64,000 nucleotides of DNA. It comes from Bryobacteraceae bacterium (GTDB lineage Bacteria > Acidobacteriota > Terriglobia > Bryobacterales > Bryobacteraceae). The position numbers and the translations under genes were made by a program. Numbering within the stretch: position 1 is the first letter of the stretch; each line of letters begins with the position of its first letter. Positions 1 to 64,000 of this stretch are shown piece after piece. The notes under the pieces are model-generated. The model saw only the letters and a program-made list of their open reading frames with translations, had not been told where the DNA came from and searched no databases. The DNA is taken from the NCBI GenBank assembly GCA_019752335.1, contig JAIEMJ010000001.1, positions 248,001 to 312,000 on the forward strand, in the 5' to 3' direction.

Positions 1-1
1 C

Positions 2-775
2 CTGATCTTCGGTTTGCACGTCCATGTGGGCGTGGAAGACCGCGAGACGGCGATCCACCTGATGAACGCGGCGCGTTACTTCTTGCCGCATATCCTCGCG
101 CTTTCGAGTAACTCGCCGTTTTGGCTCGGCATGGAGACCGGACTCAAGAGCTATCGCTGCAAGGTGTTCGACAAGTTTCCGCGCACGAATATTCCCGACT
201 ATTTTCCGAGCTACGGCGAGTACGAATCCTTCGTCAACTTACTCATCAAAACGGGTTGCATCGACAACGCGAAGAAGATCTATTGGGACATTCGGCCGCA
301 CCCGCATTTTCCGACGCTCGAGTTTCGCGTCATGGATCTGCCGATGCGCCTGGATGAGACGCTGGCCATCGCCGCGTTGTGCCAGGCGACGCTGGCTAAG
401 CTGTGGAAGCTGCATTCCAATAACCAGGGTTTTCGCTTGTATCGCCGCCTGCTGATCATGGAAAACAAGTGGCGCGCGGCGCGCTACGGCCTGGACGGCA
501 AGTTGATCGACTTCGGTAAGCAGACCGAGGTCCCCATGCGGGACTTGATGCTCGAGTATCTGCATTTCGTCGACGACGTCGTCGACGATCTGGGCTCGCG
601 GAACGAAATCAACTACGTCTACAAAATGCTGCAGGAGGGCAGCGGGGCCGACCGGCAACTGCGCGTCTTCCGCGAAACCGGCGACTTGAAGAAGGTCGTC
701 GACTATATTATTTCCGAGACCGAAGCCGGTGTGTACAACGCGCCCGCGTCGGAGGCTGCCACGACAAACCAATGA
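2..775 (+). CDS. carboxylate-amine ligase, YbdK/GCS2 family (5' end outside window)
   Basis: The reading frame is open from the first bases, so the N-terminus lies outside the window. The visible part begins with the family signature GLHVHVG, followed by the WLGMETGLKSYR segment and HPHFPTLEFRVMD, which carry metal- and substrate-binding residues in the glutamate-cysteine ligase 2 (YbdK) fold. The family makes an amide bond between the gamma-carboxyl of glutamate and an amine, often cysteine, using ATP; the exact substrate cannot be told here. The last bases overlap the next gene by ATGA, so the two are translationally coupled. Confidence 0.88.
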   Translation: MIFGLHVHVGVEDRETAIHLMNAARYFLPHILALSSNSPFWLGMETGLKSYRCKVFDKFPRTNIPDYFPSYGEYESFVNLLIKTGCIDNAKKIYWDIRPHPHFPTLEFRVMDLPMRLDETLAIAALCQATLAKLWKLHSNNQGFRLYRRLLIMENKWRAARYGLDGKLIDFGKQTEVPMRDLMLEYLHFVDDVVDDLGSRNEINYVYKMLQEGSGADRQLRVFRETGDLKKVVDYIISETEAGVYNAPASEAATTNQ

Positions 776-1806
776 ACTTTGCGACTTTCCCTTTTGACCC
801 TGAGTTGACCCCGGGCGCACGCAACGCGATTCGGACCTGTTTGCGCGTTGATCCAAGCGAGCGCGTGACGATCATTACCGACGTCGCCAGCCAGGAGATC
901 GCTGCCGCGCTGGTGCGCGAGATTGAGGAGGTGGGCGCGCCCTATGCCGCCTTCCGCCTGGAAGACTATGAACAGCGCCCGTCGCCCAATATGCCGGCGC
1001 CGATCCTGGCCGACATGGAACTCAGCACCGTGAGTATCTTCGCCGCCGTGGCGCAGCAGAACGAATTGCATAGCCGCATGCAGATGACCGATGTCGTGAA
1101 CCGGCGGAAGATGCGGCACGCGCACATGGTGAACATCGAAAAGCGGATCATGATGCAGGGTATGCGCGCGGACTTCCTGAAGGTGGACGAACTTACCGCC
1201 AAGATTCGCGCCATCGGCGCGGGTGCGCGGTACATTCACGCCAAGACTGCCCACGGTACCGACATTACCGCCCGCATGAATCCGGATTACAAGTGGATCA
1301 AGACCAGCGGAATCATTTCGACGCTGAAGTGGGGCAACCTGCCAGGCGGCGAAACCTTTACTACGCCGGGCGAAGTGAACGGTGTTTTTGTGATCGACGG
1401 CGTAGTGGGCGACTACTTATGCGCCAAGTATGGCGACTTGCGGGACAATCCGCTCACCATCGAGATCAAGGGCAACCGCCTGGTGAGTGCCGAGAGTAAG
1501 AATCGCGAACTGCGCGACGAATTCTGGGAGTACACGCATCGCGACGAAAATTCTGACCGCGTGGGCGAATTCGCCATTGGGACGAATCTGGCGCTCGATG
1601 ACGTGATCGGCAATATCCTGCAGGACGAGAAGATTCCCGGCGTACACATTGCCTTTGGGAATCCGTACGGCGTCCATACAGGAGCCGACTGGTATTCGTC
1701 GACGCACATCGATGTCGTCGGCCGCCAATTCGACATCTGGGCCGACGAGCGGCAGATCATGCACGCCGGCAAGTTCTCCGCGGACTTAATGCCCGCCGCG
1801 GCCTAA
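772..1806 (+). CDS. aminopeptidase, M29 (aminopeptidase T/S) family
   Basis: This 344-residue cytosolic protein has no signal peptide. The N-terminal half is the alpha/beta domain seen in M29 metallo-aminopeptidases. The C-terminal half has the family metal-ligand pattern: a GE pair (GGETFTTPGEVNG), then H-x-AFG (GVHIAFGNPYGVHTG) and the closing HIDVVG. M29 enzymes remove N-terminal residues with a two-metal centre; the specificity is unknown. The ATG lies in the ATGA overlap with the ligase-family gene upstream, suggesting a peptide or glutathione-like metabolic unit. The stop overlaps tail-to-tail with the stop of the reverse-strand aldo/keto reductase. Confidence 0.8.
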   Translation: MNFATFPFDPELTPGARNAIRTCLRVDPSERVTIITDVASQEIAAALVREIEEVGAPYAAFRLEDYEQRPSPNMPAPILADMELSTVSIFAAVAQQNELHSRMQMTDVVNRRKMRHAHMVNIEKRIMMQGMRADFLKVDELTAKIRAIGAGARYIHAKTAHGTDITARMNPDYKWIKTSGIISTLKWGNLPGGETFTTPGEVNGVFVIDGVVGDYLCAKYGDLRDNPLTIEIKGNRLVSAESKNRELRDEFWEYTHRDENSDRVGEFAIGTNLALDDVIGNILQDEKIPGVHIAFGNPYGVHTGADWYSSTHIDVVGRQFDIWADERQIMHAGKFSADLMPAAA

Positions 1807-2930
1807 GCCGGTTTCTGCCGCGCCAGCGCGAGGTTCTCCGTAACGTGCTCCATGGTGATCATCTCCGAGATCACCGCGGTTAGGTTCGGATTCTTCAGCG
1901 CCCAGACATAGCTCTTGCGCGGCGCGCTGAGCGGACCCGGCACCGCCGCGTTTAGCCGGGCAATCCGTTCGGGCGGCGTCACCCGTCCGCGGCCTAGGTT
2001 GGCCGGCCGCGCGGCTTTCATCGCGATCACTCCCAAGCCGGCTTTGTGGGCCGCCGCCAAGGCTGGCTCCACGCGCGGGCCATTGAAAAGGTTGTACGCC
2101 ACCATGGCCGCCGAATAGACTTTGGCTTTCACCGCCGCTTCCAGCACGCCGCCCGGATCTGTGTGCGACGAGAGGCCCAAATGCCGCACCTTGCCGGCCT
2201 TTTTCAGCGTCTCGAAGGCTTCGAAGATCTCCGGATGCTGCAGCACTTCGTAGGGCGTGTTGGTGCCGTGCGGGCACATCAGCAGGTCGAGGTGGTCCGT
2301 GCCCAGCGTCTTGAGCGACCGGTCCACCGATTGCAGAATCAAGTCGCGGTAGTTCTTCTTGCGGTCAATCCGGTCGCCGTACTTCTTGGCCATCTCATTC
2401 GCGAGAGAAGCAGCGTCGAGTTCCTCCTGTTGGCCCTCAAAATAGCCCAGGAAATACTCGGGCGCTTCCACTTGGCGCCGTTCCACCTCTTGCTTTGCCG
2501 CGGAGCGCAAGCGCTTCTGCTCGGTGGCGTCGAGGCTGGCGAAGATATCGGCGTAGAGCTGATTGCGGTTGATGTCCCACAGGCTCACCTTCGAATTCAG
2601 GAAGAATTTATCGCGGCCCCGCGCGGCGATCACCTTGGCATAGCCGGCTTCGCTGCGGCCGTTGCCGTAGGCAGGCGCGGTGTCCAGGTAGTTCAGACCG
2701 AGGTCGAGCGCCTTGAGGACATGATCATAGCTGTCGACGCTGATGGTGTTGCCGCCCATCACTACTTCGCTAATCAGATAGCCGGTACGGCCCAACTGCC
2801 GGTAAGCGACGCCCGCCTGCCGGTTGCGGCTTTCGCCCTCGGCCGGGGTAGCGGCGTCGGCCTTCAGGGCCAGGGCGGCGGAAAGCGCGGAAACTTCGAG
2901 AAATTCACGGCGTCGCATCATGACGCTCAT
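1803..2930 (-). CDS. aldo/keto reductase with Tat signal
   Basis: The protein has 375 residues. The N-terminus carries RRREFLEVSALSAALAL, a twin-arginine export signal (residues about 6-25). The aldo/keto reductase barrel follows, with the catalytic tetrad area visible: D83 and Y88 in DTAPAYGNGRSE, and K114 in FLNSKVS. A roughly 60-residue insertion rich in charged residues follows the third strand. A Tat-exported reductase suggests a cofactor bound before export, as in other acidobacterial and planctomycete members; the substrate is unknown. A second Tat aldo/keto reductase lies at 12338-13207. Two start ATGs (2930 and 2918) are possible and both keep the Tat motif. Confidence 0.85.
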   Translation of the reverse strand: MSVMMRRREFLEVSALSAALALKADAATPAEGESRNRQAGVAYRQLGRTGYLISEVVMGGNTISVDSYDHVLKALDLGLNYLDTAPAYGNGRSEAGYAKVIAARGRDKFFLNSKVSLWDINRNQLYADIFASLDATEQKRLRSAAKQEVERRQVEAPEYFLGYFEGQQEELDAASLANEMAKKYGDRIDRKKNYRDLILQSVDRSLKTLGTDHLDLLMCPHGTNTPYEVLQHPEIFEAFETLKKAGKVRHLGLSSHTDPGGVLEAAVKAKVYSAAMVAYNLFNGPRVEPALAAAHKAGLGVIAMKAARPANLGRGRVTPPERIARLNAAVPGPLSAPRKSYVWALKNPNLTAVISEMITMEHVTENLALARQKPA

Positions 2931-2980
2931 TCTAACCTGGGAAACCTTTGCCCGGCGGCGGGCGTATTCTAGAAAGAGAC

Positions 2981-4210
2981 ATGACTTACCGGATAGCCCT
3001 GATTTTGGCCCTTTCAGTGGGATTAAACGCCCAGGACGACGGCATCAACTGGCTGGACAGCTACCCCGAGGCGCGCAAGATCGCGAAGGAGAAACAGCGG
3101 CCGATCTTCGTCGAGTTCCGCTGCGAAGCTTGAATTAACGGGCGCAATTTCGACGCACAGGTTGTGCTGTCGCCAAAAGATTCTCCGCTCGGAAAGTTGC
3201 TGGACCAGTACGTCTGCGTGCGCATAACGCGCCTGGATGCGATTGACGTCGGTCTCTTCGAGCATGATCGCAACAACGCCATCTATTTCTACGCGCTGAA
3301 CGCCGATGAGCAGATCTATTGGCGCTACGGCGGCCGGGACTCGGCTTCGGCCGAGACTTACCTGCACACCGACAGCCTGGTGCAGGCGCTGCAGAAGGGC
3401 CTCGATCTCCATCGACGCTATTTGGCCGGCGATCTGCCCAAGACGGCGCGCGCCAAGCCCATTTTTCCGCGCGAGATTCCGCTGCTGGTGAAGCGCACCT
3501 TCGACAACAACCAATGCGTGGAGTGCCACCTGGTGCAGGACTATCAGAACATGCACAAAGAGCTCGACGGCACGCTCGACCCGGTGCGCGACCTTTACAA
3601 GTCGCCCGACATCAAGACGCTCGGCATTTACCTGGACATCCCGCAAGGCCTGCTGGTGCGCGAGGCGAAGGGCGCGGCGATCGCGGCGGGCATGCAGGCC
3701 GGGGATCGCATCGCCGCGGTGAACGGCACGCCGGTCTACACCTTCGGCGACTTGCAATATCAATACGACAAGGTGGATCGCAAGGCTGATCGTCTGGAAC
3801 TTACCGTGGAGCGGGCAGGGAAGCCGGCGAAGCTTACGATTGACCTGCCCACGCGCTGGTGGTGGACCGATTTGCGCTTCCGGCAGTCCTCCGTGGATCC
3901 GCGCTTGTATTTTGAAGACAAGCCGCTTGCGCCCGAGGACAAACAACTCCTGGGCCTGAAGGCCAGCGGCTTCGCCAGCGAAGTGAAATACGTCTCGGAT
4001 TTCGCCAAGGTGATGCAAGCCCACGAACTGAAGGTCGGCGACGTGATTGTGTCAGTGGACGGCGTGGAGAGCGACCCGTTGGCGCATACCGCCGAGTTGT
4101 ACCTGAAGCTGCGCAAACCAGTCGGCTCCGAGGTGACGTTGCTGGTGCTGCGCGGCGGTGAGAAGATGAAGATGCCCCTCAAAAGCAGCCGCATGAGTTT
4201 TCGCAAATGA
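2981..4210 (+). CDS. probable selenoprotein: thioredoxin-like domain (CxxU), CxxCH motif and two PDZ-like regions
   Basis: The frame opens at an ATG behind AGAAAGAG and encodes a signal peptide (about residues 1-18). A thioredoxin-like segment follows (PIFVEFRCEA-U-INGRNFD), where the TGA at 3131-3133 is codon 51. Coding continues in the same frame to 4210 for 409 codons in all. C48-x-x-U51 sits exactly where the redox CxxC of a thioredoxin fold should be, and a SECIS-like hairpin lies 25 bases downstream. A CVECH haem-c-like motif occurs near residue 180, then PDZ-like segments at about 210-290 and 330-400. Known families of secreted Trx-PDZ proteins contain Sec or Cys at this place. A plain nonsense mutation is the alternative, but the hairpin makes it unlikely. 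The gene overlaps the next by ATGA. Confidence 0.85.
3151..3172 (+). promoter_or_regulatory. bacterial SECIS-like stem-loop
   Basis: The stem is CGAC-GCAC (3151-3158) pairing with GUGC-U-GUCG (3164-3172). The apical loop is AGGUU (3159-3163) and one U is bulged at 3168. The loop starts 25 nt after the UGA at 3131-3133. Bacterial SECIS elements need a short stem with a small loop, a G among the first loop bases, and roughly 16-37 nt between UGA and loop; all of these are met. The GGU in the loop and an unpaired U recall the SelB-binding features of the E. coli fdhF element. The hairpin lies inside the coding sequence, as expected in bacteria. Confidence 0.82.
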
Positions 4211-4716
4211 TCGCCCTCTTTCTACTCGCCCTAGCCCAGGATTGGTCGCCCGCCGTGGAAGTGATTCACGACGAGACGATCTGCGTGAAGTACCAGGCTC
4301 GCATCGACGGTGACCATCTGGTGGTGCGCGCGCAACTCGCGCCTTCGTGGCATACCTTCGCCATGGACAACAAGGTTCGCGCGACGGAGAAGCTGGCGGG
4401 CAAGCGCAGTTTGGGCCAGGACAAGCCGACGTCGATCACGGTGAGTGGTTCGCTCACGCCGGTGGGGGCCTGGTACCAGAGCCCGGTGAAGGATTTCTCG
4501 AAGCCCGAACAGAACTGGTTCAGTTGGGGCTTCGAAAACGAGGCCTGGTTTGCGACCAAGGTGGCGGGAAGCCCAGGTCCGTTGACGTTGGTGATGCGGG
4601 GGCAGGCCTGTTCAGAGTCGACGTGCAAGAATATCGAAGCCACCCTCACTTTGCCGGCGGTGAAAACGGGCGCGGCGCTGGCGTTGCCGAAGGGCTTGAT
4701 CGAAGTCCGGCGTTAA
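4207..4716 (+). CDS. secreted protein similar to the DsbD N-terminal (alpha) domain
   Basis: A short hydrophobic leader (MIALFLLALAQ) is followed by an all-beta domain of about 150 residues. It ends with GQACSESTCKNIEATLTLP, which resembles the disulfide-bearing tail of the DsbD periplasmic N-domain, where two cysteines pass electrons to periplasmic partners. No membrane DsbD core follows, so this is a stand-alone domain. The ATGA overlap with the selenoprotein gene upstream means co-translation and suggests that the two form a thiol-exchange pair outside the cytoplasm; that role is inference. Confidence 0.65.
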   Translation: MIALFLLALAQDWSPAVEVIHDETICVKYQARIDGDHLVVRAQLAPSWHTFAMDNKVRATEKLAGKRSLGQDKPTSITVSGSLTPVGAWYQSPVKDFSKPEQNWFSWGFENEAWFATKVAGSPGPLTLVMRGQACSESTCKNIEATLTLPAVKTGAALALPKGLIEVRR

Positions 4717-4765
4717 GTTCACCCCTGGAGTTTCTGAAGCTATTCTGGTTGAGGAGGTTCTACTC

Positions 4766-5005
4766 ATGGCATGTCTAGACTGGTCGCAATGCCCGATCGT
4801 GGAGAGCATTCCTGGAAAGGTGAGTGGCGTTTGGGTCTTCCGGGATACCCGGGTACCCGTCTCGGCGATCTTCGAAAATCTCAAATGCTCTCCCATGGAA
4901 GAGGTGCTTGAGAACTTTCCGGTCACGCGGGACCAAGTACAAGCTGTGTTGGACTTTGCCGCCAAGAGCGCTCTGTCCCCGCTGGAGCCTTCTCGCGCCG
5001 CATGA
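4766..5005 (+). CDS. DUF433 family antitoxin-like protein
   Basis: This 79-residue protein has a strong GGAGG ribosome site. The pattern CPIVESIPGKVSGVWVFRDTRVPV...IFENL, with a VLENFPVTRDQVQAVLDFA helix, is the DUF433 fold, a small winged-helix-type protein. DUF433 genes usually stand directly before a DUF5615 PIN-like toxin and act as the presumed antitoxin. Here the stop overlaps the next start by ATGA, the usual arrangement, but the toxin downstream is broken. Confidence 0.82.
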   Translation: MACLDWSQCPIVESIPGKVSGVWVFRDTRVPVSAIFENLKCSPMEEVLENFPVTRDQVQAVLDFAAKSALSPLEPSRAA

Positions 5006-5288
5006 GAATCATTCTGGATGAGAGTGCACCCCAGAAGTTGCGGCTCTTGATTGACGACCGCCATACGGTCGTCACCACATGGTTCCAAGGTTGGTCTGGT
5101 TTGAAGAATGGGGCACTCAAGAGATCAAGTATCAACAAAACCTTAGTGGCCGCCGGATTGCGATGCTGGTCTTGAGTACGAACAACCGGGGCGTGGTCAA
5201 ACAGCAAATGGCCTTCATCGCCGGGGCTATCGAGGCAGCTACGCCCGGCAGCTTCCAATTTGTGGATATTGGCCACAAGCGGGGTTAG
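5002..5288 (+). pseudogene. decayed DUF5615 PIN-like toxin
   Basis: The frame starts with RIILDESAPQKLRLLI and WSGLKNGAL, the N-terminal half of a DUF5615 protein (PIN-like nuclease fold with an early LDE metal-binding site). About 45 codons in, the frame no longer makes sense. The C-terminal half (KYQQNLSGRRIAMLVLSTNN...AIEAATPGSFQFVDI) continues in another frame up to 5288. Intact relatives are about 110-120 residues; here about 20-25 residues between the halves are missing. A frameshifting deletion has therefore removed the middle, including the second acidic site. The antitoxin gene next to it looks intact. Confidence 0.75.
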
Positions 5289-5312
5289 CCAGGAGGCGTC
5301 CACCCATAGCGC

Positions 5313-5912
5313 TCACTCCTGGAACTCCCGTAGCCGGCGCAACGCCCGCTCCGCTTCGGCCAGACTCTCACCGGACACCGCCCGCCAAATTCGGTGGGCG
5401 CCAGGATACCGGCGCGAAAGCCATAGCGTCAGCCCGGCCACCGCCAAGCCGAAGCCCAGGTTCGCCCCCATCCAGATCCCTCTAACGTTGACCCGAATTC
5501 CCGTGCAAGCCTGCCAGAGCACGATCGCAAATGGCGCCCAAAGCACCGTGCCCGCGAGGATGGCCCACTTCAAACGCCGGATGCGCAGTACTTCCACTTC
5601 CTCCCAGCGCCGCTGCAAGACCGCGACTGGCTCCGCGACATCCAAAGCCCGCGCGCTGATCAACTCGCGGATCGACATCGCCAGCATGACGACCGCGTAG
5701 ATATGACACAGCAACGCATACAGGCTTCGCTGCGACCCGAGGATCGAGCCCATTAGCAGGACCAGGGCGCCCCAGCCGACGCACTCCCAAACTAGTCCGC
5801 GAGTCAGGCGAGAAAAGTGGGTGCCGCTCGCGAGCATCGCCTGATGAAACTGGAGCCTTGGTACTCCCGCTTCCCGCCAGCGCTGGGTGAGATGATCGAA
5901 GTCACTGTTCAT
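5313..5912 (-). CDS. membrane protein following an ECF sigma factor gene
   Basis: The protein has about 199 residues. A charged N-terminal region (FDHLTQRWREAGVPRLQF) is followed by probable membrane helices near residues 40-60, 65-85, 120-140 and 150-170, then a basic C-terminal helix. The preferred start is the ATG of an ATGA overlap with the sigma factor stop, preceded by GGAACGGC. The position directly behind an ECF sigma gene suggests a regulatory partner, but no anti-sigma fold or zinc motif is recognisable, so the function is unknown. Confidence 0.65.
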   Translation of the reverse strand: MNSDFDHLTQRWREAGVPRLQFHQAMLASGTHFSRLTRGLVWECVGWGALVLLMGSILGSQRSLYALLCHIYAVVMLAMSIRELISARALDVAEPVAVLQRRWEEVEVLRIRRLKWAILAGTVLWAPFAIVLWQACTGIRVNVRGIWMGANLGFGLAVAGLTLWLSRRYPGAHRIWRAVSGESLAEAERALRRLREFQE

Positions 5913-6385
5913 GCCGTTCCTTTCCAAGCCTGCTTGATGCGGGTTAGTTTCGTTGAGGCGTTGGTCGCCGTAATGCCGAGGATCTCACCGATCTCGGGGA
6001 ACGAGTGCCCTTCGAGATACAAGAGCACCAGGGAACGCTCCAGTGGTTCGAGTTGCGCGACCCTCCGGTAGAGTTCCTCCGCTTCATCTGAAACACGATC
6101 CGCCGCGGGCAACTCCGCCGCGTCCGTGAGGGAGACCGCCGCTCCCCGATCCTGCCGCAGCGAGGAGATCGCCACGTTGAGCGCAATGCGGTACATCCAC
6201 GTGGAGAACTTGCGCGCCGGATCGAAGGCGGGAAATGAACGCCACAACTGGAGCGCGATCTCTTGCGCGAGATCTTCCCGCTGTGGCGCCGTCCGGGCGT
6301 AGAGACGGCTGACGTGATACAAAATCCGCTGATGCTGTTCGAGCAGAAGCGCGAAGCGGTCTTTGTCGCTCAAGCCAATTCCCAC
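5909..6385 (-). CDS. ECF-type RNA polymerase sigma factor
   Basis: The protein has 158 residues. Region 2 runs over about 10-75, with EDLAQEIALQLWRSFPAFDP and KFSTWMYRIALNVA. Region 4 runs over about 105-155, with LEPLERSLVLLYLEGHSFPEIGEILG as the recognition helix-turn-helix. It directs RNA polymerase to alternative promoters. It is the first gene of a two-gene unit with the membrane protein that overlaps its stop codon; the partner may modulate it. Confidence 0.92.
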   Translation of the reverse strand: MGIGLSDKDRFALLLEQHQRILYHVSRLYARTAPQREDLAQEIALQLWRSFPAFDPARKFSTWMYRIALNVAISSLRQDRGAAVSLTDAAELPAADRVSDEAEELYRRVAQLEPLERSLVLLYLEGHSFPEIGEILGITATNASTKLTRIKQAWKGTA

Positions 6386-6425
6386 GCCCTATGATTCGCT
6401 GGGGTGGCGCAAATCGTCACACCGG

Positions 6426-7250
6426 CTAACGGCTCCGGCGCAGCGTATAGGCTTCCGGCGTCAGGCTGTCCTTTTCCAAACGCTTCCAGTCGTCGGAGGC
6501 ATGCAAGAGCTTGCCGCTGATGTGATTGGAGCGCTCGGAGATCAGAAACGCGGCCAATTGCAGTTGCTTCTCCGGCGCGATGCCGCCGCTCTGGCGGACC
6601 TCCTGGGCGTCCTCTAGCTCGCGCCAACCGGCTTGATCGCCGGCGCGGAGGATCTCATCGGTCATGCTGGTGTAGGCCGCGCCCGGGGCCATGCAGTTCA
6701 CTTGCACGTTATGCTCCTGCACTTCGGCGGCCAGGCTTTCGGCGAAGCGCGCCAGGGCCGTCTTGGCGGAGGCGTAGGCGGTGAAGTTGGGCCGCGGACG
6801 GGTGCCACCGCCGCCGGTGAGCAAGAGGAGCTTGCCGCGCTTTTGGGCCAGCATGCCCGGCAAGGCGGCGCGGCAGGTGTGCATGACGCCCAGGAGATTG
6901 GTGTCGATGGTCTCCGCCCAGGCTTTGGGGTCCGTGGTGGCGAAGGGGCCGATGGGGCCTTGGATGGCGGCGGCGCAGATGACGGAGTCCAGCCGCCCGA
7001 AGTGGGCGCGGATCCGGTCAGTCGCGGCGACGATTTGCTCGTAATCGCGCACATCGGCGCGGATGCGCAGGGACGTGCCGCCAGCGTGCTCGATTTCGAG
7101 GGCTGCCAGGTCGAGTTCGGCTTTGCTGCGCGCCAAGAGGCCGACGCGGGCGCCCATCTGGGCCAATCCGATGGCCAAACGCTTGCCAATGCCACGGCCA
7201 GCGCCGGTGATCAAGATTCCGGTATCCCGGATAGTGGTTGTTTGCGACAC
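6426..7250 (-). CDS. short-chain dehydrogenase/reductase
   Basis: This 274-residue protein has the classical SDR layout. The NAD(P)-binding TGAGRGIGK motif is at about residues 15-24, the D(V)RDY cofactor region near 66, CAAAIQG in the NNAG position near 95, a serine-like TGGGG region, and the catalytic YASAK near 160-164. After GAAYT the C-terminal tail varies and gives no clear substrate. The NNAG motif is altered (CAAAI), which occurs in some active SDRs. It is a stand-alone gene between the sigma unit and the divergent infA promoter. Confidence 0.88.
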   Translation of the reverse strand: MSQTTTIRDTGILITGAGRGIGKRLAIGLAQMGARVGLLARSKAELDLAALEIEHAGGTSLRIRADVRDYEQIVAATDRIRAHFGRLDSVICAAAIQGPIGPFATTDPKAWAETIDTNLLGVMHTCRAALPGMLAQKRGKLLLLTGGGGTRPRPNFTAYASAKTALARFAESLAAEVQEHNVQVNCMAPGAAYTSMTDEILRAGDQAGWRELEDAQEVRQSGGIAPEKQLQLAAFLISERSNHISGKLLHASDDWKRLEKDSLTPEAYTLRRSR

Positions 7251-7325
7251 GCGCGTACCTCTTGCAGTTTAACCCCACGGCCGACCCCAAAAGGCCTTAC
7301 CTCTCCTGGCCGTAATAAGCTATCC

Positions 7326-7354
7326 TTGAATATTGTGAGAATTATTCCGATAAT
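7326..7354 (+). promoter_or_regulatory. sigma-70-type promoter for infA-wecB
   Basis: TTGAAT at 7326-7331 and GATAAT at 7349-7354 are separated by exactly 17 bases, close to the housekeeping consensus, in a locally AT-rich stretch. The infA start lies about 60 bases downstream. This is the best-matching promoter in the window. Confidence 0.7.
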
Positions 7355-7414
7355 GCGCGCCGGGGCCAAGTTATTCCCTAACGTGGCGCTCGCCGTGGTT
7401 TGCCTAGGAGGGCA

Positions 7415-7633
7415 ATGAGTAAAGAAGATTGCATTGAAGTGACCGGGACGGTGGTGGAAAAGTTCCCCAGCGGCCTTTTCAGCGTCCAGCTCGATCAGGA
7501 GCGCATCGTTTTGGCGCACCTCGCCGGCAAGCTGCGCCGCAACCGTATCCGTGTCCTTGCCGGTGACCGTGTCACCATGGAACTGTCGCCCTACGACCTT
7601 ACCAAAGGGCGTATCACCTACCGCCACAAGTAA
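7415..7633 (+). CDS. infA: translation initiation factor IF-1
   Basis: This 72-residue S1/OB-fold protein reads [20 protein letters not shown]...[30 protein letters not shown], the standard IF-1 pattern at normal length. It occupies the ribosomal A site during initiation. The ATG at 7415 is chosen because AGGAGGG lies just upstream. It is unusual to find it beside an epimerase gene rather than in the ribosomal protein cluster; many acidobacteria and proteobacteria have such solitary infA copies. Confidence 0.95.
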
Positions 7634-7648
7634 AACAAAAACTAGCCC

Positions 7649-8788
7649 GTGTCCAACGAAATCATCCGGCCGAAACGCGTCCTCGTGTTGTTCGGCACCC
7701 GGCCAGAGGCCATCAAACTTTGTCCCGTCATCCGTGACCTCCAGTCGCGGCCGGATGACTTTGACGTGCGCGTCTGTGTCACGGGCCAGCATCGCGAGAT
7801 GCTGGACTCCGTGCTCAGCGTCTTTGAGGTGGAGCCCAACTACGACCTCAATACGATGGAGGCTGCCCAGAGCCTGACCGCTTCCACCGCCCGCATTCTC
7901 GCCGGCCTGGAGCGCATCATGCTCGACTTTCACCCGGAGTTGGTGATCGTGCAGGGCGATACGACTTCCACCTTTTGTGGCGCCCTCGCCTCCTTCTATC
8001 AGCGCGTGCCCGTTGCGCATGTGGAGGCCGGCTTACGTACCTTTGACCTTTGGCAGCCCTTTCCCGAGGAGATGAACCGCGTGGTCACCACGCGGTTGTC
8101 CGCCTTGCACTTTGCCGCCACTGAACGCGGCCGCAACAATTTGCTGGCGGAAGGCGTTCCCGAAAAATACATCCACATCACCGGGAATACGGGGATCGAC
8201 GCGTTGCTGTTCGTTCGGGACCAGATCCTCAACGGCGACCTGATCCCATTCCGTTCTTTCGAGGCGCCCGCCGGCCGCCGCATCGTCCTGGTGACGATGC
8301 ATCGCCGGGAAAGCTTTGGCGACGGCCAACTGAAGGTCTGCCGCGCCCTGCGCAAGATCGCCGCGCGTGACGATGTCCACATGATCCTGCCCGTCCATCC
8401 GAACCCGGCCGTGGAGGCCGTGGTGAAGGAGAATCTGAGCGAGGAGCCCAACATCCAGTTGATCGAGCCGCTGGACTATGTCTCCTTCGTGGACCTCCTA
8501 CGCACCTGTCATTTCGTGATTACGGATTCGGGCGGCGTGCAGGAGGAGGGTCCGTCTTTGGGCAAGCCGATCCTAGTGCTGCGCGACAAAACGGAGCGCC
8601 CGGAAGCCATTGACGCGGGCACGGTACAACTGGTGGGGACTGACGAAAAACGCATCGTCCGCCAGTGCATGCGGCTGCTTGATAGCCCGTCGGAGTACGT
8701 CCGGCGCAGTTTCGTTCACAATCCTTACGGCGATGGCCAGGCGAGTCCGCGGATTTCGAGCGCAATTCATTCATTCTTAAAGACTTAA
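7649..8788 (+). CDS. wecB: UDP-N-acetylglucosamine 2-epimerase (non-hydrolysing)
   Basis: The protein has 379 residues with a GTG start. Motifs include VLFGTRPEAIKLCPV (residues about 11-25), VTGQHREML, VQGDTTST, HVEAGLRT, PEEMNR, TGNT, VTMHRRES, HPNP and ITDSGGVQEE. It interconverts UDP-GlcNAc and UDP-ManNAc for cell-surface polysaccharide. All residues of the GT-B epimerase fold look intact. It starts 15 bases after infA and probably shares its promoter. Confidence 0.95.
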   Translation: MSNEIIRPKRVLVLFGTRPEAIKLCPVIRDLQSRPDDFDVRVCVTGQHREMLDSVLSVFEVEPNYDLNTMEAAQSLTASTARILAGLERIMLDFHPELVIVQGDTTSTFCGALASFYQRVPVAHVEAGLRTFDLWQPFPEEMNRVVTTRLSALHFAATERGRNNLLAEGVPEKYIHITGNTGIDALLFVRDQILNGDLIPFRSFEAPAGRRIVLVTMHRRESFGDGQLKVCRALRKIAARDDVHMILPVHPNPAVEAVVKENLSEEPNIQLIEPLDYVSFVDLLRTCHFVITDSGGVQEEGPSLGKPILVLRDKTERPEAIDAGTVQLVGTDEKRIVRQCMRLLDSPSEYVRRSFVHNPYGDGQASPRISSAIHSFLKT

Positions 8789-8894
8789 AAATTTCATTTT
8801 TCGCGGCCAAGCGCTTCGTTTTGGCGTCTTCCGGACCCTGCTTTTTGGAACTCATTCTCTATACTGAGGGACAAGAGAAGGAGGATCTCGCGAC

Positions 8895-9962
8895 TTGAAG
8901 ACCACATCCATCAATTCCCGCCGGCGGACGCCGGCTGGAGCCGGCCCGCCCCTGCGCGACGGAACCCTGACCGACCAGCTACGCCGCCGGCTGGTGGGCC
9001 AGCCCGCGGCCATTGACGCCATTGTGCCTTACGTCCAGATGTTCATGGCCGGCCTGTCGCCCACCGGACGCCCGGCAGGAGTCTTTCTGTTGCTGGGACC
9101 CTCCGGCACCGGCAAGACGCGTACGGTGGAAGCCTTGGCCGCCGTGCTGCACGGCAGCGAGAAAAACGTGCTAAAAATCGATTGCGGCGAGTATCAGATG
9201 GATCACGAAGTGGCCAAGCTGATTGGCGCGCCGCCGGGATACTTGGGCCATCGCGAAACGCAGCCGTTGCTGACGCAGTTCCGCCTGAGCTCCGTGGCGA
9301 GCGAACGGACGCCCCTGACGGTGGTGCTGTTTGACGAAGTGGAGAAGGCCGCGCCGTCGCTGAATCGTCTGCTGCTGGGCGTCCTCGACAAGGGCGCCTT
9401 GCGCTTGGGTGATAACACCAGTGTCACCTTCGAAAACTCCCTTATCTTCATGACCAGTAACCTGGGGGCGTCCGCGATGATGAAGGAACTGGGCGCGGGC
9501 TTCGGCTTCGCCAAGGGCGACCTCTCTGACACCGGCCGCGCGGACCGCTCTCGCAAGCTGGCCGCCATCGCGGGTAACGCCGTCCGCCGGAGCTTTGCCC
9601 CCGAATTCATCAATCGCTTGGATGCCACCGTGACCTACGAGCCCCTCACCCGAGAGGCGCTCGACCAGATTCTGGACCTGCAACTCGCGGAGCTCGATGC
9701 CCACCTCAGTAGCCGGCTGGGCAGTGATCGGTTCACCTTCGAGGTGTGTCCGGAAGCCCGGACCTACCTCCTGGCGCGCGGGATCAGCGAGAACTTCGGG
9801 GCGCGCGAACTGAAGCGGACCATTCACAAGCAGGTGCTGCAGCCGCTGGCGGGTTTTCTGCTGGCCGGCCGCATCCGCTCGGCCAGCCACGTGCGGATTG
9901 CGCTGAACGAGTCTGGCGATTCGCTGAGCTTCACCCAGCGGCTGTACGATCCGGCCGCGTAA
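8895..9962 (+). CDS. AAA ATPase resembling the C-terminal module of ClpB/ClpA
   Basis: This 355-residue protein starts at TTG behind a strong AAGGAGG. It corresponds only to the second ATPase module of Clp/Hsp100 proteins: LVGQPAAIDAIVPYV, Walker A GPSGTGKT at about residue 70, [21 protein letters not shown] pore and substrate-loop region, Walker B VVLFDEVEKA near 147, sensor MTSNLGA, then the D2-small domain with FINRLDATVTYEPL. No N-terminal repeat, first ATPase or zinc domain is present. It may be a stand-alone unfoldase or disaggregase; full-length ClpB is encoded separately at 56870-59485. Confidence 0.82.
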   Translation: MKTTSINSRRRTPAGAGPPLRDGTLTDQLRRRLVGQPAAIDAIVPYVQMFMAGLSPTGRPAGVFLLLGPSGTGKTRTVEALAAVLHGSEKNVLKIDCGEYQMDHEVAKLIGAPPGYLGHRETQPLLTQFRLSSVASERTPLTVVLFDEVEKAAPSLNRLLLGVLDKGALRLGDNTSVTFENSLIFMTSNLGASAMMKELGAGFGFAKGDLSDTGRADRSRKLAAIAGNAVRRSFAPEFINRLDATVTYEPLTREALDQILDLQLAELDAHLSSRLGSDRFTFEVCPEARTYLLARGISENFGARELKRTIHKQVLQPLAGFLLAGRIRSASHVRIALNESGDSLSFTQRLYDPAA

Positions 9963-9979
9963 AGGGCAATTTGGCGCAC

Positions 9980-10004
9980 GGACGGGGACAACTTGTCCTC
10001 GTCC
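9980..10004. repeat. 25-bp near-perfect inverted repeat
   Basis: GGACGGGGACAA (9980-9991) faces TTGTCCTCGTCC (9993-10004) across one base, with all twelve positions pairing if one G-U is allowed. It lies just after the AAA ATPase stop and has no T tract. It could be a mobile REP-like palindrome or an RNA hairpin protecting the mRNA end. Confidence 0.6.
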
Positions 10005-10119
10005 CACGGGGCCAAAATCACATTTTCAGTGAGTTAGCGAATGGCAGGCCAGTTGCATTAGAGAGGGGGTAAGTTTTCCTCTCTCAATTCCTTTTTGCAC
10101 CCATGGACCTGGGACTATC

Positions 10120-10152
10120 GGCCGGCGCTATCCTCCGCGCCGGCCTTTTTTT
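10120..10152. terminator. rho-independent terminator
   Basis: A perfect 9-bp stem, GGCCGGCGC (10120-10128) with GCGCCGGCC (10137-10145), has an 8-base loop and is followed by seven T. It faces the plus strand and would end transcription from the ATPase gene or from a short RNA in 10005-10120. Its T tract runs into the stop codon of the reverse-strand gene. Confidence 0.85.
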
Positions 10153-10717
10153 AGGCCAGCAAGCCCACGTAGCGAAAAGCGATGCCCGCCAGCATCATCG
10201 CGATCAGCCCGGCCAGGTAGAAGCGGAAAGCGATCCAGACCTTCGGCCACAGCAGGGCCGGAAGATTTTCCAACGTCTCCAGCAGCGTATCGCCGTCAGT
10301 CACTTCTACCGGGGAGATCCCCAACGTTCGGGCCCTATAGGCGGCACGACTGGCGTGCCACAACAGAGGAATCAACAGCAGCGCGATGACGCCGAAGCCC
10401 AGCCGGCCACCGGCCATCGCCGCCGTTTGTTCCGCCGCCAACATGACGATCGCCGCGCCCGCGGCCAGACGGGAAAAACAACGGATGCCCAGGCCCGCCA
10501 GTAGGAAAAAGCCGAGGTCGACCATGGCGCCCAGGAGCGTCCCGCCGATCACCAGCAGTCCCAGTGTGAGGGTGCAGATTCCCAAACAGGCGTAATAGCC
10601 GTTGCGTGCGGCTTGGTGTACGCCAGAGGGCTTTTCAAGGGAGGGCCAGAGGGCCAGGGTTTCCACGCTAGAGAATCGGCGGAAACTGTCCAGTACTACA
10701 GGGTGATCTGGTAGCAT
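10151..10717 (-). CDS. hypothetical multi-pass membrane protein
   Basis: The protein has up to 188 residues with four probable membrane helices (about 42-62, 65-90, 105-122 and 165-185). Between the third and fourth is a soluble stretch, SPVEVTDGDTLLETLENLPALL. No family is recognised. The ATG at 10717 leaves only 11 bases to the divergent gene. A GTG at 10666 (VETLALWPSLE) is an alternative start that would leave room for a promoter. Confidence 0.55.
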   Translation of the reverse strand: MLPDHPVVLDSFRRFSSVETLALWPSLEKPSGVHQAARNGYYACLGICTLTLGLLVIGGTLLGAMVDLGFFLLAGLGIRCFSRLAAGAAIVMLAAEQTAAMAGGRLGFGVIALLLIPLLWHASRAAYRARTLGISPVEVTDGDTLLETLENLPALLWPKVWIAFRFYLAGLIAMMLAGIAFRYVGLLA

Positions 10718-10728
10718 AACGGGCAGCC

Positions 10729-11631
10729 ATGCGCTTCCTCCTCACGTTTACCCTTCTGTTGCCCCTCCCTGCCGCCGACTTCGACGCGAAGGACCCCTCG
10801 GTGCTTGCCAAGCTCTTCCCCAAGGGCGCGGCCCTCCGCCGTCTGGCCACCGACATGCAGTTCATTGAAGGGCCGGTGTGGATGCCGGCTGGTTTCCTGG
10901 TGTTCAGCGACATTCCGGCCAACGAGTTAAAGCGCTGGGACGGGCAGTCCGTGGCTTCGTTTCGTACGCCCAGCCAGCACACCAACGGCAACACGCTCGA
11001 CCGCCAGGGCCGACTGATCAGCGCCGAGCACGACGGCCGCCTTTCCCGCACCGAAGCCGACGGCCAGGTAGTCACGCTGGTGGATTCGTTCGAGGGCAAG
11101 AAGCTCAACTCCCCCAACGACGCCGTGGTGAAGCGCGACGGCAGCATCTGGTTTACCGACCCCGATTACGGCCTCGGCACCCGCGCCAAGGAGCAGCCCG
11201 GCAACTACGTCTACCGCTTTGATCCCGCGAAGCGCGCCATCACCGCCGTCGTGAAAGACTTCGACAAGCCCAACGGGCTCTGCTTCTCGCCCGACGAACG
11301 CAGGCTCTACGTAGCGGACTCCGGCAAGCCGCGCCACATCCGCGTGTTCGACGTACAGCTTGACGGCACGCTCGCCAACGGACGCGTCTTCGCCACCATC
11401 GACAAAGGCGGCCCCGACGGCATCCGTGCCGACGAAGCCGGCCGCATCTGGTCGAGTTCCGGCGACGGCGCCCAGGTGTTTTCGCCGGACGGCCAACTGC
11501 TTGTCCGGATCCTTCTACCCGAGGCCGCCGCCAATCTCACCTTCGGCGGCAAGGACGGCCGCACGCTGTTCTTAACGGCCCGCAAGTCGCTCTACGCGGT
11601 GGAAACGCGCACCCGCGCGCCGAAGCGTTGA
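10729..11631 (+). CDS. secreted SMP-30/gluconolactonase-family beta-propeller
   Basis: A signal peptide (about 1-16) is followed by a six-bladed propeller. It shows the family landmarks FIEGPVWMP, a metal-binding LNSPNDAVVKRDGSIWFTDPDYG (N and D ligands) near residue 125, and PNGLCFSPDERRLYVADSG near 180. These enzymes hydrolyse sugar lactones, using a bound divalent metal. The substrate cannot be told; export fits use of external sugar acids. A GC-rich hairpin follows the stop. Confidence 0.85.
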   Translation: MRFLLTFTLLLPLPAADFDAKDPSVLAKLFPKGAALRRLATDMQFIEGPVWMPAGFLVFSDIPANELKRWDGQSVASFRTPSQHTNGNTLDRQGRLISAEHDGRLSRTEADGQVVTLVDSFEGKKLNSPNDAVVKRDGSIWFTDPDYGLGTRAKEQPGNYVYRFDPAKRAITAVVKDFDKPNGLCFSPDERRLYVADSGKPRHIRVFDVQLDGTLANGRVFATIDKGGPDGIRADEAGRIWSSSGDGAQVFSPDGQLLVRILLPEAAANLTFGGKDGRTLFLTARKSLYAVETRTRAPKR

Positions 11632-11632
11632 G

Positions 11633-11652
11633 CCCGCCGCGTTAGCGGCGGG
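11633..11652. other. GC-rich hairpin after the lactonase-like gene
   Basis: CCCGCCGC (11633-11640), loop GTTA, GCGGCGGG (11645-11652) form a perfect 8-bp stem right behind the stop codon. There is no T tract, so termination would need a factor; it may simply stabilise the mRNA end. Confidence 0.5.
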
Positions 11653-11715
11653 GCACGTTCACGAATTACGCGGCTTGACCGGGGTTTTCGCCGGAAAACG
11701 TTGTAAAGGCCCGGT

Positions 11716-12294
11716 CTACCACGCCCGCGACCAGCGCGGGCCTTCGCGTCCCGTTGCCTCTCGCAGACTCCCGCTCACGCCGGCCGCGCGTTCGAGCTTG
11801 CGGCCGTAGAGCCAAAGCAAGTCAGAGAGCCGGTTGAGGTATTTGAGGATATTCGGCTCCACGGCCTCGCCGCTCTCGATCAGACGCACCACATGCCGCT
11901 CCGCGCGCCGGCAGATGGTGCGGGCCATATCATAGACGGCCGCCGCGGTGTGCTCGCCGGAGACGGACCAATCGGCCAGCAGACCCTCGGTAGCTTCAAT
12001 CTCGTGGACCTGCGCCGTCAACCGGTCCACCATCTCTTCGGGCACCGGCACTTGCGGCTTCTTGCTTTCGGGCGGCGTCGCCAGTCCGGAGCCGATGCGG
12101 AAGAGCTCGCGCTGAATCACTTTGGTGCGCTCGCGCAAGTCCGCGTCGTCGCAGATGGACCGGGCGAAGCCGAGCGTCGAAATCAACTCGTCCACCGTGC
12201 CATAGGTCTCCACGCGCAGGGAACTCTTCGAAACGCGAATGCCTCCCGCCAGTCCTGTCTCCCCGCCGTCGCCCCGCTTGGTTGCAATGCTCAT
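11716..12294 (-). CDS. cob(I)yrinic acid a,c-diamide adenosyltransferase, PduO type
   Basis: The protein has 192 residues. The N-terminus has TKRGDGGETGLAGG (ATP-binding loop) and VETYGTVDELISTLG. The C-terminal half has the RTICRRAERHVVRL arginine motif and LKYLNRLSDLLWLYGRKLE, all typical of PduO-type enzymes that transfer adenosyl from ATP to cob(I)alamin. No other cobalamin gene is nearby, and no cobalamin riboswitch is visible upstream. Confidence 0.93.
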   Translation of the reverse strand: MSIATKRGDGGETGLAGGIRVSKSSLRVETYGTVDELISTLGFARSICDDADLRERTKVIQRELFRIGSGLATPPESKKPQVPVPEEMVDRLTAQVHEIEATEGLLADWSVSGEHTAAAVYDMARTICRRAERHVVRLIESGEAVEPNILKYLNRLSDLLWLYGRKLERAAGVSGSLREATGREGPRWSRAW

Positions 12295-12337
12295 AGTCTC
12301 AGCGTGTCACGATTCGGCATGATAGTCTATCTGCAAC

Positions 12338-13207
12338 ATGACTCCTTGTTCCCGTCGTAGATTTCTGCAAGCCAGCATGGCCGCCGGGCTCACCAGCCCG
12401 CTGAGCGCCGCCAAGGGCTCCGCCACCGATTGGGTGACGCTGGGCAAAAGCGGCGTGAAGGTGACGCGCCTCGCCTTCGGCACCGGCACCTTCAGTGGAC
12501 GCACCCAGCGCGAACTCGGGCAAGATCAGTTCACCCGCTTGGTGCGTCACGCCTATGACCGCGGCATTCGTTTCTTCGAAACGGCCGAAAGCTACGGTGA
12601 GATGCACAAGATGCTCGGCGTGGCCCTGAAAGGCTTGCCGCGCGATAGTTACCGGCTGATGTCCAAGGTAACCACTCGCGAAGGCGTAAATCCGCAGGAG
12701 AAAATCGACGAGTTACGGAAGCTAGCCAACACCGATTACTTCGACGTCCTCTTGATGCACTATCAGCACACCGCCACCTGGCCCACCGACACCGTGCGTT
12801 GGCAGGACGGGATTCTCGAAGCCAAGCACAAGCAGGCCATCGTCGGCCACGGCGCTTCCGTCCACGGACTGCCGGCCCTGCGGCAGTTTCCTGGCAATAA
12901 ATGGCTGGACATTGCGATGATCCGCGTGAATCACAACGGCACCAAAATGGACGCCGAGGAGTACAATACCCGCGGCCTCGGCAACGTGCCTGAAGTTGTT
13001 ACCCATGTGAAGAAGGTACGCACCGAAGGCATGGGCGTCATCAGCATGAAGCTAGTCGGCGAAGGCGCATTCACCACCCGCGAAGACCGCCAAGCCGCCA
13101 TGCGCTTCGCCTTCCAAAATGCCGGCGTGGACTCAGTGACGGTCGGCTACAAGAATACGGCCGAAGTCGACGAAGCCATCGAGAACCTCAATCTGGCGCT
13201 GAAGTAG
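12338..13207 (+). CDS. aldo/keto reductase with Tat signal
   Basis: The protein has 289 residues; SRRRFLQASMAAG near the start is a twin-arginine signal. The barrel has K41-V-TRLAFGTG, RFFETAESYG, K110 in LMSKVTT, and H141 in LLMHYQH. The tetrad aspartate position is a glutamate (E81 in FFETAESYG), while Y86, K110 and H141 are kept. That is a conservative but unusual change and could affect activity. Export and family match the other Tat reductase at 1803-2930. The substrate is unknown. Confidence 0.85.
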   Translation: MTPCSRRRFLQASMAAGLTSPLSAAKGSATDWVTLGKSGVKVTRLAFGTGTFSGRTQRELGQDQFTRLVRHAYDRGIRFFETAESYGEMHKMLGVALKGLPRDSYRLMSKVTTREGVNPQEKIDELRKLANTDYFDVLLMHYQHTATWPTDTVRWQDGILEAKHKQAIVGHGASVHGLPALRQFPGNKWLDIAMIRVNHNGTKMDAEEYNTRGLGNVPEVVTHVKKVRTEGMGVISMKLVGEGAFTTREDRQAAMRFAFQNAGVDSVTVGYKNTAEVDEAIENLNLALK

Positions 13208-13553
13208 CCAGGAAATCATTGATGGGACTACGTCCACGCAGCCGGGGACGCGCGTCATTGGGACACAAGAACCGCCATGAATTGCAGCGTGCCAATCAGC
13301 CCCGAACGAAGTGAGGGGGTCATTAAGAATCAACGGTTTACGTTTCATGCTAGGTCTGATGTCGAGTTGTATCCCGAACTATTTTCCAAACAATATTTGG
13401 TATTAGCTGAGATGCTTTGCCGGGGAGCGGGCGTCGTGATCGACGGATGAACGGAGTGTCCCTGACCTCGCATCCTCGCCCAAACGTCGAACTAACAACG
13501 GTCCAGTTTGCGTCCATCCGGACATACGAAAGGCCTATCTTCCTGAAAGTCGC
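13208..13553. other. intergenic region, no gene recognised
   Basis: This stretch of about 346 bases is less GC-rich than its surroundings, mainly 13330-13420. It contains a 5-bp hairpin (CCAAA-CAATA-TTTGG, 13386-13400) and several short open frames without codon bias or recognisable motifs. No transposase remnant, tRNA or riboswitch could be identified. Confidence 0.5.
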
Positions 13554-14510
13554 CTACGCCATCAGCCGCAAGGCCATCGATACCGCGGCGGCGAAGCTGC
13601 GCGTAGACGCGATTCCCTGCCAGGCGATATCGAAAGCTGTCCCATGGTCGACCGATGTTCGTACAATCGGCAGGCCCAGGGCAATATTCACGCCGCCCTC
13701 AAAGTCGAGTAACTTGGACGGAATATGGCCCTGGTCGTGATACATGCAAACCACCGCGTCGTATTTCTTCCTGCGCACCGCCAAGTAGAAGAGCGTGTCC
13801 GGCGGCAACGGACCCTCCACGTTCCACCCCTGCGCTTGCGCCCATTCCACGGCCGGGCGAATCTCGTCGATCTCTTCGCGGCCGAAGAGCCCGTTCTCGC
13901 CCGCGTGCGGATTCAGCCCCGCTACGGCGACGCGCGCCCCGGGCTGTAAGCGCTTCGCCGCGTGCCAGGTGAGTTCGATGATACGTCGGATGCGCGGCTG
14001 CTGGCAGCGTTCAATCGCCTGCCGCAGCGAACAGTGCGTGCTGACGTGCGTCGCGATCAGGTCCGGCGACGCCAGCATGATCGTTACGTCGTCGCTGCCG
14101 CAGATTTCGCCGATCAGTTCGGTGTGGCCGGTGAAATGCGGGTCACTCAGTTGCGTGGCTTCCTTATTCATCGGCAAAGTCACCATGGCGCGAATCTCTC
14201 CGGCGAGCGCGGCGTGCGTCGCCCGGACGACATACTCGCGCGCCGCCCGGCCGGCGCTGGCGCTGATTTTGCCGGGCGTGAGGTCTGCCTCTTGTAAGTA
14301 AGCTCCGTCCAGGATACTTACCTTGTCCGGCTGCCATTCGGCGACGCTGGAAATCGCCACTAAGTCGAGCCCCAAGGATAGCTGCTGATTGAGTAACTGG
14401 AGCGGGACTAAGTCACCATAAACTACATAAGGGACGGGAATCTCCCGCGCTCCCTTGAGCAAGATCTCCGGGCCGACGCCGCTCGCGTCGCCCATCGTGA
14501 CACCAATCAT
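13554..14510 (-). CDS. PdxA-family 4-phospho-D-threonate dehydrogenase (PdxA2 type)
   Basis: The protein has 318 residues from the ATG in the ATGA overlap with the kinase gene upstream; a longer open frame begins at 14603 but would overlap that gene deeply. The family motifs are IGVTMGDASGVGPE, TLPMNKEA, GHTELIGE, AVAGLNPHAGENGLFG and VCMYHDQGHIPSK, with histidine metal ligands. PdxA proper works in pyridoxal phosphate synthesis, but coupling to a DUF1537 kinase is the hallmark of PdxA2, which oxidises and decarboxylates 4-phospho-D-threonate or -erythronate to dihydroxyacetone phosphate. The catabolic reading is inferred from context. Confidence 0.85.
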   Translation of the reverse strand: MIGVTMGDASGVGPEILLKGAREIPVPYVVYGDLVPLQLLNQQLSLGLDLVAISSVAEWQPDKVSILDGAYLQEADLTPGKISASAGRAAREYVVRATHAALAGEIRAMVTLPMNKEATQLSDPHFTGHTELIGEICGSDDVTIMLASPDLIATHVSTHCSLRQAIERCQQPRIRRIIELTWHAAKRLQPGARVAVAGLNPHAGENGLFGREEIDEIRPAVEWAQAQGWNVEGPLPPDTLFYLAVRRKKYDAVVCMYHDQGHIPSKLLDFEGGVNIALGLPIVRTSVDHGTAFDIAWQGIASTRSFAAAVSMALRLMA

Positions 14511-15502
14511 AGAAACCTCGTTCGCATTTGGTGGAATAAATCCTCTTGGCCGAAGCCGCCCGCTTTGGTCACAAAGACCCGGCGGATCTCTGGCGCTCGG
14601 CACGCGGCCACGCCCGGCAATACTTCCGGCAAGGCTTCGAGGCGCGTAATCCCTAACTCGCGCCAGAGTGCCCAGGCAGTATCTCCGCCGATCACCAACA
14701 CTCCCTGCCGGCGAGCGCCATTAATGAGAGGCGCGGCCCGCTTCGCCAAAGCGACTGCGGCCGACTGGCCGGCCGCCGACAACTCCCGCGGCGTGCCAAT
14801 TACGGTAGCACCGCAATCCAACGCGAAGCGCGCCTGTGCCCGCGCCATCGGATGCAAGCTGCCACACACCACCAGCCACGGCTCCAGTTTCGGCAAAGGC
14901 CGTGCTTCCGCGCGAGGAAATGCGTACCGCGATGCCCAAGCGGGCAAGACGCCAGCCGGACCCGCTATCGTCACCGGACCGGCGCGTAGCGCCGTCACTA
15001 AGCGCTGAATCTCCGTGTCCGTGCGGGCGTCACAAATCAGAATCTTCCCGGAAGACAGATGGGCGGCCAAAGCCTTGGGGTGCGGAATCAGCTTGGCCGT
15101 ATCTGGCGGAAATAGGTCCAGAATGTTTTTCCCGTTTACTGGCTCGCCGTCGACGAGTAAGTGCCCTTGATGCACCGTACGGCCCATTCTCGGATAAGCC
15201 GGAATATAGACGACGGGTCCAAGCGACCGCAGGGCGAGCAACTCGGCAGCGATATTGCCGCGCAAAATCGAGTCAGTCTTTTTGAAGATCACCGCGCGCG
15301 CTTTATTTGTCCAGGCGGCCACGGATCGCGCGGCCTGGGGAGGCGTCAAATGGCGCGATTCCGTGTCAACCACCAGGACGCCCTTCACCCGCTTGGCTCC
15401 GGGCAGCAGCCCGACCTTCGCGGCCACTCCCAGCGACGCCAACAAGGACGCGCACTCCATGGTGCCCGTGGCGTCGTCAGCGAGGATCAATCCAGATTCC
15501 AC
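14507..15502 (-). CDS. DUF1537 four-carbon acid sugar kinase (D-threonate/erythronate kinase type)
   Basis: The GTG at 15502 puts the family N-terminus (LILADDATGTMECASLL) at the right place; the open frame continues further upstream without family similarity. The N-domain has VVDTESRHL, KKTDSILRGNI and YIPAYPRMGRTV. The C-domain has the nucleotide-binding VVCGSLHP and GVLVIGGDTAWAL. The family phosphorylates D-threonate, D-erythronate or related acids. At 331 residues it is shorter than most members (about 400-420). The gene runs into the PdxA2 gene by ATGA, so the two steps are co-expressed. Confidence 0.83.
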   Translation of the reverse strand: MESGLILADDATGTMECASLLASLGVAAKVGLLPGAKRVKGVLVVDTESRHLTPPQAARSVAAWTNKARAVIFKKTDSILRGNIAAELLALRSLGPVVYIPAYPRMGRTVHQGHLLVDGEPVNGKNILDLFPPDTAKLIPHPKALAAHLSSGKILICDARTDTEIQRLVTALRAGPVTIAGPAGVLPAWASRYAFPRAEARPLPKLEPWLVVCGSLHPMARAQARFALDCGATVIGTPRELSAAGQSAAVALAKRAAPLINGARRQGVLVIGGDTAWALWRELGITRLEALPEVLPGVAACRAPEIRRVFVTKAGGFGQEDLFHQMRTRFL

Positions 15503-15544
15503 ATCGACCAGTCTACCGGGCGCGTAAGGCACAATAAAGATATC

Positions 15545-18500
15545 TTGCGCACTAGTCTTACCCTCGCCTTGTTTGCTTGGCCCCTGCTGGCCGCCCCGCG
15601 CCTCGACTATGGCCGCGACATTCGGCCCATTCTGTCCGAGAACTGCTTTCACTGCCACGGCCAGGACAGTCAGCGGCGCATGGCCAATCTGCGCCTGGAT
15701 ACCGCGGAAGGCGCTTTGGCTCGCCATGCTTTGGTGCCCGGCAAGCCGGCCGATAGCGTACTCTACCAGCGCGTCACCAGCGAGAACGCACGCCGCATGC
15801 CGCCGCTTTCGTCCAATCGGCGACTCACACCGGAGCAGATTTCCTTGCTGAAACGCTGGATCGAGGAAGGCGGCGAGTACTCGCGCCACTGGGCCTTTGT
15901 GCCGCCCGTGCGGCCAACTGTGCCGGCGGACCGCGAACCGATTGACTACCTCGTCCGCCAACGCCTGCAAACCGAGGGCCTCACCCTGAGCCGCCCCGCT
16001 GACCCGGCCGTCTGGTTGCGCCGTGTCACCTTCGACCTCACCGGCCTGCCGCCGACACCCTCCGAACTCGACGCCTTCAGCAAGAATCCCAACTACGCCG
16101 CCACCGTGGACCGCTTACTCGCGTCGTCTCGCTACGGCGAACGCATGGCGATGGACTGGCTCGACGTGGCGCGCTACGCCGACACCCACGGCTTCAATAA
16201 TGACTCGGAGCGCTCCATGTGGCGCTGGCGCGATTGGGTGATCGAAAGCTTTAACCGCAACCTGCCCTACAACCGCTTCATCACCGAGCAACTCGCCGGC
16301 GACCTGCTGCCCAATCCGACGCTCGATCAGCGGCTGGCCACTGGCTTCGGCCGCAACCACGTCATCAACTCCGAAGGCGGCATCATCGACGAAGAGTACC
16401 GCGTCGAGTACGTGTCGGACCGGGTCCGCACGCTCGGCATGGCCTGGCTCGGCATTACGCTCGAATGCGCCCGCTGCCATGACCATAAGTACGATCCCAT
16501 CAGCCAGCGCGACCACTACCGCTTCTTCGCTTTCTTCAACAACATCCCGGAAGTCGGCGAGGACGGCCGCGTGGCCAACGCCGTGCCGATGATGGCCGCG
16601 CCCACGGCCACTCAGCAAGCGCGGCTGGCTCAGCTAGAGGCGTCGATGGCCGCGCTGACGCCCAAGGTGCAGGCGCGCGCGGCCCGCTGGCATTGGCGCA
16701 AGGCCGCGCTTCCGGCTCCTCCTATGCCCACCGGCGCCGCTCTCCAAATCGATTGCGACTCCGGCAAGGACTACGCGCTGGTGGAAGGCATCGCGGGCCA
16801 AGCCTGCGCGCCGAAGCCCGAGGCGAAGCCGGTCGCCAGCGTGGACATCTCGCGCCGCCAGGGGATGACCTTCAGCGCGTGGCTGCAACCCAATTCCAGC
16901 GATACGGATGCGCCCCTGCTCTCGGCGATTGACTATTCGAAGAACCCGGCCTCGGTCGGCTATGGCAACGGGATTGAGTTCCGCCTCGTCAATGGCGAAC
17001 TCGAGTTCCGCTCCGGCCAACGCTTTCCGGCTTACTCGATTCGCGTTCGCTCCGAGGGCGCCGCGCTTACCGCGGGCCAATGGCGCCACGTCGCCTTGCT
17101 CTACGCCGGCGCGACGCCGCAATCCATGCGCGCTGAAGCTGCCTGGGTACGCATCTTCGTCGATGGCCGTGAACTTCCCGTGCGCGTCCTGAACGATGGC
17201 TGCGCCTTGCCCGACGCCAAGACCGATAAGCCCAGCCCCACGCGTTTTCGCGTCGGTTGGGATACGGCGGGGGCGCGCTACGCCGGCCGCTTTGACGACT
17301 TATCGATTTGGACCAGAGCCCTCGACGAGCCCCGCCTGGCGTCGCTCTTCCGCAGCCGCGCGCTGCCCTACGCCTCGGCCCGGGCCACCCCTAGCGCGGT
17401 CGAGTTAGCCTGGTTGCGCGACGCAGCCTTGCCGCTCGAAGACAAGCAGTTTGCCGCGCTCAGTGGCCAGTTAACGCAAGCGCGCGCCGAATGGTTGGCG
17501 CTGCGTCGCGCCTCGCCGCTGGTGATGGTGATGGAAGAGCTTCCCAAGCCTCGGCAAACCCATGTGCTGAATCGCGGCGCGTATGACTTACCCGGCGAGA
17601 AGGTGTCGCCCGAAGTCCCCGAGCAGTTACTCGGCGCTTGGCCCGCCGGCGCTCCGAAGAATCGTTTAGGCTTGGCCCAGTGGCTCACCAAGCCGGACCA
17701 TCCGCTCACCGCGCGGGTGGTGGTGAATCGTTTCTGGCAACAGATTTTTGGCCAAGGCTTGGTGAAGACGAGCGAGAATTTCGGCGTGCAAGGCGAGTCG
17801 CCGTCGAATCCTGAGTTACTCGATTGGCTCGCGCGCGAGTTTATTGATTCCGGTTGGGACGTGAAGGCCCTGTGGAAGCGGATCTTACTTTCTTCCGTCT
17901 ACCGGCAGGATTCCGCCGCCTCGCCGGAGTTACTCGCGCGCGACCCCGAGAATCGCTTACTCGCCCGCGGACCCCGCGTTCGTCTGCCCGCCGAAGCCAT
18001 TCGCGACGCCGCGCTGCAGGCGTCCGGCTTGTTGAGCGAGAAGATCGGCGGACCTAGCGTGTATCCCTACCAGCCACCCGGTCTGTACAAAGGCATCGTC
18101 GTCGCGGCGGAGTATCCTGGCACCGTTTATACCGAGAGCACGGGCGCCGACTTGCATCGCCGCAGTCTTTACACCTTCTGGAAGCGCACCGTCCCGCACC
18201 CGACGCTGACCGTGTTCGACGCGCCGGACCGCGAATTCTGCATCGTTCGCCGCTCCAGCACGAATACTCCGCTGCAGGCCTTGACGCTGCTGAACGACCC
18301 GATCTTCGTGGAAGCCGCGCGTAAGTTAGCCGAACGCGCCATTCTGGAAGGCGGCGCGACGCCCGAGTCGCGCTTGGCCTATGCTTTCCGCTTAGCCGTC
18401 GGCCATGCGCCCGAAGCCCGTGACTTAGCCGTACTGACGAAGTCCCTGGCGCGCATGCGCGCGGCTTACCTGGCCGACGAAAAGGCCGCGGCGGAGTTCC

Positions 18501-18613
18501 TCGCCATCGGCGCCGCGCCGCGCAATCCCAAGATCCCGCTGGTGGAATTGGCGGCCTACGCGGCGGTGGCGAACATGATTCTCAATCTCGACGAAACGAT
18601 TACCAAGGGTTAA
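15545..18613 (+). CDS. secreted DUF1549/DUF1553 protein with N-terminal haem-c motif and LamG-like domain
   Basis: The start is a TTG giving a signal peptide (RTSLTLALFAWPLLAA). The first domain has C34-F-H-C37-H in RPILSENCFHCHG, the planctomycete-type cytochrome motif. Then come DUF1549 (about 120-330, DWLDVARYADTHGF and LECARCHDHKYDP, which has a second C-x-x-C-H), a LamG/concanavalin-like domain (about 400-600), and DUF1553 (about 700-1000, WLTKPDHPLTARVVVNRFWQQ). Such proteins are nearly always followed by a DUF1501 gene, as here, with a 4-base gap. They are thought to act in extracytoplasmic polysaccharide or sulfate-ester breakdown, but the biochemistry is not established. Confidence 0.88.
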   Translation: MRTSLTLALFAWPLLAAPRLDYGRDIRPILSENCFHCHGQDSQRRMANLRLDTAEGALARHALVPGKPADSVLYQRVTSENARRMPPLSSNRRLTPEQISLLKRWIEEGGEYSRHWAFVPPVRPTVPADREPIDYLVRQRLQTEGLTLSRPADPAVWLRRVTFDLTGLPPTPSELDAFSKNPNYAATVDRLLASSRYGERMAMDWLDVARYADTHGFNNDSERSMWRWRDWVIESFNRNLPYNRFITEQLAGDLLPNPTLDQRLATGFGRNHVINSEGGIIDEEYRVEYVSDRVRTLGMAWLGITLECARCHDHKYDPISQRDHYRFFAFFNNIPEVGEDGRVANAVPMMAAPTATQQARLAQLEASMAALTPKVQARAARWHWRKAALPAPPMPTGAALQIDCDSGKDYALVEGIAGQACAPKPEAKPVASVDISRRQGMTFSAWLQPNSSDTDAPLLSAIDYSKNPASVGYGNGIEFRLVNGELEFRSGQRFPAYSIRVRSEGAALTAGQWRHVALLYAGATPQSMRAEAAWVRIFVDGRELPVRVLNDGCALPDAKTDKPSPTRFRVGWDTAGARYAGRFDDLSIWTRALDEPRLASLFRSRALPYASARATPSAVELAWLRDAALPLEDKQFAALSGQLTQARAEWLALRRASPLVMVMEELPKPRQTHVLNRGAYDLPGEKVSPEVPEQLLGAWPAGAPKNRLGLAQWLTKPDHPLTARVVVNRFWQQIFGQGLVKTSENFGVQGESPSNPELLDWLAREFIDSGWDVKALWKRILLSSVYRQDSAASPELLARDPENRLLARGPRVRLPAEAIRDAALQASGLLSEKIGGPSVYPYQPPGLYKGIVVAAEYPGTVYTESTGADLHRRSLYTFWKRTVPHPTLTVFDAPDREFCIVRRSSTNTPLQALTLLNDPIFVEAARKLAERAILEGGATPESRLAYAFRLAVGHAPEARDLAVLTKSLARMRAAYLADEKAAAEFLAIGAAPRNPKIPLVELAAYAAVANMILNLDETITKG

Positions 18614-18617
18614 CTGG

Positions 18618-20036
18618 ATGCACTGCGGAAACTATCATCGTCCCGTCAGCCGGCGCGACTTACTGGCGCGTACCGCCTACGGCCTCGGCGCCGCCGCGCT
18701 GCAGTCCTTACTGCCCGCGGCGGAGCCCATTTACCGGACCGCCAATGTTCGCGCCAAGCGCGTCATTTTTCTCTTTCAAGCCGGCGGCCCTTCGCATCTC
18801 GACTTACTCGATTACAAGCCCACGTTGCAAAATCGATATGACCAGGATATTCCCCCCTCCATCTTCGGCACGCAACGCATCACCGGCATGGTGGCGGCGC
18901 AGGATCGTTTTCCCGTGGTCCCCTCCATGTACAAATTCCGCCAGCACGGCCAAAGCGGCCGCTGGCTGAGTGACTTACTGCCGCACCACGCCAAGATCGC
19001 CGACGAAATCTGCGTCTTGAATGCGTTGAATACTGAAGCGATCAATCACGATCCGGCGATCACTTTCATTCAGACCGGCAGCCAACTGCCCGGGCGGCCC
19101 AGCATGGGCGCTTGGATTGACTACGGCCTCGGTGCCGAGAATCAGAACTTACCGGCTTTCGTCGTACTGAACTCCCTGCCGGGCAACGGCATGGCGGACC
19201 AGGGTCTACTCTCGCGCCTATGGGGCTCTGGCTTTCTGCCGAGCCGTTATCAGGGCGTGCAATTCCGTTCCGGGGGCGACCCCGTCCTCCATCTCTCGAA
19301 TCCTCCGGGCGTGACTCGGGATTTGCGCCGCGGCCAACTCGACGGCATCGCCGAAATCAACCACCACTTACACGAACGCGTCGGCGACCCCGAGATCGAA
19401 ACCCGCATCGCCCAATACGAGATGGCTTTCCGCATGCAGGCCAGCGTGCCGGACTTAGCCGATATCTCGAAAGAGCCGGAGCACGTCCTGTCGCTCTATG
19501 GCGACGATGTGCGCAAGCCGGGCACCTTCGCCGCGAACTGTCTGTTGGCCCGCCGCCTGGCTGAACGCAATGTCCGGTTTATTCAGCTCTATCATCGCGG
19601 GTGGGACCACCACGGCGGACTGACGGAGAAACTCCCCTCCATGGCCCGCGACATTGACCAAGCCTCTGCCGGACTCATTCTCGACCTCAAGCAGCGCGAC
19701 TTACTCAAGGACACCCTCGTCGTGTGGGGCGGGGAATTCGGCCGCACTCCGTACGCGCAAGGCATCCACAAGCCGAATAGCTACGGCCGGGATCACCATG
19801 GCCGTGTCTTTTCGCTGTGGATGGCGGGCGGCGGTATCAAGCCCGGCCACGTCCACGGTGCTTCGGACGACTACGGCTTTAACGTAGCCGAGGATGGCGT
19901 CCACGTCCATGATCTGCAAGCCACCATGCTGCACTTACTCGGCATCAACCATGAACGGCTCACTTATCGCTTCCAAGGCCGCCAATTCCGCCTCACCGAC
20001 GTCCACGGCCGTGTCGTAAAGGAGATTGTGGCTTAG
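18618..20036 (+). CDS. DUF1501 protein with Tat signal (sulfatase-like fold)
   Basis: The protein has 472 residues. SRRDLLARTAYGLGAAALQSLL is a Tat signal. The rest follows the DUF1501 pattern: KRVIFLFQAGGPSHLDLLDYKP, HHAKIADEICVLNAL, FIQTGSQLPGRPSMGAWIDYGLG, and GGEFGRTPYAQG...GRDHHGR near the end, recalling metal sites of alkaline phosphatase/sulfatase folds. It is the usual second gene after DUF1549/DUF1553 and is probably co-transcribed and co-exported with it. Confidence 0.9.
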   Translation: MHCGNYHRPVSRRDLLARTAYGLGAAALQSLLPAAEPIYRTANVRAKRVIFLFQAGGPSHLDLLDYKPTLQNRYDQDIPPSIFGTQRITGMVAAQDRFPVVPSMYKFRQHGQSGRWLSDLLPHHAKIADEICVLNALNTEAINHDPAITFIQTGSQLPGRPSMGAWIDYGLGAENQNLPAFVVLNSLPGNGMADQGLLSRLWGSGFLPSRYQGVQFRSGGDPVLHLSNPPGVTRDLRRGQLDGIAEINHHLHERVGDPEIETRIAQYEMAFRMQASVPDLADISKEPEHVLSLYGDDVRKPGTFAANCLLARRLAERNVRFIQLYHRGWDHHGGLTEKLPSMARDIDQASAGLILDLKQRDLLKDTLVVWGGEFGRTPYAQGIHKPNSYGRDHHGRVFSLWMAGGGIKPGHVHGASDDYGFNVAEDGVHVHDLQATMLHLLGINHERLTYRFQGRQFRLTDVHGRVVKEIVA

Positions 20037-20060
20037 AATCCAGCGCGATAAACTGATTCT

Positions 20061-20912
20061 ATGAATCGTTTGTTTCTTTCCTGTGTACTCTGCATTGGGG
20101 CCGGACTCGCGCAGACGCCCGCAGTGGCCCCGCCGAAGACGGCCGCGCCAGCGGCGAAGCCGGTAGTAGCTCCGAAACCCGTGGTCGCTCCTAAGCCTAC
20201 GGTGGCCGCGAAGCCGAAGCCCGTGGTGCCCGCCAAACCAGCGGCGCCGCCCAAGCCTGTGGCGCCACCCGAACCGGATCGCCCCCCTGGCCTCTACGCC
20301 GATTTCGAGATCGTGCAAGGCACGGAAAATCTCGGCCGCATGGTCATCAAGTTCTACGAGTCCGAGATGCCCATCACCGTGCAGAATTTCGTCGACCTCG
20401 CCCGCGGCGCGAAGCTGTTTACTGACCCGAAGACGATGCGCCGTGTGAAGCGGCCTCTCTACAACGGCCTGATCTTCCACCGCGTCATCCCCGAGTTTAT
20501 GATCCAGGGCGGTGACCCGCTGGGTACCGGCTTCGGTGGCACCGATGCCATTCAGGATGAGTTTCATCCCACCCTCGCCTTCGATAAGCCTTACTTGCTC
20601 GCCATGGCCAACGCCGGCCCAGGCACCGGCAGCAGCCAGTTTTTTATCACTACCAAGACGCAGCGTCTGCCCGAATATTTGAACGGGAAGCACCCCATCT
20701 TCGGCATCCTCATCGAGGGCCAGGAAGTTGCCGAGAAGATCGTCAACACGCCAGCGGGCGAGGGCAATAAGCCCACGGTGCCGGTCGTGATGAAGACGGT
20801 AACCATCAAGCGCTTCCCGAAGGGCACGCCGATTTGGCCCGTTGCTCCGGCCAAGCCAGTGGCCCCGAAGCCAGTAGTTCCGGCCAAGCCGGCGGCGGTA
20901 AAGAAGCTCTAA
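20061..20912 (+). CDS. exported cyclophilin-type peptidyl-prolyl isomerase with Pro/Ala/Lys-rich linkers
   Basis: A signal peptide (about 1-16) is followed by a low-complexity region of repeated A-P-K-P-V units (about 20-75). The cyclophilin domain is at about 78-260 with LYNGLIFHRVIPEFMIQGGDP, GSSQFFITT and HPIFGILIEGQEV. The catalytic arginine (FHRV), the Q-G-G-D motif and the usual QFFI are kept. A second A-K-P tail ends the protein. It catalyses cis-trans isomerisation of prolyl bonds outside the cytoplasm; the linkers may contact peptidoglycan or span the periplasm. Confidence 0.9.
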   Translation: MNRLFLSCVLCIGAGLAQTPAVAPPKTAAPAAKPVVAPKPVVAPKPTVAAKPKPVVPAKPAAPPKPVAPPEPDRPPGLYADFEIVQGTENLGRMVIKFYESEMPITVQNFVDLARGAKLFTDPKTMRRVKRPLYNGLIFHRVIPEFMIQGGDPLGTGFGGTDAIQDEFHPTLAFDKPYLLAMANAGPGTGSSQFFITTKTQRLPEYLNGKHPIFGILIEGQEVAEKIVNTPAGEGNKPTVPVVMKTVTIKRFPKGTPIWPVAPAKPVAPKPVVPAKPAAVKKL

Positions 20913-20921
20913 AGGAAGTGC

Positions 20922-21218
20922 CTAGCGCAAACCATGGCGGCGCAGCACAGCGTCTTCCGCGCGCCGCCAGTCCGCCAGGGGATCGCCAGGATGATACCCG
21001 CGCTGCACGTAGTAGTTATAAGCCTCAGTGCGAATTTCGTCTTCGAGTGAGACCGGCACGGTAGCAACTTTGGGGGCTACTTTAGGAATAACAGTTTTCT
21101 TCGGAGCCGCTGCTTTCTTCGTCGCTGCCTTCGGGGCGGACGTCTTGCGGGCGGTGGTCTTCTTGGGAGCGACAGCCGGCGCGGCAGCGGCGGCGGCGGA
21201 TGGTTTCTTGGTGGCCAT
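20922..21218 (-). CDS. DUF2934 protein with lysine/alanine-rich N-terminus
   Basis: The ATG at 21218 (ATKKPSAAAAAAP) is preferred over an upstream ATG at 21251. Residues 1-60 are an AK-rich, histone-tail-like segment. The C-terminal 35 residues (IRTEAYNYYVQRGYHPGDPLADWRRAE) are the DUF2934 motif, I-x-x-x-AY-x-x-x-x-x-RG-x-x-x-G-x-x-x-x-DW. Function is unknown; the basic tail might bind nucleic acid. It is convergent with the cyclophilin gene, 9 bases away. Confidence 0.75.
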   Translation of the reverse strand: MATKKPSAAAAAAPAVAPKKTTARKTSAPKAATKKAAAPKKTVIPKVAPKVATVPVSLEDEIRTEAYNYYVQRGYHPGDPLADWRRAEDAVLRRHGLR

Positions 21219-21278
21219 AGGGTAAAGCGAAAAGAATGGTAAAGCCGCCATCGTGGGCGAACCAAACTTCTACATTTT

Positions 21279-22709
21279 TCAGTTTACCTTAGCCGTGCGG
21301 ATCAGGTCCAGTGCCCGGTTCATCAGCGGATCGCGGGCGAGTTCCACTTCGTCGCCTCGCTCCACACTCACGCCCTGATTCAGAATCTCCTGCCGTAGAC
21401 GGTTGCGAATCCAAACGACATCATTGAGCCACTCGGTTAACCCTGGCTGGATCCGCCGTTCGCTGAGCCATCCGCGAAACGTATCCAGCAAAGCGCTGGA
21501 GACATCAAACGCCGGCGTCACTTTCTCTCGCCGCGTGAATTCTGTGGCGAAGGTAGTAAATGAGCCGGAAGCGTCAAGCGCGATGCGCAAGCGAGTTTGG
21601 GCTTCCGGGCCAACGGGATACTCGGGCCGCAAGCCACCGGCCGAAGTCGAGAGGTTCGCGTCGATTTGGCTATCGCGCAGGGGACGCTGCAAACTGCGGC
21701 CCTCCGGCGTGTAGTAATAGGCGACCGTCAACGCCAAGGCCGACTTGTTGCTCAAGGGAAATACGTTCTGTACGAGCCCCTTGCCATAGGTCGGCTGCCC
21801 GATGACGAAGCCGCGATGATGCTCCTGAATGGCGGCCGCGATAATTTCAGAGGCGCTGGCGCTCTTCTCATTCACTAACACTGCTACCGGAAACGAGTAT
21901 CCTTTGGCTTCGGCGAGCACGTCAACATTCTCGGTTTCTTTACTCCGGCCGCGAATGGAAAAAATCCGCTGCCCGGGCTTCAGAAATAGCGACGCCGTTT
22001 CAATCGCCGCGCCCACCACGCCGCCGGGATTATTGCGTAAGTCGAGCACCAAGCCCTTTAGTTTGTCGCCGCCCAGTTTCTCAATCGCCGCGCGAATATC
22101 CTTGCCGGTCTTCACCTCAAAGCCACCGATGCGGAGGTAACCCACGCCTTCCAGCAGGAAGGCACGTTCGACGCTCGGCGTATCCATCGCTTCGGGCGAC
22201 AAGTAGAATTCGAGCAAACGGGGAGTATTCTGGCGCCGCACATCGAGCCGTACCTTGATCGTGCGGGCCTGACCGAGTAAGCCGACGAGTTGTTCGGTAT
22301 CGAGGGGGGCCAAGGCGTAGCCGTTAATGGCCAGTACCTCGTCGCCGGCTTGCAACCCGGCCCGTGCCGACGGGCTGCCCGCCTGGGTCTGCAACACGAC
22401 GACGCGGCCCGGCAGAATACTGACGATAGTGCCAAAGCCCCGCCGGACGCTGGTCTCCATTTCCTGCAACTGCTTGAAGTTGTCCGGGTCAAAGAAAATG
22501 CTATGCGGATCGAGCGGTTTGAGCATCGCGGGCAGCGCGCCCTGATACAGCGCGGGTTCGAGCAAAGGTGGCTCCGCGGAATACTCCTGGAGGATCGCCA
22601 GAATATCGGCGAACTTACGCACGTGCGGTTCTAACTGCGCCGCGCGATCTTCCGTTGGCGGCGTTTGCGCTGACGCGGCCAGAACGAAGATGGCGAGAAG
22701 AGCGCGCAT
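21279..22709 (-). CDS. S41 family C-terminal processing peptidase
   Basis: The protein has 476 residues with a signal peptide (MRALLAIFVLAASAQ). A PDZ domain lies at about 95-175 (GRVVVLQTQAGSPSARAGLQAGDEVLAINGYAL). The tail-specific protease core follows, with LVLDLRNNPGG, the nucleophile region VNEKSASASEIIAAA, and the lysine in PTYGKGLVQ. It is secreted and cleaves the C-terminal parts of envelope proteins. It is the last gene of a tightly packed minus-strand cluster, 2 bases after ddl. Confidence 0.92.
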   Translation of the reverse strand: MRALLAIFVLAASAQTPPTEDRAAQLEPHVRKFADILAILQEYSAEPPLLEPALYQGALPAMLKPLDPHSIFFDPDNFKQLQEMETSVRRGFGTIVSILPGRVVVLQTQAGSPSARAGLQAGDEVLAINGYALAPLDTEQLVGLLGQARTIKVRLDVRRQNTPRLLEFYLSPEAMDTPSVERAFLLEGVGYLRIGGFEVKTGKDIRAAIEKLGGDKLKGLVLDLRNNPGGVVGAAIETASLFLKPGQRIFSIRGRSKETENVDVLAEAKGYSFPVAVLVNEKSASASEIIAAAIQEHHRGFVIGQPTYGKGLVQNVFPLSNKSALALTVAYYYTPEGRSLQRPLRDSQIDANLSTSAGGLRPEYPVGPEAQTRLRIALDASGSFTTFATEFTRREKVTPAFDVSSALLDTFRGWLSERRIQPGLTEWLNDVVWIRNRLRQEILNQGVSVERGDEVELARDPLMNRALDLIRTAKVN

Positions 22710-22711
22710 GG

Positions 22712-23689
22712 TTACCGGGTGAACTTCGTGGCTTTTTTCCGTTTGTGACGGTCAAGCGCTAATTGGATCAGGCGGTCCACCAGATCACGGAAGGCGATCC
22801 CTTCGAATTCCAGCATGCGCGGAAACATGCTGATGGAAGTGAATCCCGGGATGGTGTTCACTTCGTTGACGTAGAGCTGGCCGGAACTGCGGTCCAGCAG
22901 GAAGTCCACGCGAGCCATGCCTTCGCAGCCCAAGGCCTGATAAGCCGCCAGGGCGATGCGGCGTACTTCGGCGATCTCTTCCTTCGTCAAATTGGCGGGA
23001 AGCAGGGTCTTCGCCTGGTCAAGAATATACTTATCTTCGTAGTCGTAAAAATCGCGGGACGGAATAATCTCGCAAGGCGTCGAGGCTAACGGCTTCTCGT
23101 TGCCCAGCACGGAACATTCGAGTTCCTGGCCGACAATGGTACGCTCCACGATAATCTTATGGTCATATTGGGCGGCGAGTTCGAGGGCCGCGCGTAATTC
23201 CTCGACGCTATTCGCTTTCGAAATACCCACCGACGAGCCCAGATTCGCGGGCTTGACGAAGAGCGGAAAATCCATGCGCGCGGCAATCGCTTCCACGTTC
23301 CCTTGGCCACGATAAACTGTCACCCAATCCACCACCGGAATCCCCCGCTCGCGGCACACGCGCTTCATGGTTTCTTTGTCCATGCACAGCGACGAAGCGA
23401 GCACACCCGGGCCTACGTACGGCAAGTCAGCGAGTTCGAATAGTCCTTGCATCGTGCCGTCTTCGCCGAAGGCGCCGTGCAGGACAGGAAAAACAACGTC
23501 AATGCCGGGGTTCGCGTCGGGCTCGGGCACGATGGGGCCAGGGGACCATTTACCCTGACGGTCAATCACGTAAGGCACCACCTGATACTTCTGCGGCCAA
23601 GTGGCCAACGCTTCGGCAATGGCTTCGGCGGAGCGCAGCGAGACGTCGTGTTCGCCGCTACGTCCCCCGGAAAGGAGTGCGACTCTCAT
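22712..23689 (-). CDS. ddl: D-alanine--D-alanine ligase
   Basis: This 325-residue ATP-grasp ligase has VALLSGGRSGEHDVSLRSA at the N-terminus, VLHGAFGEDGTMQG, LPYVGPGVLASSLCMDKETMK, FVKPANLGSSVGISK, ARVDFLL and NEVNTIPGFTSISMFP. It joins two D-alanines for peptidoglycan. The length is normal and the key residues are intact. Its ATG lies in the ATGA overlap with the arginase gene. Confidence 0.96.
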   Translation of the reverse strand: MRVALLSGGRSGEHDVSLRSAEAIAEALATWPQKYQVVPYVIDRQGKWSPGPIVPEPDANPGIDVVFPVLHGAFGEDGTMQGLFELADLPYVGPGVLASSLCMDKETMKRVCRERGIPVVDWVTVYRGQGNVEAIAARMDFPLFVKPANLGSSVGISKANSVEELRAALELAAQYDHKIIVERTIVGQELECSVLGNEKPLASTPCEIIPSRDFYDYEDKYILDQAKTLLPANLTKEEIAEVRRIALAAYQALGCEGMARVDFLLDRSSGQLYVNEVNTIPGFTSISMFPRMLEFEGIAFRDLVDRLIQLALDRHKRKKATKFTR

Positions 23690-24594
23690 AAAATTCGTTT
23701 CCCGAGCGCCGAAAGCACTAACTCGACGGCCAAGGCCGCCGTTTGATTCGCAATATCCAAAACCGGATTTACCTCCACTACTTCCATCGAAACCAGGTGG
23801 CCCGCGTCATGCAGTAACTCCATGGCCAAATGAGCTTCGCGATAATTCAAGCCGCCCCGCACCGGCGTGCCGACTCCGGGCGCTTCCACCGGGTCGAGCG
23901 CATCCATGTCGAGCGACAAATGGCAGCCAGCCGTCCCGTGTCCGGCGACGCGAATCGCGTCTTGCATCACGGCGCGCATGCCGCGCTCGTCGATTTCCCG
24001 CATCGTATAAGCGTGAATGCCCGCCGCGCGAATATTTTCCGCCTCATGCCGGTCAATATCCCGAATTCCCACTAACGCTACATTGTGCGCCGCCACCATC
24101 GGGCAACGTCCCCGTAAATGAGTAAGTTCCCGCGGACCCTGGCCGATGATGCTCGAAAGCGGCATCCCATGCACGTTGCCGGACGGGCTCGACGCGGGAG
24201 TATTAAAATCTCCGTGGGCGTCGATCCACACAATTCCCAGGCTTTGCTTACTCCGCTGGTAATGTTTCGTGATTCCAGCTACCGTACCGGCGGCGATGGA
24301 ATGGTCTCCGCCAAGCACCAGCGGAAACTTCCCCGCAGCGGCAGCCTTCTCGACCATCTTGGCTAGGCGCAGACAATTCTGGGCGATCTGCGGCAGATGG
24401 CGGGCAGAGGAGGCGGTTTCCGGAATACTCTCGGGCTGATCGACAAAGACGTTGCCGTGGTCCTCGACGCTGTAGCCCAGCCGCGCGAGGCTGGCATTCA
24501 GGTTCGCGACGCGCAACGCCGACGGACCCATGTCGACGCCGCGGCGTCCGGCGCCGTAGTCCTGCGGCACCCCAATAATGGCGACCGGTTTCAC
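23686..24594 (-). CDS. rocF: arginase
   Basis: The protein has 302 residues. The two-manganese centre is shown by GGDHSIAAG (near residue 96), WIDAHGDFNTP (near 123) and SLDMDALDP (near 229), with GNVHGMPLS in the substrate loop. These are arginase rather than agmatinase features. It hydrolyses arginine to ornithine and urea. It lies between asnS (2-base gap) and ddl (ATGA overlap), so the expression unit mixes amino-acid, translation and wall genes. Confidence 0.92.
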   Translation of the reverse strand: MKPVAIIGVPQDYGAGRRGVDMGPSALRVANLNASLARLGYSVEDHGNVFVDQPESIPETASSARHLPQIAQNCLRLAKMVEKAAAAGKFPLVLGGDHSIAAGTVAGITKHYQRSKQSLGIVWIDAHGDFNTPASSPSGNVHGMPLSSIIGQGPRELTHLRGRCPMVAAHNVALVGIRDIDRHEAENIRAAGIHAYTMREIDERGMRAVMQDAIRVAGHGTAGCHLSLDMDALDPVEAPGVGTPVRGGLNYREAHLAMELLHDAGHLVSMEVVEVNPVLDIANQTAALAVELVLSALGKRIL

Positions 24595-24595
24595 G

Positions 24596-25903
24596 TTAGG
24601 GCCTCGTCCGGTAAATCATGCGCGGATAGGCGATGGTTTCGCGTAAATGCTCCAAGCCGCACATCCAAGTTACACAGCGTTCAATGCCCATACCGAAGCC
24701 GGCGTGCGGCACGCTGCCGTATTTCCGTAAGTCGGTGTACCAATCAAAGGCTTCGCGGGGCAAGTGATGTTCGTCCAGACGCTTCAAGAGTAAGTCTAGA
24801 TCGTGAATACGCTGGCCGCCACCGATTATCTCGCCGTAGCCTTCCGGCGCCAGTACGTCCATGCCGAGCGCACACTCCGGACGGCCTTCCACCGGCTGAA
24901 AATAGAAGGCCTTGATTTCCGTCGGGAAGTTATCCACGATCAGCGGACCGGGTAAGTCCTCGGTCAATAAGGTTTCGTCGGTCCCGCCGAAGTCGCCGCC
25001 CCAGACGATCTCAGAGCCCTTGCCCTTCAGAATCTCCACGGCTTCGTCGTAATGCATGCGCGCAAAAGGTTTGCGAATGCGCTCCAGCTTGGTCACGTCA
25101 CGTTCCAGCGTCTTTAGCTCGGCCTGCCGGTTATTGAGCACGCGGTCGACGATGAAGCAGAGCATGTCTTCCGCGAGCGTTTTGGCGTCTTCCAGCGTCG
25201 CGTAAGCCATCTCCGGCTCCACCATCCAGAACTCCGTCAGGTGGCGCCGCGTCTTTGATTTTTCCGCGCGGAAGGTAGGGCCGAAGCAGTAAACCTTGCC
25301 CTGCGCCATGGCGTTGGCTTCGTTGTAGAGCTGGCCGCTCTGGCTCAGGTAGACTTTCTGGTCCTCGAAGTAATCCACTTCAAAGAGCGTACTGGTGCCT
25401 TCGCAAGCGGCGGGCGTGAAGATCGGCGTGTCCATCAGGATGAAGCCGTTGGTGTCGAAGAAGTCGCGGGTGGCGCGGATCACTTCGTGCCTCACGCGGG
25501 CGATGGCGTGTTGACGGCGGCTGCGCAACCACAGGTGGCGATGATTGAGCAGAAAATCCGGCCCATGTTCCTTGGGCGTGATCGGGTAAGGATCCTCCTC
25601 GGAGACGCGTTGAATTACTTCGAGGCCCGTCACGTCCATTTCATAGCCACCGGCTGCGCGCTCTTCGGCGCGAATCTTGCCTTGCAGGATAATCGACGAC
25701 TCCTGAGTAAGTCCGCGCAGGCCTTCGAATAGCTCCTCCGGAACGTCGGCCTTCACCGCGACGCCCTGTATAATTCCTGACCCATCCCGCAATTGCGGAA
25801 AGGCGATCTTGCCGGACTTACGCAGGTTATACAACCAGCCGGCGATGCGGACTTCCTGGCCCACATGGGCGCCAGCTTCAATGATAAGGATACGTGGGAT
25901 CAT
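24596..25903 (-). CDS. asnS: asparaginyl-tRNA synthetase
   Basis: This 435-residue class IIb synthetase has an OB anticodon-binding domain at about 15-110 ([24 protein letters not shown]) and the catalytic domain from 120. Motif 2 is [21 protein letters not shown] and motif 3 is [15 protein letters not shown]. The absence of an aspartyl-type insertion and the Asn-type motif 2 (EFWMVEPE) identify AsnRS. It charges tRNA-Asn. Its start overlaps the isomerase gene stop by ATGA. Confidence 0.93.
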
Positions 25904-26745
25904 GCTTGTTCCAATTTTTCGAAGACGGTACGAATGCTGTCGAGCGGTTGCGGAAAGTCGTCGCTCTCCTTCAGCTCTAGATTCAGGGGAAACTGTCCAG
26001 GGCAGGCGCGGAAGAGTTCAAGCATTCTTCGCCAGTCGATGGTGCCGCCCGAATGCAAGAACGGGAAACGATGGGTATCTTCCACGCCGTTGTTGTCGTG
26101 TAAGTGCGATGATCGAATGCGCGGACGCATCAATTCAAATTCGCTATCGATATGCCCATGCGTGGAATGCGCGTAAAGCTGCGCGTGACCCGAGTCAAAG
26201 CAGTAGCCGTTGCTCAGGTGCGTGACTTCCGTGAAATAATTCAATTTCGACGCGTTCGAGAATCCATTCGGGATATTCTCGAGCAGAATCTCGACCCCGC
26301 GCTGCCGGGCAAAGGAGTTCAGTTCCTCCAGCGACGAAAACGCCGCGTCCACGCGGCGTTCGTCGAATTCCTCGTAAGGCACTCCCAAATGCTGCACCAG
26401 GTAGCGACAAGGAATTTGCTCCGCGATTTCGAGCGCGCGTTTCACCTCGTCCACCATCACCACCCGTTTATTCTTCACCGGTTCGTTGATGGCGATCGTA
26501 GCGTTCGGACCGGAGCGTCCATTCTGGTCGTCGGAATACATCGGCGAGTGCAGAGCCCAGAGTTGTAACTTCGCGTCGCGGAACCAGGACGCCAATTCAT
26601 TGATTTGCGCCTTGTTCAGATAGTCCAGATGCTGGCGATTGACAAAGATCTCCACAGCGGGGATCCCGGCGGCCAGGATTCGGTCCAATAAAGCCGTGGA
26701 GAGGCGGTGTTTCTGGAATAAGTGAGTAGAGAGGACGTGATCCAT
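25900..26745 (-). CDS. sugar phosphate isomerase/epimerase family TIM barrel (AP-endonuclease 2 fold)
   Basis: The protein has 281 residues. Metal-site motifs of the xylose-isomerase-like barrel are visible: [63 protein letters not shown] and NLELKESDD. The family contains isomerases, epimerases and dehydratases of sugars and inositols, so the substrate is open. It is wedged between ggt and asnS with no spacing. Confidence 0.8.
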
Positions 26746-28482
26746 TTAGTAACCTGTTGCCTTGCCCTCGCCACGACCGTCCTGGCCGGCCGCGAGCCAT
26801 CGCTTACCGTCTGGGGTGGTCTCAATCTGGATCGCCTCCACGCGGGCGACGCCGAAGGTATTCGGCTCCACGTTGTGGCCGCGGGCTCGGAGTAGGTCGA
26901 GGGTATCGGGGGAGAATCCGCGCTCCGTGTAAAGCTTGTCCGGCTGCCACTGGTGGTGGAAGCGCGGCTGATCGACGGCGTCCTGAATATTCATTTTGAA
27001 ATTCGTGACGTTCAGAATCACCTGCAGCACGCCAGTCGGAATGCGGCTGCCGCCCGGCGCGCCGAGCACTAAGTGCAGTTGATTGTTCTGCAGCACGATG
27101 GTGGGCGTCATGGATGAATTCGGACGTTTGCCCGCCCGAATCGCGTTGGCTTCGCCTTCGATCAAGCCGAACATATTCGGAGAGCCTGGCTTCACGGTGA
27201 AGTCGTCCATCTCGTTGTTGAGCAGGAAGCCGAGTCCTGCCACGGTGATACCGCAGCCATAGCCGCCATTCAATGTGTAAGTCAGCGCGACGGCATTGCC
27301 CTGGGCATCCACAATCGAAAAATGCGTAGTCTCATTGCTCTCGCTCGCGGCGGGCTGGCCCTGCCGGATGACGCTGGAGGGCGTGGCCTTTGCCGGATCG
27401 ATGCTGGCCCGGCGTTCGCGCGCGTATTCCTTGCTAATCAGGCTCTTCAAGGGGATCTTGACGAAGTCCGCGTCGCCAAGGAACTCGCCGCGGTCGGCGT
27501 AGTAACGCCGCATCGCTTCGGCGACATAGTGCGTCGCCGCGGCGGAGCCCAGGCCGGCCTTCTCATAGCCCGTGCCTTCGAGAATATTCAACATCTGCAA
27601 CAGTCCGACGCCGCCGGTGGAGGGCGGTGGCGCGGTGACGATGGTGGTATCACGATAAGTGCCAACCAGCGGGACGCGCTCCACGGCTTGGTAGTTCTTT
27701 AGGTCGTCCAAGGTGATCAGGCCACCGTGCGACGCCATCTCTTTCGCGAAGCGCTTGGCGGTTTCGCCTTCATAAAATTCACTGGCGCCGGACTTCTGCA
27801 CGCGCTGCAAAGTGGCCGCCAGTTCCGGTTGGCGGAAGATCTCGCCGGGCTCGTAGTGGCGGCCCTCGCGGAGGAAGATCCTTTTGCTCTCGGGATTCTG
27901 CGTGAGAATGCCGCCCGCGGTGAGGATAGAGCTATCGGCGGCGGCAGCGCGCGGACGTCCCGCTGACTTAAGCGACTGGGAGAGCGTGTAAGAGACCGGG
28001 AAGCCCTCGCCCGCGAGCCTTACCGCCGGCGCGACTAAGTCCGCCCACTTCTGCTGGCCGAACTTCCGATGCGCCAACTCCAGGCCGCGCAACGTGCCGG
28101 GTACGCCGGGAGCGCGCCAGCCCACGACGCTGTCGCGCGTAGGCTTGCCGTCTTTGTCGAGATACATGTTGGCCGTCGCCGCCGCCGGCGCCTTCTCACG
28201 GAAATCGAAAAAGGCCTGACGGCCGTCACTCATGCGGACCAGCATGAAGCCGCCGCCGCCCAGGTTGCCGGCGAACGGATACGTCACCGCCAGCGCCGTG
28301 GCCACCGCCACCGCCGCGTCCACCGCATTCCCGCCGGACTTCAGCACCGCCACGCCGACGTCGGTGGCCAAGGGCTCCTGCGCCACCACCATCGCCTGCG
28401 CCGCCCGGAAGGGCTGGCGCGCCCACACGAGGCTCTGTGTCCATAGCCCCAGCGCCAGGACCAACGCTACTGTTTTTTGCAT
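26746..28482 (-). CDS. ggt: gamma-glutamyltransferase
   Basis: The ATG at 28482 gives a proper signal peptide (QKTVALVLALGLWTQSLVWA). The large subunit has MVVAQEPLATDVGVAVLKSGGNAVDAAVA and FDFREKAP. The autoprocessing and catalytic threonine is in ETTHFSIVDAQGNAVALT near residue 385, and PNSSMTPTIV and LGAPGGSRIPT follow. The exported enzyme cleaves glutathione and other gamma-glutamyl amides. It could supply the substrate side for the YbdK-type ligase chemistry seen at the window start, but there is no direct link. Confidence 0.93.
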   Translation of the reverse strand: MQKTVALVLALGLWTQSLVWARQPFRAAQAMVVAQEPLATDVGVAVLKSGGNAVDAAVAVATALAVTYPFAGNLGGGGFMLVRMSDGRQAFFDFREKAPAAATANMYLDKDGKPTRDSVVGWRAPGVPGTLRGLELAHRKFGQQKWADLVAPAVRLAGEGFPVSYTLSQSLKSAGRPRAAAADSSILTAGGILTQNPESKRIFLREGRHYEPGEIFRQPELAATLQRVQKSGASEFYEGETAKRFAKEMASHGGLITLDDLKNYQAVERVPLVGTYRDTTIVTAPPPSTGGVGLLQMLNILEGTGYEKAGLGSAAATHYVAEAMRRYYADRGEFLGDADFVKIPLKSLISKEYARERRASIDPAKATPSSVIRQGQPAASESNETTHFSIVDAQGNAVALTYTLNGGYGCGITVAGLGFLLNNEMDDFTVKPGSPNMFGLIEGEANAIRAGKRPNSSMTPTIVLQNNQLHLVLGAPGGSRIPTGVLQVILNVTNFKMNIQDAVDQPRFHHQWQPDKLYTERGFSPDTLDLLRARGHNVEPNTFGVARVEAIQIETTPDGKRWLAAGQDGRGEGKATGY

Positions 28483-28493
28483 AAACTCCCAGT

Positions 28494-29231
28494 TTAGCCT
28501 TTCTGCTGTTTGCGCCACTCGAACATGGCGATGCCCGCGGCAACGGACACATTCAACGACGAGATCTCGCCGTGCATGGGGATCTTCACCAGAAAATCAC
28601 AGCGCTCGCGTGTGTGCTGATGCAGGCCCGCGCCTTCGCCGCCCAACACCAGCACCGTGGGCGTCACGTACTCGACGTCCGAGTAGTCTTCGTCGGCGCG
28701 CTCGTCCAGGCCGTAAATCCAGTAGCCTTCCTTCTTCAGGTCTTCGAGCGCGCGGTTCAAATTCGTCACGCGGACCACCGGAAAGTACTCGAGCGCCCCG
28801 GCCGCGGCCTTGGCGACCGTATCCGTCAGGCCGACGGCGCGGCGCTCCGGAATGAGGATGCAGGACGCCCCGGCCGCGTAGGCGGACCGGACAATGGCGC
28901 CCAGATTGTGCGGATCCTCCACACCGTCAGCGGCGACGACCAGAGGCCCCAGCGAGACTTCGTCGAGCTTGGCGTAGCGATGCGCGGCCGTGATCGCCAC
29001 GACGCCCTGGTGGGTGGCGGTACCGGCGGTACGGTCCAGAACCGAGCGCGCTTCGAAGCGCACGGGCACGCGACGCTCTCGCGCCAGGTCAATCAGGGGC
29101 TGGATGCGGACACCGCCCGCACCCTCGGTAATGAGGATCCGATCCATCTGACGACCGCTCTTTAGGGCTTCCAAAACCGGATGGACGCCGGAAAGAACAT
29201 TTTTTGCGAAAATGTTTTTATCAGGGGGCAC
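28494..29231 (-). CDS. rlmB: 23S rRNA 2'-O-methyltransferase, RlmB/TrmH (SpoU) family
   Basis: The N-terminal L30e-like substrate domain (LSGVHPVLEALKSGRQMDRI) is followed by the SPOUT knot: motif 1 GVEDPHNLGAIVRSAYAAG, motif 2 TVLVLGGEGAGLHQHT and motif 3 IPMHGEISSLNVSVAAGIAMFEW. It methylates a conserved guanosine of 23S rRNA using AdoMet. The start is uncertain. A GTG at 29231 is proposed; the frame is open to 29375, but that stretch overlaps the divergent regulator promoter and lacks family similarity. Confidence 0.88.
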   Translation of the reverse strand: MPPDKNIFAKNVLSGVHPVLEALKSGRQMDRILITEGAGGVRIQPLIDLARERRVPVRFEARSVLDRTAGTATHQGVVAITAAHRYAKLDEVSLGPLVVAADGVEDPHNLGAIVRSAYAAGASCILIPERRAVGLTDTVAKAAAGALEYFPVVRVTNLNRALEDLKKEGYWIYGLDERADEDYSDVEYVTPTVLVLGGEGAGLHQHTRERCDFLVKIPMHGEISSLNVSVAAGIAMFEWRKQQKG

Positions 29232-29248
29232 TATTTGAGTGTATCGCC

Positions 29249-29277
29249 TTGACGCTCGGGATGGCTTCCCGTACGAT
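29249..29277 (+). promoter_or_regulatory. sigma-70-type promoter before the MerR-type gene
   Basis: TTGACG at 29249-29254 and TACGAT at 29272-29277 are separated by 17 bases, and the gene start lies 34 bases downstream. The -35 box is a 5/6 match and the -10 box a 4/6 match. Confidence 0.5.
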
Positions 29278-29310
29278 TTTAGATAACACCAGGAAAGGTA
29301 ACCCGAAAGC

Positions 29311-29835
29311 ATGGCGACACACGCAACCGCACCCGCAACTGGTTCTGCCCCCACCACGCCAGAGATTCCCAACAAGCTTTACTTCCGGATTGGCGACGTG
29401 AGCCAGATCGCGGGCGTGAAGCCGTATGTCTTGCGCTATTGGGAGACGGAGTTCCCGGCCATCGGTCCGCGCAAGTCCGGCAGCAACCACCGGCTCTATC
29501 GCCGCAAGGACGTGGAACTGATCCTCGACATCAAGCGGCTGCTCTACCAGGAACGGTACACCATCGAAGGCGCGCGGAAGCACCTGGAGGCGCAGCACAA
29601 GGCCGAAGTGAGCGCGCGCAGCAAGAAGGGGCGTTCGGGCGAAGTCGCGCCGTCGCCGATGCCGCCGGCCTCCGTCGCTCCCGCCCTCTCCTCGCCCATG
29701 GGCGTATTCTCCGGTAGCACGCTTTCGGGCGCGGCGATGGCTAAGGTCGCGCTGCCCGAGCTTTCGGTGCGGCCTGCCCACAATCTGTCCGCGATTCGCG
29801 CCGAATTGCGAGCGATCCTCGAATTGCTCCGCTAG
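29311..29835 (+). CDS. MerR-family transcriptional regulator
   Basis: The protein has 174 residues. A Pro/Ala-rich leader of about 20 residues precedes the winged helix (YFRIGDVSQIAGVKPYVLRYWETEF, residues about 25-95, with HRLYRRKDVELILDIKRLL). It resembles the short MerR-type regulators with an LRYWE motif that precede or follow translation and sigma-54 genes in many deltaproteobacteria and acidobacteria. The C-terminus is a low-complexity linker and a short helix, with no metal-binding cysteines. It is 6 bases from the sigma-54 regulator, so the two form an operon. Confidence 0.88.
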   Translation: MATHATAPATGSAPTTPEIPNKLYFRIGDVSQIAGVKPYVLRYWETEFPAIGPRKSGSNHRLYRRKDVELILDIKRLLYQERYTIEGARKHLEAQHKAEVSARSKKGRSGEVAPSPMPPASVAPALSSPMGVFSGSTLSGAAMAKVALPELSVRPAHNLSAIRAELRAILELLR

Positions 29836-29841
29836 GCTCGA

Positions 29842-31197
29842 ATGTCGAAGAAACGAGTCCTCGTCGTGGAGGACGAAGACAAGCTGCGCCGCGTGCTGGA
29901 GTTGCAGCTCTCGAGCTCCGGCTATGACCTGGACCTCGCTCCCTCCGGCGAAGAGGCCTTGCGGTACTTGGATCGCGCTGACCTCATCCTTACCGACTTG
30001 AAGTTGCCCGAGATGGACGGCATGCAGGTTCTTGCGCACGCCCGCCAGATCAACCCCTCCGCTCCGGTCATCGTAATGACGGCTTTTGGCACGATCGAGA
30101 ACGCGGTGGAAGCGATGAAGCGCGGCGCGACGGACTTCCTCTTGAAGCCGTTCTCCCTGGATCATCTCACTGCGATCATCGAGAAGGCGCTGGAGGTGCG
30201 CGCCCTGCGCGATGAGAACCGGGCGCTCAAAGAAGAGCTCGGGCGGCGCTATCAGTTCGACAACATCATTGGCCGCAGCCCCAACATGCAGGAGATCTTT
30301 CAGACGATCCTGCGCGTGGCGCCCTCGCGCGCCACGGTGTTGCTGTGTGGCGAAAGCGGCGTCGGCAAGGACTTGATTGCGCGCGCGATTCACTACCACT
30401 CGCCACGCCGCGATAGGCCCTTCGTCAAAATCAATTGCACCGCCATCCCGGAGAACCTGATGGAGAGCGAGCTCTTTGGTTACGAAAAAGGCGCCTTCAC
30501 CGGCGCCAACGTGACCAAGCCGGGCAAGTTCGAACAAGCCGATACCGGCACTGTGTTTCTCGACGAAATCGGCGACGTCCCTCCAGCCATCCAGGTGAAG
30601 CTCTTGCGCATTTTGCAGGAGCGCGAGTTTGAGCGGCTGGGGAGCAACAAAGTCCGGCAGATCGACGTGCGCATTCTCGCGGCCACGAATGTGGACTTAC
30701 GCGCGGCGCTCGAAGAAGGACGTTTTCGCGAGGACTTGTATTACCGCCTGAACGTGCTCCCCTTGAATATTCCGTCGCTGCGCGAGCGCAATCCGGATAT
30801 TCCTTTTCTGGCGAAACACTTTGTCGATAAGTTCGGCCGTGAGAGCCGCGGTGAGCCGGGGCAGCTAACCGATGAGGCGCTCGCGAAATTGATGAGTTAC
30901 CACTGGCCGGGCAATGTGCGCGAACTCGAAAATGTAATTGAGCGCAGCCTGTTACTTTCGCCCACTCCCACCCTGCGCGGCGTCGATATCAAGCTGGACC
31001 AATCGACGAAGCCCAAACCCGCGGTGTCGGACTTCCTGCCCGAGGGCGTGACGCTGGAGGAGCACGAGCAGTCGATCATTCGAGAAGCGCTACGCCGGGC
31101 GAACGGCAACAAGAGCCAAGCGGCGCGACTCTTAGGGTTGACCCGCAACGCGCTCCGCTACCGGCTGGACCAGATGGGCGTCGATTCGAGCGACTAG
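29842..31197 (+). CDS. sigma-54-dependent response regulator, NtrC type
   Basis: This 451-residue protein has three domains. The receiver (1-120) has acidic residues VEDED and phospho-acceptor D53 in ILTDLKLPEMDG. The AAA+ domain (about 140-380) has GESGVGKD (Walker A), the sigma-54 contact loop GAFTGA, and GTVFLDEIGD (Walker B). The C-terminal Fis-type helix-turn-helix has NGNKSQAARLLGLTRNALRYRL. It activates sigma-54 promoters after phosphorylation by a kinase that is not in the neighbourhood. Its stop shares the CTAG of the convergent gene. Confidence 0.95.
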   Translation: MSKKRVLVVEDEDKLRRVLELQLSSSGYDLDLAPSGEEALRYLDRADLILTDLKLPEMDGMQVLAHARQINPSAPVIVMTAFGTIENAVEAMKRGATDFLLKPFSLDHLTAIIEKALEVRALRDENRALKEELGRRYQFDNIIGRSPNMQEIFQTILRVAPSRATVLLCGESGVGKDLIARAIHYHSPRRDRPFVKINCTAIPENLMESELFGYEKGAFTGANVTKPGKFEQADTGTVFLDEIGDVPPAIQVKLLRILQEREFERLGSNKVRQIDVRILAATNVDLRAALEEGRFREDLYYRLNVLPLNIPSLRERNPDIPFLAKHFVDKFGRESRGEPGQLTDEALAKLMSYHWPGNVRELENVIERSLLLSPTPTLRGVDIKLDQSTKPKPAVSDFLPEGVTLEEHEQSIIREALRRANGNKSQAARLLGLTRNALRYRLDQMGVDSSD

Positions 31198-31634
31198 CGC
31201 CGGAAGAGGCGGGAGACCACTGGCGTGTTAAAGCGGCCAAGGTAGCGTAGCAAAGCCCACACCAGGCGATTCTCCACCCGGTAGGCGGGCAGCGGTTCCA
31301 CCAGCACGGACATCCGCACATCGTCGCGTTGCAAGCCCGCGCGGTAGGCGGCCCCAACGTCGCTCGGGACGCAGATGGAGCAGCACGTGGCGTCGCCTAA
31401 GCGGCAGATGGCGTCGACCGTGACTCCCAAGCCTTGGTCAAAGCCGGCGCGGAAATAGGAGCGCGCCACCATTGCCGCGAGGGTGGGGTTCGGCAAGTGG
31501 ACATACCAGCGGCGACGGTAATAAACCACGTGGCCAGGCTGGACCCACAAAATCCGAGAGGGATAACCCTCCTCGGAGAGCAACCGGCTCATTTCATGAA
31601 CCGACGCCTCAAAGGTGTGCTTGAGGGATAACAC
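31194..31634 (-). CDS. hypothetical protein
   Basis: The protein has 146 residues with no signal peptide or clear membrane helix. It has a basic, Arg/Tyr-rich middle (GHVVYYRRRWYVHLPNP) and a short cysteine cluster, CRLGDATCCSIC (near residue 92), that could bind a metal, followed by a basic C-terminus. No family is recognised. Codon use resembles the neighbours, and the frame is closed tail-to-tail against the regulator by a shared CTAG. Confidence 0.6.
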   Translation of the reverse strand: MLSLKHTFEASVHEMSRLLSEEGYPSRILWVQPGHVVYYRRRWYVHLPNPTLAAMVARSYFRAGFDQGLGVTVDAICRLGDATCCSICVPSDVGAAYRAGLQRDDVRMSVLVEPLPAYRVENRLVWALLRYLGRFNTPVVSRLFRR

Positions 31635-31690
31635 GGGGGAAGTGCTAAGGTCACTCTCGTTGTATCCTGTTTAACCGCGCTTTGCAAGCA

Positions 31691-33421
<1,731 letters not shown>

Positions 33422-33425
33422 CGGC

Positions 33426-33947
33426 CTAAGCGACTTCAATCTCGGCGGGCGCCAGGATGTCGGTCTTCTGGTGCGCGAACAGCGGCGGCAGGTCCGTCTT
33501 GGTCACCCGCCAGCCCTTGTGGCGCAGCGTGCCACCGGCGGCCTTGCCATCGGCGGGGACGTTGCCCAGCAGCTTCACCGCGGCCGGATCCTTGCTGGCG
33601 ATCTTGGCGTAGGTGCCTTCCACGCCGTCAATGACGGGCGAGAATTGCAGATAGCGTTCCAGCGTCTGCCGGCTCTGCTCATGTACGCCGCGGACAGCGG
33701 CGCCGATTTGCTCGTCCGTGTAAGGGGCGATGTTCTCCATCAGGAAGTCCACCAGGCGGGCGTCGCGTTGGAGGATGCCGAGAATCTGCAGGGCGCCGTC
33801 GCCGGGGCCGACGGTCTCCTTCGGCTTTTCCACCACCTTTGGCTTGCTATCGCGGCGGACCCAACCCAGGGCCGCGGCGACGTCTTCGGGAATTTCGTTC
33901 TTGAACAGGATGCCAAAAAATGCGCTGAACGCGTAACCAATACTCAA
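33426..33947 (-). CDS. DUF2760 protein, partner of the Hsp70-like ATPase
   Basis: The protein has 173 residues. The central block (ALQILGILQRDARLVDFLMENIAPYTDEQIGAAVRGVHEQSRQTLERY) is the DUF2760 signature, and the end has GWRVTKTDLPPLF. A hydrophobic N-terminus (GYAFSAFFGILF) may anchor it to the membrane. Function is unknown. Constant pairing with the shortened Hsp70 suggests a co-chaperone or client adaptor. Confidence 0.85.
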   Translation of the reverse strand: MSIGYAFSAFFGILFKNEIPEDVAAALGWVRRDSKPKVVEKPKETVGPGDGALQILGILQRDARLVDFLMENIAPYTDEQIGAAVRGVHEQSRQTLERYLQFSPVIDGVEGTYAKIASKDPAAVKLLGNVPADGKAAGGTLRHKGWRVTKTDLPPLFAHQKTDILAPAEIEVA

Positions 33948-33965
33948 CAGGAGCCTCCAAACCTA

Positions 33966-34787
33966 TTAGGATAGCGCTTCCCGGCGAATCCGTTGCGCGC
34001 CGCTGTAGATATTGAAGCGGCCGTCCCGCAGAAACCCCACCAGCGTCATTCCAGCGGACTCGGCCAACTCGACGGCTAAGCTCGATGGCGCCCCCACCGC
34101 CGCCATCAGCGGCACGCGCGCCATCGCCGCCTTTTGGACGAGTTCGAAGCCCGCCCGGCCGCTTACCAGCAGGATTCGCTCGCCGAGCGAACGCCCCGCT
34201 AGCCACTCGTCGCCGATGAGTTTGTCGACGGCGTTGTGCCGTCCCACGTCCTCAAAGCTCGCCAGGAATTCTCCCGCCGCCGAGAACAGCGCCGCCGCGT
34301 GTACCGCGCCCGTCGCGGTAAAGCCCGGCTGTCGCTCCGCCAACCGCGCGGGCAAGCTAAGCAGGGTTTCCGCGTCAAACACGCGGTCGCTCAACGGTAT
34401 CTCCGGCAGTCGCGCCGCCACCTGCTCGATGGAGGCTTTGCCGCACATCCCACAGCTCGAGGCGGCGTAAGTCAGCCGCTCCAGCCGCTTCCAATCGATC
34501 TCCACGCCCTCTGCCAGGTCTACTCGCCACACATTCGGCAGCGCCGCATCCCAAGCCGCAATCGAGTCGATCTGCGCGGGCGCGGTAAGAATTCCCTCGG
34601 TAAACAAGAAGCCCGCCGCCAAGGCGGCATCGTCGCCGGGCGTCCGCATGGTCACCACCGCGTTCCGGTAAACCCGCGTCGCTCCCCGCCAAGCGCCAAT
34701 CCGAATCTCGAGCGGTTCCTCAATGGCCAGGATATCGTCACCGGGTTCCAGCGAGCCTTGGCGATAGCGGACGATCTCGGTGCGCAT
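33966..34787 (-). CDS. fdhD: formate dehydrogenase accessory sulfurtransferase FdhD
   Basis: The protein has 273 residues with the sulfur-carrying loop C112-G-M-C115 in TYAASSCGMCGKAS. The nucleotide/Moco-binding C-terminus has FEDVGRHNAVDKLIGDEWL and LLVSGRAGFELVQKAA. FdhD passes sulfur from IscS to the molybdenum cofactor of formate dehydrogenase. No formate dehydrogenase gene is in the window. Many such enzymes are selenoproteins, which fits Sec use suggested by the gene at 2981. Confidence 0.94.
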   Translation of the reverse strand: MRTEIVRYRQGSLEPGDDILAIEEPLEIRIGAWRGATRVYRNAVVTMRTPGDDAALAAGFLFTEGILTAPAQIDSIAAWDAALPNVWRVDLAEGVEIDWKRLERLTYAASSCGMCGKASIEQVAARLPEIPLSDRVFDAETLLSLPARLAERQPGFTATGAVHAAALFSAAGEFLASFEDVGRHNAVDKLIGDEWLAGRSLGERILLVSGRAGFELVQKAAMARVPLMAAVGAPSSLAVELAESAGMTLVGFLRDGRFNIYSGAQRIRREALS

Positions 34788-34790
34788 GGC

Positions 34791-35099
34791 TTACGATAGC
34801 GTGCTTTGCGCCTCCTTCGCTTCCCGGAAACAAAGGTAGACGAGCGGACCAAACGAACCCGCCAGCAGAGTCAGTAATACGAATGGCCAAGCGGCAAGCC
34901 GATGGCGCCTGGCGTCGTGGACCATCCACACGCACGTAAGAACGGCCAGGATCACCAGATCGGTGAAGACTTGCGCGCCTCCCCAACTCCGAAAGTGCGG
35001 CGCGATGATGCCCCAAACGCCGCCCTCGAGGAGAGCTAACGTTGTGAGCACCCCGAAGGCAAGAGTCACCAGGAATAACGCGATGAGTTTTTTCGACAT
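34791..35099 (-). CDS. DUF2834 small membrane protein
   Basis: This 102-residue protein has three membrane helices (about 5-28, 44-62 and 70-92). The segments GGVWGIIAPHF, DLVILAVLTCVWMVHDAR and WPFVLLTLLAGSFGPLVYLCFR match the DUF2834 pattern. Function is unknown. It is 3 bases before fdhD and is divergent from an XRE regulator with a palindromic operator between them, so it may belong to that regulator's control unit. Confidence 0.75.
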   Translation of the reverse strand: MSKKLIALFLVTLAFGVLTTLALLEGGVWGIIAPHFRSWGGAQVFTDLVILAVLTCVWMVHDARRHRLAAWPFVLLTLLAGSFGPLVYLCFREAKEAQSTLS

Positions 35100-35166
35100 G
35101 ATTCAGGATGCTTGCCGCATGAGCGCGCCGCAATTACCTGAGAGGTTATTGAAAGCCTTTGCCGGG

Positions 35167-35183
35167 CGGACGATAATCGTCCG
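35167..35183. promoter_or_regulatory. 17-bp perfect palindrome, probable operator
   Basis: CGGACGAT-A-ATCGTCCG runs right up to, and includes the first base of, the GTG start codon of the XRE-type regulator. Helix-turn-helix dimers bind such sites. Its position would block transcription or initiation, suggesting autoregulation, and it lies in the gap to the divergent DUF2834 gene. Confidence 0.6.
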
Positions 35184-35968
35184 TGACCGTAAGTTTTCCC
35201 CAATTGCTGAGAAGCTGGCGACAGAAGCGACGGCTGTCGCAGTTGGACCTCGCGCTGACGGCCGGTGTCTCGCAGCGGCATCTGAGTTTTCTCGAATCCG
35301 GCCGGGCCCAGCCCAGCCGGCGCATGATCCTACAACTCAGTGAGAGCCTTGCGGTGCCTTTGCGCGATCGCAATAGATGGCTGACCGCCGCGGGCTTTGC
35401 GCCCGTATTCCAGTCGCGCCCCTTCAACGATCCACGCATGGAGCAGGTGATGGCTGCCGTACGCATGATGCTGGCCAACCATGAACCATTTCCTGCCGTG
35501 GCCCTCGACCGGGCCTGGAACATTCGCTTGGCCAACCCATCTTTTGAGCGCTTAGGCGCGCTGTTCGGCGCTGAGGTCTGGGCGCGCGTGGGGGGTGAAC
35601 AGCCGAATCTGATGCGGCTGTTCTTTCATCGCGCCGGAATCCGGCCCTTTGTGTCGAACTGGCCGTCGATTGCGCCGCTGCTGTGGCAGCGCGCCCAACG
35701 CGAGGCTGACAGTCTGGGCGGGGAGGAGATGAAGGCGGTGCTGGCCGAGTTGACGCCGCATCAGGATCACGGAGTGCTGTGGTTGGGGGAGGACGCGGCG
35801 TTGGTACCGGTGCTGCCGCTCGAAATCGTCAAGGATGGCCAGAGGCTTTCGCTCTTCAGCGTGATCTCCACGTTCGGCACTGCGCAGGACGTCACGGCTG
35901 ACGAACTGCGGATCGAGTGCTTTTTTCCCGCCGACGGGGTTACCGAACAGCAATTCCGGCTGGGCTAA
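35183..35968 (+). CDS. XRE-family regulator with MmyB-like C-terminal domain
   Basis: The protein has 261 residues with a GTG start. The helix-turn-helix (LLRSWRQKRRLSQLDLALTAGVSQRHLSFLESGRAQPSRRMILQL) lies at about 7-55. A PAS-like ligand-binding domain (about 95-255) has FPAVALDRAWNIRLANPSFERL and L-x-x-FS-V-I-S-T-F-GTAQDVTADELRIECFFP. Such MmyB-type regulators bind lipid-like ligands in characterised cases. A perfect palindrome overlaps its start codon. The stop overlaps the convergent DinB-like gene by 4 bases. Confidence 0.9.
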   Translation: MTVSFPQLLRSWRQKRRLSQLDLALTAGVSQRHLSFLESGRAQPSRRMILQLSESLAVPLRDRNRWLTAAGFAPVFQSRPFNDPRMEQVMAAVRMMLANHEPFPAVALDRAWNIRLANPSFERLGALFGAEVWARVGGEQPNLMRLFFHRAGIRPFVSNWPSIAPLLWQRAQREADSLGGEEMKAVLAELTPHQDHGVLWLGEDAALVPVLPLEIVKDGQRLSLFSVISTFGTAQDVTADELRIECFFPADGVTEQQFRLG

Positions 35969-36504
35969 CGCCGGCTCGCCGGCGGAATTACGCCGTTCAT
36001 ACGCGCGTAGATCACCATCTGCCCGTAGTGATCGAAGCTATGCCACACCGGGATCGACGCCATGGCCGCTCGCGGCGACTTGCTCTTCGGGCTGAATGCG
36101 TTCGGGATCATCTCCGTCAGGCTCGCCTCGGTCAACTGCCGCATGGCCTTGTGGGTATACGCGAAGGACTCCTTGACGAACTTCACCACCTCGGCCTTCG
36201 TCTTCACCGACGCCGGACCATTCTCGTTTTCGCCCATATCCACCGGATTCTTCTCGCCCAGCATCGTGCTGGCCACCAGATAATTCACCGATGCGATATG
36301 CATCGCCTGTTGCGCGAAGGTCCGCGCGCCCTTGAACTCGCCCTCTTTCGGGGCAAAGCCAAACTTGCCTTCCGGCATCGCCTCCACCAGGGGCACCAAT
36401 TCGGATTCAATGGTGGACAAGTCGCCATCGTAGACCTTGGCGATCACATTCATCGGCGCCTGCGCCCACAGCGCGACGGATAGAGTAAAGAGCAGCATTC
36501 GCAT
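35965..36504 (-). CDS. secreted DinB-fold protein
   Basis: The protein has 179 residues with a signal peptide (RMLLFTLSVALWAQAP). A four-helix DinB-like domain follows: AQQAMHIASVNYLVASTML with a metal-type histidine, and SIPVWHSFDHYGQMVIYARMNGVIPP with H-x-x-x-H near the end. DinB-fold proteins are metal-dependent small-molecule thiol transferases or damage-induced proteins. An exported version is common in acidobacteria; its function is unknown. Confidence 0.8.
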   Translation of the reverse strand: MRMLLFTLSVALWAQAPMNVIAKVYDGDLSTIESELVPLVEAMPEGKFGFAPKEGEFKGARTFAQQAMHIASVNYLVASTMLGEKNPVDMGENENGPASVKTKAEVVKFVKESFAYTHKAMRQLTEASLTEMIPNAFSPKSKSPRAAMASIPVWHSFDHYGQMVIYARMNGVIPPASRR

Positions 36505-36596
36505 GAGGCTATCGTACCTCCTGAGCCGACCAGGGCTTCGGGGCTGGAGGGCGGTGAGGTGAGTCTCCTTGGTAGTAAACTCAAGAAGGTGCTATC

Positions 36597-36881
36597 TTGA
36601 CAACCTTTCCGGCCAGTGTCGTTTTGGATGCAGAAGTCTCCGACCGGATTGAACGTTTGCGTACGGAGTACGCGAGCCATCCCCTGGTGCGCGGAATCGA
36701 TTTCCGCATCGGTCGTGACTGGACCGACGACCCCTCCGTATTCATTGAAGTGAAGGTCACCGGCGAAGGCGAAGCTAGTCCGGAGTTTTTGAAGTTGGCT
36801 CAAGAAATCCGGCATGACTTGTTTCGCCTCGTTCGAACCGAAGAAATCGGTCTTCATTCCTATCTCCATTTCGTGAATTAA
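36597..36881 (+). CDS. small partner protein of a HEPN module
   Basis: The protein has 94 residues with a TTG start preceded by AAGGTG. The central pattern GRDWTDDPSVFIEVKV, followed by a helix (EFLKLAQEIRHDLFRLV) and a conserved-looking end (LGLHSYLHF-type), resembles small proteins I recall as being encoded just before HEPN genes. It has no nucleotidyltransferase GSx10DxD motif, so it is not a standard MNT antitoxin. It probably neutralises or guides the HEPN protein; that is inference. Confidence 0.6.
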   Translation: MTTFPASVVLDAEVSDRIERLRTEYASHPLVRGIDFRIGRDWTDDPSVFIEVKVTGEGEASPEFLKLAQEIRHDLFRLVRTEEIGLHSYLHFVN

Positions 36882-36891
36882 ACCGTCGCCC

Positions 36892-37383
36892 ATGGTCACC
36901 ACTCTACCTGAGCAACTCCTGGCTCAGGCTGAGCATCAAGTCCAGGTCTGGCCGGCCACCGAAGCCAGTCTGCGCCGGGCTGTTTCGACAGCGTATTACG
37001 CGCTTTTCCATCTGCTGATTCGCAGCGCCGTTTTCGCCTGGGCACATGCCGAGCAGCGAGCGCAATTGGCTCGAATGTTCGATCATCGACGGATGAAGGA
37101 GGCCTCGGTCATCATCCTGAAGCAAATAAAGATGAAAAATTCGGAGCCTGCGACGCTGGATGAGGTTGTTCGCATGCGGTTATGGATCGTGGCTGAGGCA
37201 TTCGTTGAACTTCAGGAGTTGCGGCACCGCGCCGACTATGACCTTGCAGCGCCATTTGACCAGCTAACGGCGGCGGCCAGCGTTGCGTTGGCAGGCGAGG
37301 CCTTCAAAGCCTGGGTGGAGATTAAGGATGAGCCGCTCTCCCAGCGCTATTTGTATTCCTTACTATTCAAGGAACGATCCTAA
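36892..37383 (+). CDS. HEPN-domain protein, probable toxin of a two-gene module
   Basis: This 163-residue, all-helical protein has SLRRAVSTAYYALFHLLIRSA, FDHRRMKEAS, and LQELRHRADYDLAAPF...A...AFKAW, which follow the HEPN layout (AYYA-x-FH; R-x-x-ADYD). A canonical R-x4-6-H ribonuclease motif is not clear; R-M-F-D-H and the RHRADYD arginines are candidates. It follows the 94-residue gene after 10 bases. Such pairs act as toxin-antitoxin or anti-phage units. Confidence 0.75.
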   Translation: MVTTLPEQLLAQAEHQVQVWPATEASLRRAVSTAYYALFHLLIRSAVFAWAHAEQRAQLARMFDHRRMKEASVIILKQIKMKNSEPATLDEVVRMRLWIVAEAFVELQELRHRADYDLAAPFDQLTAAASVALAGEAFKAWVEIKDEPLSQRYLYSLLFKERS

Positions 37384-37390
37384 CGGGAAG

Positions 37391-38137
37391 TTATACCGGG
37401 TTTCTGGTGGACGGCCCCGGAGTAACGAGATGGGCCATCAGATGGAGTAGCTCTTGAACCGGTAACTGTTCCGCCCGCAGCCCTGCCTCGGGGCGATCTT
37501 CAATCGCCGGATAAAGCAGCCGCAGGTTATTGCGCAGCGTTTTGCGTTTGTGCTGAAAGCAGATGCCGAGGAAGCGCTTGACGGCGTCGAAATCGGACGG
37601 GCGATTTGGCTTGGGAATCAAGCGGATCACCGCCGAATCCACCTTCGGCGGGGGCGCGAAGGCGTTGGGCGGTACCGTGAAGAGCAGTTCGACGTGGGCC
37701 ACCAACTGGGTGATCGCGCTTAAGTAGCCATAGTCGCTCTTGCCGTGCGGCGCGGCGATGCGCTCCGCCACTTCTTTTTGCACCAGGAATACCGCGGACT
37801 GCAGGCCTTCGATCTCCAGCACGCGCTCGATGATCGGCGAAGTGATGTAGTACGGCAGATTGCCCACCACCGAGGTCGCTTCGAAGTCCTGCAGGTTCAC
37901 GGTGAGGACGTCCGCCTCGATCACCTCCAGGGCAGGGAAGCGAATCCGCAGGGGCGCGATCAGATGATGGTCGATCTCCACGGCCACCAGTCGCTCGCAC
38001 TGGGGCAGCAGATGCGCGGTGAGCGCACCCCGGCCGGGCCCGATCTCGAGCACTTTGCCATCTTTTGCGCAGGCCTCCGCGATACGCGCCAACACTTCGG
38101 CGTCGCGGAGAAAGTGTTGCCCGAACTTACGCGGCAT
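37391..38137 (-). CDS. rsmA: 16S rRNA adenine dimethyltransferase RsmA/KsgA
   Basis: The protein has 248 residues. FGQHFLRD at the start, VLEIGPGRGALTAHL (AdoMet motif I), VAVEIDHHLI, VVGNLPYYITSPI (motif IV) and FVPPNAFAPPPKVDSAVIRL define the family. It dimethylates two adjacent adenines at the 3' end of 16S rRNA. The start shares one base with the stop of the TonB-like gene upstream (TAATG), giving an rpoE-type/TonB-like/rsmA run. Confidence 0.95.
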   Translation of the reverse strand: MPRKFGQHFLRDAEVLARIAEACAKDGKVLEIGPGRGALTAHLLPQCERLVAVEIDHHLIAPLRIRFPALEVIEADVLTVNLQDFEATSVVGNLPYYITSPIIERVLEIEGLQSAVFLVQKEVAERIAAPHGKSDYGYLSAITQLVAHVELLFTVPPNAFAPPPKVDSAVIRLIPKPNRPSDFDAVKRFLGICFQHKRKTLRNNLRLLYPAIEDRPEAGLRAEQLPVQELLHLMAHLVTPGPSTRNPV

Positions 38138-38709
38138 TAACCGCGCACGTCGATGTGGCCACGCCGGAACGACAGGCGGACCTTGCCGGGAATCGGCTGG
38201 CCGAACGAAGTCGCCGGCACGAATTCGGCGAACAGCAGCGCGGCGTCGATCTTGTTCTTCAACTGCTTGTCGTTCTGAATCGGCACGCCGCCGTCGACAA
38301 AGCGATAGTCGAGCACACGGCCGGATTCGTCGATCGTCAGGTCGATCACCACTTCTTCGGTGTCGAGCGGGAAGAGCCCCATGTTCTTGAACGACGCCTC
38401 GGTGTAGAGCACGGTCGGCACGTCGAAGGTGCTGGCGTGCGCCGAAGTCGGATAGTTCATCGCCGTCACGGTGAACAGCACGATCGCCGCCGCCAAGCCG
38501 CCCATGGTGGGGATGGCCAGCGGACGCGCCAGATTCTCAAAGAGCAGCCAGGCACGGCTGCGATAGTGCGCCACCGTGGTCTGCAACGTCGCGAAGATGC
38601 TGCGGCGCGTACGTTCGCGCGAAGCGAGCACGCGCAGGCGGGTGGACAAATCGCCGGGCGCGACGCGCTTCGGCAGGGAGCGCAGAGCCGATTCGATTAC
38701 TGGTTCCAT
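38137..38709 (-). CDS. membrane-anchored TonB-C-like protein following an ECF sigma factor
   Basis: The ATG at 38709 overlaps the sigma factor stop (ATGA). Residues 1-75 are cytoplasmic and basic, with a membrane helix at about 75-97 (IPTMGGLAAAIVLFTVTAM). The periplasmic part has EEVVIDLTIDESGRVLDYRFVDGG and ends with KVRLSFRRG, like the beta strands of TonB C-domains. The place right behind an ECF sigma gene is where an anti-sigma factor is normally found; the N-terminal part could take that role, but no zinc anti-sigma motif is present. Confidence 0.7.
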   Translation of the reverse strand: MEPVIESALRSLPKRVAPGDLSTRLRVLASRERTRRSIFATLQTTVAHYRSRAWLLFENLARPLAIPTMGGLAAAIVLFTVTAMNYPTSAHASTFDVPTVLYTEASFKNMGLFPLDTEEVVIDLTIDESGRVLDYRFVDGGVPIQNDKQLKNKIDAALLFAEFVPATSFGQPIPGKVRLSFRRGHIDVRG

Positions 38710-39377
38710 CACGAGTTTCCTCCCGCCGGGGCCCATACCATCGCCGGTGCCGCTTCCTCGGCCACCAGTTGCTTACGCACCGCTTCGCGGCCACGCAAGA
38801 TCCGGGACTTCACCGTCCCCAGGTTCGTATCCAGAATGGAAGCAATCTCCTCGTAGCTCAGTTCTTCGATATCGCGCAGGATCACGGCGGCCCGGAACAC
38901 CGGCTTCACCTCCTGCAGCGCGGCTTCAATCCGCTCGCGCGTTTCGTGGTCCAAGGTCATCTGAAACGGCGACGGACCCGCGTCCGGAATCACGTCCATG
39001 TAGCTCAACGTTTGCTCGTCGCCCGACTCCAGCGCCGTCTCCTGCTGGCGGTGACGGCGAAACCAACGCCGCTGGTTGTAGCTCTCGTGCACCGCGATGC
39101 GGTAAATCCACGTCTTTAACGAGCAATCGCCGCGGAAGCCATCTACCTTGCGGAAAACTTTGAGAAAGACCTCTTGCACGACATCCGCCGACTCGCTGGG
39201 GTCGTTGAGCAGGCGGTAGACGAGGTTGTACACCGGATGCTCGAAGCGTTGAATCAGCTCCTCGTAGGCCATTTCCTCGTTGGCGCGTAAGCGCTCAATC
39301 AGTAAGGCGTCCTGGGCGTTGTCTGGCTGTCCGGATCCGGAAAAGCCAAGAATCGAATTGAGGGGCGCATTCGGCAT
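38709..39377 (-). CDS. ECF RNA polymerase sigma factor, RpoE type
   Basis: The protein has 222 residues. Region 2 (about 25-95) has YEELIQRFEHPVYNLVYRLL, ADVVQEVFLKVFRKVDGF and LKTWIYRIAVHESYNQRRWF. Region 4 (about 155-215) has VKPVFRAAVILRDIEELSYEEIASILDTNLGTVKSRI. A 35-residue acidic linker separates them. It is probably controlled by the overlapping downstream membrane protein. Confidence 0.95.
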   Translation of the reverse strand: MPNAPLNSILGFSGSGQPDNAQDALLIERLRANEEMAYEELIQRFEHPVYNLVYRLLNDPSESADVVQEVFLKVFRKVDGFRGDCSLKTWIYRIAVHESYNQRRWFRRHRQQETALESGDEQTLSYMDVIPDAGPSPFQMTLDHETRERIEAALQEVKPVFRAAVILRDIEELSYEEIASILDTNLGTVKSRILRGREAVRKQLVAEEAAPAMVWAPAGGNS

Positions 39378-39440
39378 CGAATTTACCTCAGTCTACACCT
39401 GTTTGAGTAGACACCGGCCCCAGGGGAAAGGTTCCGGACT

Positions 39441-39944
39441 TTACGCGCGCCCGATCATTTTCTTGGTGGCGATCTTCGGATTGGCCAGTTGCGGCGCCCC
39501 GGCCGTGGTGGCCGTCTCGAGCGAACGGGTGCTAAACACGCTGCAAGCCTTGGCCAGCTTCTGAATGTCGCCGCCGTCTTCCACCACCATCTCGTGCTCC
39601 ACCCAATTCGAAAGCGGGATGTTGCGGAAGAACAGACGCTCTTGCAGAATCATCGACTTGCGATTGAGGAAGAGCGACTTCGACTCGCGCATGTAGTGGC
39701 GCTCCTCAACGCGGAAATCCGAGAGGAACTCGTCAAACGACTTGCGTTTGGTCTCCTCCTCGGTCGCGCGGACGCGATCTTCCATGCTGCGGTGCTGAGA
39801 AGTGATGATCGCCCGCGCCTCGGCTAGCGTTTCGCGCTCCTTCGATACCGCGACCTCCATCCGCGACTGCATGATGTAGACCGCCAGGATCGCGGAGCCG
39901 ACCGCGATGAAGAGAGGAAAGAATACCCAAAGGAAGCCATCCAT
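39441..39944 (-). CDS. hypothetical membrane-anchored coiled-coil protein
   Basis: The protein has 167 residues. An N-terminal membrane helix (FLWVFFPLFIAVGSAILAVYI) is followed by a charged helix with coiled-coil character (about 30-85, VSKERETLAEARAIITSQHRSMEDRVRATEEE). A compact region, YMRESKSLFLNRKSMILQERLFFRNIPLSNWVEHEMVVE, comes next. No family is recognised. It has its own start, 63 bases beyond the sigma gene's ATG. Confidence 0.6.
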   Translation of the reverse strand: MDGFLWVFFPLFIAVGSAILAVYIMQSRMEVAVSKERETLAEARAIITSQHRSMEDRVRATEEETKRKSFDEFLSDFRVEERHYMRESKSLFLNRKSMILQERLFFRNIPLSNWVEHEMVVEDGGDIQKLAKACSVFSTRSLETATTAGAPQLANPKIATKKMIGRA

Positions 39945-40055
39945 AGCTGTAACTATCGGATTGCTGGATGGCTGACTTTAGTCTCCTCAGAAGGGGGAAA
40001 AGCCCCAGCTCATTTGGGGGGCAGAGACCTTACGCGAATGCTATACACTCGGACC

Positions 40056-40634
40056 ATGGCTTCCCTCCTGCCGCTTAGCTTGACCTTGCTCCTGCAGGGA
40101 GCAGCACTTCTTGCCCAAGCCCCCTACACCTTCTCCGACGGCGGCCGGCCGGTCCAATACCGACTGGCCACGGACGAAGTCTTCAGCCGCGCCGGCCGTG
40201 GCGTCCGCTCGACGGCGGGTAGCGAAACGTGGGGCGGCGGACGCATCGTCAAGCTGAGCGAGGGCGAATCGCCCCGCAAGCTCGTCCAGGCAAATTGGGC
40301 GCAGGACCGCAAGTCGCTTGCGCCGGTCTTCTACAGCCTGAGCGACCTTCCTAACGAAACGAGGCTGACCGCGCTTCCCGCCGCCGACCGCGCTCGCCGG
40401 ATGGCGGCGGCGCGTCGCGTGATGACCGGGAAGCTTCTCGTTCATCTCGACAAGTCGCAGCTGGCCAAGCTCGAAGCGACGCATCCGACGGGCTCCGAGG
40501 CCTCGCCCCTGGAGGGGTGGACTCTGGTCTCCTACGCCGATGCCTTCACCGCGCTCGACGCCGTCGACTGGATGACCCAGCAGGGCGGCTTCGAGTTTGC
40601 CCCCGTCTTTTCGCGCACCATGGCTAAGCGCTAA
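40056..40634 (+). CDS. secreted protein resembling the N-terminal part of an S8 (subtilisin/kexin-like) protease
   Basis: A signal peptide (SLLPLSLTLLLQGAALLAQA) is followed by YTFSDGGRPVQYRLATDEVF and a domain ending AVDWMTQQGGFEFAPVFSRTMAKR. This resembles the propeptide-like region that precedes the catalytic domain in large acidobacterial S8 proteases, where the text normally continues into the protease domain. Here a stop follows directly. It is either a genuine stand-alone domain or a truncated remnant. A TGCTATACA extended -10-like box lies only 9 bases upstream, so a very short leader is possible. Confidence 0.55.
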   Translation: MASLLPLSLTLLLQGAALLAQAPYTFSDGGRPVQYRLATDEVFSRAGRGVRSTAGSETWGGGRIVKLSEGESPRKLVQANWAQDRKSLAPVFYSLSDLPNETRLTALPAADRARRMAAARRVMTGKLLVHLDKSQLAKLEATHPTGSEASPLEGWTLVSYADAFTALDAVDWMTQQGGFEFAPVFSRTMAKR

Positions 40635-40679
40635 GCGTGGAGCGGGTGCGCTAAAATTGGGCCAAGGAGATCCTTCGAT

Positions 40680-40883
40680 ATGTCAGTAGCCCGGGTGACA
40701 GAAATCATTGCCGGTTCGAAAAAGAGCTTCGCGGATGCGGTGGAAGTCGGCGTAGCCCGCGCTTGCCAGACGCTCGACAACGTCACCGGTGCTTGGGTGC
40801 AGGACCAAAGCGTCGTCGTGGAGAAGAAGAAGATCAAGGAATACCGCGTCACCCTCAAGGTGACTTTCGTCCTCAAAGACTAG
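40680..40883 (+). CDS. dodecin family flavin-binding protein
   Basis: This 67-residue protein reads ARVTEIIAGSKKSFADAVEVGVARACQTLDNVTGAWVQDQ...YRVTLKVTFVL, the complete dodecin pattern, including the tryptophan that stacks on the flavin in dodecamers. Dodecins buffer free FMN or FAD. The convergent neighbour is ApbE, which uses FAD to flavinylate proteins; the two stop codons share a CTAG. Confidence 0.93.
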   Translation: MSVARVTEIIAGSKKSFADAVEVGVARACQTLDNVTGAWVQDQSVVVEKKKIKEYRVTLKVTFVLKD

Positions 40884-41673
40884 ATGTAGACGACGGCGCC
40901 ATAACGCCTCGCGACCCGTAATCCCTCCCGGACACCGAGGAGGCACACCACGGTCGCCAGGGCGTCGGCAAGCATCCCACTTGGCGCGACGACACTGGCT
41001 ACCACTCCATTGGTGAGCCCGAGGCCGGTGAGAGGGTCCACGATATGCGAGTAACGCTGTCCGTCAAACAGTAAGTATTGTTCGGTGTCGCCGGACGTCG
41101 ACGCCGCGCGGCGACGCAGAATCACGGTGCGGTTCACCATCTCCAGCAACACCCGCCATTGGCCGTCGCCGGCCACTAAGTCGCCGCTGATGGCCACCAG
41201 TGCCCGGGTTTCGCCGTTCTGCCGCAACACGCGTAGCGCCTCGTCCCCGGCGTAACCTTTAGCGATCCCGCCGAGGTCTACCCGGCCCTCGTCCGTGGCT
41301 TGGGCCCGCGCGATGGCCGAGGCCGCGGGCAGCACGCCGGACTTCCTCGCCGCCCGCCACAAGTCAAACAGAGCCGTTCGCCTCACGTCGAAGCGGCCAT
41401 CGGTCTCCGCACGAAGACGCTCTGCCAACTCCCATGGCGGACGCATGTCGGCGCTCACCCGCCGCGCGTCGAAGCGATTCGCTTCGCTCTCGGGCTGGTA
41501 GTTGGATAAGCGCAGATCGAGGTCATGGATCCGGGCGAAGGCCCGCCCGATGGCCGCTTCGCCGCGCGCCGGATCGCGCGTATCGAGCTTGATCGTCACC
41601 CGCGTGCCCATGTGCGGCTCGCTCACTTCGAGCCGCGTGTAAGCCGCCGCGCTCAGCAGCAGACTTCGCCGCG

Positions 41674-41677
<4 letters not shown>
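40880..41677 (-). CDS. apbE: FAD:protein FMN transferase
   Basis: This 265-residue protein starts at a GTG in a GTGA overlap with the gene upstream. PHMGTRVTI, FDVRRTALFDLWR, RVDLGGIAKGYAGD, ISGDLVAG, YSHIVDPLTGLG and APSGMLADALATV are ApbE motifs, with the catalytic H-x-x-DP-x-TG. It attaches FMN covalently to exported flavoproteins such as RNF or NQR subunits. The short hydrophobic N-terminus may be a lipoprotein-less signal. The coupling to an FGE-fold gene is unusual. Confidence 0.92.
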
Positions 41678-42909
<1,232 letters not shown>

Positions 42910-42945
42910 CTCTCTTCTGATGCTATCGCACGCTATCCTAGCCAG

Positions 42946-44808
42946 ATGATGCGCATCCTGCTGGCTCTCGCTTTTACGGTCCCCGCCCTGGCCCAAGGCC
43001 TGGACTGGGTGAAGGCCAACTACACCAAATACGAATACCGCGTTCCCATGCGGGACGGCATCCGGCTGTTCACTTCGGTGTATCTGCCCAAGGACCAGTC
43101 CGAGCCGTGGCCGATCATGCTGAATCGCACGCCCTACGGCGTTGCGCCCTACGGCGCTGACCAATACCGCGAGCAGATGGGCACCAACCCCTGGCTCGCC
43201 AAGGACAAGTACATCTTCGTTTTCCAGGACGTCCGCGGCACCCGCATGAGCGAAGGCCAGTTCACCAACATGACACCGCATAAGGACACCAAGTCCGCGC
43301 GCGACTTCGACGAAAGCACGGACACCTACGACACCATCGACTGGCTGGTGAAGCACCTCCCCAACAACAGCGCCAAAGTCTGCACGTGGGGATCGTCCTA
43401 TCCGGGCTTCTACACCGCGGCCGGCATGATCGACGCCCACCCCGCGCACAAGTGCGCCATCCCCCAAGCCCCCATCATGGACTGGTTCACCGGCGACGAC
43501 TTCCACCACAATGGCGCCCTCTTTCTGCCCCACGCCTTCAACTTCCTGGCCAGCTTCGGCCGTCCGCGCCCCGAACCTCGACCCACGGCCGCTGATCGCT
43601 TTGACCACAAGACGCCCGACGGCTACGACTTTTTTCTGCGGATGGGCCCGCTTGTCAATGCCAACGAAAAGTACTTTAAGAACGACGTCGCCTTCTGGAA
43701 CGAGATGATGAAGAACGACACCTACACCGACTTCTGGAAGTCCCGCAATCTCCGTCCGCATGTGAAGGGCGTGAAACCCGCCGTGCTCACCGTCGGCGGC
43801 TGGTTCGACGCCGAGAATCTCTATGGCGCCCTGCAGCTCTTTAAGACCCTTGAAAAGCAGAGCCCCGCCACCGAACAAACGCTGGTGATGGGTCCCTGGT
43901 GCCATGGCTGCTGGTACCGGTCCGGGACCGGCGAGCAACTCGGCGACATTCGCTTCAACGCCAAGACCGGGCCCTGGTATCAGGAGTTCGTCGAGTTTCC
44001 CTTTGTCCGGAAGCATCTGAAGTCCGCCGGTGACTGGAAACATGCGAAGACGATTCTGTTTGAGACGGGCGCCAACCAATGGCGTCGCGGCGATGTCTGG
44101 CCTCCGGCGAATGCGCAGCCCAAGACCTTCTACCTCCGCGCCAACGGCACCCTCAGTCAGGAAGCGCCTTCCGAAGCCGCGGCCTTTGACGAGTACGTCA
44201 GCGACCCTGCCAGGCCCGTCCCCTATGTCGACAAGACCGGCCCGGGCATGCTCGTGGAGTACATGACCGGCGACCAGCGCTTCGCCTCGCGCCGTACCGA
44301 CGTGCTCACCTACATGACCGGCGTGCTCGAAGACGACCTCACGCTCACCGGCGACATCACGCACAGCCTTTGGGCGTCGACCACCGGCACGGACTCAGAC
44401 TTCATCGTCAAGGTGGTCGACGTTTACCCGGACGACTATCCGGACCCCGACCCCAATCCCACCCGAGTCCGCATGGGCGGCTATCAGCAGTTGGTGCGCG
44501 GCGAAGTGATGCGCGGCAAGTTCCGCGCGGGTTTTGAGAAACCCATGCCCTTTGAGCCCGGCCAACCGGCCAAGGTGGAGTTCACCGTCAACGACATCTT
44601 TCATACCTTCCGCGCCGGCCACCGGCTGATGATTCAGATTCAGAGCACCTGGTTCCCGCTGGTGGACCGGAACCCGCAGCAATTCCTCAATATCAACCAG
44701 GCTAAGGAGACTGACTTCCGCCGCGCCACGCAGCGGATTTACCGCTCGACGGCGATGCCGACTCAGGTCCGGGTCCGGGTTCTGCCGGGGCCCTCCCAAT
44801 CGAGATAA
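42946..44808 (+). CDS. secreted CocE/NonD-type X-prolyl/ester hydrolase
   Basis: The protein has 620 residues. ATGATG at 42946 is followed by a signal peptide (RILLALAFTVPALAQ). The alpha/beta hydrolase domain has VPMRDGIRLFTSVYLPK, YIFVFQDVRGTRMSEG, and the nucleophile elbow WGSSYPGFYTAAG (serine near residue 150). A cap domain follows, then PAVLTVGGWFDAENLYG and VMGPWCHGCW (acid and histidine). The C-terminal jelly-roll domain is typical (HSLWASTTGTDSDFIVKVVDVYP). It hydrolyses acyl esters or N-terminal proline peptides; the substrate is unknown. Confidence 0.9.
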   Translation: MMRILLALAFTVPALAQGLDWVKANYTKYEYRVPMRDGIRLFTSVYLPKDQSEPWPIMLNRTPYGVAPYGADQYREQMGTNPWLAKDKYIFVFQDVRGTRMSEGQFTNMTPHKDTKSARDFDESTDTYDTIDWLVKHLPNNSAKVCTWGSSYPGFYTAAGMIDAHPAHKCAIPQAPIMDWFTGDDFHHNGALFLPHAFNFLASFGRPRPEPRPTAADRFDHKTPDGYDFFLRMGPLVNANEKYFKNDVAFWNEMMKNDTYTDFWKSRNLRPHVKGVKPAVLTVGGWFDAENLYGALQLFKTLEKQSPATEQTLVMGPWCHGCWYRSGTGEQLGDIRFNAKTGPWYQEFVEFPFVRKHLKSAGDWKHAKTILFETGANQWRRGDVWPPANAQPKTFYLRANGTLSQEAPSEAAAFDEYVSDPARPVPYVDKTGPGMLVEYMTGDQRFASRRTDVLTYMTGVLEDDLTLTGDITHSLWASTTGTDSDFIVKVVDVYPDDYPDPDPNPTRVRMGGYQQLVRGEVMRGKFRAGFEKPMPFEPGQPAKVEFTVNDIFHTFRAGHRLMIQIQSTWFPLVDRNPQQFLNINQAKETDFRRATQRIYRSTAMPTQVRVRVLPGPSQSR

Positions 44809-44828
44809 GATGATGGGCAACCGAGTGT

Positions 44829-44905
44829 GCGCCTGTAGCTCAGCTGGATAGAGCAAATGGCTTCGAACCATTAGGTCGGGAGTTCGAATCTCTCCGGGCG
44901 CACCA
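44829..44905 (+). tRNA. tRNA-Arg (anticodon TCG)
   Basis: A complete cloverleaf is present. The acceptor GCGCCTG pairs with CGGGCGC; the D arm is GCTC-AGCTGGATA-GAGC. The anticodon arm AATGG-CTTCGAA-CCATT holds anticodon TCG, and the T arm has TTCGAAT. The discriminator A and an encoded CCA end follow. It reads CGA arginine codons. Confidence 0.95.
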
Positions 44906-44960
44906 ACTTAAGTAGTTCCCCCTTTACTTTCGTGACGGGTAGAGATAGGGTAGGGACGTT

Positions 44961-46424
44961 TTGCCGCATCTGAGGACCACATTTCTCGTAGTGTCGTTCT
45001 ACATCGGAGCCATTGTTTGCTCCCTGACGCCGCTGGTCTGCGCGGCGATCGCGACGACGTTACCCCTGGCTGAGTTGATCCTCTTCGGGCCCTGGCTCGC
45101 CGCCATCGCGGCTGGCGCAGGCCTCATCGCCTGGGCCGTCGTACCCCGGAAGTCACCCTCCGCCCTGGACGGCATTCCGCTCAACCCGGCGCAGCAGCCC
45201 GCCCTGGCGGCTTTCCTCGAAGAGGTGGCGCAGCGTACCGGCCAGCCCTTGCCGTCGCTGGTGCTGCTCACCGCCGATGCCCGCACGGCTACGGGCTTTT
45301 ATTCTGGCTTCGCGGGCATTGGCAGCCAGCGGGTCCTCTCGATCGGCCTGCCGTACTTCGCGGTGCTGGAGCGCGAGGAACTTGCGGCGTTGATGGCTCA
45401 CGAACTCGGCCACTTCTATCAGGGCAGCATGTTTGCCTGGGCCTGGATCGTGGAGACGCAACGCGCGGTGGCGCGGCTCTTCGGCGCGCTCGAACGTTGG
45501 GCTCCCCGCCTGATCCCGGTCTTCCAACTGATCTTCGAGCCCTTCGTCCGCGCCTGTCTCGCTGCCTCCCGCCGGCAGGAGTTCGCGGCGGATCGCTTTG
45601 CCGCGGGCTATTACGGCTCGGATGTCGTGCAAAGTGTGCTGGCCAAGAATCAGCGTCTTGCGTTTGAGTTCCATATCTTCTTTGAAAGCGAAATGCTGCC
45701 CTTGCTGCGCGGCGGCTGGGCGCCGCCGCTGTTGTCCGGCTTCCATGACTTCAGCCGCCGTTTCCGTCCGGGCACCGTATTGAACTTTTTGAGTGAAGTC
45801 CCCGTGGAGTTGATGCATCAGCCCGACGCGGCGTCGAGTGACGAAGCGGCCTTCGACACCCATCCCAGCGTCCAGACGCGGATTGAAGCGGTGGACCAGC
45901 AGCCCGACGCCACCGGGATTCAGTCTCATCCGTCCCTGGCGCTGCTGCTCGACGTGGAAGAACTGGAAGGCCGCCTGATGGCCTGGGAAGCCCGCAAACG
46001 CGGCTTACCGGCCCTCCAGCCGCTCGCCTGGAACCAGGTGCTGCCACGCTTCTACCGTCCGCGCTGGGAGGTCGCCGCCGAGGGCCATGGCTTCGACGGT
46101 CAGACGGTGGCGCAATTACCCCAAATCATCGACAGCGCTGGCGTTGAGCTAGTGGGCGCCCAGTTCGCCAACGGCGTCCGCGAGCGGCTCCAGCACATCG
46201 CAGAAACGCTCTGCGCCGCCCTCGAACGCGACGGCTGGCAAGCCGAACTCCGCGCCCCGGGCGGACCCATCGTCATGCGCAAAGCCGACCGCGCGGTGGA
46301 GCCCTTCACGGTCATCTCCCGTTTAGCTTGGAAGCAGATCGCTTTCTTTGAGTGGGAAGACGAATGCGCCGAACTCGGCATCGCCAATCTGGTGCTAGTC
46401 GCGCCGACGCTGCAACGCGCGTAG
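44961..46424 (+). CDS. M48-family membrane metalloprotease
   Basis: The protein has 487 residues with a TTG start. Two membrane helices (about 8-30 and 38-58) are followed by the protease domain with zinc motif HELGH (ALMAHELGHFYQG near residue 146) and a downstream RRQEFAADRFAAGYYG that supplies the third ligand. The C-terminal 150 residues (LQPLAWNQVLPRFYRPRW...) are not family-typical. Such proteases act in membrane protein quality control. It directly follows the tRNA-Arg gene. Confidence 0.9.
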   Translation: MPHLRTTFLVVSFYIGAIVCSLTPLVCAAIATTLPLAELILFGPWLAAIAAGAGLIAWAVVPRKSPSALDGIPLNPAQQPALAAFLEEVAQRTGQPLPSLVLLTADARTATGFYSGFAGIGSQRVLSIGLPYFAVLEREELAALMAHELGHFYQGSMFAWAWIVETQRAVARLFGALERWAPRLIPVFQLIFEPFVRACLAASRRQEFAADRFAAGYYGSDVVQSVLAKNQRLAFEFHIFFESEMLPLLRGGWAPPLLSGFHDFSRRFRPGTVLNFLSEVPVELMHQPDAASSDEAAFDTHPSVQTRIEAVDQQPDATGIQSHPSLALLLDVEELEGRLMAWEARKRGLPALQPLAWNQVLPRFYRPRWEVAAEGHGFDGQTVAQLPQIIDSAGVELVGAQFANGVRERLQHIAETLCAALERDGWQAELRAPGGPIVMRKADRAVEPFTVISRLAWKQIAFFEWEDECAELGIANLVLVAPTLQRA

Positions 46425-46464
46425 CCCATGCCGATTCGTGTTGGCCTTTCGCGGTGCTATCAGG

Positions 46465-47151
46465 CTAAGGGGTGGGCGGTTCCCAGTCGGCGGGGCGGCC
46501 GAGGTTGATGTTGATGCGGCGCTGGAAGGCGCGGCGGTTGGCTTCGGCGGCTACTTCTTCCGGAGTCGGCTGGGGTTTGGGTTCGTTTGGGGTGATTTCT
46601 GTTTCGGATTTGGGTTCGATTGGGGTGGGCTCTGGTTCCGCTGGCTGCGCTATGCGTTGGGCTTGTAAGTCGCGGAGATCTTTGAGGCAGTTGCGGTAGA
46701 GGCGATTGAGTTGGGCATCGTAGCGGAGGTAGAGTTTCAAGATTTGCTCGGATTTGGCGATGCCGTTGGCGAGGTGGGCGCGGGGGTCGGCGTTGGGGAG
46801 GGTTTTGCGGAATTCTTTCTCGTCCTTCGCGATGGCGACTTCGAGTTGGGCGGCTTCGGCGGCCCAGAGCCTTTGTTGGCGGAACTTGGCGAAGACGGCT
46901 TCGGTGAGTAAGTCGAGTTCGTGTTGGCCTTGGGGGGAGTAAGTGGCCAGATATTGGTTGAGCATGCCTAAGTACTGGTCTTTGTCTTCCATTTGCAGGA
47001 AACACGCTGCGGCGAGCGGGTTGCGGTTGAGACTGGAGAGTCCGTGGGTGGTGGCGTTTTGCGCGGAGCGGGCTTTGCCTTCGGGGGTTCTGGGACCCGT
47101 GGAGCCTAGCGCATTGCGGCGATTGGCTTCGATTCGTTTTTTGGATGACAT
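46465..47151 (-). CDS. hypothetical protein of the 'STGPRTPEGKARSAQNA' family
   Basis: The ATG at 47151 gives SSKKRIEANRRNALGSTGPRTPEGKARSAQNATTHGLSS, a basic N-terminal motif that I recall from many multi-copy acidobacterial proteins. A helical middle (QYLGMLNQYLATYSPQGQHELDLLTEAVFAKFRQQRLW) and a Pro/Glu-rich tail follow. Function is unknown. The basic motif suggests DNA or RNA binding. Such genes often stand in accessory regions, as here next to the restriction island. Confidence 0.6.
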   Translation of the reverse strand: MSSKKRIEANRRNALGSTGPRTPEGKARSAQNATTHGLSSLNRNPLAAACFLQMEDKDQYLGMLNQYLATYSPQGQHELDLLTEAVFAKFRQQRLWAAEAAQLEVAIAKDEKEFRKTLPNADPRAHLANGIAKSEQILKLYLRYDAQLNRLYRNCLKDLRDLQAQRIAQPAEPEPTPIEPKSETEITPNEPKPQPTPEEVAAEANRRAFQRRININLGRPADWEPPTP

Positions 47152-47198
47152 GTGGTTCCTTTCGGTGTGTTGGTTTTTGTCGGGCCGGGGGGCCCGAC

Positions 47199-47492
47199 TC
47201 ACAGGGGCATGGTGCCTGGGGGGACGTCGCGGTTTTCCAGGCCTTGGAGGGTCTCGCGGGTGCTGCGGATGGCTTCGATGGCGGCGTCGTGGGCGGCGGG
47301 GTGTTTGATCAATACCTCGAGAATGGCCTCGTAGAAGATGGGCCAGGTTTCGAGGTCAGAGGGAATATAAGCGGGGTTATCGGCTTTTACCAGGTGAATT
47401 TCGTAGGTCTGGTTGCCATGGGTTCGTTTGGGCGAATAAGCAGACGGCGGCGTGTCCGTACGGAATTGATGACAGTAGATGATTTCAGGCAT
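47199..47492 (-). CDS. small hypothetical protein
   Basis: This 97-residue protein has a mixed alpha/beta look with IIYCHQFRTDTPPSAYSPKRTHGNQTYEIHLVKAD and a helical C-terminal half. It could be real because it is followed, 47 bases on, by the 'STGPRTPEGKARS' gene in the same direction, and it has a plausible codon pattern. No family is recognised. Confidence 0.45.
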   Translation of the reverse strand: MPEIIYCHQFRTDTPPSAYSPKRTHGNQTYEIHLVKADNPAYIPSDLETWPIFYEAILEVLIKHPAAHDAAIEAIRSTRETLQGLENRDVPPGTMPL

Positions 47493-47612
47493 AGCTCGGT
47501 TCTCCTGATTTCAATTTATCGGGGAGAGGCAAGAATCTGACTGGTGTTCGCAGGTAAGTACATGAAACCAGGGGCAATAAAATAGTAAAATTGTCGTCAT
47601 CCTAATTCGCGA

Positions 47613-47763
47613 AAGATACTGGCTGGCGAACTGGACCGCGTTTCCCAGACCCTCAGCGGCCGCATCCGGCAATTGGCCGAGCGCTACGCCACCCCGTTGC
47701 CGCAGCTTACGGAGGAAGTCGCGGTGCTGGCGGCCCGGGTTGATGGGCACCTTCGGAGGGAGG
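47613..47763 (+). pseudogene. C-terminal fragment of a type I methyltransferase (hsdM)
   Basis: Read in frame, this stretch gives KILAGELDRVSQTLSGRIRQ, LAERYATPLPQLTEEVAVLA and ARVDGHLRR, which resembles the helical C-terminal tail of some HsdM subunits. No start codon or methyltransferase domain precedes it, and two stop codons lie just upstream. It ends at a 22-bp palindrome and continues in frame into a different protein (DUF1016), so it is a relic fused by rearrangement. Confidence 0.6.
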
Positions 47764-47785
47764 GGACAGACCAGGAGGTCTGTCC
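47764..47785. repeat. 22-bp palindrome at a gene-fusion joint
   Basis: GGACAGACC (47764-47772), loop AGGA, GGTCTGTCC (47777-47785): nine perfectly paired bases. It sits between the hsdM relic and the DUF1016 relic, inside one open frame. This looks like a REP/MITE-type element or a recombination footprint. Confidence 0.6.
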
Positions 47786-48744
47786 TACACGGATAATTGA
47801 AACCTCGGGTTATGGGAAATTGCTGGAGCAGATTTCCGGCACTCGTACGGCGGGCCAGGCTCGGGCGGCGCAGGCGGTGAATACCCAGCTGATCGAAACC
47901 TATTGGCAGGTGGGGCGGCACATCGTCGAGTTTGAGCAGGCGGGGAATCTGCGCGCCGAATACGGCAAAGCACTGCTATCCCAACTGGCCGCGGATCTGG
48001 GCGTGCGGCATGGCAAGGGCTTTAACCGCAGCAATTTGATATACATGCGCATGTTTTACCTGCGTTACCCAATAAGTGCGATGCCATCGCACTTATTGAG
48101 TTGGTCGCATTATCTGGAACTGCTGAAGCTCGACGACGACCTGGAGCGCGGCTTCTACGAGAAGCAGGCCATTGCCGAACGCTGGTCCGTGGCCGAACTG
48201 AAGCGGTAAAAGGCCTCTTCCCTCTTTCTGCGCCTTGCGGCCTCGAAGGACAAGGCGGGCATTCTGCAATTGGCTGCGCAAGGCCAGGTGGTGGCGCAAC
48301 CCGCCGATCTGCTGCGTGAGCCCTACATCTTCGAGTTCCTCAAGATCCCGGAGCCCTACCGGGTCTCCGAGACCGACCTCGAAACCCTGCTTTGTGACCA
48401 TCTGCAGCCCTTCCTGCTGGAACAACACGCACTACCGGGTAGATCTGGTCTTCTACCACCGCATCCTGCGCTGTTTCGTGCTGCTCGACCTGAATCTGGG
48501 CGAGGTCCGGCATGACGATATCGGCCAGATGAACCTCTATCTGGGCTACTTCGCCCACGAGGAGAATGTGGAAGGCGACAACCCGCCCATCGGCCTCATC
48601 CTCAGCCGCCAGAAGGACGAGTTGCTGGTGGAGTATGCCACTTATGGGATGAACAGCCAGGTTTTTGTGTACCAGCTTTATTTGCCGGACCGTGAGTCGT
48701 TGAAGGCTGAGATCGAGCGCACGCTGGCGGAGGCCGGGCGATGA
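47786..48744 (+). pseudogene. broken DUF1016/YhcG-type PDDEXK nuclease
   Basis: The N-terminal part (AVNTQLIETYWQVGRHIVEFEQ and YLELLKLDDDLERGFYEKQAI) is the DUF1016 N-domain. A TAA at 48207-48209 replaces a codon in ELKR-*-KASSLFLRLAASKDK. Coding continues in frame to about 48424, where a frameshifting deletion joins LQPFLLE to NNTHYRVDLVFYHRILRCFVLLDL in another frame. Roughly 15-20 residues before the nuclease core are lost. The nuclease core itself remains readable to 48744. Intact YhcG proteins are found near restriction systems; this copy cannot make a full product. Confidence 0.78.
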
Positions 48745-48782
48745 GGGGGCTTGACGCGCTAGCATCAGGAGAGTAATTGCCC

Positions 48783-50328
<1,546 letters not shown>

Positions 50329-50339
<11 letters not shown>

Positions 50340-51609
50340 AATCGAGAAATGGCGGCGAGTCAGGCTTGGAGATCTTATAAAGGTCGCCCATGGTTGGCCG
50401 TTTAAGAGCGAATTTTTTACTGATGTGAGACTTGGACGGCCCATTGTCGTTAGCATCGGAAATTTTAACTATTCCGGCGGCTTTCGATTTGAATCTACGG
50501 CCGTGAAAGAGTATGCCTCGAGCTATCCCAAAGACTACGAGCTAGCGCCGGGCGATATTCTGCTTGTGATGACCTGTCAAACCTCAGGCGGGGAGATTCT
50601 TGGCATCCCCGGCAGAATTCCGGACGACGGAAATACCTATCTCCATAACCAGCGAATGGGAAAGATTGTCATAAAAGACCCCGCTCGGGTGGACCCAGAT
50701 TTCATCTATTACCTCGCCCTTTGGCCGTTCTTCAATAGAGAGCTATATGTTAGCGGTACGGGCACAAAGATACTCCATACTTCGCCCGGACGGATCGAGA
50801 ATTTTGAATTTGACCTTCCCTCGCTCCCTGAGCAGAGAGCCATTGGTCGAACTCTCCGTTCCCTCGACGACAAGATCGAATTGAACCGGCGGATGAACGC
50901 GACGCTGGAGGCGATGGCGCGGGCGCTGTTCCAGAGCTGGTTCGTGGATTTCGACCCCGTCCGCGCCAAACTCGACGGCCGCCAGCCCCCCGGCCTCGAC
51001 CCCGCCACCGCCGCCCTCTTCCCCAACCACTTTGAGCACGTTCCCGGTAGTATCATTCCGAAGGGTTGGGAGCTCAGCCGGTGGGGGGATATTGCCACGC
51101 TTGAATATGGCAGGAGTCTGCGAGACTACGCCAATTCCGAAGGCCAGTACCGGGTCTTCGGAACGAATGGGCCGATTGGTTTTACGGATAAACCGCTGTG
51201 TCCTAGCGCCGGAATCGTGATCGGCCGCAAGGGTGCATACCGAGGCGTGCACTTCTCGGCTGAGCCTTTCTTTGTGATTGACACCGCATTCTATTTGAAG
51301 CCAAAGCAGCCGACGGATCTAAAGTGGGCCTACTACGAACTGCTGAGATTCGACATCAACAGCATGGACTCCGGCTCTGCCATACCCTCGACAAGTCGGG
51401 AAGACTTCTACGGAATCCCAGTTCTGGTTCCGCCACCAGAGTTACGCGACGCGTTTGGCCAGATCGTGGGCGGTTGGTCTGCAATGAGTATCTCGAACAA
51501 CAATCAATCGCGCACCCTCGGCACCCTGCGCGACACCCTACTTCCCAAGCTGCTTAGCGGAGAACTGAGCGTGGCAAAAGCCGAAGAACTCGCCGGGGCC
51601 GCTACATGA
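50329..51609 (+). CDS. hsdS: type I restriction-modification specificity subunit
   Basis: The protein has 426 residues with two target-recognition domains (about 1-165 and 235-385). They are separated by the conserved spacer [49 protein letters not shown], and the protein ends with the second spacer helix [17 protein letters not shown]. The two recognition domains are clearly less GC-rich than the spacers, the usual sign that recognition domains are exchanged between strains. The DNA target cannot be predicted from sequence alone. It overlaps both neighbours. Confidence 0.94.
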
Positions 51610-52319
51610 GCCAGATCCTGAACCTCTACTGCGATGAGAGTTGCCACTTGGAGCGCGATCATCATCCCGTCATGGTTCTGGGCGTGGTGTGGTGCCCGCA
51701 GGAGAAAGCCCGCGAGATCGCCGTTCGCTTGCGCGAGATCAAAGCGGAACACGGAATCCACAAGGACTTTGAAGTGAAGTGGACCAAGGTCTCACCCGCC
51801 CAACAAGGCTTCTATCTGCACTTACTCGACTATTTCTTTGACGATGACGACCTGCACTTTCGCGGCTGGGTAGCGCACAAAGCCGGCCTGCAGCACGCGG
51901 GCTTCCGGCAAACTCATGATGACTGGTATTACAAGATGATGTTCGGCCTGCTGGAGCCGCTCCTGAGCCCAGACGCCCGCTTCCGTATCTACCTCGACAA
52001 GAAGGATACGCGCAGTGCCAGCAAAGTGAAGAAGCTGCATGATGTGTTGAGCAACAACCTCTACGACTTCAACCGTTCTATCGTCGAGCGGGTGCAGGTG
52101 GTGGAGTCCCACGCGGTGGAGCAGTTGCAACTGGCTGACCTGCTTCTGGGAGCCGTCGGCTACGTCAACCGCGGACTCAGCACCAGTTCCGCCAAGAACG
52201 CACTCGTGGCCCGCATCCGGGAGCGCAGCGGCTATTCTCTCCTCCGGCCGACCCTGCTGCGCGAGCCCAAGTTCAACACCTTCATTTGGCGCGGCCGGGC
52301 GGGAGACAACGCCGCGTGA
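51606..52319 (+). CDS. DUF3800 protein inside the restriction operon
   Basis: The protein has 237 residues. It begins with ILNLYCDESCHLERD, the family D-E-S/T motif, then VMVLGVVWCPQ, FEVKWTKVSPAQQGFYLHLLDYFF, RIYLDKKDT and ESHAVEQLQLADLLLGAVGYV, with acidic residues D8/E9 and later D's that could form an RNase H-like active site. DUF3800 proteins often occur with defence genes, but their biochemistry is unclear. It is coupled to hsdS by an ATGA overlap, so it is expressed as part of the system. Confidence 0.85.
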   Translation: MSQILNLYCDESCHLERDHHPVMVLGVVWCPQEKAREIAVRLREIKAEHGIHKDFEVKWTKVSPAQQGFYLHLLDYFFDDDDLHFRGWVAHKAGLQHAGFRQTHDDWYYKMMFGLLEPLLSPDARFRIYLDKKDTRSASKVKKLHDVLSNNLYDFNRSIVERVQVVESHAVEQLQLADLLLGAVGYVNRGLSTSSAKNALVARIRERSGYSLLRPTLLREPKFNTFIWRGRAGDNAA

Positions 52320-52822
52320 GCGATAGCTGGTTGCCTCCCCTCGTGCTCCTCGCGGATTTCGGCGGAGACTGGGCCACCTATGAACGCGTAGTCTACGGGT
52401 GGTTCAAACAGGATTTCCTGGCTTCGTTGCCCTCCTGGCCTGGCAAGCGCGTCGGCGTCAAGCGTATCCCATTGAGCGAAGGCAAGGAGGCGACTTATTG
52501 GCATTTCATCTCCGAGGGCAAGGTGGAGGAGGAACGCATCATCGACCTACGGCGCTGCGAGCGAATTCGTTGGCCCCGCCCTACGATGGACGCCTTCGTC
52601 GAGCGCCGCCCCCTTGCCGACGACCCGATTGTCTGGTGGCGAACGAAACGCGGCAGCGAATGGCGCTATGTCTTGGCACTTCCTGACTTCAGCTACTTAG
52701 TGGTGGTGGCGGATCGTGGCGACTACGTTCTCCCGTGGACTCAATACCCAATCGACCGTCCGCACCAGCGTGAGAAGTATCGCAAAGAGTTTACGGAATA
52801 TTGGGCCGCCCAAAAAGGCTAA
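52316..52822 (+). CDS. hypothetical protein between DUF3800 and hsdR
   Basis: The protein has 168 residues; the GTG at 52316 overlaps the DUF3800 stop (GTGA), which decides the start. FGGDWATYERVVYGWFKQDFL, ATYWHFISEGKVEEERIIDLRRCERIRWPRP, WWRTKRGSEWRYVLALPDFSYLVVVADRGDYVLPWTQYPI and HQREKYRKEF are conserved-looking blocks. They loosely resemble small proteins of phage- or plasmid-linked gene clusters that I recall only from memory. Aromatic and basic residues are abundant. Function is unknown; a role with DUF3800 is inferred from coupling. Confidence 0.7.
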   Translation: MSDSWLPPLVLLADFGGDWATYERVVYGWFKQDFLASLPSWPGKRVGVKRIPLSEGKEATYWHFISEGKVEEERIIDLRRCERIRWPRPTMDAFVERRPLADDPIVWWRTKRGSEWRYVLALPDFSYLVVVADRGDYVLPWTQYPIDRPHQREKYRKEFTEYWAAQKG

Positions 52823-52845
52823 GGCCGCCCCTTACGGAACGGCCT
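52822..52845. other. weak hairpin after the inserted gene pair
   Basis: AGGCCG (52822-52827) pairs with CGGCCT (52840-52845) over a 12-base loop, just behind the stop, with no T tract. The roughly 110 bases to hsdR also hold a G5/C4 run (52911-52925). No promoter is clear, so hsdR may still be read from upstream. Confidence 0.3.
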
Positions 52846-52933
52846 CGTTACTCCTTCAACACCTGGTTGATGAGCTATTGTTAAGTCTGACAGATTTTCT
52901 CGAAAAATCAAGGGGGTCCTGCCCCGCCCGCTG

Positions 52934-55900
52934 ATGCTAAACGAATCTGTAGTTGAAGAAGCCGCTCTGAGCTGGTTCAGCGAGATCGGCTACGCCACTG
53001 CCCATGGCCCCACCCTCTCCCCCGGTGAACCGGCCAGCGAACGAGCGTCGTTTGCCGACGTCGCACTGGAGGGCCGCCTGCGTGAGGCCATCCGCCGGCT
53101 GAACCCCACCATTCCCGCCGAAGCCCAGGACGACGCGCTGCGCAAAGTCCTCCGCGTCGGCACGCCGTCGCTCACCCAAACCAATCGCACGCTTCACGCC
53201 ATGCTCCGCGACGGCGTCCCCGTCGAATACCGCCGCCCCGATGGCAGCATTGCCGGTAATCATGCCCGTCTCCTGGACTTCGAGCACCCCAAAGCCAACG
53301 ATTGGCTGGCCGTCAACCAGTTCACCGTCAGCGAAGGCCAACACAAGCGCAAGCCCGATATCGTCGTCTTCGTCAACGGCTTACCGCTTGCGGTCGTCGA
53401 ACTCAAGAACGCTACCGACGAAAACGCCACCATCTGGACCGCCTACCAACAGCTCCAAACCTACAAGCAGGAGATTGGTAGCCTGTTCCACTACAACGAA
53501 GTGCTGGTGGTTTCGGACGGCTTGCATGCGCGCGTTGGGTCGCTGACGGCCAATCAGGAGTGGTTCAAGGTTTGGCGCACGATTGACGGCGAGGATGAAG
53601 CGGGCAAGTCCGTGCTGGAACTCGATACGCTCATCCGCGGCGTCTTTGAGCCTCAACGCTTCCTGGACCTCATCCAACATTTCATCGTCTTCGAGGAAGA
53701 CCCCGATAGCGACCGGTTGCACAAGATCATCGCCGGCTACCATCAGTTCCACGCTGTGAACACGGCCGTCGAAGAGACGGTCCGCGCGAGCGGCATGGGT
53801 GCCGAAACAGCAGGCAGGGGGACAACGGGGAACGGCAAGCCGGGAGACCGCAAAGCCGGTGTCGTCTGGCACACGCAGGGCTCCGGCAAGAGCTTCTCCA
53901 TGCTCTTCTACGCCTCGCGCGTCGTGCGCCACCCGGCGATGCAGAACCCCACCATCGTCGTGCTCACCGATCGCAACGACTTGGACGACCAACTCTTCGG
54001 CCAATTCCAGCGCTGCCACGAACTGCTGCGCCAGAGGCCCGTCCAGGCGCAGGACCGCGAACACCTGCGCGAACTACTGAAGGTGGCCAGCGGCGGTGTG
54101 GTCTTCACCACCATCCAAAAGTTCCTGCCCGGCAAAGGCGAGCGCATGCCCGAACTGTCCGCCCGCCAGAACATCGTCGTCATCGCTGACGAAGCCCATC
54201 GCAGCCAATATGACGTCATCGACGGCCTAGCCCGCAACATGCGCGATGCCCTGAAGAATGCTTCCTTCATAGGATTTACAGGAACGCCGATTGAAAAGGA
54301 CGACGCCAACACGCGTGGCACCTTCGGCGATTACATCTCGGTCTATGACATCCAGCGCGCCGTGGCCGACGGCGCCACCGTGCCCATCTACTACGAAAGC
54401 CGGATCTCCAAGCTCTCGCTCAACCAAGCCGCGATGCCCAAGATCGACGACGACTTCGAGGAGATCACTGAAGGCGAAGAGCCGACGCGGCGCGAAAAGC
54501 TCAAAACCAAATGGGCCGCGCTCGAAGTGATGGTGGGCAACGAGAAGCGCATCGCGCAGATCGCCGCCGACCTCGTTCTCCACTACGAGCGCCGCTGCGA
54601 GTCGCTGGCGGGCAAAGCCATGGTCGTCTGCATGAGCCGCCGCATCTGCGTCGACCTCTACAACGCCCTCATCGCACTACGCCCGGACTGGGCCGGCGCG
54701 GATGATGACGACGATGAGACCGGCCGGGCCTGCGTAGTGAAGATCGTAATGACCGGTAGCGCCGACGATGGCCCCGCCTGAAGCCGCACATCCGCAGCAA
54801 AGAGCGCCGCCGTGCACTGGCGAATCGCTTCAAGGACCCGAAAGATTCCTTCCGCATCGTCATCGTCCGCGATATGTGGCTCACCGGCTTCGACGCCCCC
54901 TGTCTCCACACCATGTACGCCGACAAGCCCATGAGCGGCCACGGCCTCATGCAGGCCATCGCTCGCGTCAACCGCGTTTATCGCGACAAGCCCGGCGGCC
55001 TGATTGTTGACTACTTGGGCCTCGCCGACCAACTCAAGAAGGCCCTCGCCACCTACACCGAAAGCGGCGGCCAAGGTACGCCCAGCATTGACACGTCCAA
55101 GGCGATCGATGTGATGCGCGAAAAACACCGCGTCGCCTGCGACCTGATGCACGGCTTCCACTGGGGCAAGTGGCTCACCGGCACCCCCGTCGAGCGCCTC
55201 GCCCTGATCCCCGCCGGCCAGGAACATGTCCTCCAACAGGAGAACGGCAAGCAGCGCTTCGCCGAAACCGTCACCGCACTGTCTCGCGCCTTCGCCCTCT
55301 GCTCCTCCACCGACGAAGCGCTGGAACTTCGCGACGACATCGCCTTCTTCCAAGCCATCCGCACTCAGCTATCGAAAACGACCGGCGCCAAACGCGCCCC
55401 AGAACAACTCGACGCCGCCGTCCGCCAACTCGTCTCCGGCGCCATCATGGCCAACGAAGGCATCATCGACGTCTTCACTGCCGCCGGGCTCAAGCAGCCC
55501 AACATCAGCATCCTCTCCGATCAGTTCCTGGCTGAGGTGCGTGGCCTCAAGTACAAGAATGTCGCGGCCGAGTTGCTGGCTACGCTCCTCAAAGGGGAGA
55601 TCACCACCAAGTCTCCCAATAACCTCGTCCAAAGCCGTACCTTCTCGGAGATGCTCAAGAGCACCCTGAACGCTTATCACAATCGCGCCATTTCCAGGAT
55701 GGAAGTGATCGAAGAACTGATCAAACTGGCCAAGATCATGGACGCCGCCGCCAAGCGCGGCAACGAACTCGGCCTCAACAACGAAGAGATCGCCTTCTAC
55801 GACGCCCTCGCCGCGAACGAAAGCGCGGTCCGCGCCATGGGCAACGACCAACTCAAGGTGATCGCCGCCGAACTCGTCACCCAGGTTCGCAAGAGCGTCA

Positions 55901-56046
55901 CCATCGACTGGACCTTGCGCGAAAGCGCCCGCGCCACCATCAAAGTGATGGTCAAGCGGATTCTCCGCAAATACGGGTATCCGCCGGATCTGCAAGACGA
56001 AGCCGTGCAGACGGTGGCGGAGTCGCTTTGCGCGGATTGGGTGTAG
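52934..56046 (+). pseudogene. hsdR: type I restriction endonuclease subunit, frameshifted
   Basis: The first frame (52934-54781) has the nuclease domain with [22 protein letters not shown] (D...ExK, near residue 145), Walker [10 protein letters not shown] (near 315), helicase DEAH motif [11 protein letters not shown] (near 419) and [10 protein letters not shown]. It stops at a TGA at 54779. The next frame continues at once with [20 protein letters not shown] and [20 protein letters not shown] and runs to 56046. One extra base at the CCCC run 54772-54775 would restore a single protein of about 1,037 residues. It could be a real mutation, a phase-variable site or a sequencing error. Confidence 0.88.
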
Positions 56047-56242
56047 CTCGAATCACCCCGAATTGCTGCCGGCCATCCAGCCCCGAACGCCGTGAACGCG
56101 GTGCGGACCAGTTGGAGGAACTCTGAGCGCAAGCCACTTACTAGCGTGCGTGGCTGGCGGGTGTGCGACAGGCGGCAATGAATATGCGCAAGAACCCGGA
56201 CGAAGGGTACCTCTACGGGAGATTCAGGCGGGGAACCCTTAG

Positions 56243-56604
56243 TCAGGTGGCGCGGCGCAGGGCTTGGTAGACCTGGCAATTGGTCGCGGGGCCATGCTTC
56301 GCGCTCCGCTTCACCATGCCTTGCAGTTCGTCGCGCGCAGTTCCACCAGGGCGGCGATCCGGGTCTCGATCTCGCGGACCTTCTCCTCCACCTTGGCACA
56401 CATTGCTTGGCGGGAGGAGTCGCTGGTGGCGGTGATGGCGTAGAGTTCGTTGATTTCGCGCAGGGAGAAGCCGAAGTCCTGGGCGCGTTTGATGGATCGG
56501 ATGCGTTCTACGGTCGCTTGGGGGTATTGGCGGAAGCCCGAACGCGCTTCGGGGCGGGGAATTAGGCCGAGCCGCTCGTAGTAGCGGATCGTCTCGACAT
56601 GCAC
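56243..56604 (-). pseudogene. broken MerR-family regulator
   Basis: The readable part starts at HVETIRYYERLGLIPRP, which is helix 2 of the MerR winged helix. The first helix is missing, with an in-frame TAG eight codons further upstream. It continues through RIRSIKRAQDFGFSLREINEL and the dimerisation helix VREIETRIAALVELR. A frame change at a GCGCG run near 56330-56340 follows; the expected end (DELQGMVKRSAKHGPATNCQVYQALRR) lies in another frame. This resembles metal- or redox-sensing MerR proteins that end with a cysteine motif near C-P-I-L, of which only one cysteine remains. Confidence 0.7.
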
Positions 56605-56869
56605 CCCGCCTTGCGCGTCGCTTAGGCGATGGTTCTACTCTTCGCAGCAGGGGCAGCCACAGCCGCGCTTGCTTTGGCCTATCTACATCCAACGTCCGCT
56701 GGGCTAAAGCCTCACGGGCAGCGCCAAAGAGCGCGTGATGGCCATTCTTTTCGGCAAGACGATGTCGGAATCGCGCGAAGGCGACCGTCTCGACGAACCC
56801 GTCGTGAAAGGCGTAACGGGGGCGACGAACTAGAGAGACCAGTGCATTCAGGGGGTTCCGGTATCGCCC
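56605..56869. other. gene debris between merR relic and clpB
   Basis: Short readable pieces without start codons occur on both strands. On the minus strand, a cysteine-rich end, IGQSKRGCGCPCCEE, precedes the merR relic. On the plus strand (about 56727-56830) there is KERVMAILFGKTMSESREGD and EPVVKGVTGATN before a stop. They look like truncated protein ends rather than working genes. No transposase or recombinase remnant could be named. Confidence 0.45.
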
Positions 56870-59485
<2,616 letters not shown>

Positions 59486-59502
59486 GGGTTGTCTCTGAAG
59501 GA

Positions 59503-59511
59503 AGTATAGCA
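59503..59511 (-). promoter_or_regulatory. possible extended -10 promoter of clpB
   Basis: On the minus strand the sequence reads TGC-TATACT, an extended -10 box. It lies 17 bases before the clpB ATG. No good -35 at 17 bases is present, which extended -10 promoters tolerate. The leader would be short, about 10 bases. Confidence 0.4.
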
Positions 59512-59721
59512 TATGAGTCAATAAAAGTGTGAAAATCTTAGCGAGATACACTCATACCGAGTAACGACACCTACGATCCCCCCAAATAACCCCTTAGTAC
59601 CCCCTCATTCTTGGCCCCAAGTTCCCTAGGATCGCGCACAGTGTGGTGTCACAATATGGCTATACCGCCCGGAGAAGGTCGAGGAACCCTTCGCCTGGCT
59701 TGCTTTTGTTCGGAGGAAAAA

Positions 59722-60798
59722 ATGGCTACGCCTGTCATGGCTCGCCCGTTGGTGAATTGCGCGATTTTCTATGAACCGTCTGTCCTGGAGGCCTTGCGCC
59801 GTTCAGCGCAGGCGGCCTTCGACGCCGACCTCACCCCCGTGCTCGGTTTGCTGTTGGGTCGCCGTGCGCCCGAAGAAATCTCCGTCACCGCTTGGCTGCC
59901 GGTGGGCAGCGGCTCGGGCAGCCGCGAGGCCAACCTCACCCGGGCCATGGAATTGGCCCGCCTCGAGTTTCCCACCGAAAAAGTCATCGGCTGGTTCCGC
60001 TCGAAACACAACGGTGAGGCGCGGTTAACGGGAGAAGAACTCGATACCCCCGGCTTCGCCACTCCCGGCGCGCCACCCCTCACGCTCGTCTTGCGACCTT
60101 CCAGCCAACGTCCGCTCCGCGTTGCCGCCTACCTCCCCCAGGCGGAAACCGGACTCATCAGTGACCGTCCGCTGCAGGAGTTCTTTATCCAGCGCCCACA
60201 GGACGCGGTGCCGGCCACGCCAGCCAGCGCTGCCGTCGTCCGCCCGCCCAATCCACGCCGCTTCCGCGCCTCCGTCGAGCGCCTGTTGTGGGCCTTCCCG
60301 ATTGGCCTGCTGCTGCTGGTCGGCGTGGCAGCTTTCGGCACGTCCAGGGTGAGCGACGATGATCCTTCGCTGCCGTTGGCGGTTCTGGCCAAACACCCCG
60401 AGGCTGCTCCGGCGAAAGCTATGCCTGTGCCGCTACGGCTCACCCCCGGCGCCACGCAATGGCAGATGCGCTGGAATGCCCGGCCCGGCGTTGAACGGGC
60501 TTCGCTCACGCTGATCCGCGATGGCCAAAAACAGAACATTACCTTGACACCCAGCGAATACGCGGAAGGCCTTTACTTCTTCCCGCCGCCTACCGGCGAT
60601 CTCGAGATTCTGCTCCAGACCTATGTGAAAGAACAAGCCTCCACGGACGCCACCGCCCGCGTAGTAGCTTCCGCGACGTTACCTCCCCCGGCGTCGCGGG
60701 ACCTCGCCGAACTCGCCAAGGCGAAGCAAGAGTTGCAGGATGAGCGTGCCCGGCACCAGCGCCTGATGCAACTCTACGGCATCCGTCCGGCTAACTAA
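59722..60798 (+). CDS. hypothetical membrane protein with MPN/JAB-like N-terminal domain
   Basis: The ATG at 59722 is chosen for the GGAGG nearby. The protein has about 358 residues. The N-terminal domain (about 10-140) has ALRRSAQAAFDADLTPVLGLLLG, LPVGSGSGSREANLTRAMELA, then VIGWFRSKHNGEARLTGEEL. This recalls the MPN fold of JAB deubiquitinase-like proteins but lacks the H-x-H...D metal motif, so it is probably inactive as a protease. A membrane helix (LLWAFPIGLLLLVGVAAFG) lies near 205-225. A periplasmic beta-rich domain and a coiled coil (RDLAELAKAKQELQDERARHQRL) end it. It is convergent with the next gene. Confidence 0.6.
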   Translation: MATPVMARPLVNCAIFYEPSVLEALRRSAQAAFDADLTPVLGLLLGRRAPEEISVTAWLPVGSGSGSREANLTRAMELARLEFPTEKVIGWFRSKHNGEARLTGEELDTPGFATPGAPPLTLVLRPSSQRPLRVAAYLPQAETGLISDRPLQEFFIQRPQDAVPATPASAAVVRPPNPRRFRASVERLLWAFPIGLLLLVGVAAFGTSRVSDDDPSLPLAVLAKHPEAAPAKAMPVPLRLTPGATQWQMRWNARPGVERASLTLIRDGQKQNITLTPSEYAEGLYFFPPPTGDLEILLQTYVKEQASTDATARVVASATLPPPASRDLAELAKAKQELQDERARHQRLMQLYGIRPAN

Positions 60799-61348
60799 CC
60801 AGAGGCCAACGCAGTTTGACTCCATCGTCCTGGCGGAGCATCTCGCCGCCCTGCGCTTCGACGATCCGGCGCCCCAGGGGGTCCTCCAGCGCCGCGCCAC
60901 GCACCATGACGATCGCCGCCTTGCCTTCGCTCCGCAATTCCAGCCGCGGATTGGCGCTCGCTTGCAGAAGCCGGTCCAGCACATAGGCGAGGACCTCAGG
61001 TTCGGCCGCAACATACGGGTCACCTCCTTCATGCACCATCGCCGTCACCCCGGTCCGCCGCAGGCTGGCCTGAATCGCCTCGCGCAGCCGCACCGGTCTC
61101 AGCTCCGCGCCGCGCCCCCCGCGCAGCGACCGGCCCCAAACGGCCATCCCGGCCAGGGCCGCCACGACGACTGCCCAGTAAGCCGGCGGCACGCCGGACT
61201 CCTGCTGCAAGAGTCTTGCTCCCAACCAGGTTAGGGCCGTAAGCCAGAGGATCGCGCAAATGGCCCAAGCCAGGGTCCGCTGGAAACGCTGTTCACGCGA
61301 AGTCACCCTCCCAGTATCGCGCTCCACGCGTGGTTGCCAGTAAGCCAA
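60791..61348 (-). CDS. membrane protein with a degenerate histidine-kinase-type ATPase domain
   Basis: The protein has 185 residues. Two membrane helices lie at about 27-47 and 54-72. The cytoplasmic part has LREAIQASLRRTG, then PEVLAYVLDRLLQASANP in the N-box position (asparagine retained), and ends DPLGRRIVEAQGGEMLRQDDGVKLRWPL, the end of a HATPase_c fold. There is no phosphorylatable histidine or receiver partner, so it may be a pseudo-kinase. Its stop overlaps that of the MPN-like gene tail-to-tail. Confidence 0.65.
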   Translation of the reverse strand: MAYWQPRVERDTGRVTSREQRFQRTLAWAICAILWLTALTWLGARLLQQESGVPPAYWAVVVAALAGMAVWGRSLRGGRGAELRPVRLREAIQASLRRTGVTAMVHEGGDPYVAAEPEVLAYVLDRLLQASANPRLELRSEGKAAIVMVRGAALEDPLGRRIVEAQGGEMLRQDDGVKLRWPLVS

Positions 61349-61423
61349 CCGGGGCTGTGTTCCCGGCGCCTATTGGCTTTTTCCGGAGTAAGTGCCGAGC
61401 TCGTGGCTCGCGAAGCCTTCCAC

Positions 61424-63217
61424 CTACTTGCTGTGGACGCTCTCGGCGTAGACCAGGTCGCCCGTCAGCCCGTCGTAGTATTGGATGACTAAGTGCGGCT
61501 TCGGGTAAGCCACCCAACGTGGTTTTCCCGGTTCCACCGGATTGTTGAAGACGTTGTTAATTTGCGCCACCGCGTAGTAAGGCATTTTGCGCAGAGTGCC
61601 CGGAACGTCGTCCCGAATGTAAGTGGACCAGCGAATATCCACCTGCCGTCCGCGTGAATCGAACGGACCGTTGGCGGGGCGGCCGCCCTCGCTCTTCGCC
61701 GGGTGGTTTTGCGAGTTCAGTGGTCCGGAAGCGAACTCCCACACGCGATCCGTGATCTTCACGGCGAAGCTATTGTGTAAGTCGCCGGTCATGACAATCA
61801 CCGGTTTCCCCAAGGACTCCCAGAATTGAATCATCTCCTCGCGTTCCGGGCCGAAAGCAGTCCAAGCGTCGTCCTTATTGCCGGGTAAGTCACTACCGGG
61901 CGTGCCGACATGAGGAATGGTCAGGTTGACCGACGAGGCCAGGAAGAAAAAGTCGGCGTCGCTCTTCGCCATGCTGCTCTTCAACCACTCGCGCTGTTTC
62001 TTGCCCATGATCGAGAGGCCGGGCTGATTGGGCTTGGTCACATCGTGCGAGTCGCGTTGGCTGCGGGTGTCGAGTAAGTAGACTTCCACGTTACCGACGC
62101 GAAAACTGGCGTAGCTCTGCCGGCCGATGGAATAAGTGGAATTGCGTGTAGCTTTGGGTGCCGGACGAATGCGCAGCCGCTGGCCGTCCAGGATTTGGAC
62201 GATCTCATAAACGCCCGCATTGGGCTCGCCTTCCAGATTCGCGCCGCGCCCGACGTCCACGCCCGCCAGCTGCCCGCCCCAATGAACGTGCAGGTTATTG
62301 GTCTGCGCTAAGTCGAGCTTCGTGAAGTCGGCGCCAGCGTCCGTCAGGATATCCGATCCGGCGGTAAGCTGCGCCTGGCCGAATTGAATTGCCTGCGGCG
62401 CCACCACCGGTTGAGAGCCAGCCAGATAGTCGTACCAGGCTTGCATGCCGATATCGCGAAACACCGCCCGCCGGTCGCGTAGCCCGATGGTGGCCGTACC
62501 ATAGACGTCGTTTAGAATCTCGTGGTCGTCAGGCGTATAGTAAGAGGGCATCTCGCGATGCCAGGCGGCCAAAGCAGCGCCGCGCTCCAGATAATATTTG
62601 TAGTTCTCCCAGACGCCGGTAATGGAGGGCGCCAGTTTCGCCACCAGGGGCTCCGCTCCGCCCGCCACGCCGTTCTGCTCACGCCATTGTTCCAGCGAAA
62701 AATCGCGTTTCTCTTCGTAGAGCCAGTCGCCGTTCATGATGGAAAACAACGTCTGGTCGCGCAATTTACTCAGCATGGTGCGGTAAGCGGGCAATTCCGG
62801 CCGGATCATCTGTTGCGCACAGGACCCGAATTGGAAGCGGAAATTAAACAGACCACGCGGATTGGTAACCGGATCGCGAAAGGCCGCGGCGTCCGGCAAC
62901 GTGCGAAACGAACCCGCCGGACCAGCGTCGCGCTCCGTCACCGGTTGGTAGTAGTAGCGAGTGTTCGGTTCCAGGTTGGTCAGCTTCAGCCAGCCAGTCT
63001 GGTCATGGGCGAGCGTCGTCCGCACGGGTGCCGACACTTGGTCCAGCTTGTCCGGAGCAAGCCCGTAGCGGACGCGAAACTCTCCCGGCCGCGACGTCCG
63101 CGCCCAAACGGAGATCTCACGCGTGCCGACATGGCCCAGCATCGGGCCATGCGTGATCCGCAGGACGGGTTGCGCCCACAGGGCGGCGAGGGAAGAGAGG
63201 AGGAAGAGTAAGCGCAT
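61424..63217 (-). CDS. alkaline phosphatase D (PhoD) family metallophosphatase
   Basis: The ATG at 63217 gives a signal peptide (RLLFLLSSLAALWAQP). A fibronectin-like N-domain (about 20-110) precedes the catalytic domain. Metal-ligand motifs are FGSCAQQ, NGDWLYEEKRD, PDDHEILNDVYG, FLASSVN and VMTGDLHNSF, consistent with the calcium/iron centre of PhoD. A roughly 100-residue insertion (about 275-370) is rich in beta strands. It hydrolyses phosphomonoesters or diesters outside the cell to gain phosphate. No Pho box could be confirmed upstream. Confidence 0.88.
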   Translation of the reverse strand: MRLLFLLSSLAALWAQPVLRITHGPMLGHVGTREISVWARTSRPGEFRVRYGLAPDKLDQVSAPVRTTLAHDQTGWLKLTNLEPNTRYYYQPVTERDAGPAGSFRTLPDAAAFRDPVTNPRGLFNFRFQFGSCAQQMIRPELPAYRTMLSKLRDQTLFSIMNGDWLYEEKRDFSLEQWREQNGVAGGAEPLVAKLAPSITGVWENYKYYLERGAALAAWHREMPSYYTPDDHEILNDVYGTATIGLRDRRAVFRDIGMQAWYDYLAGSQPVVAPQAIQFGQAQLTAGSDILTDAGADFTKLDLAQTNNLHVHWGGQLAGVDVGRGANLEGEPNAGVYEIVQILDGQRLRIRPAPKATRNSTYSIGRQSYASFRVGNVEVYLLDTRSQRDSHDVTKPNQPGLSIMGKKQREWLKSSMAKSDADFFFLASSVNLTIPHVGTPGSDLPGNKDDAWTAFGPEREEMIQFWESLGKPVIVMTGDLHNSFAVKITDRVWEFASGPLNSQNHPAKSEGGRPANGPFDSRGRQVDIRWSTYIRDDVPGTLRKMPYYAVAQINNVFNNPVEPGKPRWVAYPKPHLVIQYYDGLTGDLVYAESVHSK

Positions 63218-63310
63218 CGCGCCTATCAACATACCTCAGAATGACGGCCATATTGTGGGTCGCCGGTGTCAGATCCCGGGGGCTAAACCGGTGCGTCTCA
63301 CGATGGGCCG

Positions 63311-63592
63311 CTAGCTTTGCTTACTCGGAATGCGAGAGATCGCTTGCAGCATGGTCTTTGTGTTCTGGTTGATCACTCTCTTGAGTTTTGCCGTGCAGAC
63401 TGCCGCAATGAGTCCAACACCCATCAGCACGGGTTCCAATCTTAGTTCCCGGCCGGGGCTTCGTTCTGTCAACCAGATAACTCCCCCGAGCGCTACGACT
63501 GTCGCCACGATCTCCTTGATGCGGCCATAACGCTCCGCCTGCTCAACGCCTGCCAGCGCCTTGCGGATGAAAACGTCTTCTTCATTCTCCAT
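63311..63592 (-). CDS. small membrane protein overlapping an ECF sigma factor gene
   Basis: The protein has 93 residues. An acidic N-terminus (ENEEDVFIRKALAGVEQAERY) is followed by two probable membrane helices (about 28-44 and 55-70) and a basic C-terminus. It begins inside the end of the sigma factor gene (11-base overlap), the place where small anti-sigma factors usually sit. It has no zinc motif; a regulatory role is inferred from place only. Confidence 0.6.
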   Translation of the reverse strand: MENEEDVFIRKALAGVEQAERYGRIKEIVATVVALGGVIWLTERSPGRELRLEPVLMGVGLIAAVCTAKLKRVINQNTKTMLQAISRIPSKQS

Positions 63593-64000
63593 GGTTGCCT
63601 CCTATGACAAACTTACGGATAGTACCGACCCCATAGGAAAGCCGGGATTTCGCGGTTCCGACAGGGATATCGAGAATCGCCGCCGTCTCTTCCAATGAGA
63701 GATGTTGTTGGTAGTGCAGCAGGAGTACGGCTCGGCTTGCTGGGGACACCCGGTCCACCAATCGTAGAAAGTCGGAATCGAACTCCTCTTGCCGATTTGC
63801 GCTGGCGCCTGCCCACGAGCGAATCAGCTCGGGATCATTTTCGAGTTCGCGCCAACGCTTCGCCTTCTTCAAATAGGCAAACGCCGTGCGCGTTGCAATA
63901 CGGAACGTCCAAGCTCTGAAGACGCTCGGCTCCCTGAGATGCCGAATCTGCCGGTAGATCTTTAGCGCCACCTCTTGCAAGATATCGTCTGCCTCCGATT
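63582..64000 (-). CDS. ECF RNA polymerase sigma factor (5' end outside window)
   Basis: The visible part includes the end of region 2 (SEADDILQEVALKIYRQIRHL, FRAWTFRIATRTAFAYLKK) and region 4 (VSPASRAVLLLHYQQHLSLEETAAILDIPVGTAKSRL). The frame is still open at the window edge, so the N-terminus lies beyond it. The gene runs into the small membrane protein by an 11-base overlap, repeating the sigma-plus-membrane-protein pattern at 5.3-6.4 kb and 38.1-39.4 kb. Confidence 0.9.
   Translation of the reverse strand, partial: SEADDILQEVALKIYRQIRHLREPSVFRAWTFRIATRTAFAYLKKAKRWRELENDPELIRSWAGASANRQEEFDSDFLRLVDRVSPASRAVLLLHYQQHLSLEETAAILDIPVGTAKSRLSYGVGTIRKFVIGGNHGE

Follow-up and report, generated by a model that had tools for sequence, protein, structure and literature searches.

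The closest described relatives of the gene analysed here are the members of NCBIfam family NF041199. A 2026 review listed this family as CxxU with one selenocysteine (Sec), citing a 2008 GOS study (PMC13188914, PMC2398784). The 2008 work of Zhang and Gladyshev contains an entry named "putative secreted serine protease MucD", which had two Sec sequences and 12 Cys homologues (PMC2398784). This entry is probably NF041199; we matched the two by name, and the match is supported by PMC9402790. An entry in PMC9312934 reads "PDZ domain-containing protein, Thioredoxin_7, CxxU". In the searchable open-access texts, we found no description of a heme motif, an nDsbD partner or UxxU members of the family. 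A second system that is relevant here is Escherichia coli DsbD, in which the C-terminal thioredoxin (Trx) domain passes electrons to the N-terminal domain (complex 1vrs).

We analysed a 64,000-nucleotide stretch of DNA (the window) from a Bryobacteraceae bacterium. The gene of interest and its parts were as follows, in window coordinates.

2981 to 4210, + strand: Trx7/PDZ selenoprotein gene, 409 residues including the predicted Sec51, with the stop TGA at 4208 to 4210
3047 to 3424, + strand: thioredoxin-like domain (Thioredoxin_7, PF13899; 28.1 bits, cut-off 27; structural match over about residues 20 to 148)
3122 to 3133, + strand: CxxU redox motif, Cys48-Glu-Ala-Sec51, codons TGC GAA GCT TGA
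3131 to 3133, + strand: UGA codon, predicted to be decoded as Sec (the codon is TGA in 40 of 40 sequences of the first search and in 80 of 80 named loci)
3668 to 4207, + strand: two PDZ domains in the C-terminal half (PDZ_2, two stretches, 56 bits)

The initial annotation had proposed a single gene that starts at ATG 2981, contains the TGA at 3131 and stays open to 4210, and the coordinates and the sequence agreed with this proposal. Specifically, the only in-frame interruption between ATG 2981 and the stop codon was the TGA at 3131 to 3133, in the context FRCEA-TGA-INGRNFD. As had also been proposed, this TGA was located in a thioredoxin CxxU motif (CEAU, residues 48 to 51), at the position where the second Cys of a CxxC motif is expected. 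Without readthrough, ORF calling produced two ORFs, one of 61 amino acids (2948 to 3133) and one of 348 amino acids (GTG 3164 to 4210), just as the initial annotation had anticipated for standard annotation. Reading the locus as one gene is a correction of the genome, since the gene is otherwise split or truncated. An aldo/keto reductase gene on the minus strand (1803 to 2930) was divergent from the selenoprotein gene.

The product matched NF041199, "Trx7/PDZ domain-containing (seleno)protein", with 421.4 bits over residues 23 to 401 (cut-off 300). All of the family's features were found in it: the whole-protein score, a Thioredoxin_7 domain with the CxxU/CxxC motif and C-terminal PDZ domains. 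Thus, the gene product belongs to a family that is already named yet uncharacterised, and it is not a new family; the Sec-containing Trx/PDZ families that the initial annotation mentioned correspond to NF041199. That annotation was silent on the heme-c motif, on the coupled nDsbD-like gene and on the earlier cataloguing of the family. When the NF041199 profile was run over an even sampling of the phylum, its PDZ domains produced matches everywhere, and the cut-off was exceeded in only 2 of 396 genomes.

The AlphaFold model of the selenoprotein was confident (pLDDT 92.7). The best structural match of the Trx domain was 3f9u_A, a Bacteroides cytochrome-biogenesis-related domain (Z 14.1). The C-terminal domain of DsbD (1vrs_D) matched with a Z of 9.5, but it was one of many Trx folds at about this value, so the specific likeness to cDsbD was weak. 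The PDZ region matched PDZ-containing chains with a Z of about 10, and the C-terminal half matched the PDZ domains of HtrA proteases.

The TGA column was compared in two sets of sequences. The first search yielded 40 genomes (the window's own and 39 relatives) with a full-length homologue at about 49 to 83% identity, and the same codon was TGA in every one of them, in the context RC(E/A/S)(A/P)U. A separate scan of named genomes, which overlapped in part with the organisms of the first set, yielded 80 loci, again with TGA at this codon in all cases. The 80 loci came from MAGs and genomes labelled Acidobacteriota, Planctomycetota, Verrucomicrobiota/Puniceicoccaceae, Poribacteria, KSB1 and Myxococcota. 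More distant planctomycetal members of NF041199 carried CxxU, UxxU or CxxC at the motif, and the UxxU members had a second in-frame TGA nine bases from the first (loci L142, L144, L147, L149-L151, L153, L155-L159, L167 and L169-L171, all Planctomycetota). In an extended family set of 50 members, there were 28 CxxU, 16 UxxU and 6 CxxC motifs, and both motif positions were exclusively Cys or Sec in all 50. The homologue alignment that the initial annotation had called for therefore contained only Sec (TGA) or Cys at the TGA column.

These data bear on the idea that the TGA is a true stop codon, with the locus being a pseudogene, a sequencing error or two separate proteins. Standard annotation does give two ORFs, and two relatives have an additional in-frame TAG (L016/L088, in L088 after about residue 160, and L133, after residue 185); these further TAG codons would reflect decay or assembly error. 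Against a true stop, the TGA was kept in some 100 genomes from several phyla, and the protein part downstream of it was conserved up to the last residue. Because the TGA is found at one codon in about 100 independent genomes, sequencing error, which had been raised as a possible refutation, cannot account for it. The Cys residues in homologues, as well as the frozen hairpin codons and the complete Sec machinery described below, also speak against a stop. Thus, the true-stop reading is already refuted by conservation, and we regard it as extremely improbable.

A putative bacterial SECIS element was located close to the UGA codon.

3151 to 3172, + strand: predicted bacterial SECIS hairpin (core stem 3155 to 3159/3163 to 3167, GGU loop 3160 to 3162, bulged U 3168)

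The hairpin folded as CGAC-GCACA-GGU-UGUGC-U-GUCG at -9.6 kcal/mol (z -2.7), and 3 of 200 shuffled sequences were equally good. The initial annotation had described a stem-loop at these positions with an AGGUU loop and a bulged U. The hairpin itself held up; the loop is GGU if A3159 and U3163 pair and AGGUU if they do not. The bulged U and its lower stem were present in the window, but they were lineage-specific rather than general: covariation support for the bulged-U lower stem was not found, and distant relatives had a continuous stem in its place. The suggested RNA fold of 3131 to 3180 was less favourable, as this longer stretch preferred another structure, with an energy no better than that of shuffled sequence. 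Because fold energy alone was weak proof, we relied on conservation and covariation instead. An Rfam scan of 2900 to 4800 returned no SECIS family; its single sub-threshold match, to a microRNA, was rejected as chance.

Codon usage around the hairpin was strongly constrained. The codons GAC GCA CAG GTG (D58, A59, Q60 and V62) were identical in all 40 orthologues, and GCA was frozen at A59 although only 14% of the Ala codons in this gene set are GCA. The whole codon run after the UGA, GAC GCA CAG (GTT) GTG CTG, was nearly frozen in the 40 sequences, and at most invariant-residue columns elsewhere the commonest codon was kept in 30 to 85% of sequences. In distant relatives, the stem sequence differed but the pairing was retained. 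In a set of 30 sequences, 90.6% of cells paired, with double compensatory changes at five of the six stem pairs. There were 27 double-change cells versus 8.7 in shuffles, and none of 500 shuffles reached the covariation score; this count left out a few Sec-form planctomycetal sequences that fit only a one-base-shifted register. Of four core pairs, a mean of 3.7 was retained in the Sec forms, as opposed to 0.5 in the six Cys forms. The element therefore has the features of a bacterial SECIS, namely a stem-loop close to the 3' side of the UGA, a G in the apical loop and a conserved structure.

The search for selA, selB, selC and selD that the initial annotation had proposed identified all four in the genome. 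The scores were 468 bits for selA (cut-off 268), 376 bits for selB (cut-off 242) and 69 bits for the tRNA-Sec gene selC, which has the anticodon TCA (cut-off 47). The selD gene (L038, G000:C9:243525-244424) contained an in-frame TGA of its own (HVKAAG-U-ASKL), which suggests that this genome's SelD is itself a selenoprotein. In the tallies over relatives, only matches above the curated cut-off were counted for SelB and tRNA-Sec, because loose E-values inflate the numbers with related translation factors and other tRNAs. The selB cut-off was exceeded in 12 of 13 diverse genomes that host homologues. Among the Planctomycetota, selB was present in 14 of 16 genomes with TGA forms versus 3 of 16 with forms lacking TGA (p = 0.0002). 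In one Bryobacterales genome, selA was the immediate upstream neighbour of the Trx7/PDZ gene (L112:3521-4954).

Conservation of a TGA does not by itself name the residue, which could in principle be another amino acid, such as Trp under an altered genetic code or Cys inserted by a suppressor tRNA. We consider such a reading highly improbable, as the genome has a tRNA-Sec with a TCA anticodon together with selA, selB and selD, the SECIS-like hairpin covaries and is lost in Cys forms, and TGA terminates normal genes here, including the Trx7/PDZ gene. The central proposal of the initial annotation, that the TGA is read as Sec, was thus borne out by a conserved column restricted to Sec and Cys, a covarying hairpin and full Sec machinery. 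Judged from these sequence comparisons, it is nearly certain that TGA 3131 is decoded as Sec by SelB and tRNA-Sec and that decoding is directed by the hairpin immediately 3' of it.

A c-type heme motif was found between the Trx-like domain and the PDZ domains.

3515 to 3529, + strand: putative c-type heme attachment motif CVECH (Cys179-Cys182-His183), with C179, C182 and H183 invariant in 50/50 family members
3410 to 3412, + strand: His144, candidate distal heme ligand, conserved in 48/50

CxxCH motifs may occur without heme. In this genome, both a CxxCH motif in the protein and cytochrome c assembly machinery (three PF01578 genes above the cut-off) were present. The sequence data suggest that heme would be attached covalently at CVECH, and His144 may be the second ligand.

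The gene that follows the selenoprotein gene was also analysed.

4207 to 4716, + strand: predicted nDsbD-like protein gene with a C-x4-C pair, overlapping the selenoprotein gene by a stop/start ATGA

The ATGA overlap was kept in 34 of 40 sequences, and this arrangement indicates that the two genes are translationally coupled. Across phyla, an nDsbD-like homologue adjoined the selenoprotein gene downstream in 58 of 78 loci, including genomes labelled Planctomycetota, Poribacteria, KSB1 and Myxococcota. In about a quarter of the loci, particularly in one Acidobacteriota group, an adjacent nDsbD-like gene was not detected. The product of 4207 to 4716 scored 18.1 bits with Pfam DsbD_N (PF11412), which is below the cut-off of 25, and its closest orthologue (L058) exceeded the cut-off with 26.5 bits. 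The AlphaFold model of the product had a pLDDT of 90.9. Its top eleven structural matches were nDsbD and ScsB N-terminal structures (Z 9.4 to 12.1), whose unrelated competitors reached a Z of about 8 at most, and the C-x4-C pair was invariant in the aligned homologues. Based on the model, the product is predicted to have the immunoglobulin-like fold of the DsbD N-terminal domain with a Cys pair, and it is probably exported.

Other neighbours were observed as well. Genomes labelled Verrucomicrobiota and Thermoanaerobaculia had EF-hand neighbours, some of which were fused to an nDsbD-like domain (L125:5231-6577, L128:3617-4969 and 6292-7140, L134:4151-4966). In the window, the nDsbD-like gene was followed by a gene for a small DUF433 protein (4766 to 5005, 37 bits), a family that is frequently an antitoxin.

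As noted above, DsbD moves electrons from a Trx domain to its N-terminal domain, and the coupling of a Trx-fold CxxU protein to an nDsbD-fold protein suggests an exchange of the DsbD type. The best reading of the locus would be a periplasmic selenol/thiol-heme redox relay with an nDsbD-like partner, in which electrons could move in either direction. The exported polypeptide would consist, in order, of the Trx-like domain with Cys-x-x-Sec, a single CVECH segment and the two PDZ domains. Electrons would be exchanged between the CxxU domain and the disulfide in its nDsbD-like partner. The covalent heme would couple the two-electron selenol/thiol pair to the pool of one-electron respiratory cytochromes, and client proteins would be held by the PDZ domains. 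Export, the partnership with the nDsbD-like protein and client binding by the PDZ domains are thus predicted parts of the relay. As a whole, the combination of Sec, NF041199 membership, exchange with the nDsbD-like partner, a heme link and PDZ clients seems to us a fairly probable explanation.

The strongest competing explanation is an enzyme that works on its own as a reductase or peroxidase. Its Sec would reduce peroxides or the disulfides of PDZ-held clients with electrons from the genome's DsbD, and its CxxCH would bind no heme but play a structural part, as a disulfide or metal site, or tune the redox couple. Most Sec-containing proteins with a Trx fold are redox enzymes (PMC13188914), one DsbD transmembrane protein is encoded in the genome, and the heme at CxxCH is read from its motif. 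This rival leaves the coupled nDsbD-like gene unexplained, and it must also accommodate a CxxCH with exact heme-c spacing in 50 of 50 members, the second His in 48 of 50 and a genome that carries cytochrome c assembly genes. Thus, we think that a stand-alone enzyme is unlikely and favour the relay.

A broader proposal follows for the family. Members of NF041199 may be "seleno-cytochromes", exported proteins that would combine a CxxU pair (UxxU in some Planctomycetota) with covalent heme c, PDZ domains and an nDsbD-like partner. We put this forward tentatively, as a possibility that falls slightly short of an even chance. If true, Acidobacteriota, Planctomycetota, Verrucomicrobiota and other groups would have an undescribed route that joins thiol chemistry in the periplasm to respiration. 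A family known by name alone for years would gain testable biochemistry (heme c and a selenol/thiol pair), a partner and a multi-phylum distribution. In addition, the natural series of Cys, Sec and double-Sec forms tracks the presence of selB, which is helpful for asking why Sec persists. The family itself is already known, and the added anatomy is a modest advance for an uncharacterised family.

Compared with known systems, the window's protein is closest to NF041199, which it resembles in the full-length match, Thioredoxin_7, CxxU and two PDZ domains, and from which it departs in nothing. The family as reviewed has one Sec, whereas we also found UxxU members in Planctomycetota. The likeness to E. 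coli DsbD is that a Trx-fold CxxC/U domain is encoded together with an nDsbD-fold Cys-pair protein; unlike in DsbD, the two are separate genes with no transmembrane domain between them, Sec replaces Cys, and the heme motif and PDZ domains are added. The magnetosome protein MamP likewise combines PDZ with a CxxCH heme-c motif, but it has neither a thioredoxin domain nor Sec, and in the window's protein there is one CxxCH, placed before the PDZ domains. The match to MamP was 28 to 29% identical and was confined to its PDZ domain. The likeness to the HtrA proteases DegP, DegQ and MucD was limited to the PDZ domains, and since no protease domain was detected in the window's protein, the old name "MucD" is misleading. 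Membership in the MamP and HtrA/MucD groups was therefore rejected, as the matches were confined to the PDZ domains, and the protein is best placed in NF041199.

Follow-up and report, generated by a model that had tools for sequence, protein, structure and literature searches.

A GTAG-type REP at the boundary of a dead hsdM-DUF1016 gene pair, and a recurrent palindrome inside DUF1016 genes

Described palindromic repeats and the YhcG family

Palindromic DNA that is also translated has been described in Rickettsia, where RPE are inserted at varied positions in numerous genes according to the available portions of three accounts (PMC3733652, PMC2996958, PMC4316617). The palindrome described here in DUF1016 genes is likewise translated; unlike RPE, it occupies a single codon position in a single gene family and, in the main group of these genes, is accompanied by no visible insertion. 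A second comparison is offered by PARCEL, which are, like the DUF1016 case, coding repeats with dyad symmetry, a variable copy number and links to mobile elements, and which encode 25-residue DUF285-type repeats of imperfect symmetry; DUF1016 is not named in the available portion of that source (PMC2996958). Identity with PARCEL was considered and rejected, as the relic reported below contains only DUF1016 domains and the palindromic units lie approximately 13-19 codons apart and differ in sequence. At integron attC sites the shape is conserved more than the sequence, as in the DUF1016 palindrome; these sites differ in belonging to another enzyme and in being extragenic, larger and asymmetric.

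REPs of the GTAG type, to which the other palindrome of this report is compared, are described in PMC3733652 and PMC2817692, and REPs occur both close to and inside ORFs (PMC3733652, in the portion available).

The DUF1016/YhcG nucleases (COG4804; PADLOC candidate PDC-S02) form a widespread family, which PADLOC counts among the candidate defence genes, and both the relic and the genes compared with it belong to this family. Profile analysis has placed the YhcG nuclease domain near the Holliday-junction resolvases, and an association of YhcG with a type I cassette was noted earlier for Methanosarcina; the embedded palindrome goes unmentioned in the available portion of that account (PMC1189080). 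Neither an established function for DUF1016/YhcG nor a report of palindromes in DUF1016 genes was found in the literature searched, which included few subscription journals.

The hsdM-DUF1016 relic and the REP at its boundary

The window (the whole 64-kb stretch of DNA that was analysed) belongs to a genome of 7.2 Mb in 55 contigs. Positions 47613-48746 of the window hold a dead hsdM-DUF1016 pair left over from an older type I cassette; a GTAG-type REP lies at its hsdM/DUF1016 boundary. The hsdM remnant (47613-47763, + strand) is the C-terminal end of an 829-aa type and shares 79% identity with residues 779-825 of the intact HsdM of a relative, G015. Beyond the boundary lies the DUF1016_N part (47789-48206, + strand; Pfam PF17761, E 2.9e-39; 76% identity to the G015 DUF1016), which is followed by a TAA stop on the same strand (48207-48209) where the intact G015 protein has a glutamine codon. 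Residues 233-248 of the G015 protein are absent, a deletion of approximately 16 codons, and the frame changes near 48421; from there to 48744 the PD-(D/E)XK part (YhcG_C) continues in the other frame of the + strand (Pfam PF06250, E 3.1e-29) and corresponds to G015 residues 249-357 at 87%. The Pfam matches to DUF1016_N and YhcG_C thus fall on either side of the breaks, and no domain other than those of DUF1016 was found in the relic.

An earlier note on this DNA had described one open frame passing from HsdM-type C-terminal sequence through the palindrome GGACAGACC-AGGA-GGTCTGTCC into a DUF1016 N-domain that then suffers a TAA and a frameshifting deletion. This description is borne out: no stop interrupts the frame between 47601, or an earlier position, and the TAA, the residues just past 47613 match the intact G015 HsdM tail, the palindrome lies at the joint (47764-47785), and both lesions are evident against the G015 protein. 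The same note had supposed a decayed restriction cassette next to its replacement, and here too the sequence agrees, the relic adjoining an hsdM of a different subfamily (29% identity to the type of the relic) whose reading frame is intact.

This neighbouring hsdM (520 aa; 48777-50339; Pfam N6_Mtase, E 3.2e-105; PADLOC MTase_I) opens a type I cassette that lies entirely on the + strand. It is followed by hsdS (50329-51609; Pfam Methylase_S; PADLOC Specificity_I), by a DUF3800 gene located between hsdS and hsdR (51606-52319; Pfam E 1.9e-13; PADLOC PDC-M04A) and by hsdR (52934-56046), which is present as two ORFs in different frames (52934-54781 and 54874-56046), the first of which was compared with the family libraries. 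Because hsdR is split, the cassette may itself lack restriction, or the split may be an assembly error. At a further locus, an Rfam match to the DUF3800-IX RNA (E 1.1e-05) lies just before the DUF1016 gene (L257:3850-3914); the window cassette also has a DUF3800 gene.

The palindrome at the joint is the only one of its kind in the window at up to 3 mismatches, where none is expected (100 shuffles). A 9-bp arm pair alone could be a matter of chance in 64 kb, and the joint palindrome is significant because its family is dispersed. The genome-wide search for further copies that the earlier note had proposed returned the exact 22 bp at two sites, one in the window and the other 26.6 kb further on, together with 14 copies having perfect arms; a looser pattern (at most 3 mismatches) gave 46 sites versus 10 for the reversed control. 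In 11 of the 14 perfect-arm copies GTAG is found at one and the same foot, and in none of the 14 at the opposite foot; in the window copy (47764-47788, - strand) it is read on the - strand at 47785-47788. Copies also occur in pairs, inverted on contigs C9 and C13 (47 and 43 bp apart) and direct on C2. Half of the perfect-arm sites (7/14) have no ORF of at least 120 aa across them, and the other seven are crossed by ORFs, which are putative genes. Exact matches to the GTAG consensus were present in 21 of 237 family genomes, the source genome included, and reached 78 copies in one relative, with 0 for the control.

The joint palindrome belongs to a dispersed family of GTAG-type REPs. It resembles the published type in its 22-bp hairpin, in the GTAG at one foot only, in its dispersal and in the inverted arrangement of some pairs; it differs from known GTAG-type REPs in its few copies (14 perfect) and in having no firmly assigned transposase. 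Among the 20 Y1-transposase loci of the source genome, one has a one-mismatch REP copy 7 nt past the stop, two have looser forms nearby and the rest have none, and in seven element-bearing relatives a REP was found beside only one of the 30 such loci read, among 47 matches. The best candidate for a REP partner is the Y1-transposase at L101:1429-2174 (G000:C6:225629-226374), where the REP copy begins 7 nt after the stop. Close relatives of this transposase occur in 66 of the 237 family genomes and are missing from the genome with the most REP copies. Over the 237 family genomes the Y1-transposase genes do not track the REP, and a cognate RAYT firmly tied to it was found neither in the source genome, nor in the 237 family genomes, nor in the seven element-bearing relatives.

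The gene order of intact relatives is revealing of how the joint came about. The intact operon of G015 consists of hsdM (829 aa), a DUF1016 gene overlapping the end of hsdM and an hsdS-like gene (so named by sequence resemblance), and no palindrome is present at its hsdM/DUF1016 boundary. Matches to both the HsdM tail and DUF1016 were obtained for 17 of 61 loci compared (60 plus L149, which is assumed to represent one locus with L239); 16 of the 17 are distinct. The start of DUF1016 overlaps the hsdM stop in 11 of the 16 distinct relatives and the two genes are 80-1293 nt apart in the other five; an hsdM-DUF1016 fusion occurs in none of the 16. To judge from these sequences, the native order is hsdM then DUF1016, and the REP has left this order intact.

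The earlier note had suggested that the cassette was rearranged at, or by, a mobile palindrome. Of this suggestion, the dispersed family stands and the rearrangement does not. A palindrome that caused the fusion by rearrangement would account for its position exactly at the joint, which is seen twice, but both halves of the relic follow the order of the intact hsdM-DUF1016 operons; because intact relatives share that order, rearrangement at or by the joint palindrome is rejected, and we regard it as highly improbable. The palindrome is not unique, its copies being dispersed, none of the 16 relatives carries the fused frame, and the comparison with intact loci that the note had advised showed neither fusion nor rearrangement at the joint, only hsdM followed by DUF1016. 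The joint itself is unremarkable: a dead operon carries a REP where two of its genes meet. The uninterrupted frame across this point is best understood as a side effect of the insertion together with the decay of the genes.

The break that removed most of hsdM lies instead at 47613-47614; here hsdM was cut near codon 779 by a dispersed repeat module, whose right edge it now adjoins. This module (46462-47614, - strand) contains two small ORFs (245 and 97 aa) and shares 90% identity with G000:C4:319491-320674. Among the 40 of 135 candidates that were scored, at least 35 pieces in the genome match it, many of them at contig ends. Another copy of the module lies at L038:7491-10193, and in one copy a terminase-like gene follows the 245- and 97-aa genes. 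A congener (G138) keeps the gene that stands before the island, and its contig ends approximately 1.1 kb later.

The second exact copy of the palindrome, 26.6 kb away in L038, likewise separates hsdM from DUF1016, in a relic of this pair that has decayed further. The sharing of this REP boundary suggests that the REP insertion is older than the duplication of the relic; the REP would have inserted at the hsdM/DUF1016 boundary and the relic would then have been duplicated. This second hsdM-REP-DUF1016 relic (L038:10800-13014) adjoins an apparent CRISPR array, its repeat recognised by eye, and beside it are genes that we take to be possible type III genes.

The palindrome within DUF1016 genes

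Within the DUF1016_N part of the relic lies a different palindrome that the earlier note does not mention, CAATAAGTGCGATG-C-CATCGCACTTATTG (48070-48098), composed of 14+1+14 bases with 14 of 14 pairs formed and centred at 48084, in the loop codons before an LSW motif. The only other DUF1016_N match in the genome (threshold E 0.001) has a different perfect palindrome in the same place, and in many DUF1016 genes the palindrome is centred on base 1 of the codon six places before the W of LSW. This symmetry was surveyed in 88 DUF1016 genes, 84 of them distinct. A palindrome scoring at least 11 was found in the 62 codons before LSW in 51 of the 88, the remaining 37 scoring below 11; elsewhere in the gene, which comprises 83% of the bases, such a palindrome was found in 2 of 88, apparently one locus fetched twice. 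When the centre was fixed, a mean of 9.42 of 14 pairs was formed versus 5.09 with random synonymous codons. At least 12 of the 14 pairs were formed in 34 of 83 genes (synonymous-codon null: mean 0.07, maximum 2 in 500 rounds) and all 14 in 20 of 83 (null 0.000); with the centre displaced by 4 to 40 bases, at most one gene reached 12 pairs. Every palindrome with a score of at least 10, including those in tandem, has its centre at the first position of a codon (62/62, coding phase 0). The outer 13 pairs are perfect in 22 genes, and 19 different arms are found among these.

No length difference marks an insertion at the palindrome in the main group, and tandem in-frame copies, with units approximately 13-19 codons apart, occur in E. 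coli and in Acidobacteria. Flanking copies resembling the internal palindrome (at least 20 of 27) were found for 5 of 51 genes, three of them from E. coli, with a permuted null of 3.0%; a cognate palindrome in the flanks was thus rejected as a general feature of DUF1016 genes.

It was predicted beforehand that most of 12 unused plasmid genes would score at least 11 before LSW. As worded, this prediction failed, with 4 of the 12 reaching that score, or 5 if L340, whose motif the pattern missed, is included. At the fixed centre, a count made after the prediction, 10 of 11 testable plasmid genes form at least 10 of 14 pairs, each with P<=0.016 against the codon null, and these ten come from cyanobacteria, actinobacteria, planctomycetes, Bacteroidota and Pseudomonadota. 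The gene L341 forms 5 of 14 pairs there.

An AlphaFold2 model of the protein (mean pLDDT 77, pTM 0.48) places the palindrome codons in a predicted loop of DUF1016_N between helices 101-113 and 126-133. Foldseek searches with this model returned only weak matches to PD-(D/E)XK nucleases, and a sequence search of the PDB returned nothing convincing.

The two arms of the palindrome were compared for covariation. In 82 genes taken with no pairing filter, 68.0% of positions were paired versus 44.3% when the 3' letters were shuffled (maximum 48.0%), and 14.3-28.4% when the centre was slid by 3 or 6 bases. Because kin sequences can exceed such shuffles, mutual nearest pairs by protein identity were used as well. 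In 18 sister pairs, 15 of 18 double changes were complementary, compared with 0-1 of 5-13 when the centre was slid, and one-sided changes were frequent as well, numbering 50 versus 66-79 when slid. A second set of 58 sequences is biased because 57 of them were picked for pairing (at least 8 of 14 pairs); in this biased set 90.8% of positions were paired versus 67.3% shuffled and 29.9-36.8% slid, the covariation score was 0.585 versus 0.176 shuffled and 0.041-0.090 slid, and of the 15 double changes found among its 13 sister pairs, 14 were complementary. As far as these alignments speak, the arms change together while their letters differ, beyond what protein or codon usage would give. Paired residue changes in the DUF1016 loop may hence reflect the symmetry of the DNA and not protein contacts.

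The mispairs bear on a hairpin in the coding region of the mRNA that would control translation or decay of the DUF1016 message. A stem of 13-14 bp would be stable in RNA, and at the innermost pair G.T mispairs (9) exceed A.C mispairs (3); however, an RNA stem tolerates G.U, and the outer 13 pairs have G.T (18) and A.C (20) in nearly equal number and so do not clearly indicate a stem in the mRNA. The four Rfam matches obtained in eight loci also lie away from the palindrome. With no G.U excess at the outer pairs, a regulatory RNA reading was rejected, and we consider the mRNA hairpin improbable.

Explanations for the persistent symmetry

The explanation put forward here, tentatively and with rather less than even confidence, joins a dead pair carrying a REP at its boundary to a DUF1016 palindrome whose symmetry would be maintained because the DNA itself has a function. 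The internal palindrome would be a DNA-level structural site tied to the DUF1016 family and conserved in shape. What is recognised may be the folded form, a cruciform or hairpin, or the two-fold symmetry of the site; the reader would most likely be the DUF1016 nuclease or a partner, and the naming of DUF1016 itself as the reader is a guess. Such a site would serve as a point of exchange, insertion or control for the DUF1016 gene, as hinted by the one to three in-frame units of E. coli, by the copy after yhcG and by the single copy in two strains with no yhcG at that site. It is also possible, if unlikely, that these nucleases carry their own recognition structure within the gene: the palindrome would form a cruciform that is read by shape and cut or bound, and target and reader would travel and change together. 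If true, this would constitute a nuclease-palindrome pair built on a PD-(D/E)XK enzyme, with a logic like that of RAYT and REP but unrelated to them, and could explain the movement and control of these defence-linked genes. The shape of the palindrome, kept at one codon from Acidobacteria to cyanobacteria, offers a concrete and testable substrate for the family.

The E. coli yhcG locus shows the palindrome in variable number. Whole or partial matches to yhcG were found in 4417 of 5426 complete E. coli genomes. Three in-frame palindromes are present in K-12, one in 20R2R and two with different letters in 2022N21-074-17, the extra units being visible as added length. A further palindrome lies past the yhcG stop in all four strains read there, and K-12 has one more after gltD. 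Strains JA0265 and 4/4 have no yhcG between gltD and nanQ and retain a single palindrome at that place, whose left flank matches that of the K-12 copy after gltD and whose right flank matches that of the copy after yhcG. Such a site would be produced by exchange between the outer palindromes or by a deletion between repeats. In several E. coli strains (L292, L294-L298) yhcG is broken by frameshift, truncation or insertion sequences, and in L297 the yhcG match stops at the third palindrome.

Self-templated mutation and a selfish coding element are serious rivals to a DNA-level function. Under the first, replication would slip between the arms so that one is copied onto the other, and the symmetry would persist without any function. 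Whole-arm changes between close relatives (the E. coli P1 variants and the sister pairs) and the lack of strand bias in the types of mispair are consistent with such copying, which nevertheless leaves unexplained why the palindrome is held to a fixed codon of one family across phyla. The dead copies also bear on it: that of L038 has decayed to 9 of 14 pairs unrepaired, which argues against self-templating, although this is one case and the window relic still has 14 of 14. We judge self-templated mutation to be unlikely as the explanation of the symmetry.

Under the second, a selfish palindromic element would insert in frame, as in Rickettsia, and use the tolerant DUF1016 loop. The location in a predicted loop, the constant frame (62/62), the tandem copies in E. 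coli and Acidobacteria and the extragenic copies in some contigs all fit such an element. Against this, the main group shows no insertion by length, and when E. coli genomes were searched with one palindrome, no genome had more than 5 places (median 2, both strands probably being counted); the palindrome is thus not a genome-wide E. coli repeat at the search sensitivity used, and the six further matches that were opened all lie at the yhcG locus. The selfish element appears doubtful to us.

Extragenic copies of the palindrome exist and need explaining. Loci that had been obtained without a palindrome pattern contain only two AATT-type palindromes outside DUF1016, both of them beside a DUF1016 gene. 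In viral contigs, palindromes of the first core class form 11-13 of 13 pairs and occupy 14 sites, distributed over 12 contigs; they lie inside DUF1016 in 4 contigs, and the other 8 of the 12 hold a palindrome with no DUF1016 found. The second core class is represented in 20 viral contigs, inside DUF1016 in 4 (11-12 pairs) and elsewhere in 16 (8-11 of 13). Scans of viral contigs with the G015 and E. coli proteins detected no relatives, and no DUF1016 remains were detected within 1.5 kb of the palindromes in the eight first-class contigs and one second-class contig (E >= 1). The possibility that the viral extragenic palindromes are themselves DUF1016 remains was accordingly set aside as unsupported at these values.

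In one viral contig (L304:4690-6120), identical stretches of approximately 90 nt, containing palindromes recognised by eye, flank 1.3 kb with two ORFs, which we take to resemble a toxin-antitoxin pair. Perfect palindromes of the same class are also located between genes at L308:5825 and L311:1221, and that of L308 adjoins a gene presumably resembling rhuM.
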